From: Ilumatobacter fluminis
Lineage (GTDB): Bacteria > Actinomycetota > Acidimicrobiia > Acidimicrobiales > Ilumatobacteraceae
DNA length: 64,000 bases
Reading direction: 5' to 3'
Assembly: GCF_004364865.1 (NCBI RefSeq)
Contig: NZ_SOAU01000001.1
Coordinates: 62,001 to 126,000, forward strand
The notes under the pieces were generated by a model. That model worked only from the letters and a program-made list of their open reading frames with translations. It searched no databases and was not told the origin of the DNA. Position numbers and translations under genes: made by a program. Shown piece after piece: positions 1 to 64,000 of the stretch. Each line of letters opens with the position of its first letter. The stretch's first letter is position 1.

Positions 1-155
1 CGTTCTGGGATGCGCTCCCGGTTGAAGTTCGCCATCTGCTCCAGCAGATAGTGGTCGTGGAGCAGGATCGGCCCGTCCGGACCGGCGGTCAGCGAGTGCT
101 CGTCGCTGGGTGCGGGTGCCCCGCTGTCGGTAGTGGTGAACGGGCAATCGGCCAT
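1..155 (-). CDS. Catalase, N-terminal fragment (runs off the window)
   Basis: The minus strand has an ATG at 153-155, preceded by a strong GGAGGA ribosome-binding site at a spacing of 3-4 nt, and stays open to the left edge (about 51 codons). The translated end, with [20 protein letters not shown], is the conserved N-terminal segment of monofunctional haem catalases. This segment precedes the catalytic His, which lies outside the window. The enzyme would detoxify hydrogen peroxide in the cytoplasm. Only the first fifty or so residues are present, so completeness cannot be judged. Confidence 0.88.
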
Positions 156-251
156 GGGTCCTCCTGGGTGGGCGTCGGTGCCGGACCACCGGGTCGTGCC
201 CGCTCGGTGCCGTGCCGAAACCGGATCAGGGTTCGGTCACCCGGTCGGGTG

Positions 252-629
252 TCAGGCGCCGGCGGCGATCGTTGCGGCGAGCGCGCCGGCGCCGAGCGCT
301 GCGAAGCCACCGGCGTAGGCGAGCGTCTTGGTGCGGTGCTCGCCCGACAGCGAGGCGGCACCGGCGGCAGCGTCGGTGAGGTCGGCGGCGACCGACGCAG
401 CGATCCACGGCACGACCGACGACCCGCGGGCGACGGCTGCGAGTGCGCCGGCACCGATCGCAAGGTCGCGGCCGCCGATGCCGCGGACGAGGGTGCGCGT
501 CGAGGGGTCGTCGCGACCGACCCACGTCGAGCTCGGCCGTCGCGGTGCGGCGGCGAACCACAGGCCGGTCGCAGCGCGGGTCACCCCGACGGCGGCGGCG
601 AACCAGAGCGCAACACGTTCGATCGACAT
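252..629 (-). CDS. Small alanine-rich membrane protein, unknown function
   Basis: A 125-residue protein starting at the Met of MSIERVALWF. A longer reading frame reaches 659, but its first ten residues add nothing recognisable. It is rich in Ala/Gly and has about three to four hydrophobic segments, including an N-terminal helix and a C-terminal Ala/Gly-rich helix. The Arg/Asp-rich loop containing GGRDLAIG recalls a DUF4267-like small membrane protein family, but I cannot confirm this. It lies between the catalase gene and the CLC channel, all on the minus strand. Confidence 0.6.
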   Translation of the reverse strand: MSIERVALWFAAAVGVTRAATGLWFAAAPRRPSSTWVGRDDPSTRTLVRGIGGRDLAIGAGALAAVARGSSVVPWIAASVAADLTDAAAGAASLSGEHRTKTLAYAGGFAALGAGALAATIAAGA

Positions 630-667
630 GTCGCCGCCGATACCCCTCCACACCGCCACCCCAAACC

Positions 668-733
668 GGGTTAGGTGCCAGAGGTGACGGGTGAGGCGCA
701 GCCGAACCCGTTACCGGCGGTCACCTGACCCGG
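668..733. repeat. Family A repeat, solitary arm
   Basis: One arm of the interspersed repeat: it opens GGGTTAGGTGCC and closes CACCTGACCC, forming an imperfect hairpin of about 66 bp. Its internal GACGGGTGAGGCGCAGCC marks it as the arm type found inverted at the right side of full elements. It lies 38 bp beyond the ATG of the gene at 252-629 and upstream (5' on +) of the CLC gene's stop at 800. The rest of the 630-799 gap contains no gene I can see. Confidence 0.8.
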
Positions 734-799
734 GGTTTCTGTGGGTCGTCCCGACGACTCGAGTGCTCGGGATCGCGGACCCGGGTGTGGTGCGCGTCG

Positions 800-1987
800 T
801 CAGGCGGGTTCGGGTTCGTCGGGCTCGGGGATGACGCCGGAGGTGCGGAGGAGGGCGAGGACGACGACGGCGGCGACGCTGCCGATCACCATGACGAAGC
901 CGTACGAGATCGGCACGACGTACAGCGTGAGCACCAGCGCCAGCGGCACGTTGCCCTTCACCAGGACCGTGCTCACCGCTGCCAGCGCCGCGACCTGGAC
1001 GATGTCGGTCGTTGCGCCGACGACGTCGGCGGCCACGATCGCGAACGCACCGATCGACGTGTACAGCGGGAAGATCGGCCCGCCACGCCACCCGGTCGAC
1101 ACGGCGATGAGCAAGGCCGCGAACTTCGCAACCGTCACGTACAGCAGGGCCCCGTCGCTCTCGAACGGCAGCTGCTGGAACTGCATCTGGCCCGAGAACA
1201 GCACGATCTCGTTGCCGAGCGCCAAGATGGCGAACAACAAGCCGCCGACCATGCCGTACACGATCGGCGATCGCTCGTAGCGGGTGGATCGTTCGCACCG
1301 CTGGATCACCACGAGTGCGAGCAGGGTCGGCACGGTGACGAGCACGGCGGTGACGAACGCGGTAGCGGCGTCACCCACCGCCCATTCGCCGTCGAAGCGA
1401 TCGAACCGGAAGCCCATGTCGATCCCGCCGAACGGCATCCATCGGTAGGCGACCAGGCTGGTGATGCCGGCGACCCAGTACGGCGACTTCGCGAACTGCT
1501 CGGGCAACATGTCGATCCGCTCGGCGCCCCACACCTGACGGACCAGGCTGCCGACCGATCGGATCCGCACCGCCGACCATGCCGCCATGCCACCGGCCAC
1601 ACCGACGATCGCTGCTTCGAAGCCGACGGGACCACCGAGGATCAAGATGACGGCTGCGGCGAGCATGGTCTTGGGTGCGATGCTCGGTGCGAGCCGCTCG
1701 CCCGACTTCCACGTCTCGAGCGCGACCTCCATGGCCTGGGGGTGGTCGCCGATCCACAGGTGGACGAGGCCGACGAGGAGCCCGCCGACGACGGGCACCG
1801 CGATCGTGAACCACGAACCGTACGGGTCGACCCCGAGCGCGTCGGGCACGTCGCCCCACACGAAATCGATCCCGTGCTCGTAGCACCAGATGAACGCCGC
1901 CGTGATGACGGCGGCGATCGCACCCGTGACGATGGCCGTGGCGAAGAGGGCGCCGACGGATCCGAGGCGGTTCACACGATCCTGCAC
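800..1987 (-). CDS. CLC-type chloride channel/transporter family protein
   Basis: A 395-residue polytopic membrane protein. Two CLC hallmarks are visible: a GGPVGFEAA segment near residue 120, corresponding to the GxxGxEGP selectivity loop, and GWRGGPIFPLYTSIGAF near residue 295, corresponding to the GGIFxP loop. The later GNVPLALVLTLYV matches the helix near the end of CLC proteins. The Glu of GFEAA would be the gating glutamate. There is no C-terminal CBS pair. It probably moves Cl- (or another anion), possibly coupled to H+. The GTG start at 1987 is 6 nt after TACTCT (1994-1999), suggesting a leaderless mRNA. It is divergent from the esterase gene at 2080. Confidence 0.8.
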   Translation of the reverse strand: MQDRVNRLGSVGALFATAIVTGAIAAVITAAFIWCYEHGIDFVWGDVPDALGVDPYGSWFTIAVPVVGGLLVGLVHLWIGDHPQAMEVALETWKSGERLAPSIAPKTMLAAAVILILGGPVGFEAAIVGVAGGMAAWSAVRIRSVGSLVRQVWGAERIDMLPEQFAKSPYWVAGITSLVAYRWMPFGGIDMGFRFDRFDGEWAVGDAATAFVTAVLVTVPTLLALVVIQRCERSTRYERSPIVYGMVGGLLFAILALGNEIVLFSGQMQFQQLPFESDGALLYVTVAKFAALLIAVSTGWRGGPIFPLYTSIGAFAIVAADVVGATTDIVQVAALAAVSTVLVKGNVPLALVLTLYVVPISYGFVMVIGSVAAVVVLALLRTSGVIPEPDEPEPA

Positions 1988-1993
1988 CTGCGC

Positions 1994-1999
1994 AGAGTA
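1994..1999 (-). promoter_or_regulatory. -10 box of probable leaderless transcript for the CLC gene
   Basis: TACTCT on the minus strand, 6 nt before the GTG start at 1987 and with no Shine-Dalgarno between. It follows the spacing seen at many other starts in this window and supports that start. Confidence 0.5.
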
Positions 2000-2079
2000 A
2001 CCCCGCTCCGTCGGACCATCAGCGGACGTCCGCGGTACGTTCGGCGCAGGCCCGTATACGACGACGCGAGTGCAACGAC

Positions 2080-3111
2080 ATGAGACGACTGCTGCCCCTC
2101 ACCATCATCACTGCCGCCGTGGCCGTGTTCGCCGGGCTCGCCGTGGCCCGACGGCAGCGTCGGATCGCGGCGGTCGCTCCGGAGTTGCGGCACCCGCAGC
2201 TGATGGTTCCGATGTCGCTCCGGTCCGATTCGAGCCTGCAGACCGGGCGACGGCTGATCGATGCCCTGTCGAAGCAGGCCGGCAAGCTGGTCGCGGACGG
2301 CGTCGACGTCCGGACCGAAATGGTGCCGACCGACGGAGGAGACCCGCCGGTACGAACCCTCGTCTACGAGCCGTCGGGTCGTGTCGGCCCGTCAGCGGCG
2401 CTGCTCTGGATCCACGGTGGCGGCCTGGTGATGGGGCGCCCCGAGATGAACCACGAACTCTGCTCACGGATCGCAAAGGAGTTATCGATCGTCGTCGTCA
2501 ACCCCGACTACCGGCTCGCTCCCGAAGACCCGTTCCCGGCGGGGCTCGACGACTGCGTTACGACCCTGGCCTGGATGCACGCGCAGGCCGATGCGCTCGG
2601 CCTCGACACCGGCCGTGTCGCGGTCGGCGGCGGGTCGGCGGGCGGCGGACTGGCGGCTTGTCTTGCTCAGGTCGCAACCGACCGAGGCGACCTGCCCGTG
2701 CGCTTCCAGCTGCTGCAGTACCCCATGCTCGACGACCGAACTCCGCTTCGCGACACCGACGCGCTGCTCTGGACGAACACCTCGAACGAGTATGCGTGGA
2801 CCGCCTACCTCAACCACCCACCACGCGAGCACGAGGGGCGCCCCTACGCGTCGGCGTCGCGCCGGGTCGACTTCCGGGGCCTCCCTGCGGCGTGGATCGG
2901 CGTCGGCGACATCGATCTGTTCCACGACGAATGCGTCGACTACGCCGAGCGCCTCGAGGCTGCCGGCGTGCCGGTCCGGTTCGACGTGGTGCCGGGCATG
3001 TACCACGGCGCCGAGGCGATCCGGCCGGATGCCCCGGCGGCGGCCGGCTTCATCGACGGGATGCTGTCAGCGCTCGCTTCCGGGCTCGAGGTCGAACGCG
3101 TCGTCGCCTGA
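2080..3111 (+). CDS. Alpha/beta hydrolase, hormone-sensitive-lipase (HSL) family esterase
   Basis: A 343-residue protein with an N-terminal hydrophobic helix (residues 3-24), probably a membrane anchor or uncleaved signal. HGGG at 112-115 supplies the oxyanion hole. GGGSAGG at 183-189 holds the nucleophile Ser186 in a GxSxG elbow. The usual GDSAGG of the family is changed to GGSAGG. The acid is likely in GDIDLFHDE and the His in PGMYHGAE near the C-terminus. The family hydrolyses short-chain carboxylic esters, and the substrate here is unknown. It is divergently transcribed from the CLC gene, with a 92-bp shared promoter region. It is followed by the convergent amidase. Confidence 0.87.
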   Translation: MRRLLPLTIITAAVAVFAGLAVARRQRRIAAVAPELRHPQLMVPMSLRSDSSLQTGRRLIDALSKQAGKLVADGVDVRTEMVPTDGGDPPVRTLVYEPSGRVGPSAALLWIHGGGLVMGRPEMNHELCSRIAKELSIVVVNPDYRLAPEDPFPAGLDDCVTTLAWMHAQADALGLDTGRVAVGGGSAGGGLAACLAQVATDRGDLPVRFQLLQYPMLDDRTPLRDTDALLWTNTSNEYAWTAYLNHPPREHEGRPYASASRRVDFRGLPAAWIGVGDIDLFHDECVDYAERLEAAGVPVRFDVVPGMYHGAEAIRPDAPAAAGFIDGMLSALASGLEVERVVA

Positions 3112-3144
3112 GCGGCCGTGGCACTCGCCGCTGCGGCGACTCCG

Positions 3145-4587
3145 TCAGACGGCCATCGCCGGGCGGGGCGGGCCGCCGCACAGCTTGGAGATGAGGCGTG
3201 CGGCGCGAATCGTGGTGATGTCGTGCAGGTACGGGCCGACCACCTGCACCCCGATCGGCAGGCCGTCGTCGCCCATGCCGGCCGGCACGACCGTCGACGG
3301 CAACATGCCGGCACCGGCCGGCCCGGTCCAGCCGAACAGATCGAGGTACGGCCGCTCGACCCCGTCGATGTCGATGGTGCGTTCCCACTGTGGTTCGCTG
3401 TGATCGTGTGGGATCGCGCCACGCGGCTGCACCGGCATCAGGATCACGTCGTATCCCTCGAAGAACTCGCGCCACCGCTCACGCAGCTGCAGCCGCCGCT
3501 CGTTGTTCGCGAGCCACTCTCGATGACGCTGTGCCGACGACCGCTTCGCGAACTCGGCCGGACCGTCGCCGTCGATCGTCGCGAGCTGTTCGATCTGGTC
3601 GGGAGAGTAGCCACCCGACAGCGCGGCGAACAGGAGCGCCTTGAAGACACGGTCGGCCTTCTCGAGCGTGAAGCCGGGTCGCGCGTCGGTGTCGACGTGA
3701 CCGCCGGCCGATTCGATCAGCGAGACCAGATCGCCCATCACGCGTCGGGTGGACGAGTCGACCGGGCAGTACGGGTCGTCGAGCCAGGCGGCGATGCGGA
3801 GTTGGGAGAAGTCGTCGACGGGCCGTTCGGGCAGTTCGAGCTTCCAGCCGGGCTGCTGCCACCGGTCGGGGCCGCTCATCAGCTGCAGCATCATCTCCAT
3901 GTCGCGGGCCGAGCGCGCCATCGGGCCGGCGACGGCGAGGTCGGCCTGGGTGAGCGTGCCGGGCATGCCGGGGATCTGGCCGTGTGACGGCACGATGCCG
4001 TAGCTCGGCTTGTGACCTTTGACGCCGCAGTAATGGGCGGGGACGCGGATCGATCCTCCGATGTCGGAGCCGACCTCGATCGGTGTGAAGCCCATCGAGA
4101 GCGCAGCGGCCGACCCGCCCGACGAGCCACCACAGGTGCGGGTGACGTCGTGCGGGTTGTTGGTCGTGCCGTACACCTCGTTGTAGCTCTGGATGTCGCC
4201 GGCGAAGATCGGCAGGTTGGTCTTGCCGTACACGATCGCGCCGGCCTCACGCAGGCGGGCGACGGGCCACGCGTCGTGGTCGGGCACGAAATCGGCGAGT
4301 TCGGGTGCGCCCGAGGTGGTGATGCACCCCTCGGTCATGAACGAGTCCTTCACGGTGATCGGCACGCCGTGGAGCGGGCCGAGCTCGTCGCCGCGAGCGA
4401 TCGCCTCGTCGGCCTCGGCTGCGGCGGCTCGCGCACGTTCGAGATCGAGTCGGACGACGGCGTTGACCTCGCCGTCGAGGGCCTCGACACGACGCACCAT
4501 GTGCTCGAGTGCTTCCCGAGCCGACACCTCGCGTCCGCGGATCGCATCGGCCAGTCCGTAGGCGGTCCACCAGTGGAGTTCGTTCAT
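3145..4587 (-). CDS. Amidase signature family hydrolase
   Basis: A 480-residue protein with the complete Ser-cisSer-Lys triad of amidase-signature enzymes: Lys80 in PITVKDSF, Ser155 in GGSSGGS, and nucleophile Ser179 in SDIGGSIRVPA. It hydrolyses an amide bond to acid and ammonia; candidates are aryl or aliphatic amides or Asn/Gln-like substrates. No GatB/GatC neighbour is present, so a tRNA amidotransferase role is unlikely. I chose the ATG at 4587 (MNELHWW); an ATG seven codons upstream at 4608 is also possible. It is convergent with the esterase and divergent from the Ddn-like gene. Confidence 0.88.
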   Translation of the reverse strand: MNELHWWTAYGLADAIRGREVSAREALEHMVRRVEALDGEVNAVVRLDLERARAAAAEADEAIARGDELGPLHGVPITVKDSFMTEGCITTSGAPELADFVPDHDAWPVARLREAGAIVYGKTNLPIFAGDIQSYNEVYGTTNNPHDVTRTCGGSSGGSAAALSMGFTPIEVGSDIGGSIRVPAHYCGVKGHKPSYGIVPSHGQIPGMPGTLTQADLAVAGPMARSARDMEMMLQLMSGPDRWQQPGWKLELPERPVDDFSQLRIAAWLDDPYCPVDSSTRRVMGDLVSLIESAGGHVDTDARPGFTLEKADRVFKALLFAALSGGYSPDQIEQLATIDGDGPAEFAKRSSAQRHREWLANNERRLQLRERWREFFEGYDVILMPVQPRGAIPHDHSEPQWERTIDIDGVERPYLDLFGWTGPAGAGMLPSTVVPAGMGDDGLPIGVQVVGPYLHDITTIRAARLISKLCGGPPRPAMAV

Positions 4588-4682
4588 GCGCCGCCCATCG
4601 TTCCACATGAACCGAGGGTGAATCGTCGGTGGAGGCGACGAGGTCGGGAATGGGCGGCGTCGGCATCCGGTTGGTGCGTGTC

Positions 4683-5099
4683 ATGGACGACGTCAACGAG
4701 TGGAACAAGCAGATCATCGAGGAGTTCCGGGCGAACGCCGGCAAGGTCGGCGGCCCCTTCGAGGGCATGCCGCTGCTGATCCTGCATTCGACCGGCCGCA
4801 AGTCGGGTGTGGAGCGCCTCAACCCGCTCGTGTACCAGCCCCTCGACGGGTCGTACGCGATCTTCGCGTCGAAGGCCGGCGCCCCGTCGAACCCCGACTG
4901 GTTCTACAACGTGACCGCCGACGCCGACGTCTCGATCGAGGTCGGCGCCGACACCGTCCCCGTGCGTGCCCGGGTCGCCGAGGGCGACGAGCGCAGCCGC
5001 ATCTGGGAAACCCAGAAGTCGAACGCGCCGCAGTTCGCCGAGTACGAGCAGTCGGCCGGCGACCGAGAGATCCCCGTCGTCGTCCTCGACCCGCGCTGA
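4683..5099 (+). CDS. Ddn-like nitroreductase-family F420/deazaflavin-dependent protein
   Basis: A 138-residue protein starting at MDDVNEWN. The layout WNKQIIEEFRANAG, then LLILHSTGRKSG, then ASKAGAPSNPDWFYN and a final VVVLDP is characteristic of the F420-dependent Ddn (deazaflavin-dependent nitroreductase) family of actinobacteria. The TGRKSG segment lies in the cofactor-binding split barrel. The physiological substrate is not predictable. Two more members occur in this window (41897-42370 and 47636-48001). A longer frame opens at 4629 but lacks family similarity upstream of residue 19. Confidence 0.85.
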   Translation: MDDVNEWNKQIIEEFRANAGKVGGPFEGMPLLILHSTGRKSGVERLNPLVYQPLDGSYAIFASKAGAPSNPDWFYNVTADADVSIEVGADTVPVRARVAEGDERSRIWETQKSNAPQFAEYEQSAGDREIPVVVLDPR

Positions 5100-5170
5100 C
5101 GCCGTTCGGCGGGGTGCGCCCGCCCGACACCTGTGCCGTTCGACCCTTGGGGGTCACACCGGGTCCGATC

Positions 5171-5176
5171 TAGCCT
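5171..5176 (+). promoter_or_regulatory. -10 box, leaderless thioredoxin transcript
   Basis: TAGCCT lies 7 nt before the ATG at 5184, and there is no ribosome-binding site between them. This spacing fits transcription starting at or next to the A of the start codon and decides the start. Confidence 0.6.
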
Positions 5177-5183
5177 GGTCGGC

Positions 5184-5624
5184 ATGGGAACTCCCGTGGT
5201 GGCGTGCCCCTCGTGCGGCACGAAGAACCGAGTACCGTTCGCAGCCAAAGGTCATCCGCGCTGTCCGAAGTGCCAGACCGATCTGCCGTGGACGGTCGAC
5301 GCCGGTGACGCCGACTTCGCCACCGCTGTCGATACCTCCGCCTTGGTCATCGTCGATCTCTGGGCGCCGTGGTGCGGCCCGTGCCGCATGGTCGCCCCGA
5401 TCCTCGATCGGATCAGCAGCGAGTTCGCCGGGCGGGTCAAGATCGTGAAGGTGAACGTCGACGAGTCGCCGATGACCGCCCAGCGCTACGAGGCGCGCAG
5501 TATCCCGATGATGCTGTTCATGCGCGGCGGCGACGTCGTGAACACCGTCGTCGGTGCGCAGCCCGAGCACGTGATGCGCACCCTGGTCGAGGGCGAACTG
5601 CGTTCCGGGCGCGGTGTGTCGTGA
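5184..5624 (+). CDS. trxC: Thioredoxin of the TrxC (thioredoxin 2) type with N-terminal zinc ribbon
   Basis: A 146-residue protein. The N-terminus has two Cys pairs, CPSC (8-11) and CPKC (27-30), as in the zinc ribbon of thioredoxin 2. A classic thioredoxin fold follows with the active site WCGPC at 63-67 and cis-Pro in RSIPMMLF. It reduces protein disulfides in the cytoplasm, and in the TrxC type the zinc ribbon is redox-linked. Its stop overlaps the next start (GTGA), so translation is coupled to the DUF1971 gene. It is probably a small stress operon together with the DUF1971 gene. Confidence 0.9.
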   Translation: MGTPVVACPSCGTKNRVPFAAKGHPRCPKCQTDLPWTVDAGDADFATAVDTSALVIVDLWAPWCGPCRMVAPILDRISSEFAGRVKIVKVNVDESPMTAQRYEARSIPMMLFMRGGDVVNTVVGAQPEHVMRTLVEGELRSGRGVS

Positions 5625-5911
5625 ACGCGCTGCAGCTGCCGTCGGGTGCCGAACTGGTGCGCATCACCGAGACCTTCGACGAGGCGACCGTGCCGCGCGG
5701 ACTGATGCGGGCACACCGTGTCGCCAAGGGGACGTGGGGACGGTTGGTCGTCGACAGTGGGTGTCTCGCCTTCGTCTGGGAGGACGACGGCAGCGTCGTC
5801 GCGCTCGTCGCCGGCGACGACCAGGTCATCCCGCCGGACACGCCGCATCGAGTCCAGATCACCGAGTCGGTGCGGTTCGCGGTCGAGTTCTACACCGCGG
5901 TCGGTTCCTGA
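5621..5911 (+). CDS. DUF1971 (YeaR/TehB-N-like) small cupin-like protein
   Basis: A 96-residue protein from the GTG at 5621, which overlaps the thioredoxin stop by 4 nt. Its body (LPSGAELVRITETFDEATVP, then HRVAKGTWGRLVV, then GDDQVIPPDTPHRVQ) matches the DUF1971 family. That family comprises small beta-barrels found in YeaR and at the N-terminus of some TehB tellurite-resistance proteins, and is linked to nitrate/oxidative stress responses. The PPDTPHRV segment corresponds to the conserved cupin-like His. Coupling to a thioredoxin suggests a redox-stress role, by inference. Confidence 0.85.
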   Translation: MNALQLPSGAELVRITETFDEATVPRGLMRAHRVAKGTWGRLVVDSGCLAFVWEDDGSVVALVAGDDQVIPPDTPHRVQITESVRFAVEFYTAVGS

Positions 5912-5918
5912 GCGCCGT

Positions 5919-5924
5919 TAGGTT
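5919..5924 (+). promoter_or_regulatory. -10 box, leaderless glsB-like transcript
   Basis: TAGGTT lies 6 nt upstream of the GTG start at 5931, with no Shine-Dalgarno, and overlaps the end of the preceding gene's trailer. Confidence 0.5.
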
Positions 5925-5930
5925 GACGGC

Positions 5931-6197
5931 GTGGGAATCCTCGGTTGGATCTTCGTCGGCCTGATCGCCGGACTGCTCGCACGCTGGATCGTCAAGGACG
6001 AGCGCACCGGCTGCATCTACACGGTGATCGTCGGTGTGATCGGTGCCCTGATCGGCGGCGGCTTGATGTCGCTGATCGACGAGCAGGGCGTCGACGACTT
6101 CTCGTTCCGGTCGATCATCGTCGCCGCGATCGGAGCCGTTCTGCTCCTCCTGATCCTCCAAGCCATCGCCGGCCGAGGCCCCCGAACCCGCCGCTGA
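5931..6197 (+). CDS. GlsB/YeaQ/YmgE family stress-response membrane protein
   Basis: An 88-residue hydrophobic protein. It has the transglycosylase-associated family pattern GILGWIFVGLIAGLLARWI with a Gly-rich second helix (IGALIGGGL) and a third C-terminal helix, so three membrane segments in all. Members are small inner-membrane proteins induced by stress, and their biochemical role is unknown. The start is GTG, supported by the -10 box 6 nt upstream. It follows the trx/DUF1971 pair by 19 bp. A second, more divergent member lies at 48886-49185. Confidence 0.85.
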   Translation: MGILGWIFVGLIAGLLARWIVKDERTGCIYTVIVGVIGALIGGGLMSLIDEQGVDDFSFRSIIVAAIGAVLLLLILQAIAGRGPRTRR

Positions 6198-6207
6198 ACA
6201 CCAGACC

Positions 6208-6460
6208 CCGGGTCGGGTGTCGGAGGGAACGGCGAGGAGCGATCCGGGTCGGGTGTCGGAGGTGACGGCGAGGAACGAGCTTCGGGTCAGGTGTCGGAGG
6301 TGACGGCGAGGAACGAGCCGGGTCGGGTGTCGGAGGGAACGGCGACGGAGTCGACGTTTCCGGAGATCACCCGACTCCGGTGATGTGGGTGCGCGTCGGG
6401 TCGGGTGATCTCCCGAAACGCCTCGGCTGCGCCTCGGAGTTCCGTACGACACCCGACCCG
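6208..6460. repeat. Family A repeat: partial arms plus one full G-subfamily element
   Basis: Three GGGTC(G/A)GGTGTCGGAGG starts occur at about 6208, 6248 and 6287. They are followed by a full element from 6320 to 6460, whose left arm closes at CACCCGACTCC and whose inverted right arm closes at ACACCCGACCCG. The unit spacing of the partial arms is about 40 bp. The block lies between convergent genes, starting 10 bp after the glsB-like stop and ending 5 bp before the exonuclease stop. Confidence 0.85.
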
Positions 6461-6465
6461 ACGGG

Positions 6466-7245
6466 TCAGTCGAGGTCGAGGACGAGGGGGGCGTGGTCGC
6501 TGGGCTTCTCGACGTCGTGGGTGTCGGCTCGTTCGGCGGTGTCGATCCAGAGGCGCTCCACCCGGTCGGCGACGTCGTCGGAACACAGGGCGAGGTCGAT
6601 TCGCAGGCCGCGGTTCGCGGCGAACTGGCCGGGTCGGTAACTCCACCAGGTGAACACGCCGTCGTCGGGCAGGTGCTCGCGGGTGACGTCGCGCAATCCG
6701 TCGTCGACCAGCGCGTCGATCGCCGCCCGCTCGGGCGGGCTGGCATGCGTACGCCGACGCCATCGCACCGGGTCGTAGATGTCTCGGTCGGTCGGCGCGA
6801 CGTTGAAGTCGCCGAGCAGTGCGGTCGGCCGACCGGGCACCCGCACGGTGCGGAGTCGTTCGAGCCACACCAGCTTGAACAGGTAGTGCGGGTCGTCCAG
6901 CTCGCGACCGTTCGGTGCGTACAGGGAGTGGACGTCGATGCCGCCGCACGTCGCCGACACGACCCGGGCCTCGTCGTACGGCGGCCGGTTCACGCCGGGC
7001 AGTCCGTAGCGCACGTCGTCGATCCCGACCCGACTCAGGATGGCGACCCCGTTCCAGTGGTTGTGTCCGTGATGCGCGAACTCGTACCCGTCGGCGAGCA
7101 CCTCGGCCATCAGCGCTGCGAACACCTCGTCGGTGCACTTGGTCTCCTGCAGCGCCACGACGTCGGGGTCGTGGCGTTCGATCCACTCGACGAGTCGGTG
7201 GTGATGGGAACGGATCGAGTTGACGTTCCAGCTGACGAGTCGCAC
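6466..7245 (-). CDS. xthA: Exodeoxyribonuclease III (AP endonuclease)
   Basis: A 259-residue endonuclease/exonuclease/phosphatase-fold enzyme. The metal and catalytic residues of the ExoIII family are visible: Asn7 (SWNVNS), Glu34 (LQETKC), GDFNVAPTD in the middle, and the terminal SDHAPLVLDLD. It cleaves at abasic sites and removes 3' blocking groups in base-excision repair. Its ATG is one base past the stop of the upstream SMP-30-like gene, so the two are probably co-transcribed. Confidence 0.93.
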   Translation of the reverse strand: MRLVSWNVNSIRSHHHRLVEWIERHDPDVVALQETKCTDEVFAALMAEVLADGYEFAHHGHNHWNGVAILSRVGIDDVRYGLPGVNRPPYDEARVVSATCGGIDVHSLYAPNGRELDDPHYLFKLVWLERLRTVRVPGRPTALLGDFNVAPTDRDIYDPVRWRRRTHASPPERAAIDALVDDGLRDVTREHLPDDGVFTWWSYRPGQFAANRGLRIDLALCSDDVADRVERLWIDTAERADTHDVEKPSDHAPLVLDLD

Positions 7246-7246
7246 G

Positions 7247-8092
7247 TCAGGGCAGGCCGACGCGACCGTGCTCGACGCGGGTCATGACGATCTCGCCGAG
7301 GCCCGTGCCGGCGCTGTCGTCGGGATGTGATCCGGGCGCGCACAGCGCGAACAAGGTGCGGCCGTCGTCGCCGCCGAGCATGCACGCGAACGTCGGCTGC
7401 GGCGTGTCGATCCGGTCGGTGACGGTGCCGCCTTCCTCGACCCGCACCACCTGCGAACCGAGTGCGTCGGCGAACCAGATGCCGCCTGCTGCGTCGAGTG
7501 TGCAGCCGTCGGGGGCGCTGCCCTCGATCGCCGCCCACTCGCGGCGGTCGGTGAGGGTGGCGTCGTCGGCGATCGTGAACGCGACGTAGTTGCCGCCGAA
7601 CGACTGGCCGACGATGAGCGTCGACCCGTCCGGTGTGATGACCGATCCGTTCGGGAAGCGCATGTCGGTGGCGGCGATCTCGACCGATCCGTCGGGCCGG
7701 ACCAGTGCGAGGTCGGCCGGCTGGAACGGTCGGCGTTCCTCCAGGTCGAACCCGAAGTTGCCGACGTAGGCGTTGCCGTTCGCGTCGACGACCATGTCGT
7801 TGCAGTGCCAGGCAGCGACGCTCGACAGGTCGGCGTGTTCGACGAGGGCGCCGTCGCCGTGGTCGCGCATGACCCTTCTGGAGGTCATGAACACGACGAG
7901 GAGGGAGCCGTCGGGCATCCAGCCGAGGCCGCTCGGCCGGTCGGGCAGGTCGGTGTACTCGGCGCGGCGGTCACCGTCGAGTCCGACCGAGTAGATCGTC
8001 GCCTGGTGGAAGTCCGAGTACCAGAGCCGCCCGTCGTGCCAGCGGGGCCCCTCCCCGAAATCGATCCCCCCGACCAACCGTTCCCACGTCAT
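7247..8092 (-). CDS. SMP-30/gluconolactonase family beta-propeller
   Basis: A 281-residue protein from the ATG at 8092 (MTWERL). The N-terminal GEGPRWHDGRLWYSD contains the Glu that binds the divalent metal in the SMP-30/gluconolactonase family. Later YVGNFGFD, RFPNGSVITPDG and the C-terminal SAPDGCTLDAAGGIWFAD correspond to the Asn and Asp metal ligands. It is a likely lactonase/hydrolase of unknown substrate. TAGGGT lies 7 nt before this ATG, so the start is preferred over a GTG three codons upstream. It is followed directly by xthA. Confidence 0.87.
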   Translation of the reverse strand: MTWERLVGGIDFGEGPRWHDGRLWYSDFHQATIYSVGLDGDRRAEYTDLPDRPSGLGWMPDGSLLVVFMTSRRVMRDHGDGALVEHADLSSVAAWHCNDMVVDANGNAYVGNFGFDLEERRPFQPADLALVRPDGSVEIAATDMRFPNGSVITPDGSTLIVGQSFGGNYVAFTIADDATLTDRREWAAIEGSAPDGCTLDAAGGIWFADALGSQVVRVEEGGTVTDRIDTPQPTFACMLGGDDGRTLFALCAPGSHPDDSAGTGLGEIVMTRVEHGRVGLP

Positions 8093-8099
8093 GTACCGC

Positions 8100-8105
8100 A
8101 CCCTA
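8100..8105 (-). promoter_or_regulatory. -10 box, leaderless SMP-30-like gene
   Basis: TAGGGT on the minus strand, 7 nt before the ATG at 8092. The family A repeat starts only 4 bp further upstream, at 8109, so the repeat lies where the -35 region would be. Confidence 0.55.
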
Positions 8106-8108
8106 CGC

Positions 8109-8288
8109 GGGTCAGGTGTCAGAGGTGACGGCGAGGAACGAGCCGTTACCGGAGATCACCTGACCCGGGATCGGTGCGCGAAACCGCGGGAACGAGTCGT
8201 CGGACCAGACCACAGGACCCCGGAGTCAGGTGACCGCCGGTCACGGGTTCGGCTGCGCCTCACCCGTCACCTCTGGCACCTGACCCGG
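8109..8288. repeat. Family A repeat, complete A-subfamily element
   Basis: A clean 180-bp copy. The left arm spans 8109-8169 and opens GGGTCAGGTGTCAGAGGTGA and closes ATCACCTGACCCGG. A spacer of about 55 bp contains GGTGCGCG and CCACAGGACCCC. The inverted right arm, about 8226-8288, opens GTCAGGTGACC and closes CACCTCTGGCACCTGACCC. Each arm can fold on itself, and the arms can also pair with each other. It ends 23 bp from the stop of the next minus-strand gene (8312). Confidence 0.9.
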
Positions 8289-8311
8289 TGACCCGACCCG
8301 GTGGGTCGGGG

Positions 8312-9262
8312 TCAGGTGAGGCGGTCGGTGGGGTAGTCGGCGTAGCTGGCTTTGAACACGCCGGAGTGGAGCAGGACCTTGGCGGCGGGTTCGCCCGACT
8401 CGGCGTGGCGGACCGTGGTGTCGACCCAGTGCGACTCGACCTTGCGGCTCTGACCGACCGCCACGACCGCTCGCTCGAGCACGTACTCCTCGCCGACGAA
8501 CAGCGGCCGGCCGAAGGCCCGGACCTCGAGGTCGAGGAACAGCCCGACCGCCGGGCCGCGCACCGGCAGCGCTGAGCCGATCTTGTGGGCGAGCACGCTG
8601 TACATCTCGAACGGCAGGATCGGTCGACCCCACGGGTTGTCGCCCGAGACGTACCAGTCGCTCGGTTCGGTGATCGCCGCCAGCTTCTGGGCGAGCGAGA
8701 ACGGATACAGGTTGCCGTTGGCGGTGTCGGCATCGACCGAGACCCGACGGTCGTCGGCCGGCAGGGCGCCGACGGTCACCTGGTCGACGATGAACAGCTC
8801 ACCCGGCTCGCGCGACTGCGCCTTCGCCAGCCGCTCGGCGAGCTCGGTCGTGGCGTCGCCGACGGAGATCGTGCCGGTCAGCACCGGCGTGCCGTCACCC
8901 TTGGCGGCGTCGATCCTGACCGAGTCGACCGTGCCGTCGCCGTCGCCGTCGCCGATGTCGGCCGAGGCGATGACCGACTCGCCCTCGATCACCATCGTCT
9001 GGAAGTGGGCGCTGATGCAGCCGTCGGCGAACCACCGCTCGCCCCACCGGTCGAACCCGATCGGGTCGAACTGGCTGAAGTGGGTCGGCCCTTCGATCGG
9101 GGCGCCGGTCAGTCCGAGCTTGTCGGCGGTGGCGTCGTCGTGGACGCTGGTGTGTCCGTCGTACTCCTGGTCGGCGAGCATCTGCTTCGGCCGTCGCTCC
9201 GGCCCGACGACGCGGCCGTCGTGCTGCTCGAGGGACGTGGACGGGAACGGGTGCGAACTCAC
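8312..9262 (-). CDS. Double-hotdog (MaoC/thioesterase-like) protein
   Basis: A 316-residue protein if the GTG at 9262 is used; the frame is open to 9313 with a Trp-rich, unlikely extension. It shows two hotdog-like halves. The first has GAPIEGPTHFSQFDPIGF and a following GCISAHFQTMVIEGE; the second has RPILPFEMYSVLAHKIG and EVRAFGRPLFVGEEYV. These resemble MaoC-like dehydratase/thioesterase domains acting on CoA esters, but the canonical MaoC Asp/His pair is not obvious to me. No lipid-metabolism neighbours are present. Confidence 0.7.
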   Translation of the reverse strand: MSSHPFPSTSLEQHDGRVVGPERRPKQMLADQEYDGHTSVHDDATADKLGLTGAPIEGPTHFSQFDPIGFDRWGERWFADGCISAHFQTMVIEGESVIASADIGDGDGDGTVDSVRIDAAKGDGTPVLTGTISVGDATTELAERLAKAQSREPGELFIVDQVTVGALPADDRRVSVDADTANGNLYPFSLAQKLAAITEPSDWYVSGDNPWGRPILPFEMYSVLAHKIGSALPVRGPAVGLFLDLEVRAFGRPLFVGEEYVLERAVVAVGQSRKVESHWVDTTVRHAESGEPAAKVLLHSGVFKASYADYPTDRLT

Positions 9263-9337
9263 CGTGCCAGCGTGCCACGTCGGCGACGCCCACCACCCGA
9301 CCGGAACAGCCACCCGACCCCATCGAGCGGCTGGGGG

Positions 9338-9988
9338 TCAGGTCGGCCGGTCCATCGGCGGCAGGACGAGGTCGAGCGGGGCGATGCGCTCGGGGTGTCG
9401 CAGGCCGGTGACGAGGCTGATTCCCAGCTTCGTGCGGCGGCCGTCGCTGTGGAGACGCCCGGGCCAGCCGTGGTGCTGGTGGTACGCGGAGGCGGTGTAG
9501 ATCAGCACGGTGGCGACGTGTCGGCGGCGCCAGTCCTCGTGCACGAAGACCTGGTCGACCACCGCTTCCTCCGGCCACCAGCGGATGGCGCCGAGTTGCT
9601 GGTCGGAGCGAACGGGCAGGTGGAAGAACTCGGCGTCGGAGACCACGGTGCCGGGGGCGTGGTCGTCGGTGCCGAAGGCCACGAGCGTCATCGCCGGCGG
9701 GTCGGCGTTGCCTTCGGGCAGTTCGACGAACCAGCAGCCCGGTGCGCCGGGTGCCATCCCGGGCGCGACCGTGATCGTCGAGTGCCCGTCGGCGGCGAGT
9801 TCGGCCCGCCAGAGCACGAACACGTCGTCGAGGTCACCGGAGTCGTCGACGATCGTGCCGTCGTCGTGTCGGTCGTCGAGATGGCAGCGCACCTGCCAAC
9901 GGCCGTGGCGGAGCGGCTGCTCGCGCACGTACCACGCAGAGGTCCCCGACTCAGGCGGCGTGCCCGCGGAGACCTCGTCGATCGGCAT
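9338..9988 (-). CDS. GNAT-like acetyltransferase domain protein
   Basis: A 216-residue protein. The N-terminal half (YVREQPLRHGRWQVRC onward) looks like a small beta-rich domain. The C-terminal half carries VDQVFVHEDWRRRHVATVLI, which resembles the acetyl-CoA pyrophosphate-binding loop (R/Q-x-x-G/A) of GNAT enzymes with the Gly replaced by Ala/Val. Substrate unknown. It is transcribed in the same direction as, and just downstream of, the surface-protein gene (15-bp gap). Confidence 0.6.
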   Translation of the reverse strand: MPIDEVSAGTPPESGTSAWYVREQPLRHGRWQVRCHLDDRHDDGTIVDDSGDLDDVFVLWRAELAADGHSTITVAPGMAPGAPGCWFVELPEGNADPPAMTLVAFGTDDHAPGTVVSDAEFFHLPVRSDQQLGAIRWWPEEAVVDQVFVHEDWRRRHVATVLIYTASAYHQHHGWPGRLHSDGRRTKLGISLVTGLRHPERIAPLDLVLPPMDRPT

Positions 9989-10003
9989 GGTCGCGGCCGT
10001 CGG

Positions 10004-11125
10004 TCAGGCGTCGGTGCGGGGCCGGCGGCTGATCATCACGCCGCCGAGTCCGAGTGCGACCAGCAGCGAGGCCAAGAGTGCGGAGCGGCTGGTGGTGTCG
10101 CCGGTCGGCGGCAGGATCGGTGCAACCGTCGAGGGAGCGACCACACCGGCATCGTCGTCGATCGTGGTCGTGGGCGCCAGCGTCGTCGCGGTGGTCGTGG
10201 TCGTCGTCGTCGTGGTCGTCGTGGTCGTCGTCGTGGTCGTGGCGGGTCCGGTGACCGTCACCACCACCTGGTTGTCCTCCACGACCTCCTGCAGGCTGAT
10301 GCTGTACAGCGCCTCCACCTCGTAGATGAAGAAGTCGTCGCAGATGCTCTCGTCGAGCCCGGTGTCGAGGCCGAACACGGCCACGTACGCCGCCAGGGTG
10401 GCGGCAGCGGCCTCGGGGTCGTCGTCACAGCTGGTCTCCGGATCGTCGAGGTAGGCGATGTAGTCGGCCTCGTCGGGGTAGCCGGCGTCGCGGAGCGCCT
10501 GGGAGATGACGGCCAAGCCGGTGTCGTCGAAGACACGTTGCTCGGCGAGACGTCCCGGGTTCCGGAACGACATGAGGTCGGTCGGTGCCGTGGAGACACT
10601 GAGGTCGTCGTCGAGCGTGTGCTCGTGTCGGATCGTGATCGAGGTGATGTCGGGAAAGGCCTCCGCACTCGGAATGAGGTAGTAGTTCGCGCCGGGGAAC
10701 GGTGCGAACGTGCTCTCGCTGCCGCTCGCGGCGAAGAACTCGATCTCGAAGAACTCGTGGAACTCGGTTTCGTCGGCCCACCCCTGTTCGGGGGTGCACT
10801 CCACGGTGCCTTCGCCCTCGATCTCGATCGTGACGACCGGCAGCAGATCGTCGGGCACGATCGGGAGCGGGTCGGGAACGTCGCCGGTTCCGGCGGCGAC
10901 CGAGATGCCGAACGGGGCGACGTTTCCCTTCGTGAGGCCGAACTCGGCGCTGCACGACTCGTAGGTGCCGGTGTCCTGCGCCGGTGCGCGCTCGGGCCGG
11001 TCGCCCGAGGCGGGCGGGCCGACGGCCGGCTCGACGTCGGGCGCCTCGCCGGCGGAGACGGTTCCGGAGGCGACGAGGCTGCCGCCGAGCAGGCCGACGA
11101 CGGTGGTGCGAAGCGATGGGCGCAT
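10004..11125 (-). CDS. Secreted cell-wall-anchored protein with poly-Thr stalk and LPPTG sorting signal
   Basis: A 373-residue protein starting at MRPSLRTTVVGLL. It has a signal peptide (residues 1-24), then an acidic ectodomain with no family I recognise and several Cys that may form disulfides. An uninterrupted Thr tract of about 18 residues at roughly 295-315 follows. The C-terminus is a full sortase signal: LPPTG, a hydrophobic helix, and a positively charged RRPR tail. It would be displayed on peptidoglycan by a class-E-like or housekeeping sortase, which is not encoded in the window. The start is supported by TAGGTT 8 nt upstream. Confidence 0.8.
   Translation of the reverse strand: MRPSLRTTVVGLLGGSLVASGTVSAGEAPDVEPAVGPPASGDRPERAPAQDTGTYESCSAEFGLTKGNVAPFGISVAAGTGDVPDPLPIVPDDLLPVVTIEIEGEGTVECTPEQGWADETEFHEFFEIEFFAASGSESTFAPFPGANYYLIPSAEAFPDITSITIRHEHTLDDDLSVSTAPTDLMSFRNPGRLAEQRVFDDTGLAVISQALRDAGYPDEADYIAYLDDPETSCDDDPEAAAATLAAYVAVFGLDTGLDESICDDFFIYEVEALYSISLQEVVEDNQVVVTVTGPATTTTTTTTTTTTTTTTTATTLAPTTTIDDDAGVVAPSTVAPILPPTGDTTSRSALLASLLVALGLGGVMISRRPRTDA
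10182..10242. repeat. GTC/GTG trinucleotide microsatellite encoding the Thr tract
   Basis: On the plus strand the tract reads as runs of GTCGTCGTC and GTGGTC, which on the coding (minus) strand gives ACC/ACG/ACA-type Thr codons. Codon usage alternates irregularly, so length changes by slippage are possible and would alter stalk length in frame. Confidence 0.6.
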
Positions 11126-11133
11126 GGGCGGGC

Positions 11134-11139
11134 AACCTA
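11134..11139 (-). promoter_or_regulatory. -10 box, leaderless surface-protein transcript
   Basis: TAGGTT on the minus strand, 8 nt before the ATG at 11125. Confidence 0.5.
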
Positions 11140-11247
11140 CTCCCAGCGCCTCGCGAAATCGCGAACGTTCGCACACAGCGTTGCCGCCGCACCACCCTGC
11201 GTCGTAGCGGAACGACCCCGGTCGGGGGCCAGCCGGCCGGGTGGTCG

Positions 11248-11253
11248 TACGAT
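11248..11253 (+). promoter_or_regulatory. -10 box, leaderless DUF169 transcript
   Basis: TACGAT lies 6 nt before the ATG at 11260. With the opposite-strand box at 11134-11139 it defines a compact divergent promoter region of about 110 bp. Confidence 0.5.
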
Positions 11254-11259
11254 CGCCGC

Positions 11260-12051
11260 ATGGGGAACGAGGGGACACGGGTCGACGTCGACGGGCATCT
11301 CGATTGGGGGCGTCTGGTCGACGATCTCAACCGGTTGCTGCGGCTGCGGACGACACCGATCGGGATGAAGCGCTTCGCAACGGTCGCCGACATGGAGGCG
11401 GTGCCGCGTGTGCGGCGGCCGCAGGCGATCCACACGATGGACCAGATCGTCGGGCAGGCGTCTCGCAACGGCTGGACGGTCGGCGTGACGAAGGACGACT
11501 TCGTCGGTGACCAGTGCGCGGCGGTCGTCGGCCTCCACCCTCGCGACGACGACTGGCTCGCCGGCGAGCGCTACGCCGGCGTCTGGTACTCGACGCCGGA
11601 CGACGCAGCAGCGCATCAGGCCGCCATGGACCTGCCGTCGTTCGGCACCCACGAGGCGGTCGTCGTGTCGCCCCTGGCGAGTGGCCGACTCGACCCGCCC
11701 GACATCTGCCTGATCTACGCGACGCCGGCACAGATGATCCTGTTCATCAACGGGCTGCAGTGGACCGGGTACCGCAAGCTCGAGTGGGGATGCGTCGGCG
11801 AGTCGTCCTGCGCCGACTCGTGGGGACGCGCACTCGCCACGGGCGAACCGAGCCTCTCGATCCCGTGCTTCGCGGAGCGCCGCTACGGCGGCGTGATGGA
11901 GGACGAGTTGCTGATGGCGATCCCGCCGAGCTTTCTCCCGACGGTCGTCGACGGCCTCGCCGCGCTGGCGCGAAATGGCCTCCGGTACCCGATCGCGCCG
12001 TACGGCGTGACCACCGACGCCCGCGCCGGACTGGGGCACAGCTACGACTGA
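11260..12051 (+). CDS. DUF169 family protein
   Basis: A 263-residue protein. The order LRLRTTPIGMKRF, then GDQCAAVVGL, VVVSPLASGRLDPPDICLIY, CVGESSCADS and LSIPCFAERRYGGV is that of DUF169 (sometimes annotated ArCR). This is a cysteine-containing family of unknown function common in archaea, anaerobes and actinobacteria. The conserved Cys residues (C-A, C-V/C-A, PCF) are retained and might bind a metal or cofactor, by inference. The start is supported by TACGAT 6 nt upstream. Confidence 0.8.
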   Translation: MGNEGTRVDVDGHLDWGRLVDDLNRLLRLRTTPIGMKRFATVADMEAVPRVRRPQAIHTMDQIVGQASRNGWTVGVTKDDFVGDQCAAVVGLHPRDDDWLAGERYAGVWYSTPDDAAAHQAAMDLPSFGTHEAVVVSPLASGRLDPPDICLIYATPAQMILFINGLQWTGYRKLEWGCVGESSCADSWGRALATGEPSLSIPCFAERRYGGVMEDELLMAIPPSFLPTVVDGLAALARNGLRYPIAPYGVTTDARAGLGHSYD

Positions 12052-12058
12052 AACGTGA

Positions 12059-12077
12059 CCGTTCGATGACCGAACGG
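12059..12077 (+). terminator. Hairpin after the DUF169 gene, possible terminator
   Basis: A perfect 7-bp stem, CCGTTCG/CGAACGG, with a 5-nt ATGAC loop begins 7 bp after the stop at 12051. No T-run follows, as is common for high-GC actinobacterial terminators. Confidence 0.5.
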
Positions 12078-12098
12078 AGGGTCGCTTGACGCGAATGC

Positions 12099-12116
12099 AT
12101 CACTCACGTGCGTGAT
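12099..12116. promoter_or_regulatory. 18-bp near-perfect palindrome upstream of the hybrid kinase
   Basis: ATCACTCACGTGCGTGAT, with a single mismatched pair, centred on CACGTG. It lies about 80-100 bp upstream of the kinase start. It has the symmetry expected of a dimeric regulator site, and no regulator can be assigned. Confidence 0.4.
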
Positions 12117-12196
12117 CCTGGTGTTATCGGCTTGATCGGGGCTTGAAGTAGCCGATGACCCTGGTGGTGAGTGACGACGTCTGGAAGGATCGCCCT

Positions 12197-14389
12197 GTGG
12201 GTGGAACTGCTCTCGGTGTCCGAGAGCCCGCGATGACGCGTTCGTCCGAGAGCGTCGGATCCCCCATCCTCCACGCGTGCATCACGATCGTCGTCGTCAT
12301 CTCGATGGTCTCGATCGCCGGGTGGCAGACCCACACGGCGTGGATGGTGCAGTGGCGGTCGAGCTGGGCGCCGATGCAGCAGAACACCGCGATCGGCGAA
12401 CTCGCCTGCGCGCTCGGTCTGTTCGGCTTCGCGATCAGACGCTGGTGGGTGACCGTCCTCGGCGCAGTGGTCGCGCTGGCGCTCGGCGTCGTCGCCATGG
12501 TCCAGTACGTGTTCGACGTCGATGTCGGCATCGACACCGTGTTCGTCGACCCGTTCGTCACCACCGAGGTGGCGAGCCCGGGCCGCATGTCGCCCCGAAC
12601 CGCGCTCGTCCTCCTGCTGTTCGGCGCCGGCGTCATCGCGTCGGTCTGGGCCGACCGGACCGACCGTCCGAGCGCGTCGACCACCCTCGTCGGCCTCACC
12701 GGCGGCATGGTCGCCGTGATCCCGGTCCTCGCCCTCATGCGGCGCTTCGTTCCGGGCTGGGACGAGTTGTGGTGGGACGAGTCGACCCGCATGGCGGTCC
12801 CGACGGCACTCGGATTCGTGGCCGTGGCGGGCGGCTTGTTCGCCGAGGCGGCGAGGCGCGATCGAGCCGACATCGGCAAGTGGCTGCCGGGCGTGGTCGG
12901 TGCGGTCGTGTTCGCCGCGTCCACGCTCACGTGGCGAGGGGCGCTCGGGGCGGCGTCGAACGGCGACTTCGACCGAGAGCGCGTCGCCACCGTGATGCTC
13001 GTCGCCTCGTGTCTCGTCGCGGCGCTCGTGGCGCTCGCGCTGATGGGTGCGTACTCAGCGCATCAGAACCTCACGAAGGCGAAGATCGCGATGGCCCGAC
13101 TCGCCGAGGAGACGGCCCACCGTCAGCACGTCGAGCGAGAACTCGCTGCCGAGGAGGTCGCCCGTCTCCGCGCCGAGTACGAAAGCCGTTCGGCATTGGA
13201 CGAGCAACGTCGGATGCGGGAGGTCGCCGAGCGGGAACGCGTCGAGACCGAACTGTGGAAGGCCCGCCGTCTCGAAGGGCTGGGTCACCTCGCCGGCGGT
13301 ATCGCCCACGACTTCAACAATGTGCTGCAGATCATCCGCAACGCGTCGGAGCTCGCCCGGGCCCACGGCAAGCAGCCGGTGCGGTCGGCCGACGGCGCTG
13401 GTCTCGATGCCGATCTCGACCTGATCGACGACGCGACCGAGCAGGCCCGTCGGATGATCCGCCAGCTCCTCACCTTCGCCCGAGACCAGGGTGACGACGT
13501 CGAGGCGCTCGACGTGGTGGCGGCGACCCGCGACGCCGAGGCGCTGCTCGCCGGAACGATCGGCCGCTCGATCGAGATGCGGCTCGAGATCGCTCCCGAC
13601 GTGCCGCCGGTCGAGCTCGACCGAGGACGCTACGAGCAGTTGCTCCTCAACCTGGTCGTGAACGCCCGAGACGCGATGGGCGGCTCCGGCCGGCTGTGCG
13701 TCTCGATCGACTGCCTCCCGTCGATCGACGACACGGTCGAACAGGTACGTGTCCGCGTGGCCGACACCGGTCCGGGCATCCCGGACGAGATCGTCGACCA
13801 GCTCTTCGACGCCTTCTTCACCACCAAGGAGACCGGCACGGGGCTCGGACTCTCGACGGTGCTCAAGGTGGCGGAAGGGGCGGGCGGCTCGGTTCGTGTC
13901 GCGTCGACGGGTCCGGAGGGCACGACGTTCGAGGTGTTGCTGCCGTCGGTGCCGGTCGAGGAGCGGCCGACCGACGCCACGCCCGTCGCCATCTCCGAAC
14001 CGTCGCTCGAGGGGCTCGTCGTGCTGGTGGTCGACGACGACGCGATCTTGCTCGAGGTCGCCAAGCGACTGTTGGTGCTCGCCGGCTGCGAGGTGATCGC
14101 CGCCGGCTCCGGTGCCGACGCCGTCGAGATCGCCCGCTCGCACGACGGCGCGATCGACGTCGTCCTCACCGACTTCCACATGCCCGAGCTCGACGGGCTG
14201 GAGGTCGCGACCGCCATGGCCGACGCCCGCCCTGATGCGGTGGTGGTGCTGATGTCGGGTTCGGGCGCCCCCGAGGTCGGCAGCGGCGCCGAGCCGACTG
14301 CAGTGTTGGCCAAGCCGTTCGGCCAGTCGCAGCTCCGGGCGGCGATCGTCGAAGCGCTCGTCGAGCGCTGGTCGCTCTCCTCCGGCTGA
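12197..14389 (+). CDS. Membrane-bound hybrid histidine kinase with C-terminal receiver
   Basis: About 730 residues. Eight or so hydrophobic segments in the first 290 residues form a MASE-like membrane sensor without a large loop. A charged coiled coil follows (about 300-365, AKIAMARLAEETAHRQHVER), then HisKA with GHLAGGIAHDFNN (His about 380). HATPase motifs NLVVNARDAM, DTGPGIP and TGTGLGLS come next, and a REC domain with LTDFHMPELDG (phosphoacceptor Asp) and the KPFG Lys. The architecture resembles hybrid kinases that pass phosphate to a separate Hpt/RR. No partner is adjacent. The start at GTG 12197 has GAAGGA upstream; ATG 12155 and ATG 12233 are alternatives. Confidence 0.85.
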   Translation: MGGTALGVREPAMTRSSESVGSPILHACITIVVVISMVSIAGWQTHTAWMVQWRSSWAPMQQNTAIGELACALGLFGFAIRRWWVTVLGAVVALALGVVAMVQYVFDVDVGIDTVFVDPFVTTEVASPGRMSPRTALVLLLFGAGVIASVWADRTDRPSASTTLVGLTGGMVAVIPVLALMRRFVPGWDELWWDESTRMAVPTALGFVAVAGGLFAEAARRDRADIGKWLPGVVGAVVFAASTLTWRGALGAASNGDFDRERVATVMLVASCLVAALVALALMGAYSAHQNLTKAKIAMARLAEETAHRQHVERELAAEEVARLRAEYESRSALDEQRRMREVAERERVETELWKARRLEGLGHLAGGIAHDFNNVLQIIRNASELARAHGKQPVRSADGAGLDADLDLIDDATEQARRMIRQLLTFARDQGDDVEALDVVAATRDAEALLAGTIGRSIEMRLEIAPDVPPVELDRGRYEQLLLNLVVNARDAMGGSGRLCVSIDCLPSIDDTVEQVRVRVADTGPGIPDEIVDQLFDAFFTTKETGTGLGLSTVLKVAEGAGGSVRVASTGPEGTTFEVLLPSVPVEERPTDATPVAISEPSLEGLVVLVVDDDAILLEVAKRLLVLAGCEVIAAGSGADAVEIARSHDGAIDVVLTDFHMPELDGLEVATAMADARPDAVVVLMSGSGAPEVGSGAEPTAVLAKPFGQSQLRAAIVEALVERWSLSSG

Positions 14390-14462
14390 ACCATCGACCT
14401 CGTCGGCTCGCCCGGGTGACCGACGTCACCGTCGTCCACGTTCGTCTGCGATCGGGAATGAT

Positions 14463-14491
14463 TTACGATACTGGCCGGTTCAGTTTCGTAA
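14463..14491. promoter_or_regulatory. 29-bp palindromic operator upstream of the MFS exporter, probable TetR site
   Basis: The half-sites TTACGATACTG and CAGTTTCGTAA are related by dyad symmetry around a 7-nt centre; 12 of 14 paired positions, or nearly so, are complementary. The site lies 122-150 bp upstream of the exporter start in the 223-bp gap after the kinase gene. This type of long interrupted palindrome is typical of TetR-family repressors of drug exporters, and a TetR gene directly follows the exporter. The rest of the gap shows nothing else I can name. Confidence 0.75.
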
Positions 14492-14612
14492 GTCGGGCAG
14501 CGGCCCGGACGGTGACCCTCCGACCGTCCGAGCCTCCGCCCGCCGAGACACGACGAACCACCCACCCGACCGGCCGCATCGACGACGGCACCACGACGCG
14601 ACAAGGACTCCC

Positions 14613-16214
14613 ATGCACGGCTCCCCTGACCTCGACCCGATCGACCCCGCGATCCACGAACGGCGGTGGATCACGCTCGGCGTACTCTGCCTGAGCCTGC
14701 TGATCATCGTGATGGACAACACGATCCTGAACGTCGCGATCCCGTCGTTGATGGTCGACCTCGGAGCGACCAACAGCCAGATCCAGTGGATCATCGACTC
14801 CTACGTGCTGGTGTTCGCCGGCCTGCTCCTCACCACCGGCAGCCTCTCCGACCGCTTCGGCCGCAAGGGCGCCCTCCAGATCGGCATCGTCCTGTTCGCC
14901 ATCGGTTCGGCTGCCGCGGCCATGTCGACGACCGCGAACCAGCTGATCGCCACCCGCGCCTTCATGGGCATCGGCGGCGCGCTGATCATGCCGGCGACGT
15001 TGTCGATCCTCACGAACGTCTTCCGCGACCCGCGCGAGCGCGGCCGGGCGATCGCGATCTGGGCCGGCTTCTCCGGCCTCGGCGTCGCCATCGGCCCCAT
15101 GATCGGCGGGTTCCTGCTCGAGCACTTCTCGTGGCACTCGGTGTTCTGGGTCAATCTGCCGATCGGTGCACTCGCGTTGACCCTCGGCGTTCGGTACGTG
15201 CCGACCTCGCGTGACTCGAAGCAGCGACCGCTCGACCCGATCGGTGCCGTCCTGTCGATGGTCGGTCTCGCCAGCCTGCTGTTCGGCATCATCGAGGGGC
15301 CGGCCAAGGGATGGACCGACGACATCGTGATCGCCGGCTTCGCCGTCGGCGCCCTCGCGATCGCTGCATTCATCGCCTGGGAGCTGTACACCCCGAACCC
15401 GATGCTGCAGATGACCGTGTTCAAGAACGCCCGCTTCACCGCGGCGAGCCTCACGATCACGCTCGTCTTCTTCGCCCTGTTCGGTTCGCTGTTCCTGATG
15501 ACGCAGTACTGGCAGCTCGTGCACGGCTACTCGCCGCTCGAAGCGGGCATCCGCCTGCTGCCCCACGCCGCCACGATGATGATCGTCGCGCCGCTGTCGG
15601 CCCGCCTCGTCGAGCACGTCGGCACGAAGCGGGTCGTGCTCACCGGCCTCACCCTCATCACGACCGGCCTGCTGCTGCTGTCGACCATCGAAGCCGACAC
15701 GCCCTACGTCGTGGTCATCTCGTTCTTCGTCGTCATGGCGTCGGGCATGGGCATGACGATGGCGCCGGCCACCGAGTCGGTGATGGGCTCGCTGCCTCGC
15801 GACATGGCCGGTGTGGGTTCGGCGATCAACGACACGACCCGCCAGGTCGGCGGTGCGCTCGGCGTCGCCATCATCGGCTCGGTCGTGTCGAGCATGTACG
15901 CCGGACGGATCGACACCATCGCCGGAGATCTCGGACTCGGAGCCGCGGCAACCGAGACCGCCGAGTCGTCGCTCGGTGGTGCCCAGCAGGTCGCCGCAGA
16001 ACTCGGCGACACCACGCTGTTCGACGACGCGAACGTCGCCTTCACCGAGGCGATGACGAACGGCATGCTCCTGTCGGCCGTGATCATCATCGGCACGGCA
16101 ATCATGGCCTGGAAGTTCCTTCCGGCCCGCGCCGCCGGGCCCGACACGGTGCCCGCGGCGACGCCGGGCGAACGACCGGTCGAGCCGACGCTCGCGCCGA
16201 GCGCCGGTGACTGA
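14613..16214 (+). CDS. MFS transporter of the DHA2 (14-TM, EmrB/QacA) drug-exporter family
   Basis: A 533-residue protein with about 14 membrane helices. Motif A appears as GSLSDRFGRKGAL after helix 2. Motif D1 appears as LSLLIIVMDNTILNVAIPS in helix 1. The motif C-like antiporter region GFSGLGVAIGPMIGGFLLE marks an exporter. It probably expels toxic organic compounds using the proton gradient. The next gene is a TetR regulator whose GTG option overlaps the exporter stop, and the palindrome at 14463-14491 is the likely control site. Some near-identical helices at the C-terminus contain acidic loops (AAATETAESS). Confidence 0.9.
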   Translation: MHGSPDLDPIDPAIHERRWITLGVLCLSLLIIVMDNTILNVAIPSLMVDLGATNSQIQWIIDSYVLVFAGLLLTTGSLSDRFGRKGALQIGIVLFAIGSAAAAMSTTANQLIATRAFMGIGGALIMPATLSILTNVFRDPRERGRAIAIWAGFSGLGVAIGPMIGGFLLEHFSWHSVFWVNLPIGALALTLGVRYVPTSRDSKQRPLDPIGAVLSMVGLASLLFGIIEGPAKGWTDDIVIAGFAVGALAIAAFIAWELYTPNPMLQMTVFKNARFTAASLTITLVFFALFGSLFLMTQYWQLVHGYSPLEAGIRLLPHAATMMIVAPLSARLVEHVGTKRVVLTGLTLITTGLLLLSTIEADTPYVVVISFFVVMASGMGMTMAPATESVMGSLPRDMAGVGSAINDTTRQVGGALGVAIIGSVVSSMYAGRIDTIAGDLGLGAAATETAESSLGGAQQVAAELGDTTLFDDANVAFTEAMTNGMLLSAVIIIGTAIMAWKFLPARAAGPDTVPAATPGERPVEPTLAPSAGD

Positions 16215-16236
16215 TGTGGCGAACGGTGTCGCAGGC

Positions 16237-16242
16237 CACAAT
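16237..16242 (+). promoter_or_regulatory. Possible -10 box inside the exporter-tetR junction
   Basis: CACAAT lies 6 nt upstream of the GTG at 16249. It matches the -10 consensus less well than other boxes in the window, but suggests that the TetR gene may have its own leaderless promoter. Confidence 0.35.
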
Positions 16243-16248
16243 GGTGGC

Positions 16249-16827
16249 GTGACCGACGCTCCACGACGCGGACGCCCGCGGTCCGCCGGTGCCGACGAGG
16301 CAATCCTCACCGCCACGCTCGACGTGGCGCGAGAGGTCGGCTTCCGCGGCATGTCGATGGACGTCATCGCCGAACGCGCCGGCGTGTCGAAGGCGACGAT
16401 CTACCGCCGGTGGGCGTCGAAGGAAGCACTCGTGCTGCAGGCGCTCCGGAGCGCGATCAACCCGATGGACGAGGTCGACCTCGGTTCGGTCCGTGCCGAC
16501 CTGGTGACGTACCTCAACGATCTCGCCGACCGGATGGCGAGCGGCAATATGACCGACGTGCTGCCGCACCTGATCGAGTGGGCGGTGCACGACGAGCAGT
16601 TGCGGGTCGAACTCGACGGCTACGTGGCGCATCGTCGCCAGCCACTCGTCGCGATCCTGACCCGGGGTATCGAGCGCGGCGAGATCCGTGACGACCTCGA
16701 CCTCGACACGATCGTCGACGCGTTCGTCGGCCCGTTCATCTACCGCAAGCTCCTGACCGGCGACGCCATCGACGCCACCCTCGTCGACCGCCTCCTCGCC
16801 CTCATCCTCCCCACCATCACCCCGTGA
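16249..16827 (+). CDS. TetR/AcrR family transcriptional regulator
   Basis: A 192-residue protein (206 if the upstream GTG at 16207 is used). The N-terminal HTH reads GRPRSAGADEAILTATLDVA, then MDVIAERAGVSKATIYRRW, a textbook TetR DNA-binding domain. The C-terminal ligand domain (TetR_C_11-like, with VDAFVGPFIYRKLLTG) would sense a small molecule. It is probably the local repressor of the MFS exporter, acting at the 14463-14491 palindrome (inference). Confidence 0.9.
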   Translation: MTDAPRRGRPRSAGADEAILTATLDVAREVGFRGMSMDVIAERAGVSKATIYRRWASKEALVLQALRSAINPMDEVDLGSVRADLVTYLNDLADRMASGNMTDVLPHLIEWAVHDEQLRVELDGYVAHRRQPLVAILTRGIERGEIRDDLDLDTIVDAFVGPFIYRKLLTGDAIDATLVDRLLALILPTITP

Positions 16828-16852
16828 CTCCGCCGACCACCGCACGCCATTC

Positions 16853-17043
16853 GGGTCAGGTGTCAGAGGTGACGGCGAGGAACGAGCCGTGACCGTCGAT
16901 CACCTGACCCGGAGTCGGTGCGCGTCCCCGAGCGCACGAGCCGCTTGGTCGACTCCAGGATCCCGGGTCAGGTGACCGCCGGTAACGGGTTCGGCTGCGC
17001 CTCACCCGTCACCTCTGGCACCTGACCCGGTGACCTGACCCGG
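16853..17043. repeat. Family A repeat, complete A-subfamily element
   Basis: The left arm starts at 16853 (GGGTCAGGTGTCAGAGGTGA), 26 bp after the TetR stop. The spacer has GGTGCGCGTCCCCGAGC, and the right arm is inverted and closes at CACCTGACCCGG (17030). An extra TGACCTGACCCGG follows to 17043. It occupies most of the 253-bp gap before the quinone oxidoreductase. Confidence 0.9.
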
Positions 17044-17067
17044 TGAGCCGACCCCGTGGGGTGGCCC

Positions 17068-17073
17068 TAGGGT
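17068..17073 (+). promoter_or_regulatory. -10 box, leaderless quinone oxidoreductase transcript
   Basis: TAGGGT lies 7 nt before the ATG at 17081. Confidence 0.55.
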
Positions 17074-17080
17074 CGGGGGT

Positions 17081-18052
17081 ATGCATGCGATCCAGATCAC
17101 CGAGCACGGTTCCGCCGACGTGATGCGGTGGGTCGAACTCGACGACCCCACTGCCGCCCCCGGCCAGGTCGTCGTCGAACTCGGTGCCGCCGGCCTCAAC
17201 TTCATCGACACCTACCAACGCTCCGGGCTGTATCAGGTGGGCTTGCCGTACGTGCTCGGACTCGAAGGTGCCGGCACGGTCGTCGAGGTCGGCGACGGCG
17301 TCGACCACCTCGTGGTCGGCGACCGCGTCGCCTGGGCGTCGACCCCGGGTTCGTACGCCGAACGGGTTGCCGTCCCCGCCGCACAGTCGATGAAGGTGCC
17401 CGACGGGATCGACTGGGAGGTCGCTGCCGCGATCCCACTGCAAGGCATGACCGCCCACTACCTCGCCGTCGACACGTACCCGCTCGGTCCGGACGACACC
17501 TGCCTGATCCACGCCGGCGCCGGTGGCGTCGGCCTGTTGCTCATCCAGATCGCCAAGTTGCGCGGCGCCGAGGTCTACACGACCGTCGGGACGCCCGAGA
17601 AGGCCGAGCTGGCGAAGGCGGCCGGCGCCGACCACACCGTCCTGTACCGAGACGTCGACTTCGCCGAGGCGATCCGCGGCATCGCCGGCACCGAGCGCCC
17701 GCTCGACGTGGTGTACGACGGGGTCGGCAAGTCGGTGTTCTCCCAGAGCCTGTCCCTCATCCGTCAGCGCGGGATGATGGTGACGTTCGGGAACGCGTCG
17801 GGGCCGGTCGATCCGGTCAGCCCGCTCGACTTGTCGGCGAACGGTTCGATCTTCCTGACGCGGCCGACGCTGTTCCACTACGCGTCGACGCCCGACGAGA
17901 TCCAGGCCCGTGCCGACGACCTGTTCGGCTGGCACGCGGCCGGCGATCTCGACGTGCGCATCGGTGAACGCTTCGCCCTGGCCGACGCGGCCGACGCCCA
18001 CCGTGCCCTCGAGGGGCGCGCCACGACCGGGAAGGTCGTCCTGCTGCCCTGA
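17081..18052 (+). CDS. Quinone oxidoreductase (zeta-crystallin-like MDR family)
   Basis: A 323-residue medium-chain dehydrogenase/reductase lacking the zinc ligands. The N-terminal part has GLNFIDTYQRSGLY and LGLEGAGTVVEVG. The NADPH-binding Rossmann motif GAGGVGLLLIQIAK lies near residue 147-160, followed by KAAGADHTVLYRDVDF. It transfers hydride from NADPH to quinones or enones, protecting from redox cyclers. Length and motifs agree with bacterial Qor. The gene stands alone, convergent with the next hydrolase. Confidence 0.92.
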   Translation: MHAIQITEHGSADVMRWVELDDPTAAPGQVVVELGAAGLNFIDTYQRSGLYQVGLPYVLGLEGAGTVVEVGDGVDHLVVGDRVAWASTPGSYAERVAVPAAQSMKVPDGIDWEVAAAIPLQGMTAHYLAVDTYPLGPDDTCLIHAGAGGVGLLLIQIAKLRGAEVYTTVGTPEKAELAKAAGADHTVLYRDVDFAEAIRGIAGTERPLDVVYDGVGKSVFSQSLSLIRQRGMMVTFGNASGPVDPVSPLDLSANGSIFLTRPTLFHYASTPDEIQARADDLFGWHAAGDLDVRIGERFALADAADAHRALEGRATTGKVVLLP

Positions 18053-18070
18053 TCCGGCGGAGAGGCCGGC

Positions 18071-18697
18071 TCAGATCGCGGCGAGCCAGGCGCGTGCGTC
18101 GATCATCATCTCGATGGTCTGGCTGTGCGCCATGTCGTATTCGACGTCGGTGACGTTCCAACCGCCGTCTCGCATGGCGGCGGCCGCGGCGAGGCCCCGA
18201 TCGGGCGTGATGATGCGGTCGTGTTCGCCGACCTGGATCAGCGCCGGACGGTCGTCACCGTTGGTCGGGTCGATGTCGAGTCCGTCGATCTCGGGGAGCG
18301 CGCAGCACATCGCCCACACCCCGGCGTAGCTCGGCGCGCCGGGTCGGAGCGCGAGGGCGAGCGAGACGAACCCGCCCTGCGAGAATCCGCCGAGCACGCA
18401 CCGGTCGTGTGGGATGCCGGCGGCCTCGAGTTCGTCGTCGACGAACTGGGCGACGGTGTCGACTGCGTGTCGGAACGAGGCGGCGTCGGGCCCGTCGGGG
18501 GTGCGGTCGTACCACGAGGCGCCGTCGCCCTCGGGGAGGTCGTGGAGGGCGCGCGGCGCGACGGCGGTGTACCGCTCGCCGGGGTCGACGAGGGGGACGT
18601 AGGCGGCGAGGTGGTGCTGTTCGGCGCTCCAGCCGTGCAACAGCACGAGCATCCGGTCGGCGCCGTCCCGATCGATCCGATACGTGGTGAGGGGCAT
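18071..18697 (-). CDS. Phospholipase/carboxylesterase-type alpha/beta hydrolase
   Basis: A 208-residue protein from the ATG at 18697, which is preceded by a G-run (GGGGGG) acting as a ribosome-binding site. LLHGWSAEQHHLA holds the oxyanion region. GGFSQGGFVSLA near residue 115 holds the nucleophile Ser. The acid/base pair is in LIQVGEHDRIITPDRG and DMAHSQT. This is the YpfH/acyl-protein-thioesterase-like group. The frame remains open upstream through the repeat at 18728, but that part is not coding-like. Confidence 0.87.
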   Translation of the reverse strand: MPLTTYRIDRDGADRMLVLLHGWSAEQHHLAAYVPLVDPGERYTAVAPRALHDLPEGDGASWYDRTPDGPDAASFRHAVDTVAQFVDDELEAAGIPHDRCVLGGFSQGGFVSLALALRPGAPSYAGVWAMCCALPEIDGLDIDPTNGDDRPALIQVGEHDRIITPDRGLAAAAAMRDGGWNVTDVEYDMAHSQTIEMMIDARAWLAAI

Positions 18698-18727
18698 CCC
18701 CCCATCGTCGCGCACACACCGCCCACC

Positions 18728-18875
18728 GGGTCGGGTGTCGGAGGGAACGGCGACGGAGTCGACGTTTCCGGAGATCACCCGACTCCGGTGACCGGTGCGC
18801 GAACAGCTGGCCGGGTCGGGTGATCTCCCGAAACGCCTCGGCTGCGCCTCGGTGTTCCGTACGACACCCGACCCG
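18728..18875. repeat. Family A repeat, complete G-subfamily element
   Basis: It opens GGGTCGGGTGTCGGAGGGAA; the left arm closes at ATCACCCGACTCCGG. A short spacer (CGGTGCGCGAACAGCTGG) is followed by the inverted right arm GGGTCGGGTGATCTCCCGAA and the closing ACACCCGACCCGG. It fills most of the gap between the hydrolase start and the cupin stop at 18903. Confidence 0.9.
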
Positions 18876-18902
18876 GTGGACCGACCGGGATGGTCGGGAA
18901 CG

Positions 18903-19430
18903 TCAGTCGAGCGGTGCGGGCGGCGGGCCGAGGACCTCGATGCCGTGCATCGCGCAGACCTGCGCGACGTGGCCGGGGTCGATCTCGCCCGGGGCCGGCA
19001 GGTTCGTCGGGTCGGTCTCGACGCCGAGTTCCTGGACGAACCGGTCGAACGTCGGGTGTGCCTTGCCGCCGGAGGTGACGGTGAGGAAGCGGGCCTGGTC
19101 GCTCTCGACCTGGAACACGTGCGGGACGCCGTGCGGCAGTGAGACGACCGACCCGGCGGTGGCAATCTGCGACGTGTCGCCGAGGTCGAGCCGGATCTCG
19201 CCCTCCAGGACGTACATGATCTCGTCCTCGTCCTGGTGCACGTGGAGGGGCGGACCGAACCCACGTGGGGCGGTGAACTCGACCGCCGACATCTTCGGGC
19301 CGTCGTCGCCGGCGGTCACCTTGACGGTGGCGAGGTGATTCAGGAACCACCGGTGGTCGCCGTCGCCGGTGGCGAGATGGCCGGGCCGGTCGATCGAGAG
19401 TGCGGTGGTGGAGTCGTTGAGCATCGTCAT
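18903..19430 (-). CDS. Cupin-domain protein (quercetinase-like small-molecule binding fold)
   Basis: A 175-residue protein starting at MTMLNDSTTALS. The single cupin has motif 1 PPLHVHQDEDEIMYVLEGE (two His, one Glu) and motif 2 LPHGVPHVFQVE (third His), so a metal site is intact. The C-terminal tail (GIEVLGPPPAP) is typical of actinobacterial cupins annotated as quercetin dioxygenase-like. Substrate unknown. The frame extends upstream into the adjacent repeat, but the Met at 19430 is the natural start. Confidence 0.85.
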   Translation of the reverse strand: MTMLNDSTTALSIDRPGHLATGDGDHRWFLNHLATVKVTAGDDGPKMSAVEFTAPRGFGPPLHVHQDEDEIMYVLEGEIRLDLGDTSQIATAGSVVSLPHGVPHVFQVESDQARFLTVTSGGKAHPTFDRFVQELGVETDPTNLPAPGEIDPGHVAQVCAMHGIEVLGPPPAPLD

Positions 19431-19499
19431 GCCCACGACGATGCGAGACCAGCCTTCCGAAAACCTTCGGATCAGGCGTCGAGGTGACGCCTCGGAACC

Positions 19500-19640
19500 G
19501 GGTCGGGTGTCGGAGGGAACGGCGACGGAGTCGACGTTTCCGGAGATCACCCGACTCCGGTGACGACGGTGCGCGCCGGGTCGGGTGATCTCCCGAAACG
19601 CCTCGGCTGCGCCTCGTCGTTCCGTACGACACCCGACCCG
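19500..19640. repeat. Family A repeat, complete G-subfamily element
   Basis: Same architecture as the element at 18728, ending 3 bp before the stop codon of the hydrolase-SARP gene (19644). The arms are nearly identical to the other G-subfamily copies; the spacer (ACGACGGTGCGCGCC) differs. Confidence 0.9.
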
Positions 19641-19643
19641 TCG

Positions 19644-21179
19644 TCAGGTGAGCGTGTCGAAGGGGGTCGGGTCGACGGCGAGTTCGGTCATGGCGGCGGT
19701 GTAGGAGTCGTAGGCGGCGCGTGCTTCGCCGTGGCGACCGGCACCGTGCAACGCCCGCACCAACGTCTGGTGCGCCTGCTCGTCGTACCGGTCGCCGTCG
19801 AGCAGTCGGCGCGCGACCGTGTCGACCCGTCCGACGTCACCGTCGCTCAGCGCTCGGTCCAGTTCGCGGTGTGCGGCGTCGACGAAGCGCGAACGAACTG
19901 CCTCGCGTACGGGGGCGGTCCAGTCGTCGTACCGGTCGTCGGGCAGGAAGTCGCCGACGTAGCCGTCGACGATCGTCGCGTCGTCGTCGAGGCGCTTCCA
20001 CGCCGTGACGTCGACATCGACGGCATCGAGGTCGAGTCGGACCGTGGAGCGGTCGGCGACCACGGCGCCGCGCAGCACCCGTCGCACGGCCGACAGCTGC
20101 ACCGACAAGCGGGCGTTGAGCCGGTCCGACAGCTCGTCGGGCCACAGCAGTTCGATCAACTCGTCGCGGGTGACCGGCCAACCGTCGGCGGCCACCAGTC
20201 GCTTCAGCAGCGTGCGCGCACGCTTCGATCCCCACTCGCTCGTCGGCACTGGTTCGCCGCCGTCGAGCACCTCGAACGCACCGAGCGTGCGCACCTCGAT
20301 CCGATCCTTCTTCACCGGTGCGCGTTCCCGCACCGTTCCCGTCGTGAACCGTTCGATCGCGGCGGCGATCGGTTCGAGATCGCCGGCGTACGAGAAATGG
20401 TCGCGTCCCTCGACCTCGACCATCTCGACGTCGGCGCCGGCATCGCAGAACAGCTCGTAGGTCTCGCGCGCCCGGGCGATCGGGGTGGCCTGGTCGTCGG
20501 TGCGATGCACGATCAGCACCGGGCATTCGACACGCGGGATCGCCTCGCGGGCGTCCATGTCCGCGATCAGATCCATCAACGTCTCGAGGGCATCGCGACT
20601 GGCGGCCTGGCGTTCGTAGGTCGGCCACCAGGCGCCGAAATCGGGGTCGTCGGCGAGCGACGGTGCGAAGATCCGGAGCGTGATCGAGTCGGGGGTGCCC
20701 CAACCGTCGACGAACGTCTTGAACATGTCGCTGCGTTCGGTCGTGCGACGGATCTCCCGCTCTTCGTCCGAGAACATCGAGGCGCCGGCGCCCTCGAGGA
20801 TCAGCCCCTCGACCCGATCCGGGTAGGTGGCTGCGTACATGATCGACATCGGGCCGCCCTCGGACACCCCGTGGATGTAGGCGCGGTCGATCTCGGCGTG
20901 GTCCATCACCGCTTTGAGCTCGTCGACGCGTTCGTCGAGCCCGGGGATGTCGAGGCTGCGATCGCTCATGCCGGTGCCACGCTTGTCGAACGCGACCTGT
21001 CGGCTGAACGTCGCGAATCGTTCGAACATCGCGGTGATGCGCGGGGAGTTCCAGGCCAGCTCGACGTTCTGTGCCATCGGTGGCACGGCGCAGATCGTCG
21101 CCGGTCCGTCGCCGTAGATCATGTACGCGATCGTCGAGCGCGAGGCTCGGGCGAACCGGATCTCGGGCGTGGTGGTCAT
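19644..21179 (-). CDS. Alpha/beta hydrolase fused to a SARP-type winged-helix and BTAD module
   Basis: A 511-residue fusion. Residues 1-280 are an alpha/beta hydrolase with FDKRGTGMSD, nucleophile elbow GVSEGG (Ser106), likely acid in HRTDDQATP (about 228) and His261. Residues 293-382 form an OmpR-like winged helix (RIEVRTLGAFEVLDGG, SKRARTLLKRLV, DRLNARLSVQLSAVRRVL). Residues 390-511 match a bacterial transcriptional activator domain of helical repeats. SARP proteins activate pathway genes. Here the hydrolase precedes the DNA-binding part, so it may act as a ligand-binding or enzymatic sensor. Its target is unknown. The start has a GGGAGG ribosome-binding site. Confidence 0.85.
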   Translation of the reverse strand: MTTTPEIRFARASRSTIAYMIYGDGPATICAVPPMAQNVELAWNSPRITAMFERFATFSRQVAFDKRGTGMSDRSLDIPGLDERVDELKAVMDHAEIDRAYIHGVSEGGPMSIMYAATYPDRVEGLILEGAGASMFSDEEREIRRTTERSDMFKTFVDGWGTPDSITLRIFAPSLADDPDFGAWWPTYERQAASRDALETLMDLIADMDAREAIPRVECPVLIVHRTDDQATPIARARETYELFCDAGADVEMVEVEGRDHFSYAGDLEPIAAAIERFTTGTVRERAPVKKDRIEVRTLGAFEVLDGGEPVPTSEWGSKRARTLLKRLVAADGWPVTRDELIELLWPDELSDRLNARLSVQLSAVRRVLRGAVVADRSTVRLDLDAVDVDVTAWKRLDDDATIVDGYVGDFLPDDRYDDWTAPVREAVRSRFVDAAHRELDRALSDGDVGRVDTVARRLLDGDRYDEQAHQTLVRALHGAGRHGEARAAYDSYTAAMTELAVDPTPFDTLT

Positions 21180-21213
21180 GACGCCTCCCAGTTCACCACA
21201 CAGCGACCACGCA

Positions 21214-21402
21214 GGTCAGGTGCCAGAGGCGGCGACGGCGACGGAGCAGTTCCGGGTCGGGTGTCGGAGGGAACGGCGACGGAGTCGACGTTTCCGGAGA
21301 TCACCCGACGCCGGTGACCGGTGCGCGAACAGACTGCCGGGTCGGGTGATCTCCCGAAACGCCTCGGCTGCGCCTCGGTGTTCCGTACGACACCCGACCC
21401 GG
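21214..21402. repeat. Family A repeat: A-type partial arm plus full G-subfamily element
   Basis: A truncated A-type arm begins at 21214 (GGTCAGGTGCCAGAGG) and is followed by a full G-subfamily element at 21254-21402. Mixing of subfamilies within one site shows the mosaic nature. It ends 13 bp from the stop of the amidohydrolase gene. Confidence 0.88.
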
Positions 21403-21414
21403 CAGTGCGTCGTG

Positions 21415-23067
21415 TCAGTCGCCGCCGACGACGGTGCCGCGGACGGCGATGTCCTTGATGGCGAGCGGGTCGACGTCGTGGGGGTCGTCGCTCAGGGCCA
21501 CGAAGTCGGCGAGTTTGCCGGCTTGGATCGTGCCGATCTCGTGGTCGAGTCGGAGCTGGTGCGCGGCGTCGACCGTGACGGCTCGCAGCGCTCGTTCGAC
21601 GCCGATCCGTTCGTCCGGGCCGAGCACATCGCCGGATGCCGTGACCCGATTGACCGCGCACCACATCGTATGGAGCGAGCCGAGCGGTGTCACCGACGCG
21701 TCGGAGTGGATGCTGTAGCGCACGCCCTCACGGTCGGCGGTCGCGCAGGCGTCCATCCGGGCGGCTCGGTCGGGGCCGACGGTGATCGTGCGGTGCTGGT
21801 CGCCCCAGTAGAAGATGTGGTTGGAGAAGATGTTGGCGCACATGCCGAGCGCTGCCATCCGCCGGTACTGGGCGGCGCTGGTGAGCTGGGTGTGCTGTGC
21901 GGTGTGGCGGTGGTCGAGCCACGAGTGGTCGCTGATCGATCGTTCCGCCGTGTCGAGCAGGAGGTCGACCGCCTCGTCGCCGTTGACGTGGGTGTGCACG
22001 GTGATGTGGTGCCGGTGGAACGCGTCGAACCAGCCGGCGAACTGTTCGGGGGCGAGGAGCCAGATGCCGTTCGGCCGTTCGTTGCCGTCGGGGTCGGGGA
22101 GATAGCCGGGTGGATTGAGGCGGGCGGTGAAGCCCTGGATCGATCCGTCGAGGATCATCTTCACGAGCCCGAATCGCGTCTTGGCGGTCGACATCTCGCG
22201 CAGGGCGAGCACCCAGCGGGCGGCTTCGTCGCCGTCGGTGATGCCGCCCGACGCCGGGTTGAACAGGGGGACGAGGCGGGCCGGGAAGCCGTCGGCCGAC
22301 GACACGTCGACCCATCGCTGGGCGTCGTCGTCGGTGCGGATCGGGGACGCGCCGAGCTCGGTCACCGTCGTGCAGCCGACGACGCGTGCGATGCGGGCGA
22401 ACCGGTCGAGCGCCGCCGGATCCCGGAGTGCGCCGAACAGGGCGCCCATCTCTCGCCGGGCGAGTGACATGGCGGCGAGCTCTTGGAGTTCGCCGATCGG
22501 TCGGCCACTCCCGTCGGTGGGGACGCCTTCGACGTCGATGCCGTCGGCGAATCCTTCCCGCTCCATCAGCGCCGTGTTGACGGTGATCAGGTGCAGGCTG
22601 GCGTGGACGACGCAGATCGGCCGGGTGGTCGAGACCGCGTCGAGGTGCTTGGCGGCGAGTCGTTCGTCGGGGAAATAGATCGGGTCGAAACCCCAGACGA
22701 TGAGTGACTCCGCCGGATCGTCGAGCTCGTCGTCGAGTCGTCGGAGCAGTTCGATCAGGTCGTCGAACGTGCGGCAGCCCGAGCGTTCGACGCCGTCGGG
22801 ACCGGTGCGCGGGAAGTAGCCGGCGTACTCCCACGCCCAGATCGCCCCTTCGAGCGAGTGCGAGTGGGCTTCGACGAAGCCGGGGAGCAGGACGTCGTCG
22901 GCGAAGGTGTCGTCGACGGGCATCGAGCCCCACGCCGAGGTGAGTTCGTCGACCGATCCGACGGCGAGGATGCGGTCGCCTCGGATCGCCACCGCCTCGG
23001 CCGTCGGCAACGCCGGATCGAGTGTGACGACGCGCCGAGCCCGCAGAATCCTGTCCTGTTCCCCCAT
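21415..23067 (-). CDS. Amidohydrolase, YtcJ-like (metal-dependent hydrolase superfamily)
   Basis: A 550-residue protein. It has an N-terminal beta-sandwich strand, then FVEAHSHSLEGA (HxH metal ligands), a Lys in GLVKMILDGSIQGFT (carboxylated-Lys region), HTHVNGDEAVD, HTAQHTQL and SDASVTPLGSL (catalytic Asp region). The C-terminal GTIQAGKLADFVALSDDP is the standard closing strand of this family. It hydrolyses C-N or C-O bonds in cyclic amides or similar; the substrate cannot be inferred. The start is the ATG at 23067, with GGGAG about 10 nt upstream. The frame continues open far upstream through the repeat, which is not coding. Confidence 0.9.
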   Translation of the reverse strand: MGEQDRILRARRVVTLDPALPTAEAVAIRGDRILAVGSVDELTSAWGSMPVDDTFADDVLLPGFVEAHSHSLEGAIWAWEYAGYFPRTGPDGVERSGCRTFDDLIELLRRLDDELDDPAESLIVWGFDPIYFPDERLAAKHLDAVSTTRPICVVHASLHLITVNTALMEREGFADGIDVEGVPTDGSGRPIGELQELAAMSLARREMGALFGALRDPAALDRFARIARVVGCTTVTELGASPIRTDDDAQRWVDVSSADGFPARLVPLFNPASGGITDGDEAARWVLALREMSTAKTRFGLVKMILDGSIQGFTARLNPPGYLPDPDGNERPNGIWLLAPEQFAGWFDAFHRHHITVHTHVNGDEAVDLLLDTAERSISDHSWLDHRHTAQHTQLTSAAQYRRMAALGMCANIFSNHIFYWGDQHRTITVGPDRAARMDACATADREGVRYSIHSDASVTPLGSLHTMWCAVNRVTASGDVLGPDERIGVERALRAVTVDAAHQLRLDHEIGTIQAGKLADFVALSDDPHDVDPLAIKDIAVRGTVVGGD

Positions 23068-23115
23068 CCGGCCACTCTCCCACAGCCGCCGCCACCGCCC
23101 GCAGCCCACCGCCCC

Positions 23116-23259
23116 GGGTCGGGTGTCGGAGGGAACGGCGACGGAGTCGACGTTTCCGGAGATCACCCGACTCCGGTGACAAACGGTGCGCGTCCGGGTC
23201 GGGTGATCTCCCGAGACGCCTCGGCTGCGCCTCGCCGTTCCGTACGACACCCGACCCGG
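23116..23259. repeat. Family A repeat, full G-subfamily element in a divergent promoter region
   Basis: A complete element lying between the starts of two divergent genes (23067 minus, 23323 plus). It is the only full copy in the window that is upstream of both neighbours, so it is not at a 3' end here. Confidence 0.9.
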
Positions 23260-23309
23260 GTGTGGCGTGCCTCCGCGCTCCGCACGACAACCGGCCCGGT
23301 GGGGGTGTT

Positions 23310-23315
23310 TAGGCT
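23310..23315 (+). promoter_or_regulatory. -10 box, leaderless oxygenase transcript
   Basis: TAGGCT lies 7 nt before the GTG start at 23323, in clear absence of a Shine-Dalgarno sequence. Confidence 0.6.
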
Positions 23316-23322
23316 GGGTGGC

Positions 23323-24297
23323 GTGATTCCTTCGTTGGATCTGTCCCGGCCCGTCGACGAGCTCGGGCCCGAACTCGATGCGGCGCTGCGCGACGTCGGG
23401 TTCGTGACGGCCCGCAACCACGGTGTGCCCGACGACGTCCGCGATCGCTACTTCGACGCGATCCGCTCCTTCTTCGATTTGCCGCTCGCCGACAAGGAGG
23501 CGATCGCGATCGGCAACTCGCCGTGCCACCGGGGCTACGTCGGCATCGGCACCGAGTCGCTCGACGGTGCGCTCGGCAACGCCGACGACGCGATCGGCAC
23601 CGCTGCGGCGGGCGACCTGAAAGAGACGCTCGACACCGGCTTCGATCACGGCCCCGACCATCCCGAGGTGGTCGCCGGCACGCCGCTCCACGGTCCGAAC
23701 CAGTGGCCCGATCTGCCCGGCTTCCGCGACGCCGTCGAGGCGTACCGGGCGGCGGTCGTCGCCGTATCCGAACGGATGCATCAGGTGATGGCGGTCGGCC
23801 TCGGACTCGACGCCGACTACTTCGACGCGTTGCCGGGCGAGCCGATGTACCACCTGCGCCTCATCCACTATCCGCCGCAGTCGCGGGCGACGCCGGCGCC
23901 GGGCCAGTGGGGGTGCGGCGCCCACACCGACTACGGCACGCTCACCGTGCTCGCCGACGACGGCGTCGGTGGGTTGCAGGTGCAGATGCGGTCGGGTGAC
24001 TGGGTCGACGTGACGGTGCCGCCGGGTGAGCTCGTCGTGAACATCGGCGACCTGATGGCGATCTGGACGAACGATCGCTGGGTGTCGAACCCGCACCGGG
24101 TGGTCAATCCGCCGGGTGTCGACCGCTACTCGTCGCCGCTGTTCGTCGAGCCGGCGTTCCACCTGCGTGTCGAGACGCTCCCGACCTGTCTCGATGCCGA
24201 CGGCACGTCACGGCACGCGCCGGTCGTGACCGGCCCGTATCTGCTCAGCCGGTTCGACGGGACCCACGCCTACCGCAACCCGCTGCTCACCGAGTGA
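23323..24297 (+). CDS. 2-oxoglutarate/Fe(II)-dependent oxygenase of the isopenicillin-N-synthase family
   Basis: A 324-residue protein. The N-terminal DIOX_N-like part (VGFVTARNHGVPDDVRDRYF) is followed by the double-stranded beta-helix with iron ligands His201, Asp203 (AHTDYGTLT) and His258 (SNPHRVV). The RxS motif for the 2-oxoglutarate carboxylate is Arg268 (DRYSSPLF). Related to plant GA-oxidases and bacterial IPNS-like enzymes; the substrate is unknown. The GTG start is decided by the TAGGCT box. Its last 90 bp overlap, on the opposite strand, the end of the DUF4184 gene. Confidence 0.9.
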   Translation: MIPSLDLSRPVDELGPELDAALRDVGFVTARNHGVPDDVRDRYFDAIRSFFDLPLADKEAIAIGNSPCHRGYVGIGTESLDGALGNADDAIGTAAAGDLKETLDTGFDHGPDHPEVVAGTPLHGPNQWPDLPGFRDAVEAYRAAVVAVSERMHQVMAVGLGLDADYFDALPGEPMYHLRLIHYPPQSRATPAPGQWGCGAHTDYGTLTVLADDGVGGLQVQMRSGDWVDVTVPPGELVVNIGDLMAIWTNDRWVSNPHRVVNPPGVDRYSSPLFVEPAFHLRVETLPTCLDADGTSRHAPVVTGPYLLSRFDGTHAYRNPLLTE

Positions 24298-25065
24298 GCC
24301 GCTGACCGACACGTTCGCCACTCGCCGCACGAGTGCGGCGCCGACGATCGCGCCGACGTACACGCCGACGGCGACCCGTTCGACGCCGACGACCCAGAAC
24401 GACGAACCGGCCCACGCCGCGCCGGCGGCGGCGCCCAGTGCGACCGTCGCGTACCAGCCGACGACGGCGCCCGGACCGAGTGTCGCCGTGCGTGCTCGCT
24501 CGACGGTGTCGGCGCCGTACCACTCCTCGAGTTTGCGGTGTCGCCCGAGATGCCAGGCCAGCGCCACGGTGGTGATCGACAGGCCGATGTGGCCGACGAT
24601 CTGGAGCGCTTCGGGCGCGGTCATCGTGTCGCCGAACCACGTCACGGTCGTGTCGGCGTAGCCGAGGCGCTGGGGCAGCCACCGCTCGCCGTGCGTGAAC
24701 CAGTCGAGGACGACGTGGGTGACGATGCCGACGACGACGCTCGTGACCGTCGTCCACCAGCGTGGTCGGCGATCGGCCAACACGCCGAACGACCAGAGTC
24801 GGAACGGCCCGAGGTCGGGCAGCATCGTCGCCGCGAGCGGCGCGACGACCAGGCGGAACAGCACCGTCAGGGCGACACCGATCGGCACGCCGAGCAGGAC
24901 GGCGCTCGGCCAGGTGTGCGAGTCGATCCCGAGCTCCTCGCCGACCGAGAGGAGTGTGTCGGGCATGATCGTGCCGACACACAGCGCCGTGCCGTCGAAC
25001 CAGCGCGGGCGGGCCAGCTTCAGTCCGACCGCCGGGGCCTGATGCGCGAACCACGTCACGGGCAC
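24208..25065 (-). CDS. DUF4184 family membrane protein
   Basis: A 285-residue integral membrane protein. The start PVTWFAHQAPAVGLKL with GTIMPDTLL and HVVLDWFTHGERW is the DUF4184 signature: His-rich, metal-dependent-hydrolase-like positions in membrane helices, resembling the LexA-binding/YdjM hydrolase clan. There are about six to seven hydrophobic helices. The function is unknown. The gene begins with GTG and its 3' end runs 90 bp into the convergent oxygenase gene. If the true stop is as read, the last about 30 residues (SGSLGEQRVAVGVGP) are hydrophilic and may be a non-conserved tail. Confidence 0.8.
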   Translation of the reverse strand: MPVTWFAHQAPAVGLKLARPRWFDGTALCVGTIMPDTLLSVGEELGIDSHTWPSAVLLGVPIGVALTVLFRLVVAPLAATMLPDLGPFRLWSFGVLADRRPRWWTTVTSVVVGIVTHVVLDWFTHGERWLPQRLGYADTTVTWFGDTMTAPEALQIVGHIGLSITTVALAWHLGRHRKLEEWYGADTVERARTATLGPGAVVGWYATVALGAAAGAAWAGSSFWVVGVERVAVGVYVGAIVGAALVRRVANVSVSGSLGEQRVAVGVGPVEPAEQIRAGHDRRVP

Positions 25066-25183
25066 CCCGACAGTCTGGCGGAGGGTGCCCGACGTCGCTC
25101 CCGATTCGGGACCTCCGGCCGGTCGTCGGTGCCGTTCGGGGCAAGTAGCGTCGGGGCTCCACCCCCGGATCAGGAGACCACCG

Positions 25184-27160
25184 ATGGACCGAAACGACCT
25201 CCGCAGCGCGCTGTTGCGTCTCGCCTCGAACCACCTCTGGACCTACGAGTACCGCACCGCCGCGCTGTTCGACGCGTTGCCGACCGCGACGGTCGATCAG
25301 CACCCGTTCACGGCCGTGCGCTCGCTGACCGACGACCAGGTCGCGTCGCTCGCTGCCGACGACGCGTTCGTCGGCGCGGTGGCCGATCGGCTCGCCCATC
25401 TCGACGGGGTGATGGCGTCGGCGGTGACGTCACCCGACGTCGTCTACTACTCACCCGAGTTCGGCATCACCGATGTCGTCCCCCAGTATTCGGGCGGTCT
25501 CGGCATCCTGGCCGGTGACCACCTGAAGTCGGTCAGCGACCTCGAGATCGGCCTCGGCGCCGTCGGCCTCTTCTACCGCCACGGCTTCTTCCGCCAGTAC
25601 CTCGACGGCGGCCGCCAGGCCGAGCGGATCGAGACCTACCAGGCCGACGACTTCGGATTCACCGACACCGGCATCGTCGTCGAGGTGCCGGTCGCCGACC
25701 GGGTCGTCGATGCGAAGGTCTGGAAGATGGAGGTCGGTCGGGTGCCGCTCCTGCTGCTCGACACCGACCTGCCGCAGAACTCCGAACACGACCGGGCGAT
25801 CACCGATCAGCTCTACGGCGGCGACCAGCTGCACCGGCTCGAACAAGAACTCGTGCTCGGTGTCGGCGGTGCACGCGCCGTCGCGGCGATGGGTTGGACG
25901 CCCGGCGTGCACCACTCCAACGAGGGCCACGCCGGCTTCCTCGCGATCGAGCTGCTCGACCGTGCCCGCGCCGGCGACGCCGCAACGCTCGACGACGCGA
26001 TCGAGGCGATCCGCCCGCACGTGCTCTTCACGACCCACACCCCGGTGCCCGCCGGCATCGACCGGTTCGCGCACGCGATGATCGCACCGCACCTGCAGCC
26101 GTGGGCCGACTCGTGGGGCGACCCGATCGCCGACGTACTCGCGCTGGGCCCCGACCCCGACGACGCCAAGACGTTCAACATGGCCGCGCTGTGCCTGAAG
26201 GTCGCGGCCCGGGCGAACGGTGTGTCGAAGCTGCACGGCGAGGTCAGCCGTGACCTGTTCGGCGACGTGCCCGGCGGTTCCGACATCTCGTCGGTCACCA
26301 ACGGTGTGCACGCCCGCACGTGGGTCAGCCCCACCCTGCAGGATCTGTTCGACGCCCGCCTCGGCACCGACTGGGCGCTCGGCAACGCCGGCGCATGGGA
26401 GCGCATCGACGACGTCGAGTCGGACGCGATCGTCACGGCCCGTGCCACCGACAAGGCGCCGCTCATCGAGCTGCTCGCCGAACGGTCGGGCGCGACGCTC
26501 GACCCTGATGCGCTCGTGATCGGATTCGCCCGCCGCTTCGCCACCTACAAGCGGGCCAACCTGCTGCTCCGCCACCCCGACGTGCTGGCCGCGCTGCTGG
26601 CCGACGACGAGCGTCCGATCCACATCCTGTTCGCCGGCAAAGCCCACCCGGCCGACAAGCCCGGCAAGCAGCTCATCGAGCAGGTCGTCGCCTACGGCGC
26701 ATCGGCCGAGGCGAACGGTCGCTTCTCGTTCATCCCCGACTACGACATCGGTGTCGCTCGCGCCCTCTACTTCGGGTGCGACGTGTGGCTGAACAACCCG
26801 GTGCGGCCGCGTGAGGCGTCGGGGACGAGCGGCGAGAAGGCGGCGCTCAACGGCGGGCTGAACTGTTCGATCCTCGACGGCTGGTGGGCCGAGATGTCCG
26901 ACGGTCGCAACGGTTGGGACATCCCGACGTCCGACGCCACCGACGACGACGTCCGCGACACCGAGGAGTCGGCGTCGGCGTTGTCACTGCTCGGCGACAT
27001 CGCCGCCGAGTTCCACGCCGACGGCTCGGGCCGTCCGTCGGAGGCGTGGGTCGACCGGATGCGTCACAACTGGCGCACCCTCGGCCCCAAGGTCACCGCT
27101 GCCCGCATGGTGTCCGACTACGACAACGAGCTCTACCAACCGATGCTGCGCGCCCTCTGA
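25184..27160 (+). CDS. glgP: Alpha-glucan (glycogen) phosphorylase
   Basis: A 658-residue GT35-family enzyme. It releases glucose-1-phosphate from glycogen or maltodextrin. Features: an N-terminal DUF3417-like short region, YYSPEFGITDVVPQYSGGLGILAGDHLKS, GWTPGVHHSNEGHAGFLAIE, then ATYKRANLL and the cofactor segment REASGTSGEKAALNGGLN (PLP Lys in SGEK). The length fits the compact TIGR02094 subgroup. The start follows AGGAGA at 25172-25177 (6 nt spacing). No other glycogen genes are adjacent. Confidence 0.93.
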   Translation: MDRNDLRSALLRLASNHLWTYEYRTAALFDALPTATVDQHPFTAVRSLTDDQVASLAADDAFVGAVADRLAHLDGVMASAVTSPDVVYYSPEFGITDVVPQYSGGLGILAGDHLKSVSDLEIGLGAVGLFYRHGFFRQYLDGGRQAERIETYQADDFGFTDTGIVVEVPVADRVVDAKVWKMEVGRVPLLLLDTDLPQNSEHDRAITDQLYGGDQLHRLEQELVLGVGGARAVAAMGWTPGVHHSNEGHAGFLAIELLDRARAGDAATLDDAIEAIRPHVLFTTHTPVPAGIDRFAHAMIAPHLQPWADSWGDPIADVLALGPDPDDAKTFNMAALCLKVAARANGVSKLHGEVSRDLFGDVPGGSDISSVTNGVHARTWVSPTLQDLFDARLGTDWALGNAGAWERIDDVESDAIVTARATDKAPLIELLAERSGATLDPDALVIGFARRFATYKRANLLLRHPDVLAALLADDERPIHILFAGKAHPADKPGKQLIEQVVAYGASAEANGRFSFIPDYDIGVARALYFGCDVWLNNPVRPREASGTSGEKAALNGGLNCSILDGWWAEMSDGRNGWDIPTSDATDDDVRDTEESASALSLLGDIAAEFHADGSGRPSEAWVDRMRHNWRTLGPKVTAARMVSDYDNELYQPMLRAL

Positions 27161-27171
27161 CGCTGGCTGAC

Positions 27172-27184
27172 CAGGCGCGACGCG
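27172..27184 (+). terminator. Short GC hairpin after glgP, possible terminator
   Basis: GGCGCG and CGCGCC flank a single A, folding into a compact GC-only hairpin 12 bp after the stop. No T-run follows. Confidence 0.3.
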
Positions 27185-27241
27185 CCCGGTGAGGAGAAAT
27201 TGTCGTCTCCGATTTGACGAGCTGGCCCGTCGATGTCAGGG

Positions 27242-27253
27242 TTGGTATACCAA
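27242..27253. promoter_or_regulatory. Perfect palindrome TTGGTATACCAA, probable GntR operator
   Basis: A 12-bp perfect dyad, 32 bp upstream of the first gene of the sugar-acid operon. FadR-subfamily GntR proteins commonly bind TNGTnnnACNA-type sites, which this matches (TGGTATACCA). The operon encodes a FadR-type GntR protein at 32755, making autoregulation of the whole operon likely by inference. Confidence 0.7.
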
Positions 27254-27284
27254 ATACGGAACACCGTGATCCTGAGGGGGAATC

Positions 27285-28448
27285 ATGATCAACCGGTCCC
27301 GCACCCGTCGCTGTGGTGCACTCATTGCTGCTCTCGCCCTGACCGTCGCCGCGTGCGGCGGCGACGACGACGCCGCTGACAACGACGAACCGACGTCGAC
27401 GGAAGACAGCTCGGATGCCGACGCCGGTGACGACGCCGACGCCGGTGACGATGCCGACGCCGGTGACGATGCCGACGCCGGTGACGATGCCGACGAAGGG
27501 GGTGCGACCACCGACGCGCCGTCCGACTCGGGTGCCGAGATCGACGGCACGATCACGATCATCGTGCCCGCGAATGCGGGCGGCGGGTTCGACATCGCCG
27601 CTCGTTCGTTGCAGCCGGCTGTGTCCGAGACCGCCGGCAACGACGTCGTCGTGCAGAACCTGCCGGGTGCGGGTGGTGCGATCGGCGCCGAGCGACTCTT
27701 CAGCGAGGATGCCGACGGGACGACGATGATGATCGTGTCGCGTTCGATCTCCGCGCTGCCCTACACCGGTACACCCGAGATCGATCCCGTCACGGACATG
27801 GCGCCTGTCGGTGTCACGCACCAGGACGTCGCAGCGCTCACCGTACGGGCCGACGCCGAGTACCAGACGATCGACGAGTTCCTCGCGTATGCCGCGGAGA
27901 ACCCCGGCGAGATCTTGATCGGCACGTCGGGGACCGGCGGTGTCTGGCATGCGGCCGGACTCACCCTGGCTCGTGAGGCAGGCGTCGAGTTCTCCTTCAT
28001 CCAGTACGACGGCGGTTCGGCTGCCGGCAACGCGCTGATCGCCGGTGAGATCGACGCCGTGACGATCGGGGCGCCCGAGACCCGGCCGTTCATCGAGAGC
28101 GGCGACGCCGTGATGCTCGGCGTGATGGGTGCCGAGCGTTCGGCGCTGTACCCCGATGTCCCGACCTTCCAAGAATCGGGCGTCGATGTCGAGTACGTGG
28201 TGTGGCGCGGCTACGTCGTCGACTCCGAGACACCGGACGACGTCCGTCTCGCACTGTCCGCCCTCGTCGAGGAAGCGGCAGCGAGCGAGACGAACCAGAC
28301 CGCCATGGCCAATGCCGGCTTCGAGACGACGTGGATCGGCCCGGACGAGTTCGGGGCCTTGATCAGCGACGAGGACGAGCAGTTCCGCGAGCTCTTCGGC
28401 GGTGAAGCCTTCGTCGTCTCCGAGCCCGAGCGGGTCGCCGGCAGCTGA
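27285..28448 (+). CDS. TctC-type substrate-binding lipoprotein of a tripartite tricarboxylate transporter
   Basis: A 387-residue exported lipoprotein with lipobox LTVAAC (Cys about 24). The linker is a low-complexity acidic stretch of DADAGD repeats (residues 43-70). The binding domain begins at TITIIVPANAGGGFDIAAR, the TctC pattern, with VVVQNLPGAGGAIGAE and GTSGTGGVWHAAG. The protein captures a carboxylate outside the membrane for the TctA/B channel encoded next. It is the first gene of the operon; a GAGGGGG ribosome-binding site precedes the ATG. Confidence 0.93.
   Translation: MINRSRTRRCGALIAALALTVAACGGDDDAADNDEPTSTEDSSDADAGDDADAGDDADAGDDADAGDDADEGGATTDAPSDSGAEIDGTITIIVPANAGGGFDIAARSLQPAVSETAGNDVVVQNLPGAGGAIGAERLFSEDADGTTMMIVSRSISALPYTGTPEIDPVTDMAPVGVTHQDVAALTVRADAEYQTIDEFLAYAAENPGEILIGTSGTGGVWHAAGLTLAREAGVEFSFIQYDGGSAAGNALIAGEIDAVTIGAPETRPFIESGDAVMLGVMGAERSALYPDVPTFQESGVDVEYVVWRGYVVDSETPDDVRLALSALVEEAAASETNQTAMANAGFETTWIGPDEFGALISDEDEQFRELFGGEAFVVSEPERVAGS
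27414..27494. repeat. 18-bp tandem repeat, about 4.5 copies, in the tctC linker
   Basis: The unit GATGCCGACGCCGGTGAC (encoding DADAGD) repeats from 27414, with one GAC/GAT change in the second unit. It ends with a half unit at 27486-27494. It is in frame, so unit gain or loss would only change linker length. Confidence 0.85.
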
Positions 28449-28455
28449 CCGTCCG

Positions 28456-28980
28456 ATGCGCGATGTCGTGACCGGCGCCGTGGTCGCCGTCATCGGGACG
28501 TTCATCTTGATCGAAGCGCTCCGCTTGCCGGATGCCGCAACGGTCACGAACGACCCGGCACTTCTCCCCGAACTGGTCGGCGGCCTTCTGATCGTGTGCG
28601 GTCTGATCGTCGTCGGCCAGGGGTGGTATCACCTCCGGACCGGCACGACAGCGAGCAGTTCCGGGCATGTTCCGCTCCCCGACGTCGAGGCGCTCGACGA
28701 GCTCGAGACCGAGGGGAGCGCAGAGGACGAATCGCCCGACTACGTGACGACGGCGGCGATGGCCGTCACGGTCATCGCCTACGCCGCCCTCGCGTTCAGG
28801 GTCGGTTATCTCACGACGACATTCGCATTCCTCGTCGGCGCGCCGATCCTGCTCAGCTGGACGCCCCGTGGGCGACGGCTGCTGGTCCTGTTGGGATTTG
28901 CGGTCGGCATGGTGATCGCCATCCGGCTCGTGTTCATCTCGGCCTTGAACGTCCCGCTGCCGGAGACGCCACTGCCATGA
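28456..28980 (+). CDS. TctB-type small membrane subunit of the tripartite tricarboxylate transporter
   Basis: A 174-residue protein with four hydrophobic helices. The first two (VTGAVVAVIGTFILIEAL, LVGGLLIVCGLIVVGQG) are separated from the last two by an acidic loop (EALDELETEGSAED). The size and order between tctC and tctA are typical of TctB. The start at 28456 is 7 bp after the tctC stop. Its stop overlaps the tctA start (ATGA). Confidence 0.88.
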   Translation: MRDVVTGAVVAVIGTFILIEALRLPDAATVTNDPALLPELVGGLLIVCGLIVVGQGWYHLRTGTTASSSGHVPLPDVEALDELETEGSAEDESPDYVTTAAMAVTVIAYAALAFRVGYLTTTFAFLVGAPILLSWTPRGRRLLVLLGFAVGMVIAIRLVFISALNVPLPETPLP

Positions 28981-30551
28981 TCGCCGTCGGCACATCCCTG
29001 TACACGTCGGGCTGGGACCTGGTCGCGAACCCGGTGACGCTGCTGCTGATCCTCGGTGGCGTCTCCGTCGGTCTCGCGGTCGGCGCGATCCCCGGCCTCA
29101 CGGCGAACATGAGCGTCGCGGTGCTGGCCCCGTTCACGTTCACGATGAACCCGACCGACGCGATCGCCGTGCTCACCGGTATCTGGCTCGGCTCGCTCTA
29201 CGGCGGAACGATCCCGGCCGTGCTGATCAACATGCCGGGCACGCCGGCCGACCTGATGACGACGCTCGACGGATACCCGATGAGCAAACGGGGTGAAGCC
29301 GGCCGCGCGATCGGCATCGGCGTGATCTCGTCGTTCTGCGGCGGGATGGTCGCCGTGCTGATCCTCGGGATCGGCGGCCCCGCCCTCGCCGGTGTCGCAC
29401 GGCAGTTCGGCTCGATCGAGTACTTCGCGGTCGCCTTCCTCGGCCTGTCGGTGATGGCCTACGTCGCCGGATCGTCGCTGGTGAAGGGCGTGATCAGCGC
29501 CCTGCTCGGACTCTTCGTGGGGCTGATCGGGCGCGATCTGTTGTCGGGTCAGGCGAGGTACACCTTCGACGAGCCCAACCTGTTCGGCGGCGTCAACTTC
29601 ATCGCCGTGATCATCGGCATCTTCGGGATGGCCGAGGTGCTGGAGCAGGTGTATTCGCGACTGCATCGGGTCGATCCCGAGGTCCAGGAGGTGACCGGCA
29701 TCCGCACCGCCCTGCGCGACATCCCTCCGGTCAAGTGGGTGATCGCTCGATCGTCGATCATCGGGACCTTCGTCGGCATCCTGCCCGGAGCGGGCGCCAC
29801 CATCGCCTCGGTGATCTCGTACGGGGCACAGAGCCGTCTCTCGAAGAAGCCCGACGAGCTCGGAACCGGTTCACCGGAGGGCATCGCTGCCTCCGACACG
29901 GCCAACAACGCGTGCAGTGGCGGAGCGTTGATGACGATGCTGACGATCGGCATCCCCGGCGACGCGCTCACGGCAATTCTGCTCGGAGCGTTGGTCGTCC
30001 AGGGTGTTCAGCCCGGTCCGTTGCTCTTCGAGAACGACATGGAGCTCGTCTCGTCGATCTTCATCAGCCTGCTGATCGCGAACATCTGTCTGCTCGTGAT
30101 CGGTCTGATCGCTGCGCGGCGGATGGCGAAGATCCTGTCGGTGCCGCGATCGCTGCTCCTCCCGGCGGTCGCAGCGTTGTCGATCATCGGCACGTACGCG
30201 ATCAACAACAGCGTGTACGAGGTCGGGATCATGCTCGTCTTCGCGATCCTCGGTTTCGTCATGTCGAGGGTCGGCATCCCCAAGCCGCCGCTCGTGCTGG
30301 CCCTGATCCTCGGGCCGATCCTCGAGACCAACCTTCGACGCTCGTTGCAGATCAGCGACGGCAACGTCTCCGACTGGCTCGGCCAGCTGTTGACGAGCCA
30401 CATCGGTCTGCCGGTCTTCCTCGCGAGCATAGCGATGCTCACCATGCCCATCGTCGGTGGTGTCCGCTCGATGCGAGCCCGTCGGACCGCCCTCGCAGCC
30501 GGCGGAGACGTCGCCGACGTCGACCCCGACCAGAAGGAGACCGTCGAATGA
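28977..30551 (+). CDS. TctA-type large membrane subunit of the tripartite tricarboxylate transporter
   Basis: A 524-residue protein with about 12 membrane helices. The duplicated TctA signature GAIPGLTANMSVAVLAPF, and later GILPGAGATIASVISYG with GGALMTMLTIGIPG, is clear. GTPADLMTTLDGYPM is another conserved segment. With TctC and TctB it imports a carboxylate using an ion gradient. It is translationally coupled to both neighbours by ATGA overlaps. Confidence 0.95.
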   Translation: MIAVGTSLYTSGWDLVANPVTLLLILGGVSVGLAVGAIPGLTANMSVAVLAPFTFTMNPTDAIAVLTGIWLGSLYGGTIPAVLINMPGTPADLMTTLDGYPMSKRGEAGRAIGIGVISSFCGGMVAVLILGIGGPALAGVARQFGSIEYFAVAFLGLSVMAYVAGSSLVKGVISALLGLFVGLIGRDLLSGQARYTFDEPNLFGGVNFIAVIIGIFGMAEVLEQVYSRLHRVDPEVQEVTGIRTALRDIPPVKWVIARSSIIGTFVGILPGAGATIASVISYGAQSRLSKKPDELGTGSPEGIAASDTANNACSGGALMTMLTIGIPGDALTAILLGALVVQGVQPGPLLFENDMELVSSIFISLLIANICLLVIGLIAARRMAKILSVPRSLLLPAVAALSIIGTYAINNSVYEVGIMLVFAILGFVMSRVGIPKPPLVLALILGPILETNLRRSLQISDGNVSDWLGQLLTSHIGLPVFLASIAMLTMPIVGGVRSMRARRTALAAGGDVADVDPDQKETVE

Positions 30552-31516
30552 CCACGCACCCATCCTCGAACACCGGCGACGACATCGGACGCATCGTCTT
30601 CGGTGCAATGACCTTCGGTGCTCCGGTCGACGAGGGCGACGCTGCCGAGATGGTCGACGTGTGTCGTGCCGCCGGGGTGAAGATGTTCGACACGTCCAAC
30701 AACTATGCGGGTGGTGAGTCGGAACGGATGCTCGGTCGGATCGTCGCGCCGTTCCGCGACGAGGTGCTCATCTCGACGAAGAGCGGCAGCCACGTCTATC
30801 AGGACGACCCCGAACTCAGCGGTCTGACCCGGAAGGCGATCCACGCCGCGGTCGACGCCAGCCTGACGCGACTCGGGACGGACTACGTCGACTACTACTA
30901 CTTCCACCGACCCGACTGGAACACCCCGATCGAGGAGTCGCTGGAAGCCGTCCACGAACTCGTCGAGGCCGGCAAGGTCCGATATCTGGCGCAGTCGAAC
31001 TTCGCGGCGTGGCAGATCACCGAGATGCACTGGATCGCCGAGCGGGAGGGCTGGCCGACGCCCGCGCTGTCGCAGCAGATGTACAACCTCGTCGGTCGAC
31101 GGGTCGAGGAGGAGTACGAGGCTTGTGCTTCGCGTCTCGGCCTCACCACGCTCGTGTACAACCCGCTCGCCGGCGGCCTCCTGACCGGCAAGCATCGACG
31201 AGACCAGTCGCCCGGCGACGGACGGTTCGCGAAGGAGATCTACCGCGATCGCTACTGGAACGACACCCAGTTCGACGCCGTCGAACGGCTCGCAGGAATC
31301 GCGTCGAACGCCGGAGTGACCCTGATCGAACTCGCCTTCCGCTGGGTTCTCAGCCGGTCACTGACCTCGGCGATGCTGTTGGGCGCGTCGAACATCGAGC
31401 AGCTCCGTGCGAACCTCGCCGCCATCGACGGCCCCGCTCCCGACGCCGACACGATCGCCGCGTGCGACGAGGTCTGGACCACGCTCCGAGGCGCCGCACC
31501 GGCGTACAACCGCTGA
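30548..31516 (+). CDS. Aldo/keto reductase
   Basis: A 322-residue (beta/alpha)8 NADPH-dependent reductase. The catalytic tetrad is visible: Asp and Tyr in [13 protein letters not shown], Lys in ISTKSG, and His in YYFHRPDW. The C-terminal NADPH-binding helix [13 protein letters not shown] is intact. It probably interconverts an aldehyde or keto intermediate in the sugar-acid pathway. The start overlaps the tctA stop (ATGA), so it belongs to the operon. Confidence 0.92.
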
Positions 31517-31517
31517 G

Positions 31518-32741
31518 ATGAAGATCACCGACATCCGCGCAACGACCGTCGCGATCCCGCTCGAGGCCCCGCTCCGGCACGCCAACGGCGGGCACTGGGG
31601 TCGCTTCGTCCGCACCATCGTCGAGATCGACACCGACAATGGGCTGACCGGCATCGGTGAGTTGCGCGGCGCCGGTGCGCCCACCGAGGAGGCGATCGTC
31701 GGGCTGCGCAAGTACTTGATCGGGCACGACCCGTTCGACCTCGAGGCGATGCGGTTCGCCCTCCTGAATCCGACCGCGGCTCTATACGGCAACCGCGGTC
31801 ACGTGTTCGCCGCCGTCGAGATGGCGTGTCTCGACCTGATGGGCAAGTCGGTCGACCTGCCGGTGTCGCAGCTGCTCGGCGGTCGCGTCCGATCGTCGGT
31901 CGAGTTCGCCAGCTACCTCTTCTTCCGGTACCCGGCCGACGACGGATCCGGTGAGGTGCGGACACCCGAGCAGTTGGTGGAGTTCGCGCTCGACGCGAAG
32001 CGGCGACACGGATTCCGAGCCCACAAGCTGAAGGGCGGGGTCTTCCATCCCGACTACGAACTCGAGTGTTTCCAAGCGTTGGCCGCGGCGGTGCCCGGTG
32101 ACGGCCTGCGATACGACCCGAACTCGGTCCTCTCCGTCGAGCAGTCGATCCGGTTCGGGCGAGCAATCGAGCACCTCCGCAACGACTACTTCGAGGACCC
32201 GACGTGGGGCCTCGGCGGCATGCGACGGGTTCGTGAACAGGTGCGCATCCCGCTTGCCACGAACGCCGTCGTCGTCGGCTTCGAACAGCTCGCGGCCAAC
32301 ATCCACGATCCCGCGGTCGACGTCATCTTGCTCGACCTGCACTTCTGGGGCGGGGTCCGCGCCTGCATCAAGGCCGCAGGCGTTTGCGAGACGTTCCAAC
32401 TGAGTGTGGCGATGCACTCGTCGGGCGAGTCCGGGATCGGCCTTGCCGCGATGCTGCAGACCGCCTCGGTGCTCCCGAACATGCCCTTCGCCATCGACAC
32501 CCACTACCACCACCTCGTCGACGATGTCATCATGGGCGGGAAGCTCGAGTACGTCGACGGCCACCTCGCGGTCCCGGAAGGTCCGGGGCTCGGAGTCACA
32601 CTCGACCCCGAACGGGTCGAGCAGTACGCGGCCTATTTCCGAGAGATGGGCAACTACACCTACGACCGCGATCCCCATCGCCCGGGTTGGTATCCGCTGA
32701 TCCCGAACGAGCGATGGGCAGACCCGACCTACTCGCCATGA
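31518..32741 (+). CDS. Enolase-superfamily sugar-acid dehydratase, glucarate-dehydratase-like
   Basis: A 407-residue protein with the N-terminal capping domain and TIM barrel of the MR/MLE group. Catalytic and metal residues appear in the glucarate dehydratase pattern: HKLKGGV (KxK base), RYDPNSVLS (Asp, Asn), FEDPTWG (Glu), IPLATNAVV (Asn) and a His in MHSSGESG. It abstracts a proton alpha to a carboxylate and expels water to give a keto-deoxy-aldarate. It is about 40 residues shorter than classical glucarate dehydratase, so the substrate may be another aldarate or sugar acid. It begins 1 bp after the aldo/keto reductase stop. Confidence 0.88.
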
Positions 32742-32754
32742 CAGGGGAGAGGCA

Positions 32755-33450
32755 ATGAGCGAGTCCGACACCAAGGCGCTCCATCCGATCGAGAACGTCC
32801 AGCTCGGCGAGCGGACCTACGAACAACTGCGCGCCGCCATCGTCGCGGTCGAGCTCCGACCGGGTGAGGTCCTCAAGGACCGCGAGCTCGCCGCTCGCCT
32901 GGCGGTCAGCCGAACGCCGGTGCGCGAGGCGCTCTATCGGCTCGAGGCGGTCGGCCTCGTCGAGTCGAGAGGCCGGTCCGGTTGGGCGGTGGCGTCGTTC
33001 ACGGAGCGCGATGTCCACGATCTGTTCGAGATGCGCCGGCTCCTCGAGCCAGTCGGTCTCGACCGGCTCGCGAAGCAGTTCGACCCCGACGCCGTCGCCC
33101 GACTCGGTCGAGCGTTCGACGGCTTCGAGAATCGGATCGCTCCCGAACTGCTCCCCGACTACTTCGGCGCCGACCACGCCTTCCACAAGCTCCTCATCGA
33201 GTGCAGCGGAAACGAACGGCTCCAAGGCTTCTACGCGATCGTCGAGGACCACATCGATCGTGGCCGACACCTGCTCCTGACCGAGGTGGCCGATCGCGTC
33301 GATGCCACGCTCGACGAACACCTCTCGATCGTCGAGGCGATCGTGGCCGGCGATTTCGACCGGGCGAAGGTCGAGCTACTCAGCCACCTGCACACCGGCG
33401 AGGCGATGATGACCAACCAACTCCGCAACCTGATGGAGAGACATGAGTAA
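32755..33450 (+). CDS. GntR-family (FadR/FCD) transcriptional regulator
   Basis: A 231-residue protein. The winged-helix HTH (TYEQLRAAIVAVELRPGEVL, DRELAARLAVSRTPVREALYRLEAVGLVE) is followed by an FCD ligand domain. The FCD metal-binding His/Asp positions are visible (EMRRLLEP, FHKLLIECSGN, DEHLSIVEAI). GGGGAGAGG precedes the ATG. Its location inside the operon and the palindrome at 27242 suggest it represses the operon until a pathway acid is bound. Confidence 0.92.
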   Translation: MSESDTKALHPIENVQLGERTYEQLRAAIVAVELRPGEVLKDRELAARLAVSRTPVREALYRLEAVGLVESRGRSGWAVASFTERDVHDLFEMRRLLEPVGLDRLAKQFDPDAVARLGRAFDGFENRIAPELLPDYFGADHAFHKLLIECSGNERLQGFYAIVEDHIDRGRHLLLTEVADRVDATLDEHLSIVEAIVAGDFDRAKVELLSHLHTGEAMMTNQLRNLMERHE

Positions 33451-34540
33451 GCCAGCGTACGTTCAGGGAACCGCCACGGATGCTCCCCCGGTCCGAGTCA
33501 CGATCGACGATCTCCGCACACACTGTGCGGGCGTCCTCGATGCCTGCGGGTTGCCGTCCGAGGCCTCGCATCTGGTCGCCGACTCGCTCGTCGACGCCGA
33601 GGCGCGAGGGATCTCGTCACACGGCGTGACCCGCACGCGGATCTACGGCGAGCGTCTGCGCGCCGGCATGATCAACGCGGCCGCCGAGCCGCACGTCGTC
33701 TCGACTCGCACGGCGGCGCTCCAGGTCGACGCCGACAATGCGATCGGGCACGTCGGAGCGCTCGCCGGGCTCGACGCGGCGACGGAGCGTGCTGTCGAAA
33801 CCGGCATCGCCGCCGCCGGCGTCCACAACTCGAACCATTGCGGCACGTTGGCCTACTTCACCCGCCGAGCGGCCGAGCGAGGCCTGGTGACGATGGCGAT
33901 GTCGACGGCGCCGACGACGATGGTCTACTTCGGCGGTCGGTCGCGGGCGGTCGGCACGAACCCGATCAGCATGTCGGTGCCGCGACCGGGGCACCCGCCG
34001 ATCACGGTCGACATGGCGACGAGCGCGACGGCCCGCGGCAAGATCATCCTCGCCAACCAGCTCGGCCAGTCGATCCCCGAAGGCTGGGCGGTCGACGACG
34101 CTGGGCGGCCGACCACCGACAGCGCCGCCGCGCTGCTCGGTTCGGTGCTGCCCGTCGGAGGCGCGAAGGGTTCCGGTCTTGCGATGATGGTCGAGTTGCT
34201 GTGCGGCGCGCTGATCGCCGACGTGACCGGTGACGGCATCGGCGACATGTACGAAGACTGGACCCGGCCACAGCGCGTCAGCCATCTGTTCATCGCCCTC
34301 GACCCGGATGCATGGGTCGGTCGCGACACGTTCGCACGCCACATCGACGGGTTCGCCGAGCGAGTGCACGGCCTGCCCCCGGCCGAAGGCTTCGACGGGG
34401 TGCTGCTGCCCGGCGAGGTCGAAGACCGCAAACTCGACGCGGCCCGGACCGACGGCGTTCAGCTCTCGGCGACGGTCGCTGCCGACCTCGACGCCATGGC
34501 AGAGCTCGCCGACTACGACGGCCGCCTCGTCGTGGCCTGA
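33443..34540 (+). CDS. Ldh2-type (malate/L-lactate/ureidoglycolate dehydrogenase family) oxidoreductase
   Basis: A 365-residue NAD(P)-dependent dehydrogenase of the YlbC/AllD/Mdh (LDH2) family. It does not have the classical Rossmann fold. Conserved parts are RGISSHGVTRTRIYGERL (catalytic His), NSNHCGTLAYFTRRA, GTNPISMSVP and GGAKGSGLAMMVELL. It oxidises a 2-hydroxyacid or reduces a 2-oxoacid. The first 8 bp overlap the end of the GntR gene. Confidence 0.9.
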   Translation: MSKPAYVQGTATDAPPVRVTIDDLRTHCAGVLDACGLPSEASHLVADSLVDAEARGISSHGVTRTRIYGERLRAGMINAAAEPHVVSTRTAALQVDADNAIGHVGALAGLDAATERAVETGIAAAGVHNSNHCGTLAYFTRRAAERGLVTMAMSTAPTTMVYFGGRSRAVGTNPISMSVPRPGHPPITVDMATSATARGKIILANQLGQSIPEGWAVDDAGRPTTDSAAALLGSVLPVGGAKGSGLAMMVELLCGALIADVTGDGIGDMYEDWTRPQRVSHLFIALDPDAWVGRDTFARHIDGFAERVHGLPPAEGFDGVLLPGEVEDRKLDAARTDGVQLSATVAADLDAMAELADYDGRLVVA

Positions 34541-34595
34541 CCCGGGGGCAGAGCCCCGCCCTCGATCTCGACCCTCGTTCTCGAAAGGACATCCC

Positions 34596-35270
34596 GTGAC
34601 CCAGATCTGCCGTCTGCACCCTGCGACGGACCTCCCCGAACCCGACTTGCTCGACCGCTTCACCAAGCTGGCCTCCTCGCTCGTGAGCGACGTCTTCGAC
34701 CGCTGGAGCGGGGCGACCGGTGTGATGCCGCTTGCCGGCGTCGCCGACGACCAGGTCATTGCGGCACCTGCGGTCACCGTGCGGACCCGCCCTGGCGACA
34801 ACCTCGTCGTGCACCAGGCACTCGAGGAAGCACGTCCTGGCGAGATGATCGTCATCGACGGTCGCGGCCATCTCGACCGGGCCCTGCTCGGCGCGCTCAT
34901 GGTCACCTACGCGAAGCGTCGCGACCTCGCCGGAATCGTCGTCGACGGTGCCGTCCGCGACATCGCAGACCTCCGACAGATCGGGCTGCCGGTCTTCGCC
35001 GCCGGAGTGACGCACCTCGGCCCGTACAAGAACGGACCGGGTGAACTCCGCTGTCGAGTGTCGATCGGAGGCGTGCCGTGCGACGACGGCGACATCATCG
35101 TCGGCGACGTGGACGGAGTCGCCGTCGTGCCCCGTGCACGTGCAGCCGAGATCGTCGAGTTGGCCGAGGCGAAGGCTGCGGCCGAGCAAGCCGAGTTCGA
35201 GGCGATCGACGACGACCGCTGGGATCGCACCTGGCTGGCCGAGGCGCTCCGCGTCGAGGAGGTGCACTGA
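34596..35270 (+). CDS. RraA-like/HMG-aldolase family protein
   Basis: A 224-residue protein starting with GTG after GAAAGGAC. The fold and motifs are those of the RraA-like superfamily, which includes 4-hydroxy-4-methyl-2-oxoglutarate (HMG/CHA) aldolases: ASSLVSDVFDRW, VIDGRGHLDRALLGALMV and IVVDGAVRDIADL, with the Arg-Asp pair that binds the pyruvate enolate and metal. In a catabolic operon a pyruvate-releasing aldolase or oxaloacetate-decarboxylase role is more likely than RNase E inhibition. Confidence 0.87.
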   Translation: MTQICRLHPATDLPEPDLLDRFTKLASSLVSDVFDRWSGATGVMPLAGVADDQVIAAPAVTVRTRPGDNLVVHQALEEARPGEMIVIDGRGHLDRALLGALMVTYAKRRDLAGIVVDGAVRDIADLRQIGLPVFAAGVTHLGPYKNGPGELRCRVSIGGVPCDDGDIIVGDVDGVAVVPRARAAEIVELAEAKAAAEQAEFEAIDDDRWDRTWLAEALRVEEVH

Positions 35271-35273
35271 GCC

Positions 35274-36263
35274 GTGGCGCTCGTTGCTGTCCCTCAGTTC
35301 GTCTACGACGATGCGCTCGAACCGTTGCGCGCAGCGGGCCATGAGCTCCGCGTCCGCACCGATGACCACCCGCTGCCACACGGTGAGCTCGTGGAGTTCG
35401 TGGCGGGCGCCGATGCGCTCCTGACGATTCTGACCGACCGGATCGACGAGGCGGTCTTCGCCGCAGCACCGTCGTTGCGCGTCGTCGCGAACGTCGCCGC
35501 CGGCTTCGACAACATCGACGTCGACGCGGCCACCGCCGCCGGAGTCCTCGTGTGCAACACGCCGGGCGTGTTGGCCGAATCGACGGCCGATCTGGCGTTC
35601 GCGTTGCTGCTCGGTGCTGCGCGCCGGGTTGTCGAGGGCGATCGTGCGCTGCGCGGCGGTGAGTACACGCACTGGGTGCTCGATCAGCCGCAGATCGGCC
35701 TCGACGTGCACGGCAAGACCCTGGGCCTGTTCGGCTGCGGCGAGATCGGCCAGGCCGTTGCCCGACGCGCTGCGCATGGCTTCGCGATGGACGTGTGCTA
35801 CCACACCCGGAGCAAGCTCGATCCCGAGGTGGAGCGCAGGATCGGCGCCCGCTGGGTCGAGTTCGACGAGTTGGTCGAGCAGTCGGACTTCGTCTCGCTG
35901 CATGCCCCGCTCACCGACGCGACGAGGCACCGGTTCGACGCCGATGTGTTTGCTCGGATGCGCCCCACGTCGGTACTCGTGAACACGGCTCGAGGCCCAC
36001 TCGTCGACGAATCGGCACTGGCCGATGCGCTGGCCGACGGCACCATCGCCGGGGCCGGCATCGACGTGTACGAGAACGAGCCGGCCGTCCATCCTCGCTT
36101 GCTCGAGCAGCACGCGCGTGTGGTGCTGCTCCCTCACATCGGCAGTGCGACCACGGCCACACGACGCCGCATGGCCGACGTCGCGGTCGCCAACGTCGTC
36201 GACACCCTCGCCGGTGAGCAGCCGAGTCACGCTGTGAACCGGCCGGCCGTGCAGTCGAACTGA
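35274..36263 (+). CDS. D-isomer-specific 2-hydroxyacid dehydrogenase
   Basis: A 329-residue NAD(P)-dependent enzyme. The Rossmann motif GLFGCGEIGQAVARRA lies near residue 150. The catalytic triad is Arg in NTARGPLVDE, Glu in GIDVYENEP, and His in LLPHIGSAT. It is most like glyoxylate/hydroxypyruvate reductases, which interconvert hydroxypyruvate or tartronate semialdehyde-type compounds and glycerate; this fits the nearby glycerate kinase. The GTG start is 3 bp after the RraA stop. Confidence 0.92.
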   Translation: MALVAVPQFVYDDALEPLRAAGHELRVRTDDHPLPHGELVEFVAGADALLTILTDRIDEAVFAAAPSLRVVANVAAGFDNIDVDAATAAGVLVCNTPGVLAESTADLAFALLLGAARRVVEGDRALRGGEYTHWVLDQPQIGLDVHGKTLGLFGCGEIGQAVARRAAHGFAMDVCYHTRSKLDPEVERRIGARWVEFDELVEQSDFVSLHAPLTDATRHRFDADVFARMRPTSVLVNTARGPLVDESALADALADGTIAGAGIDVYENEPAVHPRLLEQHARVVLLPHIGSATTATRRRMADVAVANVVDTLAGEQPSHAVNRPAVQSN

Positions 36264-36297
36264 GTCGGCTCCCATCCCCCAGACGAAAGGCACTCCG

Positions 36298-37062
36298 ATG
36301 TCCAACAACCTCCTGACCGACCGATTCGCGCAGGGCGAGATCGCCCGCGGTGCATGGCTCGCCGTCCCGAGCTCGATCTCTGCCGAGATCGTCGCCCGCA
36401 CCGGGGTCGACTACTGCTGTGTCGACATGCAGCACGGCGCAGTCGGCTACAGCGATGCGATCCCGATGATGCAGGCCGTCCGGGCCGAAGGGGTCACGCC
36501 ACTCGTGCGTGTCTCGGCGAACGACATGGCCGAGATCGGCCGCGCGCTCGACGCCGGAGCGCAAGGCGTGGTGGTGCCGTTGGTGAGTACGCCCGAACAG
36601 GCTGCGGAGGCGGCCGCAGCGTGTCGCTACCCACCTCGAGGTGTGCGTTCGTTCGGACCGATCCGTGCGTCGGTCGCCGCCGGTTCGAGCGAGATCGATG
36701 CGCTGGAGCAGGTGCTCTGTGCCGTCATGGTCGAAACCGACGAGGGGCTCGCCAATGTCGAGGCGATCGCCGCGACCCCGGGCGTGGGTGCGATCTACGT
36801 GGGGCCGGCCGATCTGTCGCTCGCGCTCGGCCTGCCGCCGAAGTACGAGCACGACGATCCGACCCACGAGTCGTCGATCCAGCGGATCCGCAAGGCGTGC
36901 GAGTCGGCCGGGATCGTGGCGGGCATCCACTGCGCCGACGGTGACATGGCGCGACGCCGCCTCGCCCAAGGATTCCGCATGGTGACCGTCGCCAACGACG
37001 CGAAGTCGATCGGCGCGGCCGTCGCCGCCGAGTTGGCCGCCGCCGTGGCGTCGTCCGACTAG
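36298..37062 (+). CDS. HpcH/HpaI (GarL-like) class II aldolase
   Basis: A 254-residue TIM-barrel aldolase. Active-site features: His in DMQHGAVGY, Arg in TPLVRVSAND, metal-binding Glu in VMVETDEGLANVE and Asp in YVGPADLSLALG. Members cleave 2-keto-3-deoxy acids to pyruvate and an aldehyde; GarL gives tartronate semialdehyde from 5-keto-4-deoxy-glucarate. It follows the dehydratase logically in the pathway. It is the last gene of the plus-strand operon and overlaps the convergent glycerate kinase stop by 4 bp. Confidence 0.92.
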   Translation: MSNNLLTDRFAQGEIARGAWLAVPSSISAEIVARTGVDYCCVDMQHGAVGYSDAIPMMQAVRAEGVTPLVRVSANDMAEIGRALDAGAQGVVVPLVSTPEQAAEAAAACRYPPRGVRSFGPIRASVAAGSSEIDALEQVLCAVMVETDEGLANVEAIAATPGVGAIYVGPADLSLALGLPPKYEHDDPTHESSIQRIRKACESAGIVAGIHCADGDMARRRLAQGFRMVTVANDAKSIGAAVAAELAAAVASSD

Positions 37063-38078
37063 GACTGGTCCGGAGCGGCAGCCGAGCTGCGAGCTTCGAG
37101 AAGACGGTGCGTCGCCTCGACGACGCAGGCTTGGGTGTCGGTGAGCGCCCGGTGCTCCCCGAACGTCTCGACGAGCGCGGTGTATGGAATCCAGTCGACA
37201 TCTCGGACGATGCCGGCGATCGCGTGCACGTCGACCGAGCGATCGGAACACATGGACAGCACCCCGCCGACCACCTTGCCGTTCCGGCTGGTCGGGTCGA
37301 GTGACCCCTCGCCGGTGATGACGAGGTCGGCGGTATCGATCAGCCCGGCGAGACCGAGCTCACCCGCGACCAACTCGAACCCCGACGAGATGGTAGCGCC
37401 GGTTGCTGCAGCGAGCCCGCCTGCCAGGCCGCCTGCGGCGCCCGCTCCCGGCATCGTGGTGACGTCGACGCCGTATGTCGACCGGTAGGTGTCGGCGAGG
37501 GCCTCGAGCCGGCCGGTGATCCGTTCGATGGCGGCTGCGTCGGCTCCCTTCTGCGGGCCGAACACCCTGCCGGCATCGCCGAATGCTGTGTCGACATCGC
37601 AGGCGATCACGATGTCGACGGCCCGCAGTGCGTCGATCTCGCCCGACGATTCGAGCACATCGACGGCGCCCTGGCCCCCGTCGCTGGTGGCCGACCCACC
37701 CATGCCGACGACGATCCGGGATGTTCCTCGGCGTACGGCCTCGAGCAGGAGCTCGCCCACGCCGGCGGTGGTGGCCTCCTCGGGCCGATTGACATCGGCG
37801 CCCCCCGCCAGTGCGAGCCCGGCGGCCTGGGCCATCTCGATGACGGTGAGTGTGTCACTGCGATACCAGCCGGCGCGGACCGGCTCGCCGGCGGGCCCGG
37901 TGACGGTGGACCATTCGGTGGCACCACCGAATGCCTCGAGCAGCCCCTCGCCGCCGTCGGCGAGGGGCACCCGGTCGCATTCGTGTCCCTTGGCTTCGCA
38001 CGCCGCTGCGATCGCCGCAGCTACGCCGTCAGCGTCCAGGGTCCCTCGGAACTTGTCGACCGCCGCAACAACTCTCAC
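37059..38078 (-). CDS. Glycerate kinase, type I (GarK/GlxK family)
   Basis: A 339-residue protein. Motifs of the family: AAVDKFRGTL at the N-terminus, LADGGEGLLEAFGG, VVGMGGSATSDGGQGA and ITGEGSLDPTSRNGK. It phosphorylates D-glycerate to 2-phosphoglycerate (GarK type), feeding glycolysis. The GTG start at 38078 is 6 nt after TACAAT, a good leaderless promoter. It is convergent with the sugar-acid operon and probably part of the same pathway. Confidence 0.92.
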   Translation of the reverse strand: MRVVAAVDKFRGTLDADGVAAAIAAACEAKGHECDRVPLADGGEGLLEAFGGATEWSTVTGPAGEPVRAGWYRSDTLTVIEMAQAAGLALAGGADVNRPEEATTAGVGELLLEAVRRGTSRIVVGMGGSATSDGGQGAVDVLESSGEIDALRAVDIVIACDVDTAFGDAGRVFGPQKGADAAAIERITGRLEALADTYRSTYGVDVTTMPGAGAAGGLAGGLAAATGATISSGFELVAGELGLAGLIDTADLVITGEGSLDPTSRNGKVVGGVLSMCSDRSVDVHAIAGIVRDVDWIPYTALVETFGEHRALTDTQACVVEATHRLLEARSSAAAPDQS

Positions 38079-38084
38079 TCTCCG

Positions 38085-38090
38085 ATTGTA
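38085..38090 (-). promoter_or_regulatory. -10 box, leaderless glycerate kinase transcript
   Basis: TACAAT on the minus strand, 6 nt before the GTG start at 38078; it is the best -10 match in the window. Confidence 0.65.
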
Positions 38091-38167
38091 CGACACGAAC
38101 TGGTTGACGAAGGAGTGAGCGGAGGCCGAGGCAGCGTCAGCCGAAGGCGCCGTGGGCGACCCCGTCG

Positions 38168-38587
38168 TCAGGTGACGGAGCGTTGGGCGAGGAGCCAGCG
38201 GACTCGTTGCATCGTCAGGAGGTAGTGGACGACGATCGCGACGAGGACGACAGCGCCGAGCACGACCTGGCCGACGACGATCGCGAACACTGCCGAGAGG
38301 ACGAGGACGTCGAGCTCGATGATGAGCCGCACGATGCCGGGCACCGGGATCGGTCCGCCCTGCCCGGCGCTGAGATCGCCCGGCACCCGGAACGTGGCCC
38401 ACGTCGACGCCGCCACGACCGGGAACGCGATGGCCAGGACCCATCCGAATCCGTCACCGCCGACCTCCCACCCGACGACGGCCCAGCACGCGAGCGCCGC
38501 CAGCTCGACCAGGAACCGGAAGGCGCCCTGGGCCGGCGTGAGTGCCGAATCGTTCGTGTCGGCGAGGTCGTCAGCGCTGCCGGTCAT
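38168..38587 (-). CDS. DUF2568 (YrdB) family small membrane protein
   Basis: A 139-residue protein from MTGSADDL. Four hydrophobic helices contain FLVELAALACWAVVGWEVGG, ATFRVPGDLSAGQGGPIPVPG and IELDVLVLSAVFAIV. This Arg-Val-Pro-Gly-containing arrangement is that of YrdB/DUF2568, of unknown function. A six-codon upstream extension (to 38605) is possible. Downstream sits glycerate kinase, in the same direction with a 90-bp gap. Confidence 0.82.
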   Translation of the reverse strand: MTGSADDLADTNDSALTPAQGAFRFLVELAALACWAVVGWEVGGDGFGWVLAIAFPVVAASTWATFRVPGDLSAGQGGPIPVPGIVRLIIELDVLVLSAVFAIVVGQVVLGAVVLVAIVVHYLLTMQRVRWLLAQRSVT

Positions 38588-38757
38588 GTGGCGAGCCTGC
38601 CACATGCGGCGCGTACGGCATCGTTTCCGACACGGTACGCGTTAGTGCACTGTTATGAGGTGGCCGTCCGCGCGCCCTCTTCTGGTCCGCCGGTAGTCTC
38701 CGTGGGTCCGATTTCCCGATCGGCGCCACCCATGACCACACCGCCTTGGAGGGCCAC

Positions 38758-39699
38758 ATGGCCGGAGGCCTCGTCGGCTTGCTCGACGACATCGCAGCGC
38801 TCGCGAAGCTCGCGGCGGCATCGATCGACGATGTCGGCGCGGCAGCCGGGCGCGCCAGCGCGAAGGCGGCGGGTGTGGTGGTCGACGACACGGCGGTGAC
38901 GCCGGCCTACGTGCACGGCCTCGCCGCCGACCGCGAGTTGCCGATCATCAAGCGGATCGCCACCGGATCGCTTCGCAACAAGGTGCTGTTCATCCTGCCG
39001 GCCGCGCTGCTGTTGAGCGAGTTCGTCCCGCTGCTCGTCGAGATCATCCTGATGTTCGGCGGCACGTTCCTCGCCTACGAGGGCGCGCACAAGGTCCACC
39101 ACAAGTTCGTCGCGCACGACGTGCACGACGAGGTGCCGGCGGCGGTGAAGGGCCCGGAGGCCGAGGCGGCGACGGTGCAGGGCGCGATCCGGACCGACTT
39201 CATCCTGTCGGCGGAGATCATGGTGATCGCCCTGAAGGAAGTGATCGACGAGGGGTTCTGGTCGAGGGCGATCATCCTGCTCGTCGTCGCCGTGTTGATC
39301 ACGGTCGTCGTCTACGGCGTCGTCGCGTTGATCGTCAAGATGGACGACATCGGTCTGCGCATGGTCGAGACCGGCGACGAACGCGCCGCCCGGATCGGTC
39401 GGTTGTTGGTGAACGGGATGCCGAAGGTGCTCGCCGTGCTGTCGGTGGTCGGCACGGCGGCGATGCTGTGGGTGGGTGGCCACATCATCCTGGTCGGCAC
39501 GGACGAACTCGGCTGGCACGGGCCGTACGACTTCGTGCACCGCCTCGAAGAAGGCGTCCATGACATCGGGGGTATCGGGGGTGTGCTGGCGTGGTTGGTG
39601 AACACCGCCGTGTCGGCGCTGATCGGTCTCGTCGTCGGCTTCGTGATCGTCGCCGTCGTCAACGTTGTCAAAGGACGCCGCGGTGCAGTCGCGCACTGA
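38758..39699 (+). CDS. DUF808 (YedI) family membrane protein
   Basis: A 313-residue protein beginning MAGGLVGLLDDIAALAKLAA with SIDDVGAAAGRASAKAAGVVVDDTAVTP, the distinctive DUF808 opening. About six membrane helices follow, with the signature GAHKVHHK and the C-terminal NTAVSALIGLVVGFVI. Function unknown. GGAGGG lies 5 nt before the ATG at 38758. Confidence 0.9.
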   Translation: MAGGLVGLLDDIAALAKLAAASIDDVGAAAGRASAKAAGVVVDDTAVTPAYVHGLAADRELPIIKRIATGSLRNKVLFILPAALLLSEFVPLLVEIILMFGGTFLAYEGAHKVHHKFVAHDVHDEVPAAVKGPEAEAATVQGAIRTDFILSAEIMVIALKEVIDEGFWSRAIILLVVAVLITVVVYGVVALIVKMDDIGLRMVETGDERAARIGRLLVNGMPKVLAVLSVVGTAAMLWVGGHIILVGTDELGWHGPYDFVHRLEEGVHDIGGIGGVLAWLVNTAVSALIGLVVGFVIVAVVNVVKGRRGAVAH

Positions 39700-39730
39700 C
39701 CTGCTCGACCGAGGTCCGAGCCGGCCGATA

Positions 39731-39749
39731 CCACTGGTGGTGCCAGTGG
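39731..39749 (+). terminator. Hairpin downstream of the DUF808 gene
   Basis: CCACTGG and CCAGTGG form a perfect 7-bp stem around TGGTG, 32 bp after the stop. It could terminate the DUF808 transcript, or be a dyad regulator site for the EAL gene that starts 52 bp further on. Confidence 0.4.
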
Positions 39750-39800
39750 CGATTGCGCTACGGTCCGTGACAATTCAGATCGACAGAGTGGGGGGTGCGG

Positions 39801-41885
39801 ATGTCCGTTGAGACGCAGACGCTTGCTGTTCCCGCACCCGGTCGCGAGCCGACGCCCGACCTCCCACCGATTCCCGGTGTCGATCCGACGCTCGACCCCC
39901 GCCGCGCCGATCCACGCGCCTATCGGGTGGGTCGGCTGCGGTGCTGGTGGGCGCGCATCCTCGACCCAGTCGAGTTGTCGGCGAGCTCGAGTCGCTGGTC
40001 GTGGCGCCCCGCCGTGGCGCTCGCCACGCTGTACTTCGTCCTCGGATCGTTGTGGGTCGTCGTGTCGTCGTCGATCGTGTCGGGTTCGTCGATCACGAAC
40101 CCGGAGATCCTGAAGGGGATCGGCTTCGTCGGTGCCACCTCGGTGTTCTTCGGCGCATTGCTGCTCGAGTACGGACGGCGTGCCCGCCGGTCGGCGAACC
40201 GATTGCGGGAGCTGATCGAGTCGACCGGCGACCTCACCTTCCGCTACCGGATCTGGCCGATCGTCCGCTTCGACTACATCTCCGAACACGTCGATCACTG
40301 GATGGGCATGCCGGCGGCCGACTACTACGCGCAGCCCGACCTGTTCGTGCGCCAGGTCCACCCCGACGACCGTGAGCGGTTCGGACAACTGATCGCCCAT
40401 GCGACGAGCGACGTCCCCGCGTTGATCCGGTGGATCGATGCCGACGGGCGGGTGTTCCACTCGTTGATCGATCTCCGTTCGGTGACCGATCGTCGCGGCC
40501 GCATCGTCGCGATCGACGGCCGGATCCGCGACGTCACGGAGTCGCGCCGCGATCGCGCCGAGTCGGAGGTCGGCGCCGCCACGCTCGGCCGCCTGGCGAG
40601 CGGCGATCCCTTGCTGCAGGTGATCGAATCGGTGTGCGAGCAGGTGGTCGATCTGATGGGTGTCGAGATCGCGGCCGTCGGTCTTCCGATGCCGGACGGC
40701 TCGGTCGACCTGATCGCCAGCGCGGGCGACGTGCCGGCGATCCAGAACCTCAAGATCCGCTGGGACGAGGGACCGCTCGCCGACGGCCCGACCGGTCGAG
40801 CGGTACAGGAGCGACAGCCGGTGGTCATGACGCCCGACCATCCGAGCTACTCGGCGTGGCGCCAGCTCGCACTCGAAGCCGGTGTGTCGTCGTGCCTCGC
40901 CGTTCCGATCGTGCGCGGCGGTGAGGTCGTCGCGACGCTCACCCTGTGGTCGCACTTCGGGAATCCGTTCGATGCTGCGAACGTCGGTCGTTTCGACCGC
41001 ATCGCCCGTCGGCTCGCCTTCGCGGTGGCGCAGTTGCCGCCGATGACGTCGCTGGCCGACGACCCGGCTCATCCCAATCGACCGGTGATGCCGCCGGTCG
41101 ACGTCCGTCGTGCGCTCGACGAGCACCGGTTCGAACCGTGGTTCCAGCCGCAGGTCGACGCCGAGGGCCGCATCGTCGCGCTCGAGATGTTGATGCGGAT
41201 GCGTGGCCTCGACGGTGAGGTCGTCGCACCGAACATCGTGATCCCGGCCGCCGAGTCGCTCGATCTGATGCCGACGATCGGCCGGACCTTGCGGCGCCTC
41301 GCCATCGATCATGCGACGCCGTGGTTCGAGCTGGGCCTCGAGCGGATCTGCCTCAACGTGTCCGTCGACGAGTTGATGACCCCAGGCTTCATTGGTGAGA
41401 TGGAAGACCTGATCACCCGCGATGGCGTGCGGGCCGAGCAGGTCGAGATCGAGTTGGTCGAGACCGCGCCGCTCGATTCGGCGGCGCAGCGGGTGCTCGG
41501 CCGGTTGGTCGAGATGGGTTTCCGGGTCGCCGTCGACGACTACGGATCTGGCTGGGCGTCGCTCAGCCATCTCTCGAGGCTGCCGGCCCACGTGATCAAG
41601 GTCGACCGGGTGTTCGTGCGTGACGTCGCCGTGTCCGACCGCGCGAAGGCGCTCGTGAAGTCGACGTTCGAACTGGGACGGTCGCTCGAACTCATCACGG
41701 TCGCCGAGGGCGTCGAGACCGCCGACCAGTCGGCGTTGCTGGTCGAACTGGGCTGCGACCTGATGCAGGGGTTCCTGTTCTCGCCGCCCGCACCGGCCGA
41801 GCACATCGACGCGTTGATGCGCAGTGGTGAGCGGCCCTTCTGGCCGGTCATCGCATCGTCGTTGGGTCGCCCGGCGAAGGCCTGA
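39801..41885 (+). CDS. Membrane-anchored PAS-GAF-EAL protein, probable cyclic-di-GMP phosphodiesterase
   Basis: A 694-residue protein. A cytoplasmic N-terminus is followed by two membrane helices (about 70-125), a PAS domain (about 130-235), a GAF domain (about 250-410) and an EAL domain (about 435-680). The EAL signature is EML rather than EAL. The other catalytic residues are present: CLNVSV (Asn), ELVETAP (Glu), VDDYGSGWASL (Asp-Asp), IKVDR (Lys), VAEGVET (Glu) and LMQGFLFSPP (Gln). There is no GGDEF domain. It is therefore probably an active c-di-GMP phosphodiesterase controlled by a ligand or redox signal. GGGGGG precedes the ATG. Confidence 0.87.
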   Translation: MSVETQTLAVPAPGREPTPDLPPIPGVDPTLDPRRADPRAYRVGRLRCWWARILDPVELSASSSRWSWRPAVALATLYFVLGSLWVVVSSSIVSGSSITNPEILKGIGFVGATSVFFGALLLEYGRRARRSANRLRELIESTGDLTFRYRIWPIVRFDYISEHVDHWMGMPAADYYAQPDLFVRQVHPDDRERFGQLIAHATSDVPALIRWIDADGRVFHSLIDLRSVTDRRGRIVAIDGRIRDVTESRRDRAESEVGAATLGRLASGDPLLQVIESVCEQVVDLMGVEIAAVGLPMPDGSVDLIASAGDVPAIQNLKIRWDEGPLADGPTGRAVQERQPVVMTPDHPSYSAWRQLALEAGVSSCLAVPIVRGGEVVATLTLWSHFGNPFDAANVGRFDRIARRLAFAVAQLPPMTSLADDPAHPNRPVMPPVDVRRALDEHRFEPWFQPQVDAEGRIVALEMLMRMRGLDGEVVAPNIVIPAAESLDLMPTIGRTLRRLAIDHATPWFELGLERICLNVSVDELMTPGFIGEMEDLITRDGVRAEQVEIELVETAPLDSAAQRVLGRLVEMGFRVAVDDYGSGWASLSHLSRLPAHVIKVDRVFVRDVAVSDRAKALVKSTFELGRSLELITVAEGVETADQSALLVELGCDLMQGFLFSPPAPAEHIDALMRSGERPFWPVIASSLGRPAKA

Positions 41886-41896
41886 CGACCGGCCGG

Positions 41897-42370
41897 TCAG
41901 ACCCGGCGGACGACGAGGACGCGCTCGATGCCGAACAGCTGGTTCGTGCGCTGCGCCGCCGGGGAGAGCCACTGCTCGATGTCGCGCGGCGGCATGAGGA
42001 CCGGCCGGTGGACGTCGACCCGTTCGCCGTCGTGGACGATCGTGGCGGCGCCGTGGTGCAGCACGTTGCGGACCCAGTCGGCCTGGGTGCCGTAGGGCAG
42101 GACGACGACGAACCCGTCGTCGGTCGGGATGGCGTCGATCGGGGTCTCGTACTCGGTGCCGCTGGAGCGGCCGCGGTGCACGACCTTGGAGTAGCCCGCC
42201 CCCGGGTCGCCTGCGGTCTTGATCGCCTGCTTGTTCCAGAACGACTTGTTGACCGTGCGCACTCCCCGCAGCACGGTCGGGTTCTGCGTCCGGATCCCGA
42301 ACAGGAGCACACCGAACAGCACCCCCACGAGCAACCCGAACCCCAACACGCCCCGCACGATCATCTTCAT
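41897..42370 (-). CDS. Membrane-anchored Ddn-like deazaflavin-dependent oxidoreductase
   Basis: A 157-residue protein with an N-terminal hydrophobic segment (VLGFGLLVGVLFGVLLFGI), then a Ddn-like domain: KVVHRGRSSGTEYETPIDAI, VLPYGTQADWVRNVLHHGAAT, ending HRPVLMPPRDIEQWL. The RSSG loop corresponds to the cofactor phosphate contact. It is presumably a membrane-facing F420-linked redox protein. It is convergent with the EAL gene. Confidence 0.82.
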   Translation of the reverse strand: MKMIVRGVLGFGLLVGVLFGVLLFGIRTQNPTVLRGVRTVNKSFWNKQAIKTAGDPGAGYSKVVHRGRSSGTEYETPIDAIPTDDGFVVVLPYGTQADWVRNVLHHGAATIVHDGERVDVHRPVLMPPRDIEQWLSPAAQRTNQLFGIERVLVVRRV

Positions 42371-42424
42371 GCCCGATACCTAACCACACCGAGAGCGCAC
42401 TCGGTCCAGCTGACGAAGCAGATC

Positions 42425-42524
42425 GGGTCAAGTGTCAGAGGTGACGGCGAGGAACGAGCCGGGTCGGGTGTCGGAGGGAACGGCGACGGAGTCGCCGTTT
42501 CCGGAGATCACCCGACTCCGGTGA
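42425..42524. repeat. Family A repeat, truncated (A-type partial arm plus G-type left arm)
   Basis: A partial A-type arm (GGGTCAAGTGTCAGAGG) is followed at 42461 by a G-type left arm ending at ATCACCCGACTCC. The right arm is missing, and the LLM stop follows at 42543. The spacer-like GCAGGTGCGTGCCCGG is retained. Confidence 0.85.
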
Positions 42525-42542
42525 CGCAGGTGCGTGCCCGGG

Positions 42543-43586
42543 TCAGAGGAGGGGGATGACCTTCTGAGCGACGTCGCGGATCACGGCTTCCTTCTCGGCG
42601 AGGGGTGGGAGCACGACGATCTGGTCGAGCCCGGCGGCTTCGAGGTCGGCGATGCGGGTCGCGAGTTCGGCCGGGGTGCCGACGAGGCACGATCGGTCGA
42701 TCAGTTCGGCGGTCAGGAACGGCTCCTCCTCGGGGAGCACCCAGCAGTTGTGCCCCTGATGGACCCGCTGGTGCCGGAGCTCGGGCGGTGTTTCCTCGAC
42801 GAGGGCGACGTAGTCGGGCCAGAAGTCGGCCATGTGGGCAGGGGGTCGTCGGCCGAACTGTGCGTACTGGTCGTAGGCGTAGTGCACGGCTGCGATCGCG
42901 AACGCACCCGCCTGGCGGCGCACTCGTTCGCTGTCGTGTGGTTCGCCGTCGTCGGTGACGACGATCGTCGTGAGGTTGGAGAACGCGAACTCGTCGCGTG
43001 GGCGATCGATGCGTCCGCGCAGCGCGGCGATCACGTCGGGGTCGGCCGGCGCGGAGCTGATGAGTCCGTCGCCGTGGCGAGCGGCGAGTTCGAGCGATCG
43101 TGGACCGAACGCCGACACGTGGACGGGGATGCGTGGCTCGAAGCGGACGAAGCCGTGGTCGGGCATGAGGTGACGCACCGGTGTGTCGGCGCCGCGGAAG
43201 TGCACGGTCGTCTCGTCGCCGTCGAGCAGCGATCGCAGCTCGGTCAGGTAGCGATCGAACTCGGCGATCGGCATCGGCTTGTGGCGGATGATGCGCATCG
43301 CCGTGTTGCCCGATCCGATCCCGCAGAAGACCCGGCCCGGGGCCAACTCGTTGATGGTGGCGAGGGCGGCGGCGGTGACCGACGAGGGTCGTGTGCCGGC
43401 GACGGCGACGCCGGTGCCGAGCTGCATCGTGGTGGTCCGTTCGGCGGCGAGCGCGAGCATCGCGTAGACGTCCGACCAGATCATCTGGCTGTCGGCCATC
43501 CAGCAGTGGGTGAACCCGAGCGACTCGGCCTCCACCACGTAGTCGAGGTCGCCCGGTCGCGACGCCACACAGATCCCGAACTCCAT
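42543..43586 (-). CDS. LLM-class F420-dependent oxidoreductase
   Basis: A 347-residue TIM-barrel protein. Its start MEFGICVASRPGDLDYVVEAE and LGTGVAVAGTRPSSVTAAALATINELAPGR match luciferase-like monooxygenases of the F420-binding kind (methylene-H4MPT reductase/F420-dependent glucose-6-phosphate dehydrogenase group). GIGSGNTAMRII holds the non-prolyl cis-peptide region. Substrate unknown. GGGAGG precedes the ATG. Confidence 0.88.
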   Translation of the reverse strand: MEFGICVASRPGDLDYVVEAESLGFTHCWMADSQMIWSDVYAMLALAAERTTTMQLGTGVAVAGTRPSSVTAAALATINELAPGRVFCGIGSGNTAMRIIRHKPMPIAEFDRYLTELRSLLDGDETTVHFRGADTPVRHLMPDHGFVRFEPRIPVHVSAFGPRSLELAARHGDGLISSAPADPDVIAALRGRIDRPRDEFAFSNLTTIVVTDDGEPHDSERVRRQAGAFAIAAVHYAYDQYAQFGRRPPAHMADFWPDYVALVEETPPELRHQRVHQGHNCWVLPEEEPFLTAELIDRSCLVGTPAELATRIADLEAAGLDQIVVLPPLAEKEAVIRDVAQKVIPLL

Positions 43587-43636
43587 CCCCGCAGCCTCCC
43601 AGACCGACTCCGCCGACGACCGGTCGGAGCACCCCC

Positions 43637-43872
43637 GGGTCAGGTGTCAGAGGTGGTACTCCGGGTCAGGTGTCAGAGGTGGTACTCCGGGTCAGGTGTC
43701 GGAGGTGACGGCTCGCCCCCGGGGCGAGGCGTTACCGGCGATCACCTGACCCGGGATCGGTGCGCGTACCCGAGCGCTCGAGCCGCTTGGCCAACCACAG
43801 GACCCCGGAGTCAGGTGACCGCCGGTCACGGGTTCGGCTGCGCCTCACCCGTCACCTCTGGCACCCGACCCG
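43637..43872. repeat. Family A repeat with 26-bp tandem duplication of the arm start
   Basis: GGGTCAGGTGTCAGAGGTGG starts at 43637 and 43663. A full element follows at 43689-43872, with a left arm in which the usual AGGAACGAG is replaced by CTCGCCCCCGGGGCGAGG, itself a GC hairpin. The inverted right arm closes GGCACCCGACCCGG. The stop of the next minus-strand gene (43891) is 19 bp away. The block fills the 304-bp gap between 43587 and 43890; nothing else is seen there. Confidence 0.88.
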
Positions 43873-43890
43873 GTGACCCGACCCCGGGGG

Positions 43891-44214
43891 TCAGGCAGCC
43901 GTGCCGAGGCGGCCGGTGTCGAAGGCTTCCCGCAGGTAGGTCCAGGCGTAGATGCCGGTGCGGTGACCGTCGCTCCAGTCGAGGTTGATCCCGAATGCGC
44001 CCGCCAGTGCGGCGTCGGTGATCGAGACCAGCTCGCCGCGCTCCACGGCCGGTGACACCGACTCGCCGGCGTTGCGCCGCCCGACGCAGGTCGCGCACGG
44101 GCACGCCAGTCGGAGTTCGCCGACCCCGTACCGCACGGTGACGTCGTCGTCGAACGTCACCGCCATGTGCGAGTCACGCTCCACCTCGATCCCCACGACG
44201 TCGCCGGCGCTCAT
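43891..44214 (-). CDS. DUF971 (gamma-butyrobetaine hydroxylase N-terminal-like) protein
   Basis: A 107-residue protein with the zinc-type motif CPCATCVGRRN (Cys residues about 38-43) and the closing GHRTGIYAWTYLRE. DUF971 proteins are small zinc-binding domains, found alone or at the N-terminus of gamma-butyrobetaine hydroxylase, and are associated with Fe-S assembly in some bacteria. GAGGGACGG precedes the ATG. It is 22 bp downstream of the SDR gene and probably co-transcribed. Confidence 0.85.
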   Translation of the reverse strand: MSAGDVVGIEVERDSHMAVTFDDDVTVRYGVGELRLACPCATCVGRRNAGESVSPAVERGELVSITDAALAGAFGINLDWSDGHRTGIYAWTYLREAFDTGRLGTAA

Positions 44215-44236
44215 GGCCGTCCCTCGTTCGGCACGG

Positions 44237-44971
44237 TCAGACCCAGCCGCCGGCGTAGTTGACGATCTGGCCGGTGGTGAAGGTGCTGGTGCCGTCGATG
44301 AACGGCATGGAGAAGGCTGCGCATTCCTCCATGGTGCCGAGTCGGCGGAGCGGAACGGCCGACTCGATGCGAGCGCGGACGTCGGGGTCGTCGGCGCCGC
44401 TCGCCCGACGGAACTCGGGAAAGTCCATGAAGTTGGTGCCGATCGCGTTCACCTGCACGCCGGTGGGGGCGACCTCGGCGGCGACGTTGCGCACCATCAT
44501 GTTCGCGGCTGCCCGGGCCGACGAGTAGAGCGGTGCGTTCGGCGTCGGCTTCGAACCGGCGGCGCTGGTGAACACGAGCACCTGGCCCTGCTCGCGCTCG
44601 ACCATGTGCGGGACGACCGACCGGAGGAAGTGATACGGCTCGACGACACACCCGCGGACGGCGGCGTCGAGATCGTCGGCGGTGGACGACAGGAACGAGC
44701 CGGTGACGACGCGTCCGGTGAACGCGACGGCGGCGTCGACGTGGCCGAACCGGTCGAGTCCGGCCTGGACGAGGGCGGTCGCGGCGTCGGGGTCGGCGAG
44801 GCGCACCCGGTCGGGGAACACCTCGACGGTCGCACCCATCGCCACGAGCTCTTCGACCAGCCCGTCCTCGGGTGCGGCGACGACGAGGTCGTGCCCGCGC
44901 CCGGCCAGGAGCCGCGCGATGTGTGGCCCCACGTAGAACGACGTGTCAGCGATCAACGCAACGCGACCCAT
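44237..44971 (-). CDS. Short-chain dehydrogenase/reductase (SDR) fold with altered catalytic residues
   Basis: A 244-residue SDR-like protein. The Gly-rich cofactor motif is degenerate (ADTSFYVGPHIA at residues 8-19 instead of TGxxxGxG). The catalytic motif is Tyr149-S-S-A-Arg153, so the usual Lys of YxxxK is Arg; Ser136 (VFTSAAG) is present. This is seen in pseudo-SDRs or in NADPH-independent members. Activity is therefore doubtful. TAGGTT lies 7 nt before the ATG (leaderless). Confidence 0.82.
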   Translation of the reverse strand: MGRVALIADTSFYVGPHIARLLAGRGHDLVVAAPEDGLVEELVAMGATVEVFPDRVRLADPDAATALVQAGLDRFGHVDAAVAFTGRVVTGSFLSSTADDLDAAVRGCVVEPYHFLRSVVPHMVEREQGQVLVFTSAAGSKPTPNAPLYSSARAAANMMVRNVAAEVAPTGVQVNAIGTNFMDFPEFRRASGADDPDVRARIESAVPLRRLGTMEECAAFSMPFIDGTSTFTTGQIVNYAGGWV

Positions 44972-44978
44972 CCCGACG

Positions 44979-44984
44979 AACCTA
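44979..44984 (-). promoter_or_regulatory. -10 box, leaderless SDR transcript
   Basis: TAGGTT on the minus strand, 7 nt before the ATG at 44971. Confidence 0.55.
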
Positions 44985-45002
44985 GATCGGAGCCCAGCCC
45001 GG

Positions 45003-45286
45003 CCGGGTGTCGGAGGAAACGCGACGTCGGTGCGTCGGGTCAGGTGTCAGCGGCGACACCGACCAGGTCCCTGTCAGGCTCGACTCCCCGGGCCGTCGGT
45101 TGATGTCAGACATCATCCGACGCCTCGGGTCGGGGCGTCGGTGCTTCGGGTCAGGTGTCAGAGGTGACGACTCGCCCCCGGGGCGAGGCGTTACCGGCGA
45201 TCACCTGACCCGGGATCGGTGCGCGAACTCGAGCACTCGAGCCCCCTGGTCAACCACAGGCCCCCGAGTCAGGTGACCTGACCCGG
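45003..45286. repeat. Family A repeat: eroded arm fragments and a shortened element
   Basis: Fragments begin at about 45003 and 45037. A shortened element runs 45148-45286: its left arm is of the CTCGCCCCCGGGGCGAGG type seen at 43689, while the right arm has lost its middle, leaving GTCAGGTGACCTGACCCGG. Between them (45071-45147) only non-coding sequence is seen. It ends 9 bp from the stop of the CHAT-like gene, and accounts for most of the 323-bp gap 44972-45294. Confidence 0.75.
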
Positions 45287-45294
45287 CGGCGTGG

Positions 45295-47541
45295 TTACTC
45301 GGCGGGGCCGACGAAGTCGAGGGTGGCGGTGACGCCTTCGTAGGTCGTGGTGAGGACCTGGTCCTCGCAGGTGAAGGTGCCGGTGCCGGCGATGGCCTCG
45401 GAGCCGACGGTTTGGTTCCCAGCTCCGAACGGCAGGTTCTGCAGCTGGCCACCCACCTCGAGCTGGATGGTGACCGTCGCCGGGCTGCCCGGGTCGGAGA
45501 TCGTGAGCTGGTTCCCCGACGAGCTCCAGGTACCCGGATCGGTCGAGTCGATCGTCGTGACGAGTGTGCCCTGCGGCGTTGTCATGCCGATCTGCCACTG
45601 GTTGCGGCGTCCGGTGTACGTGCCGTCGGGACGCAAGGTGACGGTGTATTCGCCAGACCGGTGCGTCATCTGGACTCCCTGACCCTGGCCGGCGACGCGG
45701 ATGATCTCGTCGAGGAACGCTTGGCTCCGCAGACGCCACACGCCGGTGAGACAGGTCAGCTTCACCGGTGCGATCTCGTCGATGCTCTGGCCGCTCTCGG
45801 GGAGTTCGATGGTGAGCTTCATCTCGACCTCGTCGTCCTCCTCGATCCGGTTGAGCAGCCTGACGTCGTCCTCGATGAGCCACTCGCCCCACTTGCCGGT
45901 CGGGTTGCCCTCGGATGCCGACCACGTGTCGACCTCGATCCCGTCGACCTCGAGCCGCAGGGTCGTGTCGGCTTCGGTGCCCGGGTCGAGTCCTTCGACG
46001 CGGAGCGCGACCGGCATGTAGTCGGCGTCGTCGCGGATGTCGACCCGGACTTCGGCGCCCGGTTGCATCTCGCCCCCGTCCTGTGGGTGGTCGATCCAGG
46101 CGACCTCACGGACGCGCAGGTCGCCGCTGCCACCGCCGCGCCGGACGAGGGTGACGGTGATCTCCCCGCCTTCCTCCGGTGTGTCGGGCCGGTCGAGCGC
46201 CTCGATCTCGGGTCCGTTGCCGTCACTCGTCGCTTCGCTGCCGCCGACATCTGCGCCGGTGACGTAGTGGAACCGGCCGTCGCTACCGAGGACCAGGATT
46301 TCGCCGGGTTCGTCCGGTGTGTCGGGGTCGGCGACGTCGTCGTAGGTGACCAGGTCGGCGTCGCCGACGACGCTGTGGGCACGTTCGGTCGTCGAGCCGG
46401 TCTCGATCAGCGTGCTGTGCAGGGCGAGCGAGGATGCCTGCGCGAATGCCGAGTCGACGGCTTCGGTCCAGGAGAACACGACGCCGTCGCCGAAGGCGTT
46501 GGTGAGGTCTTCGCCGCGTCCGGTCTCGCATGCGGAGAGCACCACCGTGTCGGGGAGACCGTCCGGATACTGCTCTGCGAGGAACGAGTTGTCGACGAGT
46601 CGGTCGGCACCGTTGCGGTTGAAGCCGACGGTGGCGCCGCCGTTCTCGTCGAGGACGAGCACTTGCATGGTGACGTCGGAGTCGACGAGCAGCGACGTCA
46701 CACAGCCGCTCTCGTCGCAGATCTGCTGACCGTGTGTCGAGACGTGGACGACGTCATACGCGTCCCATCCTTCGAACGAGGAGAGGCCGACGCCCGTCTC
46801 GGTGGCGGTGTTCTCGTAGTACTCGACGTTGCCCTCATAGCCGCGTGCTCCCTCGTACAGGGCGGCGACGGCAGCGCCTTCGTCGGTCTCGGCGAAGTCG
46901 AATTGGTAGGGCGACAGCACGAGGGCGCGCTTGGTCTCGTGGTCGTCTCCGACCACGTCGCGCGGGATCGGTCGCGTGACGGCTGCGGTGCCGGAGCGAG
47001 CGGGTGCCGCGGATCGAGTGCTCCTCGTGCCGAGTGCACCGTCGCCGAAGAACCAGGCACCTATGCCGCCGTCGACGCGGAACCAGATCGCATCACCGCT
47101 GACGAGCACGCCGGCGATGTCGTCGTTGCCGGCGATCTCGTCGGCGACGGTGAACAGGTCGGCTCCGCCGCCGTACGACGCTTGGGCGGCTTCGCCGATG
47201 GCGAACGTCGCCTCCAGCGCCTCGGTCGTTGCCTCGGCCCAGGTGCAGGGGTGGTCGGCTGCGCCGCACGTGGTCAACTCGGAGACGGTCGGCACCTCGA
47301 CCGGCTCGTCGGGCTCGTCGGCCGGGTCGGTCTGGTCGTCGGCGGCGGCCGTGGTGCTCGTCGACTCGTCGTCGGAGTCGTCGCGCTCCCCGGGCTCGCT
47401 CGTGGCGCCGGTCGTCTCGGTGGCGTCGGGTTCGTCCGGTTCGTCACTGCCGGCGTCGTCGCCGCCCGAGCATGCGCTCAGGAGGAGGATGGTGGCCGCT
47501 GCGATGCACGTGAACCGTGCCGATCGTGTCCCCTGCGTCAT
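45295..47541 (-). CDS. Large secreted lipoprotein with a CHAT-like (caspase-type) His/Cys signature
   Basis: A 748-residue protein. Signal peptide with lipobox LLSAC (Cys24), then an acidic, Thr/Asp/Glu-rich linker (25-85). A region to about 200 has no match. A domain follows with VVHVSTHG (His270) and VVLSACETGRG (Cys338), the paired motifs of CHAT cysteine peptidases. A beta-rich section (about 415-600) and a C-terminal lipocalin/META-like barrel (about 630-748, YTVTLRPDGTYTGRRNQW) complete it. CHAT domains are usually cytosolic; an exported version is unusual. GGAAGG precedes the ATG. No obvious partner is adjacent. Confidence 0.75.
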   Translation of the reverse strand: MTQGTRSARFTCIAAATILLLSACSGGDDAGSDEPDEPDATETTGATSEPGERDDSDDESTSTTAAADDQTDPADEPDEPVEVPTVSELTTCGAADHPCTWAEATTEALEATFAIGEAAQASYGGGADLFTVADEIAGNDDIAGVLVSGDAIWFRVDGGIGAWFFGDGALGTRSTRSAAPARSGTAAVTRPIPRDVVGDDHETKRALVLSPYQFDFAETDEGAAVAALYEGARGYEGNVEYYENTATETGVGLSSFEGWDAYDVVHVSTHGQQICDESGCVTSLLVDSDVTMQVLVLDENGGATVGFNRNGADRLVDNSFLAEQYPDGLPDTVVLSACETGRGEDLTNAFGDGVVFSWTEAVDSAFAQASSLALHSTLIETGSTTERAHSVVGDADLVTYDDVADPDTPDEPGEILVLGSDGRFHYVTGADVGGSEATSDGNGPEIEALDRPDTPEEGGEITVTLVRRGGGSGDLRVREVAWIDHPQDGGEMQPGAEVRVDIRDDADYMPVALRVEGLDPGTEADTTLRLEVDGIEVDTWSASEGNPTGKWGEWLIEDDVRLLNRIEEDDEVEMKLTIELPESGQSIDEIAPVKLTCLTGVWRLRSQAFLDEIIRVAGQGQGVQMTHRSGEYTVTLRPDGTYTGRRNQWQIGMTTPQGTLVTTIDSTDPGTWSSSGNQLTISDPGSPATVTIQLEVGGQLQNLPFGAGNQTVGSEAIAGTGTFTCEDQVLTTTYEGVTATLDFVGPAE

Positions 47542-47635
47542 GGTGCGCCTTCCGCTCGACGTCCCGACCACCGTACAAAACGTCCGCGACGCCCTGCCGA
47601 TGTTTGCGCCCCACCCGACCCGATGGGCAGGGAAG

Positions 47636-48001
47636 TCAGGTGGTGGAAAGGACGGCGACGTTGAGGGGGCCGCGGGTGGTGCAGGCCTTGGCGTCGCGGA
47701 AGCGGCCGCCGAGCTGGATCTTGGCGTCGTCGTTCGCTTCGAGGTTGGCGAACCAGTGGGAGTCGCCACGCACGGTCGACACGGCGACCTTGTCACCGAG
47801 CCGGACGGCGACCAGGGGCACCTGGCGGGGCAGACCGCTCTTGCGTCCGGTGGTCTCGACCACCACGGCGCCGGCCCCGACGGGGAGGGGGTTGCCAAGT
47901 CCGGTCGCCAGGACCGGCCGAACGACCTGGTTCAGGGTGCGGAAGGCGGTGCGGGTGATGGCGCTGGTGTCGGGAAGCACGGTGGGAACAACAGCAAGCA
48001 C
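47636..48001 (-). CDS. Ddn-like deazaflavin-dependent nitroreductase-family protein
   Basis: About 121 residues if the GTG at 48001 is used (114 from the GTG at 47980). VVETTGRKSGLPRQVPLVAV and the following VRGDSHWFANLEANDDAKIQLGGR are Ddn-family signatures. The TGRKSG loop is identical to that of the protein at 4683-5099. The reading frame is open upstream, but that part is the antisense of the VOC gene's surroundings. Function as for other family members, substrate unknown. Confidence 0.75.
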   Translation of the reverse strand: MLAVVPTVLPDTSAITRTAFRTLNQVVRPVLATGLGNPLPVGAGAVVVETTGRKSGLPRQVPLVAVRLGDKVAVSTVRGDSHWFANLEANDDAKIQLGGRFRDAKACTTRGPLNVAVLSTT

Positions 48002-48051
48002 TCCCGCAGTATTCCGCGAGCACGCCGGATCTCGTGCGGCGGGTGCCGGCC

Positions 48052-48429
48052 TCAGCTCCAGACGGTGCTGTTGTCGTCGTTGAGTGTGCCGGGTGGGTCG
48101 ATCACCACGCAGAACTCGAGCCCGGCCGGGTCGGTTAACACGGTCCACTCGTCGTGTCGACGGACGACCCGGGCGCCGAGGCCTTCGAGCCGCTCGACCT
48201 CGGCGTCGAGGTCGTCGGTGTGGATGTCGAGATGGATGCGGGCGTCGCCGTCGTCGAGACGTTGGACGAGCAGAGCCGAGTGCTCGGTGAGGCGGGTGCC
48301 GTGGAACTCGGGCGAATCGAGTTCGCGCATCGGGTGGCCGGTGGCGGCACCCCAGAAGGCGGTCTCATCGGCGTGGTCGTCGGCTGGCACATCGATCACG
48401 GCGACGAAAAGCCTGCTGCGGTGCGTCAT
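48052..48429 (-). CDS. VOC-family (glyoxalase-like) protein
   Basis: A 125-residue protein with two beta-alpha-beta-beta-beta units: FVAVIDVPADDHADETAFWG in the first, IHLDIHTDDLDAEVERLEGLGARVV and DPAGLEFCVVID in the second. This matches a Glyoxalase_6-type VOC domain. Metal-ligand positions (His in IHLDIH, Glu in LEFCVV) are plausible. Substrate unknown. It starts at MTHRSRLF. It shares a 56-bp divergent region with the next gene. Confidence 0.82.
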   Translation of the reverse strand: MTHRSRLFVAVIDVPADDHADETAFWGAATGHPMRELDSPEFHGTRLTEHSALLVQRLDDGDARIHLDIHTDDLDAEVERLEGLGARVVRRHDEWTVLTDPAGLEFCVVIDPPGTLNDDNSTVWS

Positions 48430-48485
48430 GGTCGTGAACGTACACGCGCCGTGACGTGCGATCATCCGGGAATGAGGTGGGAGCG

Positions 48486-48863
48486 ATGAGCACGGTGTCC
48501 GACGGTTGGTACGACACGACCGAACTCATCGCCCGGTTGCCGGCACCCTCGGCATCACTGCGCGGTGTGTTGTCGACGAAGGGCCCGAACGGCCGCGAGG
48601 TGCCGACGTCGATCCCGCTCCATCACGCCGTCGCATTGGCGGCGTCGGCGTGTGCACGGTCGCGTGGCGCCAAGCGCTTCAAGACCGTCTACGAACACGT
48701 CCGGGCGTTGGGCGACCGACAGCGGGAGTTCGTCGTCGTACTCCGGTCGGGCAAACCGCCGGAGGTGGTGCCGGCCGACGGGTTCGTGGCGACTGCGGCG
48801 ATCGTCCTCGACCTCGCCGACCTCGAACGAGCGGTTCGTGCCGGTGACGTGATCTCGCACTAG
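48486..48863 (+). CDS. Hypothetical protein
   Basis: A 125-residue protein from ATG 48486, with GGGAG just upstream. It opens VSDGWYDTTELIARLPAPSASLRG and ends VVPADGFVATAAIVLDLADLERAV. I recognise no family. It lacks signal peptide or membrane helices and has a conserved-looking RSRGAKRFKTVYEHVRAL basic segment that could bind nucleic acid or phosphate, by inference. Third-position GC usage supports coding. Confidence 0.6.
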   Translation: MSTVSDGWYDTTELIARLPAPSASLRGVLSTKGPNGREVPTSIPLHHAVALAASACARSRGAKRFKTVYEHVRALGDRQREFVVVLRSGKPPEVVPADGFVATAAIVLDLADLERAVRAGDVISH

Positions 48864-48885
48864 CGCCGTGTCGGACGGCGCAGCG

Positions 48886-49185
48886 TCAGAGGGCGGGGCG
48901 GCCGGTGCGCTTCAGGACCCAGGAGGCGCCGATCACGACGATCACGGCACCGATGACTGCGCCGATGATGCCACCCCAGTCGAACCGGTCGTCGTCGCCG
49001 ATGCCGAGCAGGGCCGTGAAGATCCAGTAGCCGACGAGGGCGCCGGCGAGCCCGAGCCCGGTCGAGACGAGCCACGAGGTGGGCCCGCTCATGTGACGGA
49101 ACGCGTCGTTGGGGACGAGTGCCCGTCCGATCGCTCCGGCCACGAGGCCGAGGAGGAGGGCGGCGATCAGGCTTCCGATGTCCAT
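48886..49185 (-). CDS. GlsB/YeaQ/YmgE family membrane protein
   Basis: A 99-residue protein with a Gly/Ala-rich pattern: helix 1 IAALLLGLVAGAIGRALVP, helix 2 WLVSTGLGLAGALVGYWIF, helix 3 GGIIGAVIGAVIVVIGASW. It belongs to the same transglycosylase-associated family as the gene at 5931 but is more divergent. AGGAG lies about 11 nt before the ATG. It is convergent with the hypothetical gene at 48486, 22 bp apart. Confidence 0.83.
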   Translation of the reverse strand: MDIGSLIAALLLGLVAGAIGRALVPNDAFRHMSGPTSWLVSTGLGLAGALVGYWIFTALLGIGDDDRFDWGGIIGAVIGAVIVVIGASWVLKRTGRPAL

Positions 49186-49218
49186 GTCGGTTGAACTCCT
49201 TTGTTCGATGACACGCCG

Positions 49219-49965
49219 TCAGTACCTCCGGGCGTCACGATCAAACGTCTGGCCCCGACCATGGGGAACAGGGGTCGGTTCGGCAGCGTCGGTCGGCGCC
49301 TGCCAGAGCGGCAAGGCGAGGGGACCGAGACGCTCGCGGTCGACCGATCGCACGATGGTGGTGATGGCGGCGATCGAACACAGGGTGATCATCATCATCG
49401 CCGGATCGTGGATGACCTCGGCGGGATGCAGCGTGGTCACGAACGGCACGAACGGGACGGCGGCGAGTGACCACAGCGTGGCTCGACGCATCGCGAACCG
49501 GCGACTCGTCGGTCGGGCGAGCGCGAACAGCAACGACATCTCCATCACGAGGTAGAACGCCGACGGATCGACTCGACCCGACATCACGAAGGTGACGTTC
49601 AACAACACGCCGGTCCACAGAGCAGGCCGGAGGAAGCGCCCGAGCCCGAGGCAGAACGCCACGGCGAGCTGGGCGATCATCACGAACCACGCCACCCCCA
49701 CCGTCCACGGGGCGACGACGTAGTCCACGAATGGGACGAAGAGCGGCAGTACCTGGCCGTCTTGGGCGGACAGGAACGCCTCGAGTGCGGTACCGCTCCA
49801 CCAATCGGGCTCGATCACCTTCTCGATCCCGGCGCGCATCCACCCGGCCGCGAGGAACAGCTGGAGCGGGAGGAGCAGGGTGGAGGCAGGCATCCCGGGT
49901 CGGGCTGCGCCGGGTGCTCGGGGGCGGGTATGGCGGTCGGTGGTGTCGGGGAGTGTGTGCGGCAT
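49219..49965 (-). CDS. DoxX-like/HTTM-like membrane protein
   Basis: About 248 residues from the ATG at 49965; the frame opens upstream at 50046 with an Arg-rich, unlikely extension running into the inverted repeat. Six hydrophobic helices are present. LFLAAGWMRAGIEKVIEPDWWSGTALEAFL is typical of DoxX/DoxD-like quinol oxidase accessory proteins, as are PWTVGVAWFVMIAQLAVAFCLG and NVTFVMSGRVDPSAFYLVMEM. Exact role unknown. It is divergent from the exported-protein gene across the CGAAAGA inverted repeat. Confidence 0.75.
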   Translation of the reverse strand: MPHTLPDTTDRHTRPRAPGAARPGMPASTLLLPLQLFLAAGWMRAGIEKVIEPDWWSGTALEAFLSAQDGQVLPLFVPFVDYVVAPWTVGVAWFVMIAQLAVAFCLGLGRFLRPALWTGVLLNVTFVMSGRVDPSAFYLVMEMSLLFALARPTSRRFAMRRATLWSLAAVPFVPFVTTLHPAEVIHDPAMMMITLCSIAAITTIVRSVDRERLGPLALPLWQAPTDAAEPTPVPHGRGQTFDRDARRY

Positions 49966-50010
49966 CGGGTGCACGATCACCGCCGGCGGTAAGGCGGCAC
50001 GGCGGCGGCG

Positions 50011-50070
50011 CGAAAGACCGTCGAAAGACACACCCAGCGAACTCACGGCCGATCTTTCGACGGTCTTTCG
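50011..50070. promoter_or_regulatory. 18-bp perfect inverted repeat built of CGAAAGA direct repeats
   Basis: CGAAAGACCGTCGAAAGA (50011-50028) is repeated in perfect inverted orientation at 50053-50070, with a 24-bp spacer. Within each arm CGAAAGA occurs twice at an 11-bp pitch, so the site carries four copies. Tandem repeats at one helical turn are typical of OmpR/PhoB-class response regulators. It lies between divergent membrane-protein and exported-protein genes; an OmpR-type regulator is encoded 1 kb away. Confidence 0.75.
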
Positions 50071-50151
50071 AACTCGCGAACAACCGACTTACCTCCGGGT
50101 CGCAGAGTGATCCTCGTCCAACTCCCCGCAACACAGACAGGACCCAACACC

Positions 50152-50754
50152 ATGCACAAGAAACTCTCCACACTGGTCGTCTCGCTCGGCCTGGCAGGCG
50201 CCGCCGTCGGCGTCGGCTCGATGGTCAACGCTCAAGAGAGCGACGACACGACCGACGACACCGTCGTCGACGACACGACCGACGACATCGGCACCGAGGA
50301 CGTCGACGAGCCGGCCGACGATCCGTTCGTCGACGACACCGACAGCGACTCGGCGGTTGACGCGGCCGAGGACGGTGACGAGGACGGTGACGGTGAGGGC
50401 CGCCGCGGTCGTCGCGGTGGCCGGAGCGGCGTCAGCTCCGACACGGTGATCGAGGCGCTCGGCATCACGGAGGACGAGTACGACGCCAGCCGCGACGCCG
50501 GGCTCACCATCACCGAGATCGCGGAGCAGGAAGGCGTCTCGATCGACACGGTCGTCGCCGCCCTGGTCGCCGACGTCGAGGAACACCTCGCCGAACACGT
50601 CGCCGACGGCGACCTGACCGAGGACGAGGCGGCCGAGAAGCTCGTCTCGGCCACCGAACGGATCGAAGACAAGGTCGATTCCGTCCGCGGCGAAGGCTGC
50701 GACGATGCCGACGATGCCGACGGCACCGACGAGGAGGCCGACGCCGACGCCTGA
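50152..50754 (+). CDS. Small exported acidic protein
   Basis: A 200-residue protein starting MHKKLSTLVVSLG, with a signal peptide cleaved near MVNAQES. An Asp/Thr-rich acidic stretch follows (DDTTDDTVVDDTTDD), then a short basic GRRGRRGGRSG patch. The C-terminal domain (VIEALGITEDEYDASRDAGL, TITEIAEQEGVSIDTVVAAL, HVADGDLTEDEAAEKL) resembles repeated helical modules in actinobacterial secreted proteins. Function unknown. It lies immediately downstream of the CGAAAGA inverted repeat and upstream of the two-component genes, so it is a candidate target or sensor partner of that system. Confidence 0.8.
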   Translation: MHKKLSTLVVSLGLAGAAVGVGSMVNAQESDDTTDDTVVDDTTDDIGTEDVDEPADDPFVDDTDSDSAVDAAEDGDEDGDGEGRRGRRGGRSGVSSDTVIEALGITEDEYDASRDAGLTITEIAEQEGVSIDTVVAALVADVEEHLAEHVADGDLTEDEAAEKLVSATERIEDKVDSVRGEGCDDADDADGTDEEADADA

Positions 50755-50846
50755 TCACCTCGGCCCGATCTCATTCGTGCCTCCCCTGGGACCGGTCAGG
50801 GCGGCCCGCCTCCACGGCGGGCCGCCCCGCCGCGCCCGGCCGAGCG

Positions 50847-50992
50847 GGGTCGGGTGTCGCAGGGAACGGTGACGGCGAGGAACGAGCACTTCGGGTCAGG
50901 TGTCGCAGGTGACGGCGAGGAACGATCACTTCGGGTCAGGTGTCGCAGGTGACGGCGAGGAACGAGCCGTTACCGGAGATCACCTGACCCGG
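50847..50992. repeat. Family A repeat: tandem A/G-type arms, no right arm
   Basis: GGGTCGGGTGTCGCAGGG (50847), then GGGTCAGGTGTCGCAGG at 50893 and 50933, the last two spaced 40 bp. Only the last unit is completed to ATCACCTGACCC (50992). The sequence to about 51060 keeps spacer-like GGTGCGCGAACCC and then diverges. This explains most of the 329-bp gap 50755-51083, within an operon-like arrangement. Confidence 0.85.
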
Positions 50993-51083
50993 GATGGGTG
51001 CGCGAACCCGAGCGCCCGAGCTGCTCGGCCAGCTTCACGACCCCGACCCGAGCGGCAGCGAACAGAACGGAGAGTGATCCGAC

Positions 51084-51800
51084 ATGATGGAGACGATGAC
51101 CGACACGATCACGTTGCTCGTGGCCGAGGACGACCGCCAGGTGCGTGAAGCACTCGAGCGGATCCTCGGGTTCGAGGGTTACCGGGTGATCAGCGTCGCC
51201 GACGGCGCGGCGGCGCTCGAGGCCGTGGTCACCGAGCAACCCGACGCACTCGTGCTCGACGTGATGATGCCGTACGTCGACGGTCTCGACGTCTGCCGGA
51301 TGCTGCGAGCCAAAGGCGACCGCACCCCGATCTTGATGCTGACGGCCCGGGACGAGGTCGGCGACCGCGTGGCCGGGCTCGACGCCGGAGCCGACGACTA
51401 CCTCGCCAAGCCGTTCGCGCTCGACGAACTGCTCGCCCGGCTGCGCGCCCTGCTGCGCCGTGTCGACGCCGGCCCGGGCGCCGGTGAGGTCCTCCGGTTC
51501 GACGACATCGAGCTCGACCTGGCCGGACGGGTCGTCAAGCGGGGTGCCCGCCTGATCGAGCTCACCCGGACCGAGATGCAGATCCTCGAGCTGCTGATGC
51601 GACACCCCGGCGTGGTGCTCGATCGCATGACGATGTACACCGAGATCTGGGGATACGAGGGCGAGACCTCCTCGAAGGCGCTCGACGTCCACACCCGCTA
51701 CGTCCGCCGCAAGCTCGAAGCCGGCGGTGAGTCGCGAGTGATCCACACCGTGCACGGCGTCGGCTACGTGTTGCGGCAGCCGTTGGACGGTTCGTCGTGA
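51084..51800 (+). CDS. OmpR/PhoB-family response regulator (MprA-like)
   Basis: A 238-residue protein with a receiver domain: Asp15/16 (AEDDRQV), phosphoacceptor Asp59 (LVLDVMMPYVDG), Thr in LMLTARDE and Lys in YLAKPF. A C-terminal winged helix follows (LTRTEMQILELLMRHPGVVL, VHTRYVRRKLE, VHGVGYVLR). It is overlapped by the kinase start (GTGA) and thus co-translated. It would bind tandem direct repeats such as those at 50011-50070 (inference). Confidence 0.93.
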   Translation: MMETMTDTITLLVAEDDRQVREALERILGFEGYRVISVADGAAALEAVVTEQPDALVLDVMMPYVDGLDVCRMLRAKGDRTPILMLTARDEVGDRVAGLDAGADDYLAKPFALDELLARLRALLRRVDAGPGAGEVLRFDDIELDLAGRVVKRGARLIELTRTEMQILELLMRHPGVVLDRMTMYTEIWGYEGETSSKALDVHTRYVRRKLEAGGESRVIHTVHGVGYVLRQPLDGSS

Positions 51801-53164
51801 GCTTGCGCGGACGGGTCACCGCGATCGTCGCCGTACTCGTAGTGGTCGGGATCGGTGCCGTCGCCGTCATCGCGTACGGGGTGACGCGCAACGAACTCAC
51901 CTCCGAGGTCGACCAGTTCGTCAAGGAACGAGCCCAGGAGATCGTCGAAGGTCAGCGCGAATCCCGCGACCGACGAGACCGCAACGACGGCAACGGCCGG
52001 GCGGACGGCGACGTCGTCGGCGAGGTCGACTTGGAGCTCGATCGCGACGGGGTCACCTACACCGACGCCGATGCGATCGTGCAGGCGATCGACGGCGACG
52101 GCGTGGTGATCGAGAGCGACGGCGGCGACCTCCCGGTCGACTCGGTCGACATCGCCGTGGCGTCGGGGGATCGAGCGGTGCTGCGCGACATCGAGATCGA
52201 CGGGGAGTCGTACCGGATGATCACGGTCCCGTACGGCGACTCGGGAGCGATCCAGGTGGCCCGCAGCACGGCGTCGACCGATTCGGTCCTGTCGGCGCTC
52301 GGGTGGCGCTTCGCCCTTGTCGGCGCGCTGTTCGCCGCGCTCGCGGCGCTCGCCGGCTGGCTCCTCATGCGACGGGCGACCAGGCCGCTCGCCGACCTGA
52401 CGGCCGCCACCGAGCGGGTGGCCCGGACGCACGATCTCGAACCGCTCCATCTCGATCGCGACGACGAGATCGGTCGGCTCGCGGACAGTTTCGACGAGAT
52501 GCTGCTCGCACTGTCGTCGAGCCGCGAACAGCAGCGACGACTGGTGCAGGACGCCGGTCACGAGTTGCGCACCCCGCTCACCAGCCTGCGCGCCAACATC
52601 GAGTACATGGAGCGGGCACCGGCGTTGTCCGACGACCAGCGCGGCGAGCTGCTCGCCGCCTTGCGGACCGAGACCGAGGAGTTGGGCGTGCTCGTCAACG
52701 AGGTGATCGCGCTGGCCAGCGGGGACGTCGGCGACGCCGACCCCGACACCGAACTCGATCTCGCCGACGTGGTCGCCGGAGCGGTCGAGCGGTTCCGTCG
52801 ACGCACCGAACACGAGGTCGAGCTGTCGCTCGAACCGACACCGCTCGTCGGCAACGAGGCCCTGCTCGACCGTGCCGTGACGAACCTGCTCGGCAACGCC
52901 CACAAGTTCGGCCCGGCCGACCGGCCGATCGAGGTGTGCCTCGCCGACCGCACGCTGACCGTGCGCGACCACGGTCCGGGGATCGACCCCAGCGATCTCG
53001 ATCGTGTCTTCGACCGCTTCTACCGTTCCGACGCCGCCCGGTCGCAACCGGGTTCGGGACTCGGCCTCGCCATCGTCCGCCAGGTGGCCGAACGCCACGG
53101 TGCCACGGCACGAGCGACGAACGCCGACGCCGATGGCACCGTGGTGACGCTCACGTTCCCCTGA
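51797..53164 (+). CDS. Membrane sensor histidine kinase (MprB-like)
   Basis: A 455-residue protein. TM1 is at 8-28; an acidic/Asp-rich extracytoplasmic loop follows (QVDQFVKERAQEIVE to about 165); TM2 lies around 175-195. Then come HAMP, HisKA with QDAGHELRTPLTSLRANIE (His about 254) and HATPase_c with NLLGNAHKFG, DHGPGID and GSGLGLAIV. It is the cognate partner of the adjacent response regulator. The extracytoplasmic loop's DGNGRADGDVVGEVD repeats suggest cation or peptide sensing, but this is only a guess. Confidence 0.92.
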   Translation: MSLRGRVTAIVAVLVVVGIGAVAVIAYGVTRNELTSEVDQFVKERAQEIVEGQRESRDRRDRNDGNGRADGDVVGEVDLELDRDGVTYTDADAIVQAIDGDGVVIESDGGDLPVDSVDIAVASGDRAVLRDIEIDGESYRMITVPYGDSGAIQVARSTASTDSVLSALGWRFALVGALFAALAALAGWLLMRRATRPLADLTAATERVARTHDLEPLHLDRDDEIGRLADSFDEMLLALSSSREQQRRLVQDAGHELRTPLTSLRANIEYMERAPALSDDQRGELLAALRTETEELGVLVNEVIALASGDVGDADPDTELDLADVVAGAVERFRRRTEHEVELSLEPTPLVGNEALLDRAVTNLLGNAHKFGPADRPIEVCLADRTLTVRDHGPGIDPSDLDRVFDRFYRSDAARSQPGSGLGLAIVRQVAERHGATARATNADADGTVVTLTFP

Positions 53165-53209
53165 CTAGCGCCCGTCCAGGGCAGCTCCGTGGCCGAGGCC
53201 CGGACCGGG

Positions 53210-53425
53210 TCAGGAGAGGTCGTCGAGTGCGTTCCGCAGTGTTGCTTCGGTGATGCGCTCCGGGTCGAAGGCAACCGTTCGGTGGTCGCCGTCGACGACC
53301 GCGTCGGCGCCAACCATCGCCACGAGCGTCTCGAGCGCCTGCATCACCGTCTCGTCCTGCCAGTCGTCGACGACGACCGTCGGCAGCCCGCCGACCGACG
53401 TGACCTCGATCCCTTCGATCCCCAC
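53210..53425 (-). CDS. Small HMA-fold-like hypothetical protein
   Basis: A 71-72-residue protein. VVVDDWQDETVMQALETLVAM and the final VAFDPERITEATLRNALDDL resemble the ferredoxin-like heavy-metal-associated (HMA) fold, but no CxxC metal motif is present. The GTG at 53425 has TACGGT 7 nt upstream; a GTG one codon before is also possible. It is convergent with the kinase gene. Confidence is limited by size. Confidence 0.5.
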   Translation of the reverse strand: MGIEGIEVTSVGGLPTVVVDDWQDETVMQALETLVAMVGADAVVDGDHRTVAFDPERITEATLRNALDDLS

Positions 53426-53488
53426 CACGCTGACCGTAGTTCCATCTGTCAGGGCGCCTCGGCCGCTCGCGGAAATCGCGCGACCGCT

Positions 53489-54439
53489 TCAGTCGTCGAG
53501 GAACTCGGTGACGAAGTCGGCGGCGATCTGGTCGAGGGGTTCGCCGGCGGCCGCCCGTGCGTTGAGTTCGATGATGCGTTGCGTCGACAGTGCACCCAAG
53601 ATGTCGTCGACCACGGCGTCGAACTGGTCGGGGGCCTGCTCGTACGCCTCGTCGCGGATCGTGAGCGATGCGTTGTAGGTGAGGAAGACGTCATTGTTCT
53701 CGACCACGTCGAGGTCGTACTCGGCGATCTGCGGGTCGGTGGTGAACACCTCGGCCACGTCACAGTCGCCGCTCCCGCGCCCGCTCACGAGTGGGTACAC
53801 CTGGTCGATCGAGCCGACCACCACGAGCCGGTCGTCGGGAATCGCATAGCCGGTACCGTCCTCGAACAACGTCATGCCGTCGGCTCGTTCGAGGAACGCA
53901 TCTTCCACGCACACCATCAGGTCGGGTTCGTCGTCGAGCAGTTCGGCGAGGTCGTCGAGATCGAACGCATCCGGGTCGTAGCGATTCGGCTGATGCTCGG
54001 CACCGAGACCAGGGCTCAGCGCGAAGCCGTAGGTGTTGCTGAACGACGAGCGGCCAACCCATTCGATGCCGTTCGCGGCATCGAGTTCTCCGGCGCGGTC
54101 GGTGAGGTCGCCCGGGTCGGCTTCCGAATCGCCTGCCTCGCCGAACACCTCGACCAGAGCGGCCGAGTTGTACTCCCAGTACGCGTCGATGTCGCCGGTC
54201 TCGAGGGCGGCGCGCGTGGTGGCGATGTCGCCGGTGTCGGTGGCGTCGGTGACGGTCGCGCCGTACCGGTCGAGCGCTTCGATCAGGATCGAACTGAGCA
54301 CGTACTGCTCGGTGAAGTCGCGCGAGCCGACGGTGACCTCGAGGCCCGAGAAGTCGGGCGCGTCATCACTACCGCACGCCGACATCGTCGCGACGAGCGC
54401 GGCCGCGCCGAGTGCTGCGATGAACCGCGTGCGGCGCAT
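53489..54439 (-). CDS. ProX/OpuBC-type glycine-betaine-like substrate-binding lipoprotein
   Basis: A 316-residue lipoprotein (lipobox MSAC, Cys about 22). LEVTVGSRDFTEQYVLSSIL with GATVTDATDTGDIATTRAAL and DIDAYWEYNSAALVEVFG is the type II osmoprotectant-binding pattern; the aromatic YWEYN contributes to the betaine box. It normally serves an ABC importer, but no ABC components are near. GGAGGAGG precedes its ATG, and its start overlaps the BCCT stop (TGATG), so it is coupled to that gene. Confidence 0.88.
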   Translation of the reverse strand: MRRTRFIAALGAAALVATMSACGSDDAPDFSGLEVTVGSRDFTEQYVLSSILIEALDRYGATVTDATDTGDIATTRAALETGDIDAYWEYNSAALVEVFGEAGDSEADPGDLTDRAGELDAANGIEWVGRSSFSNTYGFALSPGLGAEHQPNRYDPDAFDLDDLAELLDDEPDLMVCVEDAFLERADGMTLFEDGTGYAIPDDRLVVVGSIDQVYPLVSGRGSGDCDVAEVFTTDPQIAEYDLDVVENNDVFLTYNASLTIRDEAYEQAPDQFDAVVDDILGALSTQRIIELNARAAAGEPLDQIAADFVTEFLDD

Positions 54440-56286
54440 CACTGTTCCTCCTCCGCGACCAGCTGCTCGTGGTACTCGGCCTGCGCCTGGGCGACGGCTT
54501 CGAGCTCCTCGAGTTCGGCGAGTTCTTCCGCCTCGGCCTCGGCGCGCATGCGGGCGCCTTCGCGTGCGGCGAGGTGCGCCGTCGGTGGGGCGGGCATGCG
54601 GGCCTCGATGAAGAGCAGCTCGTTGTCGAAGGCCCGTTTGAGCGAGTAGATCGACACGAGCAGCACGCAGGAGAACACGAGCCCGGTCGCGACCGACGCG
54701 GACTGGAGCGCCTGCAGGCCGCCGCCGATCAGGAGTGCCGCGGCGACCGCCCCTTCCATCGTTGCCCAGAACACGCGCTGGGGCACCGGCGACTCCAGCT
54801 TGCCGCCCGACGTGAGGTGGTCGACCACGAGCGAACCGGAGTCGGACGACGTGACGAAGAACGAGACCACCAGGATGATCCCGACGAGCGAGGTGACGAA
54901 CGTCCACGGGAACGCCTCGAGCAGGTCGAACAGCGCGGTCGCCGTGTTCTCGTTCACGGCGGCGGCCACGTCGCGGATGCCTTCCGACTGGGTGTGCAGT
55001 GCGGAGCCGCCGAAGGTCGCCATCCAGAAGAAGGTGAGCAGCGACGGCACGAGCACGACGCCGACCACGAACTCGCGGACGGTGCGACCCTTCGAGACGC
55101 GGGCGATGAACATGCCGACGAACGGCGCCCACGAAATCCACCAGCCCCAGTAGAAGATCGTCCAGCCGCTCTGCCATTCACCGCCGCTGATCGACTCGGT
55201 GTAGAAGGCGAGGCCGGGCAGTTCGCGGAAGTAGGCGCCGGTCGAGTCGAGGAAGAACCCGAGGATGAACAGCGTCGGGCCGACCACCAGCACGAAGCCG
55301 AGGAACAGCACGGCGAGGTACAAGTTGAGCTGGCTGACCCGCTTCACGCCGCCGTCGAGACCGGCGACGACCGAGATCGTCGCGAGCCCGGTGATCGCGG
55401 CGATGAGGCACACCTGGAACCACGTGGTGTCCGGCGAGCCGAACAGGAAGTTGGAGCCGGCCGACACCTGCTGCACGCCGAACCCGAGCGAGGTGGCGAG
55501 CCCGAACAGGGTGGCGATCACGGCGATCGTGTCGATGGCGTTGCCCCAGAACCCGTAGATGCGTTCTTTCAGGATCGGATAGAAGACCGAGCGCATGGTG
55601 AGCGGAAGCCCACGGTTGAACGTGAAGAAGGCGAGCGCGAGCGACACCAGCGCGTAGATGGCCCACGGGTGGATACCCCAGTGGAAGAAGGTGGTGATCA
55701 TCGCCGCCTGCTCCGACTGTGGTGTCGAGCCGGCGACGTCGAAGTAGGGCGACGGGGTCTCGTAGTGGTTGATCGGTTCGGCGACCGACCAGAACATGAT
55801 GCCGATGCCCATGCCGGCGGAGATGAGCATGGCGTACCAGGCGAAGTTCGAGAAGTCGGGCTTCGCGTACTGGCCGCCGAGCCGGATGCGGCCGTACTTC
55901 GAGAAGGCGAACACCAGCACGGCGACGACGAAGATGTTCGCGACGAGGATGTAGAACCAGCCGAAGTACTCGCCGATGAAGGCGAGCATGTCGCCGAAGA
56001 AGTCGTTGGCCGCCTCGCTGAACGCGAGCGTGAGACCGATGAAGAGGAGCAGGAAGCCGGCCGCCCAGAACGTCACCTGTGGGTGGAGGTCGAACCCGTA
56101 CTTGACGATGTTGGTGTCGCCCGGGGTGCGGTTGGGGACCGGTTCGTCGTAGGGGTTCTCGGGTTCGACGCCGAGCCCGTAGTACCGCGGCCGGTTCTCG
56201 ATCGCCCGCTTGCGCGAGTTGCGCTCGTGCCGCCGCACCACCTCCTCGGTCGACGGTTCCACGTGCTGTTCGCTGTCGTGTCCCAC
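54439..56286 (-). CDS. BCCT-family (betaine/choline/carnitine) transporter
   Basis: About 615 residues with 12 membrane helices. MFWSVAEPINHY and the signature YWGWWISWAPFVGMFIARVSKGRT of the family are present, with the Trp-rich substrate box. A long N-terminal cytoplasmic region (about 75 residues, RNSRKRAIENRPRYYG) and an acidic/coiled C-terminal tail (EAEAEELAELEELEAVAQAQ) recall osmosensing BCCTs such as BetP. It imports a quaternary amine with Na+ or H+. The start is probably GTG 56286, since TATGGT is 7 nt upstream; ATG 56298 is an alternative. Confidence 0.93.
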   Translation of the reverse strand: MGHDSEQHVEPSTEEVVRRHERNSRKRAIENRPRYYGLGVEPENPYDEPVPNRTPGDTNIVKYGFDLHPQVTFWAAGFLLLFIGLTLAFSEAANDFFGDMLAFIGEYFGWFYILVANIFVVAVLVFAFSKYGRIRLGGQYAKPDFSNFAWYAMLISAGMGIGIMFWSVAEPINHYETPSPYFDVAGSTPQSEQAAMITTFFHWGIHPWAIYALVSLALAFFTFNRGLPLTMRSVFYPILKERIYGFWGNAIDTIAVIATLFGLATSLGFGVQQVSAGSNFLFGSPDTTWFQVCLIAAITGLATISVVAGLDGGVKRVSQLNLYLAVLFLGFVLVVGPTLFILGFFLDSTGAYFRELPGLAFYTESISGGEWQSGWTIFYWGWWISWAPFVGMFIARVSKGRTVREFVVGVVLVPSLLTFFWMATFGGSALHTQSEGIRDVAAAVNENTATALFDLLEAFPWTFVTSLVGIILVVSFFVTSSDSGSLVVDHLTSGGKLESPVPQRVFWATMEGAVAAALLIGGGLQALQSASVATGLVFSCVLLVSIYSLKRAFDNELLFIEARMPAPPTAHLAAREGARMRAEAEAEELAELEELEAVAQAQAEYHEQLVAEEEQ

Positions 56287-56293
56287 GGCTTCG

Positions 56294-56299
56294 ACCATA
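56294..56299 (-). promoter_or_regulatory. -10 box, leaderless BCCT transcript
   Basis: TATGGT on the minus strand, 7 nt before GTG 56286. It overlaps the alternative ATG at 56298, which would argue against the longer start. Confidence 0.5.
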
Positions 56300-56369
56300 G
56301 GGCACGCTCGGCCGGGCACCTCCCGGCTCGGCCCGGTGCGGGTCTTCGCGGGTCTGGCACGATGGCGGC

Positions 56370-56822
56370 GTGGCTCGTCTGTTGATCGTCCATCACACGC
56401 CGTCGCCGTCGACGCACGCCATGTTCGAAGCGGTGCGCGACGGCACGAAGGCCGAGGGCATCGACGGAGTCGAGGTGGTCGCCCGGCCGGCGCTCGCCAC
56501 GACCGCGTCCGACGTGTTGGCCGCCGACGGCTACCTCCTCGGCACGCCCGCGAACCTCGGCTCGATGAGCGGCGCGCTCAAGCACTGCTTCGACACCATC
56601 TACTACCCCTGCCTCGACGCCACTCGCTGCCGACCGTACGGCGTCTTCGTCCACGGCAACAACGACGTCGACGGCGCGCTGGCCGACATCGCCAAGATCG
56701 TGCGTGGCCTCGAGTGGAAGGAGGCGCACGCCCCCGTCCGCATCACCGGCGAACCAACGCGCACCGACCTCGAGTCCTGCTGGGACCTCGGCGCCACCCT
56801 CGCCGCCACCCTCATCCCCTGA
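56370..56822 (+). CDS. Flavodoxin-like/NAD(P)H-dependent oxidoreductase family protein
   Basis: A 150-residue flavodoxin fold. The phosphate loop HHTPSPSTHAMFEAVRDG lies at the N-terminus, with GYLLGTPANLGSMSGALKHCFD as the isoalloxazine-contact segment. Length and pattern fit flavodoxin/WrbA-like FMN proteins. The GTG start has CACGAT 6 nt upstream. It is divergent from the BCCT gene and followed by a family B repeat. Confidence 0.85.
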   Translation: MARLLIVHHTPSPSTHAMFEAVRDGTKAEGIDGVEVVARPALATTASDVLAADGYLLGTPANLGSMSGALKHCFDTIYYPCLDATRCRPYGVFVHGNNDVDGALADIAKIVRGLEWKEAHAPVRITGEPTRTDLESCWDLGATLAATLIP

Positions 56823-56910
56823 CCGACGAACGGGGTCGGATACATCTCGTCGACGACCCGCTCGTGATGGGCATGGTGGCCGACGAGATGTATCCGACCC
56901 CATTCGTCGG
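56823..56910. repeat. Family B inverted repeat (left copy), probable terminator
   Basis: Two 30-bp arms (56823-56852 and 56881-56910) are complementary except for one position that can still form a G-U pair; they flank a 28-bp loop. The core reads GGGGTCGGATACATCTCGTC. It starts immediately after the flavodoxin stop, as a strong terminator would. A second copy is at 58187-58290. Confidence 0.88.
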
Positions 56911-56956
56911 GTGAGCATCCACCATTGCGGAGCCGGCGGTTCATACCGTTTCGGGT

Positions 56957-58183
56957 ATGGGGTCGACGGTCGAGCGTTCCTCGTGGGTGTTGTCCCGCCT
57001 GCTGATCGCCGTGACCGTGATCGTCTTGGTGATGATCGCCGCCAACCCGTCCGACTCGTCGCCGAATCGCGGCATCGCCGAGGCATCGGAGGAACGGGGA
57101 GACGGCCCTGGCGGCGACGACGGAGAAGACGGGTTGCCCGACGCAACCGCGTCGAACGTGGCGCTCGTCGCGCAGGCCGGACCGGTGCCGCCGGCGTCGG
57201 CAGGTCCGGCGACGATCACGGTCGCCGTGACGGGGGAGATCCTGCCGCACCCGTCGGTCGTCGAACATGCCGCCCGGTTCGGTGCGCAGCGGGGTCTCGA
57301 CTACGACTTCGCCGGGCTCTTCCTCGAACTGTCGCCGGTGATCGCCGCAGCCGACGTGGCGATCTGTCATCTCGAGGTGCCTGTCGCCCCACCGGGCCGC
57401 GCCCTGAGCGGGTACCCGGCGTTCGCGATCCCGGCCGAGGTCGGTGACGGCATCCGCCACGTCGGGTGGGACACCTGCACGACGGCGTCGAACCACATCA
57501 ACGATCAGGGCACGTCCGGCATCGTTGCCACGCTCGACGCGCTCGACGCTGCCGGTGTCGCCCACAGCGGATCGGCACGAACGATCGAGGAGGCGATGGC
57601 GGTGCCGCTCGTCGACGTCGGCGGCGCCTCGGTCGCGAGCCTGTCGTACACGTGGGGCTACAACGCCACGCCACCCGCCGAGCCGTGGATGGCGAACGTG
57701 ATCGACCCCGATCTGATCCTGTCCGACGCCGCGAACGCACGTGCGTCCGGTGCCGCCGTGGTGGTGGTGAGCCTGCATTGGGGAACCGAGTACGACACGG
57801 CCGGGTCGGGTGATCAGCGGGCGCTGGCCGAGCAACTGCTGGCGTCGCCGAACATCGATCTGATCGTGGGCCACGGGCCGCACGTGCTGCAGCCGATCGA
57901 ACAGTTCGGTGACGAGTACGCGCTACTGAGCGTCGGCAACCTGGTCGCCAACCAGGGTTCGTCGAAGCCGTACACCTACGACGGTGTCGTCGCCACGGTC
58001 ACGTTCACCGTCGACGAGACGGGCACGTACCGGTCGTCGCCACCGGTGGTCGAACCCACGTGGTACGACCGCGACGCCGGCCGCGTCCGCCTCGTCGGTG
58101 CCGGCCTGGGCGACCCCTCCCAACTCGACGCCAGCGCCACCCGAACCGAGAGCATCCTCGGCTCCTCCGTGACCGACCAGTAG
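56957..58183 (+). CDS. CapA-family (poly-gamma-glutamate/metallophosphatase-like) exported protein
   Basis: A 408-residue protein with an N-terminal membrane helix (LLIAVTVIVLVMIA), an acidic linker, and a PGA_cap domain: VAVTGEILPHPSVVEHAA, ICHLEVPVAPPG, TTASNHINDQGTSGI, VSLHWGTEYD and IVGHGPHVLQPIE. These are the Asp/His-rich segments of CapA, a calcineurin-like phosphoesterase fold. Usual GD of the first motif is GE. It may act in cell-surface polymer metabolism. It is flanked by family B repeats on both sides. Confidence 0.88.
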   Translation: MGSTVERSSWVLSRLLIAVTVIVLVMIAANPSDSSPNRGIAEASEERGDGPGGDDGEDGLPDATASNVALVAQAGPVPPASAGPATITVAVTGEILPHPSVVEHAARFGAQRGLDYDFAGLFLELSPVIAAADVAICHLEVPVAPPGRALSGYPAFAIPAEVGDGIRHVGWDTCTTASNHINDQGTSGIVATLDALDAAGVAHSGSARTIEEAMAVPLVDVGGASVASLSYTWGYNATPPAEPWMANVIDPDLILSDAANARASGAAVVVVSLHWGTEYDTAGSGDQRALAEQLLASPNIDLIVGHGPHVLQPIEQFGDEYALLSVGNLVANQGSSKPYTYDGVVATVTFTVDETGTYRSSPPVVEPTWYDRDAGRVRLVGAGLGDPSQLDASATRTESILGSSVTDQ

Positions 58184-58186
58184 CCC

Positions 58187-58290
58187 CGACGGATGGGGTC
58201 GCGAACGGGGTCGGATACATCTCGTCGACGGCCTGCTCGTGGAGGGCATGGTCGCCGACGAGATGTGTCCGATCCCATTCGCCCCGTCGG
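58187..58290. repeat. Family B inverted repeat (right copy), probable bidirectional terminator
   Basis: The outer CCGACGG (58187) pairs with CCGTCGG (58284). The inner arms at 58201-58227 and 58256-58282 pair with three differences from the left copy, all transitions. It sits between the CapA stop and the convergent propeller gene's stop at 58293, so it can serve both directions. Confidence 0.85.
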
Positions 58291-58292
58291 TG

Positions 58293-59186
58293 TCAGTCGG
58301 GGGCTCGGAGGATGAGGCCGTTCTTCTTCGTCGTGGGGATGTCGAGGCAGACGAGGAAGCGGCCGTCGGGGAGGCGGGCGAGGCCTTCGGGCTTGGGACT
58401 GTGCTTCGGGAGTCGCATGACCCGGTCGAGGTGTTTCACCTTTCCGCCCTCCGGTGGCAGCGGCGGGTCGAGCGAGAGTCGGGCGACGCTGCGCGACTGG
58501 TCGCTCAGCAGCCAGAGGCCGAGGTCGTCGGTCTCACCGATCGCGCTGACGTCGCCGAGCGCCTTGGCCGCCTTGCCCGCGAGCGGCCAGACGGCGACGG
58601 CGTGGAACGTGACGTCGATGCCGTTCGGGTCGTCGGGCGTGGGGGCCTCCCATCGCTCGTCCGGAGCGAGGATGTCGTCCGGTCCGACCCCACGGGCGGC
58701 AGCGCCGGCCGGTGCGAACTCGACGAGGGCGGCCGGGTGCTTCTCCTTGGCGACGAGGAGTCGTCCGCCGCGCAGGAACATCAGGCCTTCGCCGCGGGAG
58801 TTCTCCTCGTCCCACATGCCGACGAGTGCCGGTTCGTCGTCGAGCCTGATCCGGCACAGGAACCGTTTCGCGGCGACGTCGGCGACGAGCACGACGGGTG
58901 GTTCCTCGCGCATGACGGCGACGATCGAGGTGCCGTCGGCGGCGATCGACTCGAACTGGCTGTCGTCGCCCATGTCGGGCCAGGCGTCGACGTCGGCCAG
59001 GTCGACGACCCGCCACGAGATGTCGCCCGACTCGTCGACGATGCCGGTCGCCACCTCGGCGGTGCGGTCGCCGATCGCGAGCAGGTGATGCCGCCCGTCG
59101 GCGTCGGTTCGAGCCGCCGCTCCGGACACCTCCACGACAGGGATGTCGACCCGCTCGACCAACGCCAACCGAGCCGCCTTCCCCAT
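58293..59186 (-). CDS. Beta-propeller protein, esterase-like-of-phytase/SdiA-regulated type
   Basis: A 297-residue protein starting at MGKAARLALV, with TACCTT 7 nt upstream. Repeated blade-like strands occur (LLAIGDRTAEVATG, IAADGTSIVAVMREE, GLMFLRGGRLLVAKEKHP), ending KPEGLARLPDGRFLVCLD, the characteristic sentence of the SdiA-regulated/phytase-like propeller group. No signal peptide is visible. Function unknown; it may bind or hydrolyse a small ester. Confidence 0.75.
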   Translation of the reverse strand: MGKAARLALVERVDIPVVEVSGAAARTDADGRHHLLAIGDRTAEVATGIVDESGDISWRVVDLADVDAWPDMGDDSQFESIAADGTSIVAVMREEPPVVLVADVAAKRFLCRIRLDDEPALVGMWDEENSRGEGLMFLRGGRLLVAKEKHPAALVEFAPAGAAARGVGPDDILAPDERWEAPTPDDPNGIDVTFHAVAVWPLAGKAAKALGDVSAIGETDDLGLWLLSDQSRSVARLSLDPPLPPEGGKVKHLDRVMRLPKHSPKPEGLARLPDGRFLVCLDIPTTKKNGLILRAPD

Positions 59187-59193
59187 CCCGAGC

Positions 59194-59199
59194 AAGGTA
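59194..59199 (-). promoter_or_regulatory. -10 box, leaderless propeller-gene transcript
   Basis: TACCTT on the minus strand, 7 nt before the ATG at 59186. Confidence 0.5.
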
Positions 59200-59219
59200 C
59201 TCCCCGCACGCACGACTTC

Positions 59220-59501
59220 GGGTCAGGTGCCAGAGGCGACGGGGGAGGCGCAGGGTCGGCGGGTATTCGGGTCAGGTGCCAGAGGTGACGGGGGAGACGC
59301 AGGGTCGGCGGGTATCCGGGTCAGGTGCCAGAGGTGACGGGGGAGGCGCAGCCGAGTCCGTTACCGGCGGTCACCTGACCCGGGGTGGGTGCGCGACCGG
59401 AACACTCGAGCCGCTGGGCCGACCCACAGGATCCCGGGTCAGGTGACCGTCGGTAACGCCTCGCCCTGGCGGCGAGTCGTCACCTGTGGCACCTGACCCG
59501 G
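59220..59501. repeat. Family A repeat with 49-bp tandem arm amplification
   Basis: Arm starts GGGTCAGGTGCCAGAGG occur at 59220, 59269 and 59318, a 49-bp period with GACGGGGGAGGCGCAGGGTC and a short GGCGGGTAT extension. The third unit completes a left arm of the right-arm type. A spacer follows, then an inverted arm of the left-arm type closes at TGTGGCACCTGACCCG (59501). Here the two arm types are swapped relative to 8109-8288. It ends 8 bp from the AHSA1 stop, and fills the 295-bp gap. Confidence 0.85.
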
Positions 59502-59508
59502 GTGCCAC

Positions 59509-60489
59509 TCATCCGAGTGCCACGGTCTCGAGGCGTGCGTAGCTCGCCTCCATGCCCTCGATCATCCCGGTCTCGATCACCGCGTCGCGCGACTCGGTGT
59601 TCGGGTACGTCACGACGAAGCTGAGCAGCGTCGTCCCGTCGGGTCGGGCGGTCAGGGTGAGCTCGTTCGTCGAGGGGTCGCCCTCCATGCCGATCATCTG
59701 CTCGGTCGACACCTCGCGGTGCGGTGGGTCGCTCTCGACCAGCACGCTGGTGAACCCGAACGGTTCGCCGTCGTTGCCCGGTGCGGGCGCCCACTCCCAG
59801 CGGTACGTGTCGCCGACCTGCTGTGGCACCTCGCAGACCGGCATCGTCCAGCCGTCGGGGCCGAGCATCCACTGCGGGATCAACTCGGGATCGTGATGCG
59901 CCCGCCAGACCTGATCGACCGTGCCTCGGATCACCCGCGTGATGCGGATCTGGGTGTCGGACAGGAGCTGCATGTCGGTGCCGCGGCCGGCGGCGAACGA
60001 CTGCAGGTCGGCGAGCACGTCGTCGATCTGGCTCATCGCCGACTTCATGCCCTCTTCCATGCCCATGTCGATCAGCTGCTCGAGCTGGTCGAGCGCCCCG
60101 AAGTGGGTGGTGGTGACGAGGCGGGAGCCGCTGTCGGTGTCCTCGAACGAGAACGTCATCCGCATCGACGGCATGTCGGCGTTCTCCTCACCGTCGGCGC
60201 CGGCGAACCCGTCGCGGACCTCGAAGAACTTCCCGTCGTCGACGCGGAGGAACTCCCAGAACCCGGCCGACTGCTCGCCCTCCGGTCCGGTCATGACGTA
60301 GTGCGAACGTCCACCGACGAAGACGTCGTGGCGGAGGAACGTCGCCGGCCATTCGACCGGACCCCAGAACTTCTCGATCTGGCGGGGGTCGGTGTAGGCC
60401 TCCCACAGTCGTTGGCGGCTGGCGGTGAAGTCGGCGACGACGGTCATGGTGAGGTTGTCGAGATCCTTCTCGACGGAGGTGACGGGCAT
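59509..60489 (-). CDS. Tandem SRPBCC/AHSA1 domain protein
   Basis: A 326-residue protein with two AHSA1-like START-fold domains. The first has FTASRQRLWEAYTDPRQIEKFWGP and MRMTFSFEDTDSGSRLVTTTHFG. The second has ITRVIRGTVDQVWRAHHDPELIPQWMLGP and LTLTARPDGTTLLSFVVTYP. Such proteins are commonly paired with ArsR regulators and bind hydrophobic ligands. It lies downstream of the ArsR gene, on the same strand with a 62-bp gap. Confidence 0.9.
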   Translation of the reverse strand: MPVTSVEKDLDNLTMTVVADFTASRQRLWEAYTDPRQIEKFWGPVEWPATFLRHDVFVGGRSHYVMTGPEGEQSAGFWEFLRVDDGKFFEVRDGFAGADGEENADMPSMRMTFSFEDTDSGSRLVTTTHFGALDQLEQLIDMGMEEGMKSAMSQIDDVLADLQSFAAGRGTDMQLLSDTQIRITRVIRGTVDQVWRAHHDPELIPQWMLGPDGWTMPVCEVPQQVGDTYRWEWAPAPGNDGEPFGFTSVLVESDPPHREVSTEQMIGMEGDPSTNELTLTARPDGTTLLSFVVTYPNTESRDAVIETGMIEGMEASYARLETVALG

Positions 60490-60551
60490 GATGCTCTCGT
60501 TTCGTGTTGCTGGGTGGTGGGTGGGGTCCGGGTGGCGTCGGCCGACCCTGA

Positions 60552-60893
60552 TTACTCGTCCTCGTCGAGGAGGGCGTCGAGACGGTCGATGCGCGACCGC
60601 CAGATCTGCTCGTACCGATCGAGCAGTGCTTGTGCTCGTCGGATGGCGTCGGGGTTACCGCGGACGATCCGTTCGCGGCCGTTGGGGTGCTTGGTCACGA
60701 GACCCGCTCCTTCGAGCACGGCGACGTGCTTCTGCACCGCCGCGAATGACATGTCGTACGAACCGGCCAGCTCCGACACCGACGCCTCGCTGGCGAGCGT
60801 GCGCTGCACGATGTCGCGTCGTGTCGCGTCGGCGAGCGCCCGGAAGATCCGGTCCACCTCGTCATCGCTGAGCTCCGCAGAATGTACAACCAT
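60552..60893 (-). CDS. ArsR-family transcriptional regulator
   Basis: A 113-residue winged-helix protein: DRIFRALADATRRDIVQRTL, SVSELAGSYDMSFAAVQKHVAVLEGAGLV and the C-terminal YEQIWRSRIDRLDALLDEDE. It lacks metal-binding Cys pairs, so it is probably the non-metal ArsR type that controls AHSA1 partners. The start is ATG 60893: TAATGT lies about 8 nt upstream. An alternative ATG at 60905 also falls within the palindrome. Confidence 0.9.
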   Translation of the reverse strand: MVVHSAELSDDEVDRIFRALADATRRDIVQRTLASEASVSELAGSYDMSFAAVQKHVAVLEGAGLVTKHPNGRERIVRGNPDAIRRAQALLDRYEQIWRSRIDRLDALLDEDE

Positions 60894-60906
60894 ATGGTTG
60901 TACATT
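60881..60906. promoter_or_regulatory. 26-bp perfect palindrome over the arsR start codon (autoregulatory operator)
   Basis: The half-site AATGTACAACCAT is followed immediately by its exact complement. It overlaps the start codon of the ArsR gene and the -10-like TAATGT of the minus strand, so a bound dimer would block initiation directly. Perfect dyads of this size are rare by chance. Confidence 0.8.
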
Positions 60907-60978
60907 ACGGGCGACCTCACGACCTGTCAAGAGGCAAGCGACGGACGGTTGTAACCATCGCCTCTGGCACGACCCACC

Positions 60979-61244
60979 GGGTCGGGTGTCGCACGGAACG
61001 GCGACCGAGGAGGAACCGGGTCGGGTGTCGCACGGAACGGCGACCGAGGAGGAACCGGGTCGGGTGTCGGAGGGAACGGCGACGGAGTCGACGTTTCCGG
61101 AGATCACCCGACTCCGGTGAGGAGCGTGCGCGCCCGGGTCGGGTGATCTCCCGAAACGCCTCGGCTGCGCCTCGGTGTTCCGTACGACACTCGACCCGGT
61201 GGGGGCTGCGCCTCACCCGTCACCTCTGGCACCTGACCCGCTCG
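60979..61244. repeat. Family A repeat with 39-bp tandem arm amplification and A-type tail
   Basis: Arm starts at 60979, 61018 and 61057 (39-bp period, GGGTCGGGTGTCGCACGG). The third runs into a full G-subfamily element, 61057-61199. This is followed directly by an A-type right-arm tail (CTGCGCCTCACCCGTCACC) ending near 61244, 8 bp from the NarL gene stop. It accounts for most of the 358-bp gap 60894-61251; nothing else is seen beyond the ArsR operator. Confidence 0.88.
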
Positions 61245-61251
61245 AGGGTCG

Positions 61252-61971
61252 TCAGGTGCCGGGTTCGAGGAGGCCGGATTCGTAGGCGTAGACGACGGCG
61301 TGGACGCGGTCGCGCAGGGCGAGCTTCATCAGGATCCGCTTGACGTGGGTCTTGACGGTGCTCTCGCCGACGATCAGCTCGGTGGCGATCTCCTTGTTCG
61401 ACAGCCCCTGCGCGATCAACAAGAGCACCTCGCGTTCGCGGTCGGTGAGCCGGTCCAGTTCACGGTTGCTGACGTCGGTCGCCACCGGGCCGTCGGCGGT
61501 GGCACGGGAGAACTCGCGCATCAGCCGTCGCGTCACCGACGGCGCCAGGAGAGCGTCGCCGCCCGCCACGACTCGGATGCCGGCCAGCAGCTCCTCGGGC
61601 GGCGTCCGCTTCAGCAGGAAGCCGCTCGCTCCGGCCCGGACGGCGTCGTACACGTACTCGTCGATCTCGAACGTCGTGAGCACGAGCACCCGTGGCCCGT
61701 CATCGGTGTCGACGTCGTCGGCAGCGTCGGCCACGTCGCCCAGGCCGACCGGCTGGCCGACGATCCGACGGGTCGCTTCCAAGCCGTCCATGCCGGGCAT
61801 GCGGATGTCCATCACGACCACATCGGGCTCCGTCGAAGCGGCGAGTTCGATCGCTTCGGCGCCGTCGCCAGCTTCGCCCACGACCTCGAGGTCGTCCTGG
61901 GTCTCGATCATCATGCGCAACCCGGCGCGCACCAGCACGTCGTCGTCGACGATCAGCACTCGGATGGTCAT
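61252..61971 (-). CDS. NarL/FixJ-family response regulator
   Basis: A 239-residue protein. Receiver: VDDDVLVR, phosphoacceptor Asp55 (VVMDIRMPGMDG), Lys in FLLKRTPPEELL. It has an acidic insertion (about residues 72-92, GLGDVADAADDVDTDDGP) between the alpha3 region and beta4 that is not typical of the family. LuxR-type HTH: LTDREREVLLLIAQGLSNKE and STVKTHVKRILMKLALRDR. Its start overlaps the kinase stop (ATGA). Confidence 0.93.
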   Translation of the reverse strand: MTIRVLIVDDDVLVRAGLRMMIETQDDLEVVGEAGDGAEAIELAASTEPDVVVMDIRMPGMDGLEATRRIVGQPVGLGDVADAADDVDTDDGPRVLVLTTFEIDEYVYDAVRAGASGFLLKRTPPEELLAGIRVVAGGDALLAPSVTRRLMREFSRATADGPVATDVSNRELDRLTDREREVLLLIAQGLSNKEIATELIVGESTVKTHVKRILMKLALRDRVHAVVYAYESGLLEPGT

Positions 61972-63161
61972 CGTTCGTCCTCCGCTCGGGGGATGCGGGC
62001 CTCGACCCGGTAGCCGCCGCCGGCCCGTGGCCCGGTGACGAGGCGGCCACCCAACAACTCGACGCGTTCGCGCATCCCGATCAGTCCGCGGCCGCCGCCG
62101 GTGGTGGCGGTGGATGCGGCGCCGCGACCGTCGTCGCGCACCTGCACCACGAGCTCACGCTCGTCGCACCGCAGGGCGACCTCGATGTGGGCCGGTCCGG
62201 CGTGCTTGACGGCATTGGTGAGCGCCTCCTGCACGATGCGGTATGCGGTGGCGCCGGTCGTGCGTTCGACCGTCCGGTCGAGTTCGGCCGGGCACTCGTT
62301 CAGGTAGTCGATGTCGGCGCCGGCGGAGCGCACCCCGTCGACGAGGCGGCCGATGTCGGCCAGGCCGTAGGCGGGTTCGAGCGGCGCGGCGTCGTCCGCT
62401 TCGCGCAGCAGGCCCAGCATCCGGTCGAGGTCGGACAAGGCGAGTCGGCCGACCCGCTCGATCTCTCGCAGTGAGCCGACGGCGCGGTCGTCCTCGGTGG
62501 CGAGGCGGGCGGCGCCGGCCTGCATCACCATCACGTTCACGCTGTGGCCGACGGCGTCGTGCAGCTCGCGTGCGATCCGGTTGCGTTCCTCTGCGACGGC
62601 CTGGCGGGCGACGGCATCGACCGCCGCCTGGGTCGCGGCCGCGTGTTCGGCGAGGGCCGCCTGGCGTTCCTGCGCTGCACGCACCTGCGTCCCGAACGCC
62701 CAGCCGACCAGGAAGAACATGGCGAAGACGAACCGGGCGCCGCCGTCGAACGAGTCGATCTCGCCGGGCCCGTAGAAGGTGATCGGCCACACGGCGACCA
62801 ACGCGACCGCCAGGATCGTCGCCGACACCCGTGGCGGCCGGGTGAGCGCCACCGTGTACGAGAGCGGCACGAGCGCGAGCGTCCCGTTGCCCTCGCCGTA
62901 CTCGAAGGCGGCGACGAGGTAGATACCGATCGCCGCCGCGAGCACGGTGAGCGGGGCGAGACGCCGGACGACGATCAGCGCTGCCGGCCCGAGGACGAGG
63001 AGCCAGCCGGGGAAGCCGACGGCGCCGAACTCGTCGACGGCGTCGGGCCGGGACATCTGGACGACCGTGACGAACACGAGTGTCAGCGCCCCGCAGGCGT
63101 CGGCGACGAACCAGATCGGGGCGCGATTCGGGGTGCGGTCGGGAGCGAACCACGTCATCAC
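61968..63161 (-). CDS. DesK-type sensor histidine kinase (HisKA_3)
   Basis: A 397-residue protein. About five to six membrane helices precede residue 170. The dimerisation motif RIARELHDAVGHSVNVMVMQ (His about 208) and the HATPase with YRIVQEALTNAVKHAG, DDGRGAAS and GRGLIGMRERVELLGG follow. It pairs with the NarL-type regulator. There is no extracellular sensor loop of any size, suggesting membrane or lipid sensing as in DesK/LiaS families. GTG at 63161 or ATG at 63158 starts the gene. Confidence 0.92.
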   Translation of the reverse strand: MMTWFAPDRTPNRAPIWFVADACGALTLVFVTVVQMSRPDAVDEFGAVGFPGWLLVLGPAALIVVRRLAPLTVLAAAIGIYLVAAFEYGEGNGTLALVPLSYTVALTRPPRVSATILAVALVAVWPITFYGPGEIDSFDGGARFVFAMFFLVGWAFGTQVRAAQERQAALAEHAAATQAAVDAVARQAVAEERNRIARELHDAVGHSVNVMVMQAGAARLATEDDRAVGSLREIERVGRLALSDLDRMLGLLREADDAAPLEPAYGLADIGRLVDGVRSAGADIDYLNECPAELDRTVERTTGATAYRIVQEALTNAVKHAGPAHIEVALRCDERELVVQVRDDGRGAASTATTGGGRGLIGMRERVELLGGRLVTGPRAGGGYRVEARIPRAEDER

Positions 63162-63196
63162 GTGCGTCGACAGTATCGGCCACTCGTCGGGCGGTC

Positions 63197-63237
63197 GTCC
63201 CCCTGTGGGGGGACACGAGCACCGTCCAGGGGGACGG
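63197..63237. promoter_or_regulatory. Two tandem perfect hairpins in the divergent kinase/S41 region
   Basis: GTCCCCC-TGTG-GGGGGAC (63197-63214) is followed by CCGTCC-AGGG-GGACGG (63222-63237). They lie between the kinase start (63161) and the S41 lipoprotein start (63339). They could be a regulator-binding pair or an attenuator; no function is shown. Confidence 0.4.
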
Positions 63238-63338
63238 CTCGGAACCGCCCCGTGGAGGGACGACCGCGACGGGTCCCGACGTGGAGAGTGGTCATCGTTC
63301 GGGCAGCACGGCCCGTCCCCACCGCTCAGGAGCCATCG

Positions 63339-64000
63339 ATGTCTCTCCCCTCATCCACCCACAACCACCGCACGGCAGCGATCTCACTCGGGTTGTTCGC
63401 CATGGTGTGCGCCGCGTGTGGCAGCGACAGCAGCTTCACCGTCGGCGACGGCGGTGATGCGGTCGAACCGGCCGGTGTCGACGTCTCGGTGTCGGCCGGT
63501 GTGTCGATCGCCCGTGACGACAGCGACCTCCCCGATCTCGAGTCGCTGGAGGTCGTCGACGGCATGGTCACGTTGCCCGACGGCTGGTTCGAGATGGCCG
63601 GCTACGGCACCGTCCTTCACGTCGACGGCGACGACGTCGTGCCGTACTACGTGACGACGTCGACCTGCACGATGGGTGACACCGAGGACAACGAGTTCCC
63701 GGTCGACCGTGCCGAGGCCGTCGACGGCGTCCTCGTCGTCGACCTGGTCGGCACCACGACCGTCAACCGTCTCCTGCCCCTGTCGGGCGGTCTCGAGTGC
63801 GACAGCGACCCCGACGACGCACTCATCGCACTCGACGAGCTCTTCGCCACCCACTACCCGTTCTTCGACGAGCGCGGCCTCGACTGGAACGACGAGATGG
63901 ACCGCATCCGCACCGCCGCCGACGTCGGTGACGAGGCCCTCGCTGCCGAGGTGGAGGCGTTCGTCCAGCGGCTCGGCGACGGCCACACGACCTTCGGCGG
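63339..64000 (+). CDS. S41-family peptidase-like lipoprotein, 5' part (runs off the window)
   Basis: The ATG at 63339 follows AGGAG (63329-63333). About 220 codons are open to the right edge. The N-terminus is a lipoprotein signal with FAMVCAACGSD (lipid Cys about 27). The following region has no recognisable family until VEAFVQRLGDGHTTFGG, which matches the segment (DGHT) preceding the PDZ/catalytic part of C-terminal-processing (S41/tricorn) peptidases. The catalytic Ser/Lys lie beyond the window. The short stretch TSTCTMGDTEDN may hold a disulfide. Confidence 0.78.
   Translation, partial: MSLPSSTHNHRTAAISLGLFAMVCAACGSDSSFTVGDGGDAVEPAGVDVSVSAGVSIARDDSDLPDLESLEVVDGMVTLPDGWFEMAGYGTVLHVDGDDVVPYYVTTSTCTMGDTEDNEFPVDRAEAVDGVLVVDLVGTTTVNRLLPLSGGLECDSDPDDALIALDELFATHYPFFDERGLDWNDEMDRIRTAADVGDEALAAEVEAFVQRLGDGHTTFG

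Follow-up and report, generated by a model that had tools for sequence, protein, structure and literature searches.

CHAT proteases are best known as intracellular effectors of defence or cell death. A 64,000-nucleotide stretch of the Ilumatobacter fluminis genome (4.78 Mb in one contig; the whole stretch is called the window here) encodes a protein, P0001, that was originally predicted to be an exported lipoprotein carrying the CHAT His/Cys dyad, which raises the question of whether a CHAT protease can work outside the cell and, if so, on what. The open reading frame, the lipobox LSAC24, the acidic stalk, VSTHG (H270) and LSACETG (C338) were all found in their places. In addition, we found three features that the original prediction did not mention: a Cys-pair domain conserved at the N-terminus, a second Cys pair between the dyad residues, and an RxR motif after the CHAT core. 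The features are as follows, where "members" are P0001 and the seven relatives described below; a linker separates the CHAT core from the post-CHAT domain.

45295..47541, minus strand: whole gene for P0001, a predicted exported CHAT lipoprotein (748 aa plus stop), with a 67% identical relative in genome G067
47470..47541, minus strand: predicted signal peptide, residues 1-24, with lipobox LSAC and lipobox Cys C24; both the strict and the looser lipobox pattern match
47290..47469, minus strand: acidic stalk, residues 25-84 (D+E 38%, hydrophobic 3%)
47032..47280, minus strand: N-terminal domain, residues 88-170, with Cys pair C92/C99 (alignments A9 and A10)
46342..46956, minus strand: CHAT core, residues 196-400 (Pfam match 187-346 and profile alignments)
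46732..46734, minus strand: His270 (HVSTHG), predicted catalytic, kept in 8/8 members
46702..46719, minus strand: loop with the extra Cys pair C275/C280, between the catalytic His and Cys (two Cys in 8/8 members, 0/18 other CHATs)
46528..46530, minus strand: Cys338 (LSACETG), predicted catalytic, kept in 8/8 members
46102..46116, minus strand: RxR[ED][VI] motif (R476VREV) at the start of the post-CHAT domain, in all 7 members that reach this point (the G514 protein ends earlier)
45757..46131, minus strand: conserved post-CHAT domain, residues 471-595 (alignment A6, six members; dN/dS ~0.13), where P0001 has no Pfam match
45298..45756, minus strand: lipocalin-like tail, residues 596-748, with Cys597/Cys725 (sub-threshold Lipocalin_4 match; G038 and G012 have ORFs with similar stretches)

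By residue count, mature P0001 (window positions 45298-47469) has a net charge of about -103 over 724 residues, with just 4 Lys. The tail had been called lipocalin/META-like; only a Lipocalin_4 match was recovered there, at 18.4 bits (cut-off 22.4), which leaves a likeness to lipocalins below threshold. Two ORFs elsewhere (L006:1501-1953 and L007:1501-1944) match this tail at 46% and 51% identity, with the rest of P0001 unmatched.

Searching with P0001 itself revealed a full-length relative in the same genus (the G067 protein) and a second, more distant one (G019); the remaining matches were mostly confined to the signal peptide and acidic stalk. In the genome collection, where searches covered the window's own phylum, a three-row profile had matches in 5 of the 395 class genomes (its own included). 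A six-row profile had matches in 8 of the 395, six of them counted as members, and in 4 of 396 phylum genomes, which added G674 as a new member. The eight members are those of G000 (the window), G067, G019, G211, G399, G514, G527 and G674; seven are predicted lipoproteins of one class, and G674 belongs to another class. A contig end truncates the G514 protein, and the G527 protein is split over two contigs. Candidates from G406 and G540 were dropped (short C-terminal matches to other CHATs), as was one from G801 (an 84-residue match, with the motifs not seen in the ORF by eye). Two scans of viral contigs yielded no relative, and the G067 record was the sole match in a scan of genome contigs.

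Across the dyad region, identity to P0001 is just 21-37% for six of the seven relatives. A tree of 31 rows placed the eight proteins on one side of a branch with support 98/91, with long branches flagged; without G514 and two other long rows, the remaining seven members stayed together (100/99), with the G211 and G399 branches still long. G674 lay within this clade in both trees, and its sister differed between builds. We recognised no description of the clade in a literature search whose set held few subscription papers.

P0001 scored 32.7 bits with the Pfam CHAT model PF12770, whose cut-off is 24 (E=6.7e-8, residues 187-346), covering positions 81-206 of 289 in the model, and H270 and C338 aligned with the canonical dyad, as originally predicted. 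The score above cut-off, together with a dyad kept in all eight members, indicates that the CHAT resemblance is not due to chance. The TPR association belongs to the family name, and the Pfam model does not require TPRs; no TPR match was listed for P0001 at E<=1. Peptidase families C25, C11 and C14 were likewise absent among its Pfam matches at E<=1, a range in which HMMER filters drop most matches above ~0.1. P0001 shares the canonical motifs, a His in HG and a Cys in [SN]AC, with CHAT proteins such as TPR-CHAT Csx29, in which H615A/C658A is reported to have abolished Csx30 cleavage (PMC10028731). It differs from Csx29 in its predicted export, its N-terminal domain and tail, its longer His-Cys stretch with a Cys pair, and its lack of detected TPRs and of a PADLOC match.

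Among the relatives, the catalytic Cys is preceded differently in G399 (SNC) and G514 (ESC), which replace AC. PF12770 was matched at E<=0.5 in only 2 of 6 members scanned, placing the clade at the edge of the CHAT family; G674 scored 20.8, below cut-off, and the partial G514 protein had no Pfam match at E<=0.01. Profile-profile comparison (hhalign) of the eight members against 18 other class CHATs gave a probability of 91% (E 1.1e-6), with the catalytic His and Cys both aligned, and a six-row version gave 75% (E 2.5e-5). These sequence profiles support the caspase-like fold implied by the original prediction. AlphaFold models of residues 85-405 and of the CHAT core, each built from two rows (the window and L036 sequences), had low confidence (pLDDT 40.6 and 35.1). 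With the first model (pLDDT 40.6), Foldseek placed an azoreductase first and SAVED-CHAT second (E 0.27), and VIA-align placed SAVED-CHAT at rank 18 (Z 7.0, 159 residues), with flavodoxin-like folds above or tied with it (best Z 8.3), so that SAVED-CHAT stood amid unrelated alpha/beta folds. The strand and helix order of this low-confidence model is caspase-like by eye, and the lack of further caspase-clan chains among its fold matches is uninformative. Searches of PDB sequences with P0001 and with alignments A5 and A10 returned no meaningful match.

The members depart from other CHATs in their cysteines. All eight members have exactly two extra Cys between the catalytic His and Cys, compared to 0 of 18 other class CHATs (hand-picked from the upper part of the class PF12770 match list, plus L027), 3 of which have one. 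The His-Cys spacing is 65-95 in the members and 40-47 in the other CHATs. Overall, the cysteines of the clade comprise conserved pairs plus a single Cys at the catalytic site, and the number left after removing catalytic, signal-peptide and lipobox Cys is even in every member, the G527 count being a sum over two unjoined contigs and the G514 count stopping at a contig end.

Lipobox-type N-termini were found in 7 of 7 class members by a looser pattern and in 4 of 7 by a strict one. Of six members that served as controls, five were flagged by a signal-peptide measure. G674, which is without a lipid anchor, instead carries three CWB2 repeats (177.2 bits, E 9.1e-53), and its N-terminus passes the signal-peptide measure when started at an internal ATG at codon 10. 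CWB2 is described as a putative cell-wall-binding module of clostridial S-layer proteins, and Cwp84 and Cwp13 of Clostridioides difficile as surface cysteine proteases with CWB2 domains (PMC5842191). These two share the module with G674 but differ in having a papain-like (C1A) catalytic domain. The CWB2-bearing relative and the cysteine pattern strengthen the export reading, and anchors and cysteines appear concordant in predicting an extracytoplasmic location. We consider a misread N-terminus and a cytoplasmic protein very improbable. Export is predicted from sequence only, and the reading frame stays open far upstream of the ATG used (878 aa); against a misreading stand the CWB2 repeats, the cysteine pattern, the 7 of 7 lipobox-type N-termini and the sequence directly upstream of that ATG, which is nearly identical in G067. 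P0001 is thus supported as a predicted exported lipoprotein with a CHAT dyad.

The original prediction had also held such a protein to be unusual, which proved true within the class only. Of the 395 class genomes, 52 had PF12770 matches, which we counted from the table as 89 (75 examined, 13 left out and the window's own). A crude signal-peptide measure flagged one of the 75, five of which have open 5' ends; this one was flagged at an internal start and discounted, leaving 0 credible cases. An earlier, looser measure applied to 14 of the 75 as controls flagged two, at internal starts ~260 codons in. Elsewhere the picture differs. Among 63 plasmid records matching a CHAT query, 12 were chosen, one of them unannotated and unscored. 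The remaining 11 carry 14 annotated CHAT or CHAT-like genes, of which a slightly wider signal-peptide measure flagged 5, and two more looked signal-like by eye. These signal-like N-termini indicate that exported CHATs are not new as such. One of the five, L096:3309-5816 on an Azospirillum oryzae plasmid (NZ_CP054615.1), has a lipobox-like N-terminus as P0001 does, and cyanobacterial proteins (Tolypothrix, L086) likewise combine a signal-like N-terminus with CHAT, L086 being TPR-linked; those cyanobacterial and Azospirillum proteins that were placed in trees fell outside the P0001 clade.

Extracellular proteases of clan CD are also established. Among clan CD peptidases, clostripains and gingipains are cited for surface processing and host cleavage (PMC3482391), and an extracellular location was proposed for metacaspases in 2012, with 46 of 398 single-domain ones having a lone N-terminal helix, possibly a signal peptide (PMC3501461). 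A CHAT protein of Bacteroides fragilis is reported as apparently transmembrane (PMC11854122). P0001 resembles the gingipains (C25) and clostripains (C11) in its predicted surface location and the metacaspases (C14) in its caspase-clan affinity and proposed extracellular placement, but has no Pfam match to any of the three.

We next consider what the protein might do. Over 745 codons, P0001 and G067 differ with dS 0.66 and dN 0.25, a sign of purifying selection (dN/dS ~0.38 overall). By segment, the CHAT core equals the overall value (~0.38), the N-terminal domain lies higher (~0.60) and the tail lower (0.21); the post-CHAT domain has the smallest ratio measured (~0.13), and in the acidic stalk (dN 0.58, dS 0.51, ratio ~1.1) constraint is not evident. 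In this pair, the CHAT core and N-terminal domain are thus under weaker constraint than the C-terminal domains, as might be expected of an exported pseudo-peptidase, that is, a CHAT-fold scaffold that binds a surface ligand or partner and performs no proteolysis; the partial match to the Pfam model (81-206 of 289) points the same way. The His and Cys, however, persist in 8 of 8 members despite the low identity of most relatives, and the catalytic Cys is precisely the one without a conserved partner Cys, so that we regard a pseudo-peptidase as unlikely. The persistence of the dyad argues for catalysis, and the constraint on the C-terminal domains for a conserved partner.

The reading that we favour, and think probable, is that P0001 is an active cysteine endopeptidase of the CHAT type (clan CD), tethered at the surface, whose targets are proteins of the envelope or its vicinity. 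Sec would export the protein, Cys24 would be lipidated, and the acidic stalk would hold the rest off the membrane. The N-terminal domain, the tail and the loop flanking the active site would each be stabilised by disulfides, with Cys338 left as the sole free thiol, as the conserved cysteine positions suggest. The substrates cleaved by His270 and Cys338 would be a single protein or a handful, in the envelope or secreted nearby, with the conserved C-terminal domains presumably choosing the target. Candidates for activation are the N-terminal domain, which may serve as a propeptide, and self-cleavage at RxR.

The gene neighbourhoods bear on whether this protease would instead serve in conflict. 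In the window and in G067, the same upstream neighbours lie beside the CHAT gene, and those in the window are of ordinary metabolic type. An all-against-all blastp of the window, L040, L038, L039, L169 and L170 (G067 left out) linked not only the CHAT genes but also ORFs resembling response regulators and kinases, along with their antisense shadows, at distances of 3-14 kb from the CHAT gene. We judged this commonplace; no conserved partner gene or candidate substrate was found in the member neighbourhoods. Four members (P0001, G019, G674 and G211) were run against PADLOC, none with a match at E<=0.1. An exported conflict protein, which would attack neighbouring cells or phages or process a surface toxin, has proposed precedents: caspase-like domains occur in polymorphic toxins, actinobacterial ones included (PMC3482391), and a fratricidal role has been suggested for extracellular metacaspases (PMC3501461). 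The sparse distribution of the clade (six members in 395 class genomes) would also suit such a role, but the metabolic neighbours, the lack of a conserved partner gene and the absence of PADLOC matches make it distinctly improbable. Because the neighbourhoods (the same-genus pair apart) share only regulator and kinase-like ORFs at varied distances, and PADLOC had no match, we prefer envelope proteolysis over defence.

More tentatively, envelope proteolysis may extend to the whole group, as an actinobacterial CHAT clade possibly adapted to the outside: disulfide-stabilised, with one free catalytic thiol, and anchored by lipid or CWB2 as a surface maturase or sheddase, an analogue of Cwp84 built on a caspase-clan domain. 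If so, the caspase-related CHAT domain would also do envelope work, in a clade that had been refitted for oxidising surroundings and had exchanged its anchors.

Several further observations concern individual loci. The G399 member (L039:3-9035) adjoins transposase- and integrase-like ORFs by eye. A suspected sigma-factor link was rejected, the Sigma70_r2 fragment ~4 kb from this member scoring 17.6 bits, below the cut-off of 24, and lying beside no other member; ARAGORN found no tRNA where one had been suspected nearby. On an Aureibacter tunicatorum plasmid (NZ_AP025312.1, L091:1197-5399), a sigma-70 gene, an uncharacterised ORF and the gene for a CHAT protein whose N-terminus is hydrophobic stand next to one another. 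Finally, the only other CHAT match in the window's genome (L027, G000:C1:1439768-1440499) carries no export flag and has a weak PADLOC match to BovA (25.2 bits).
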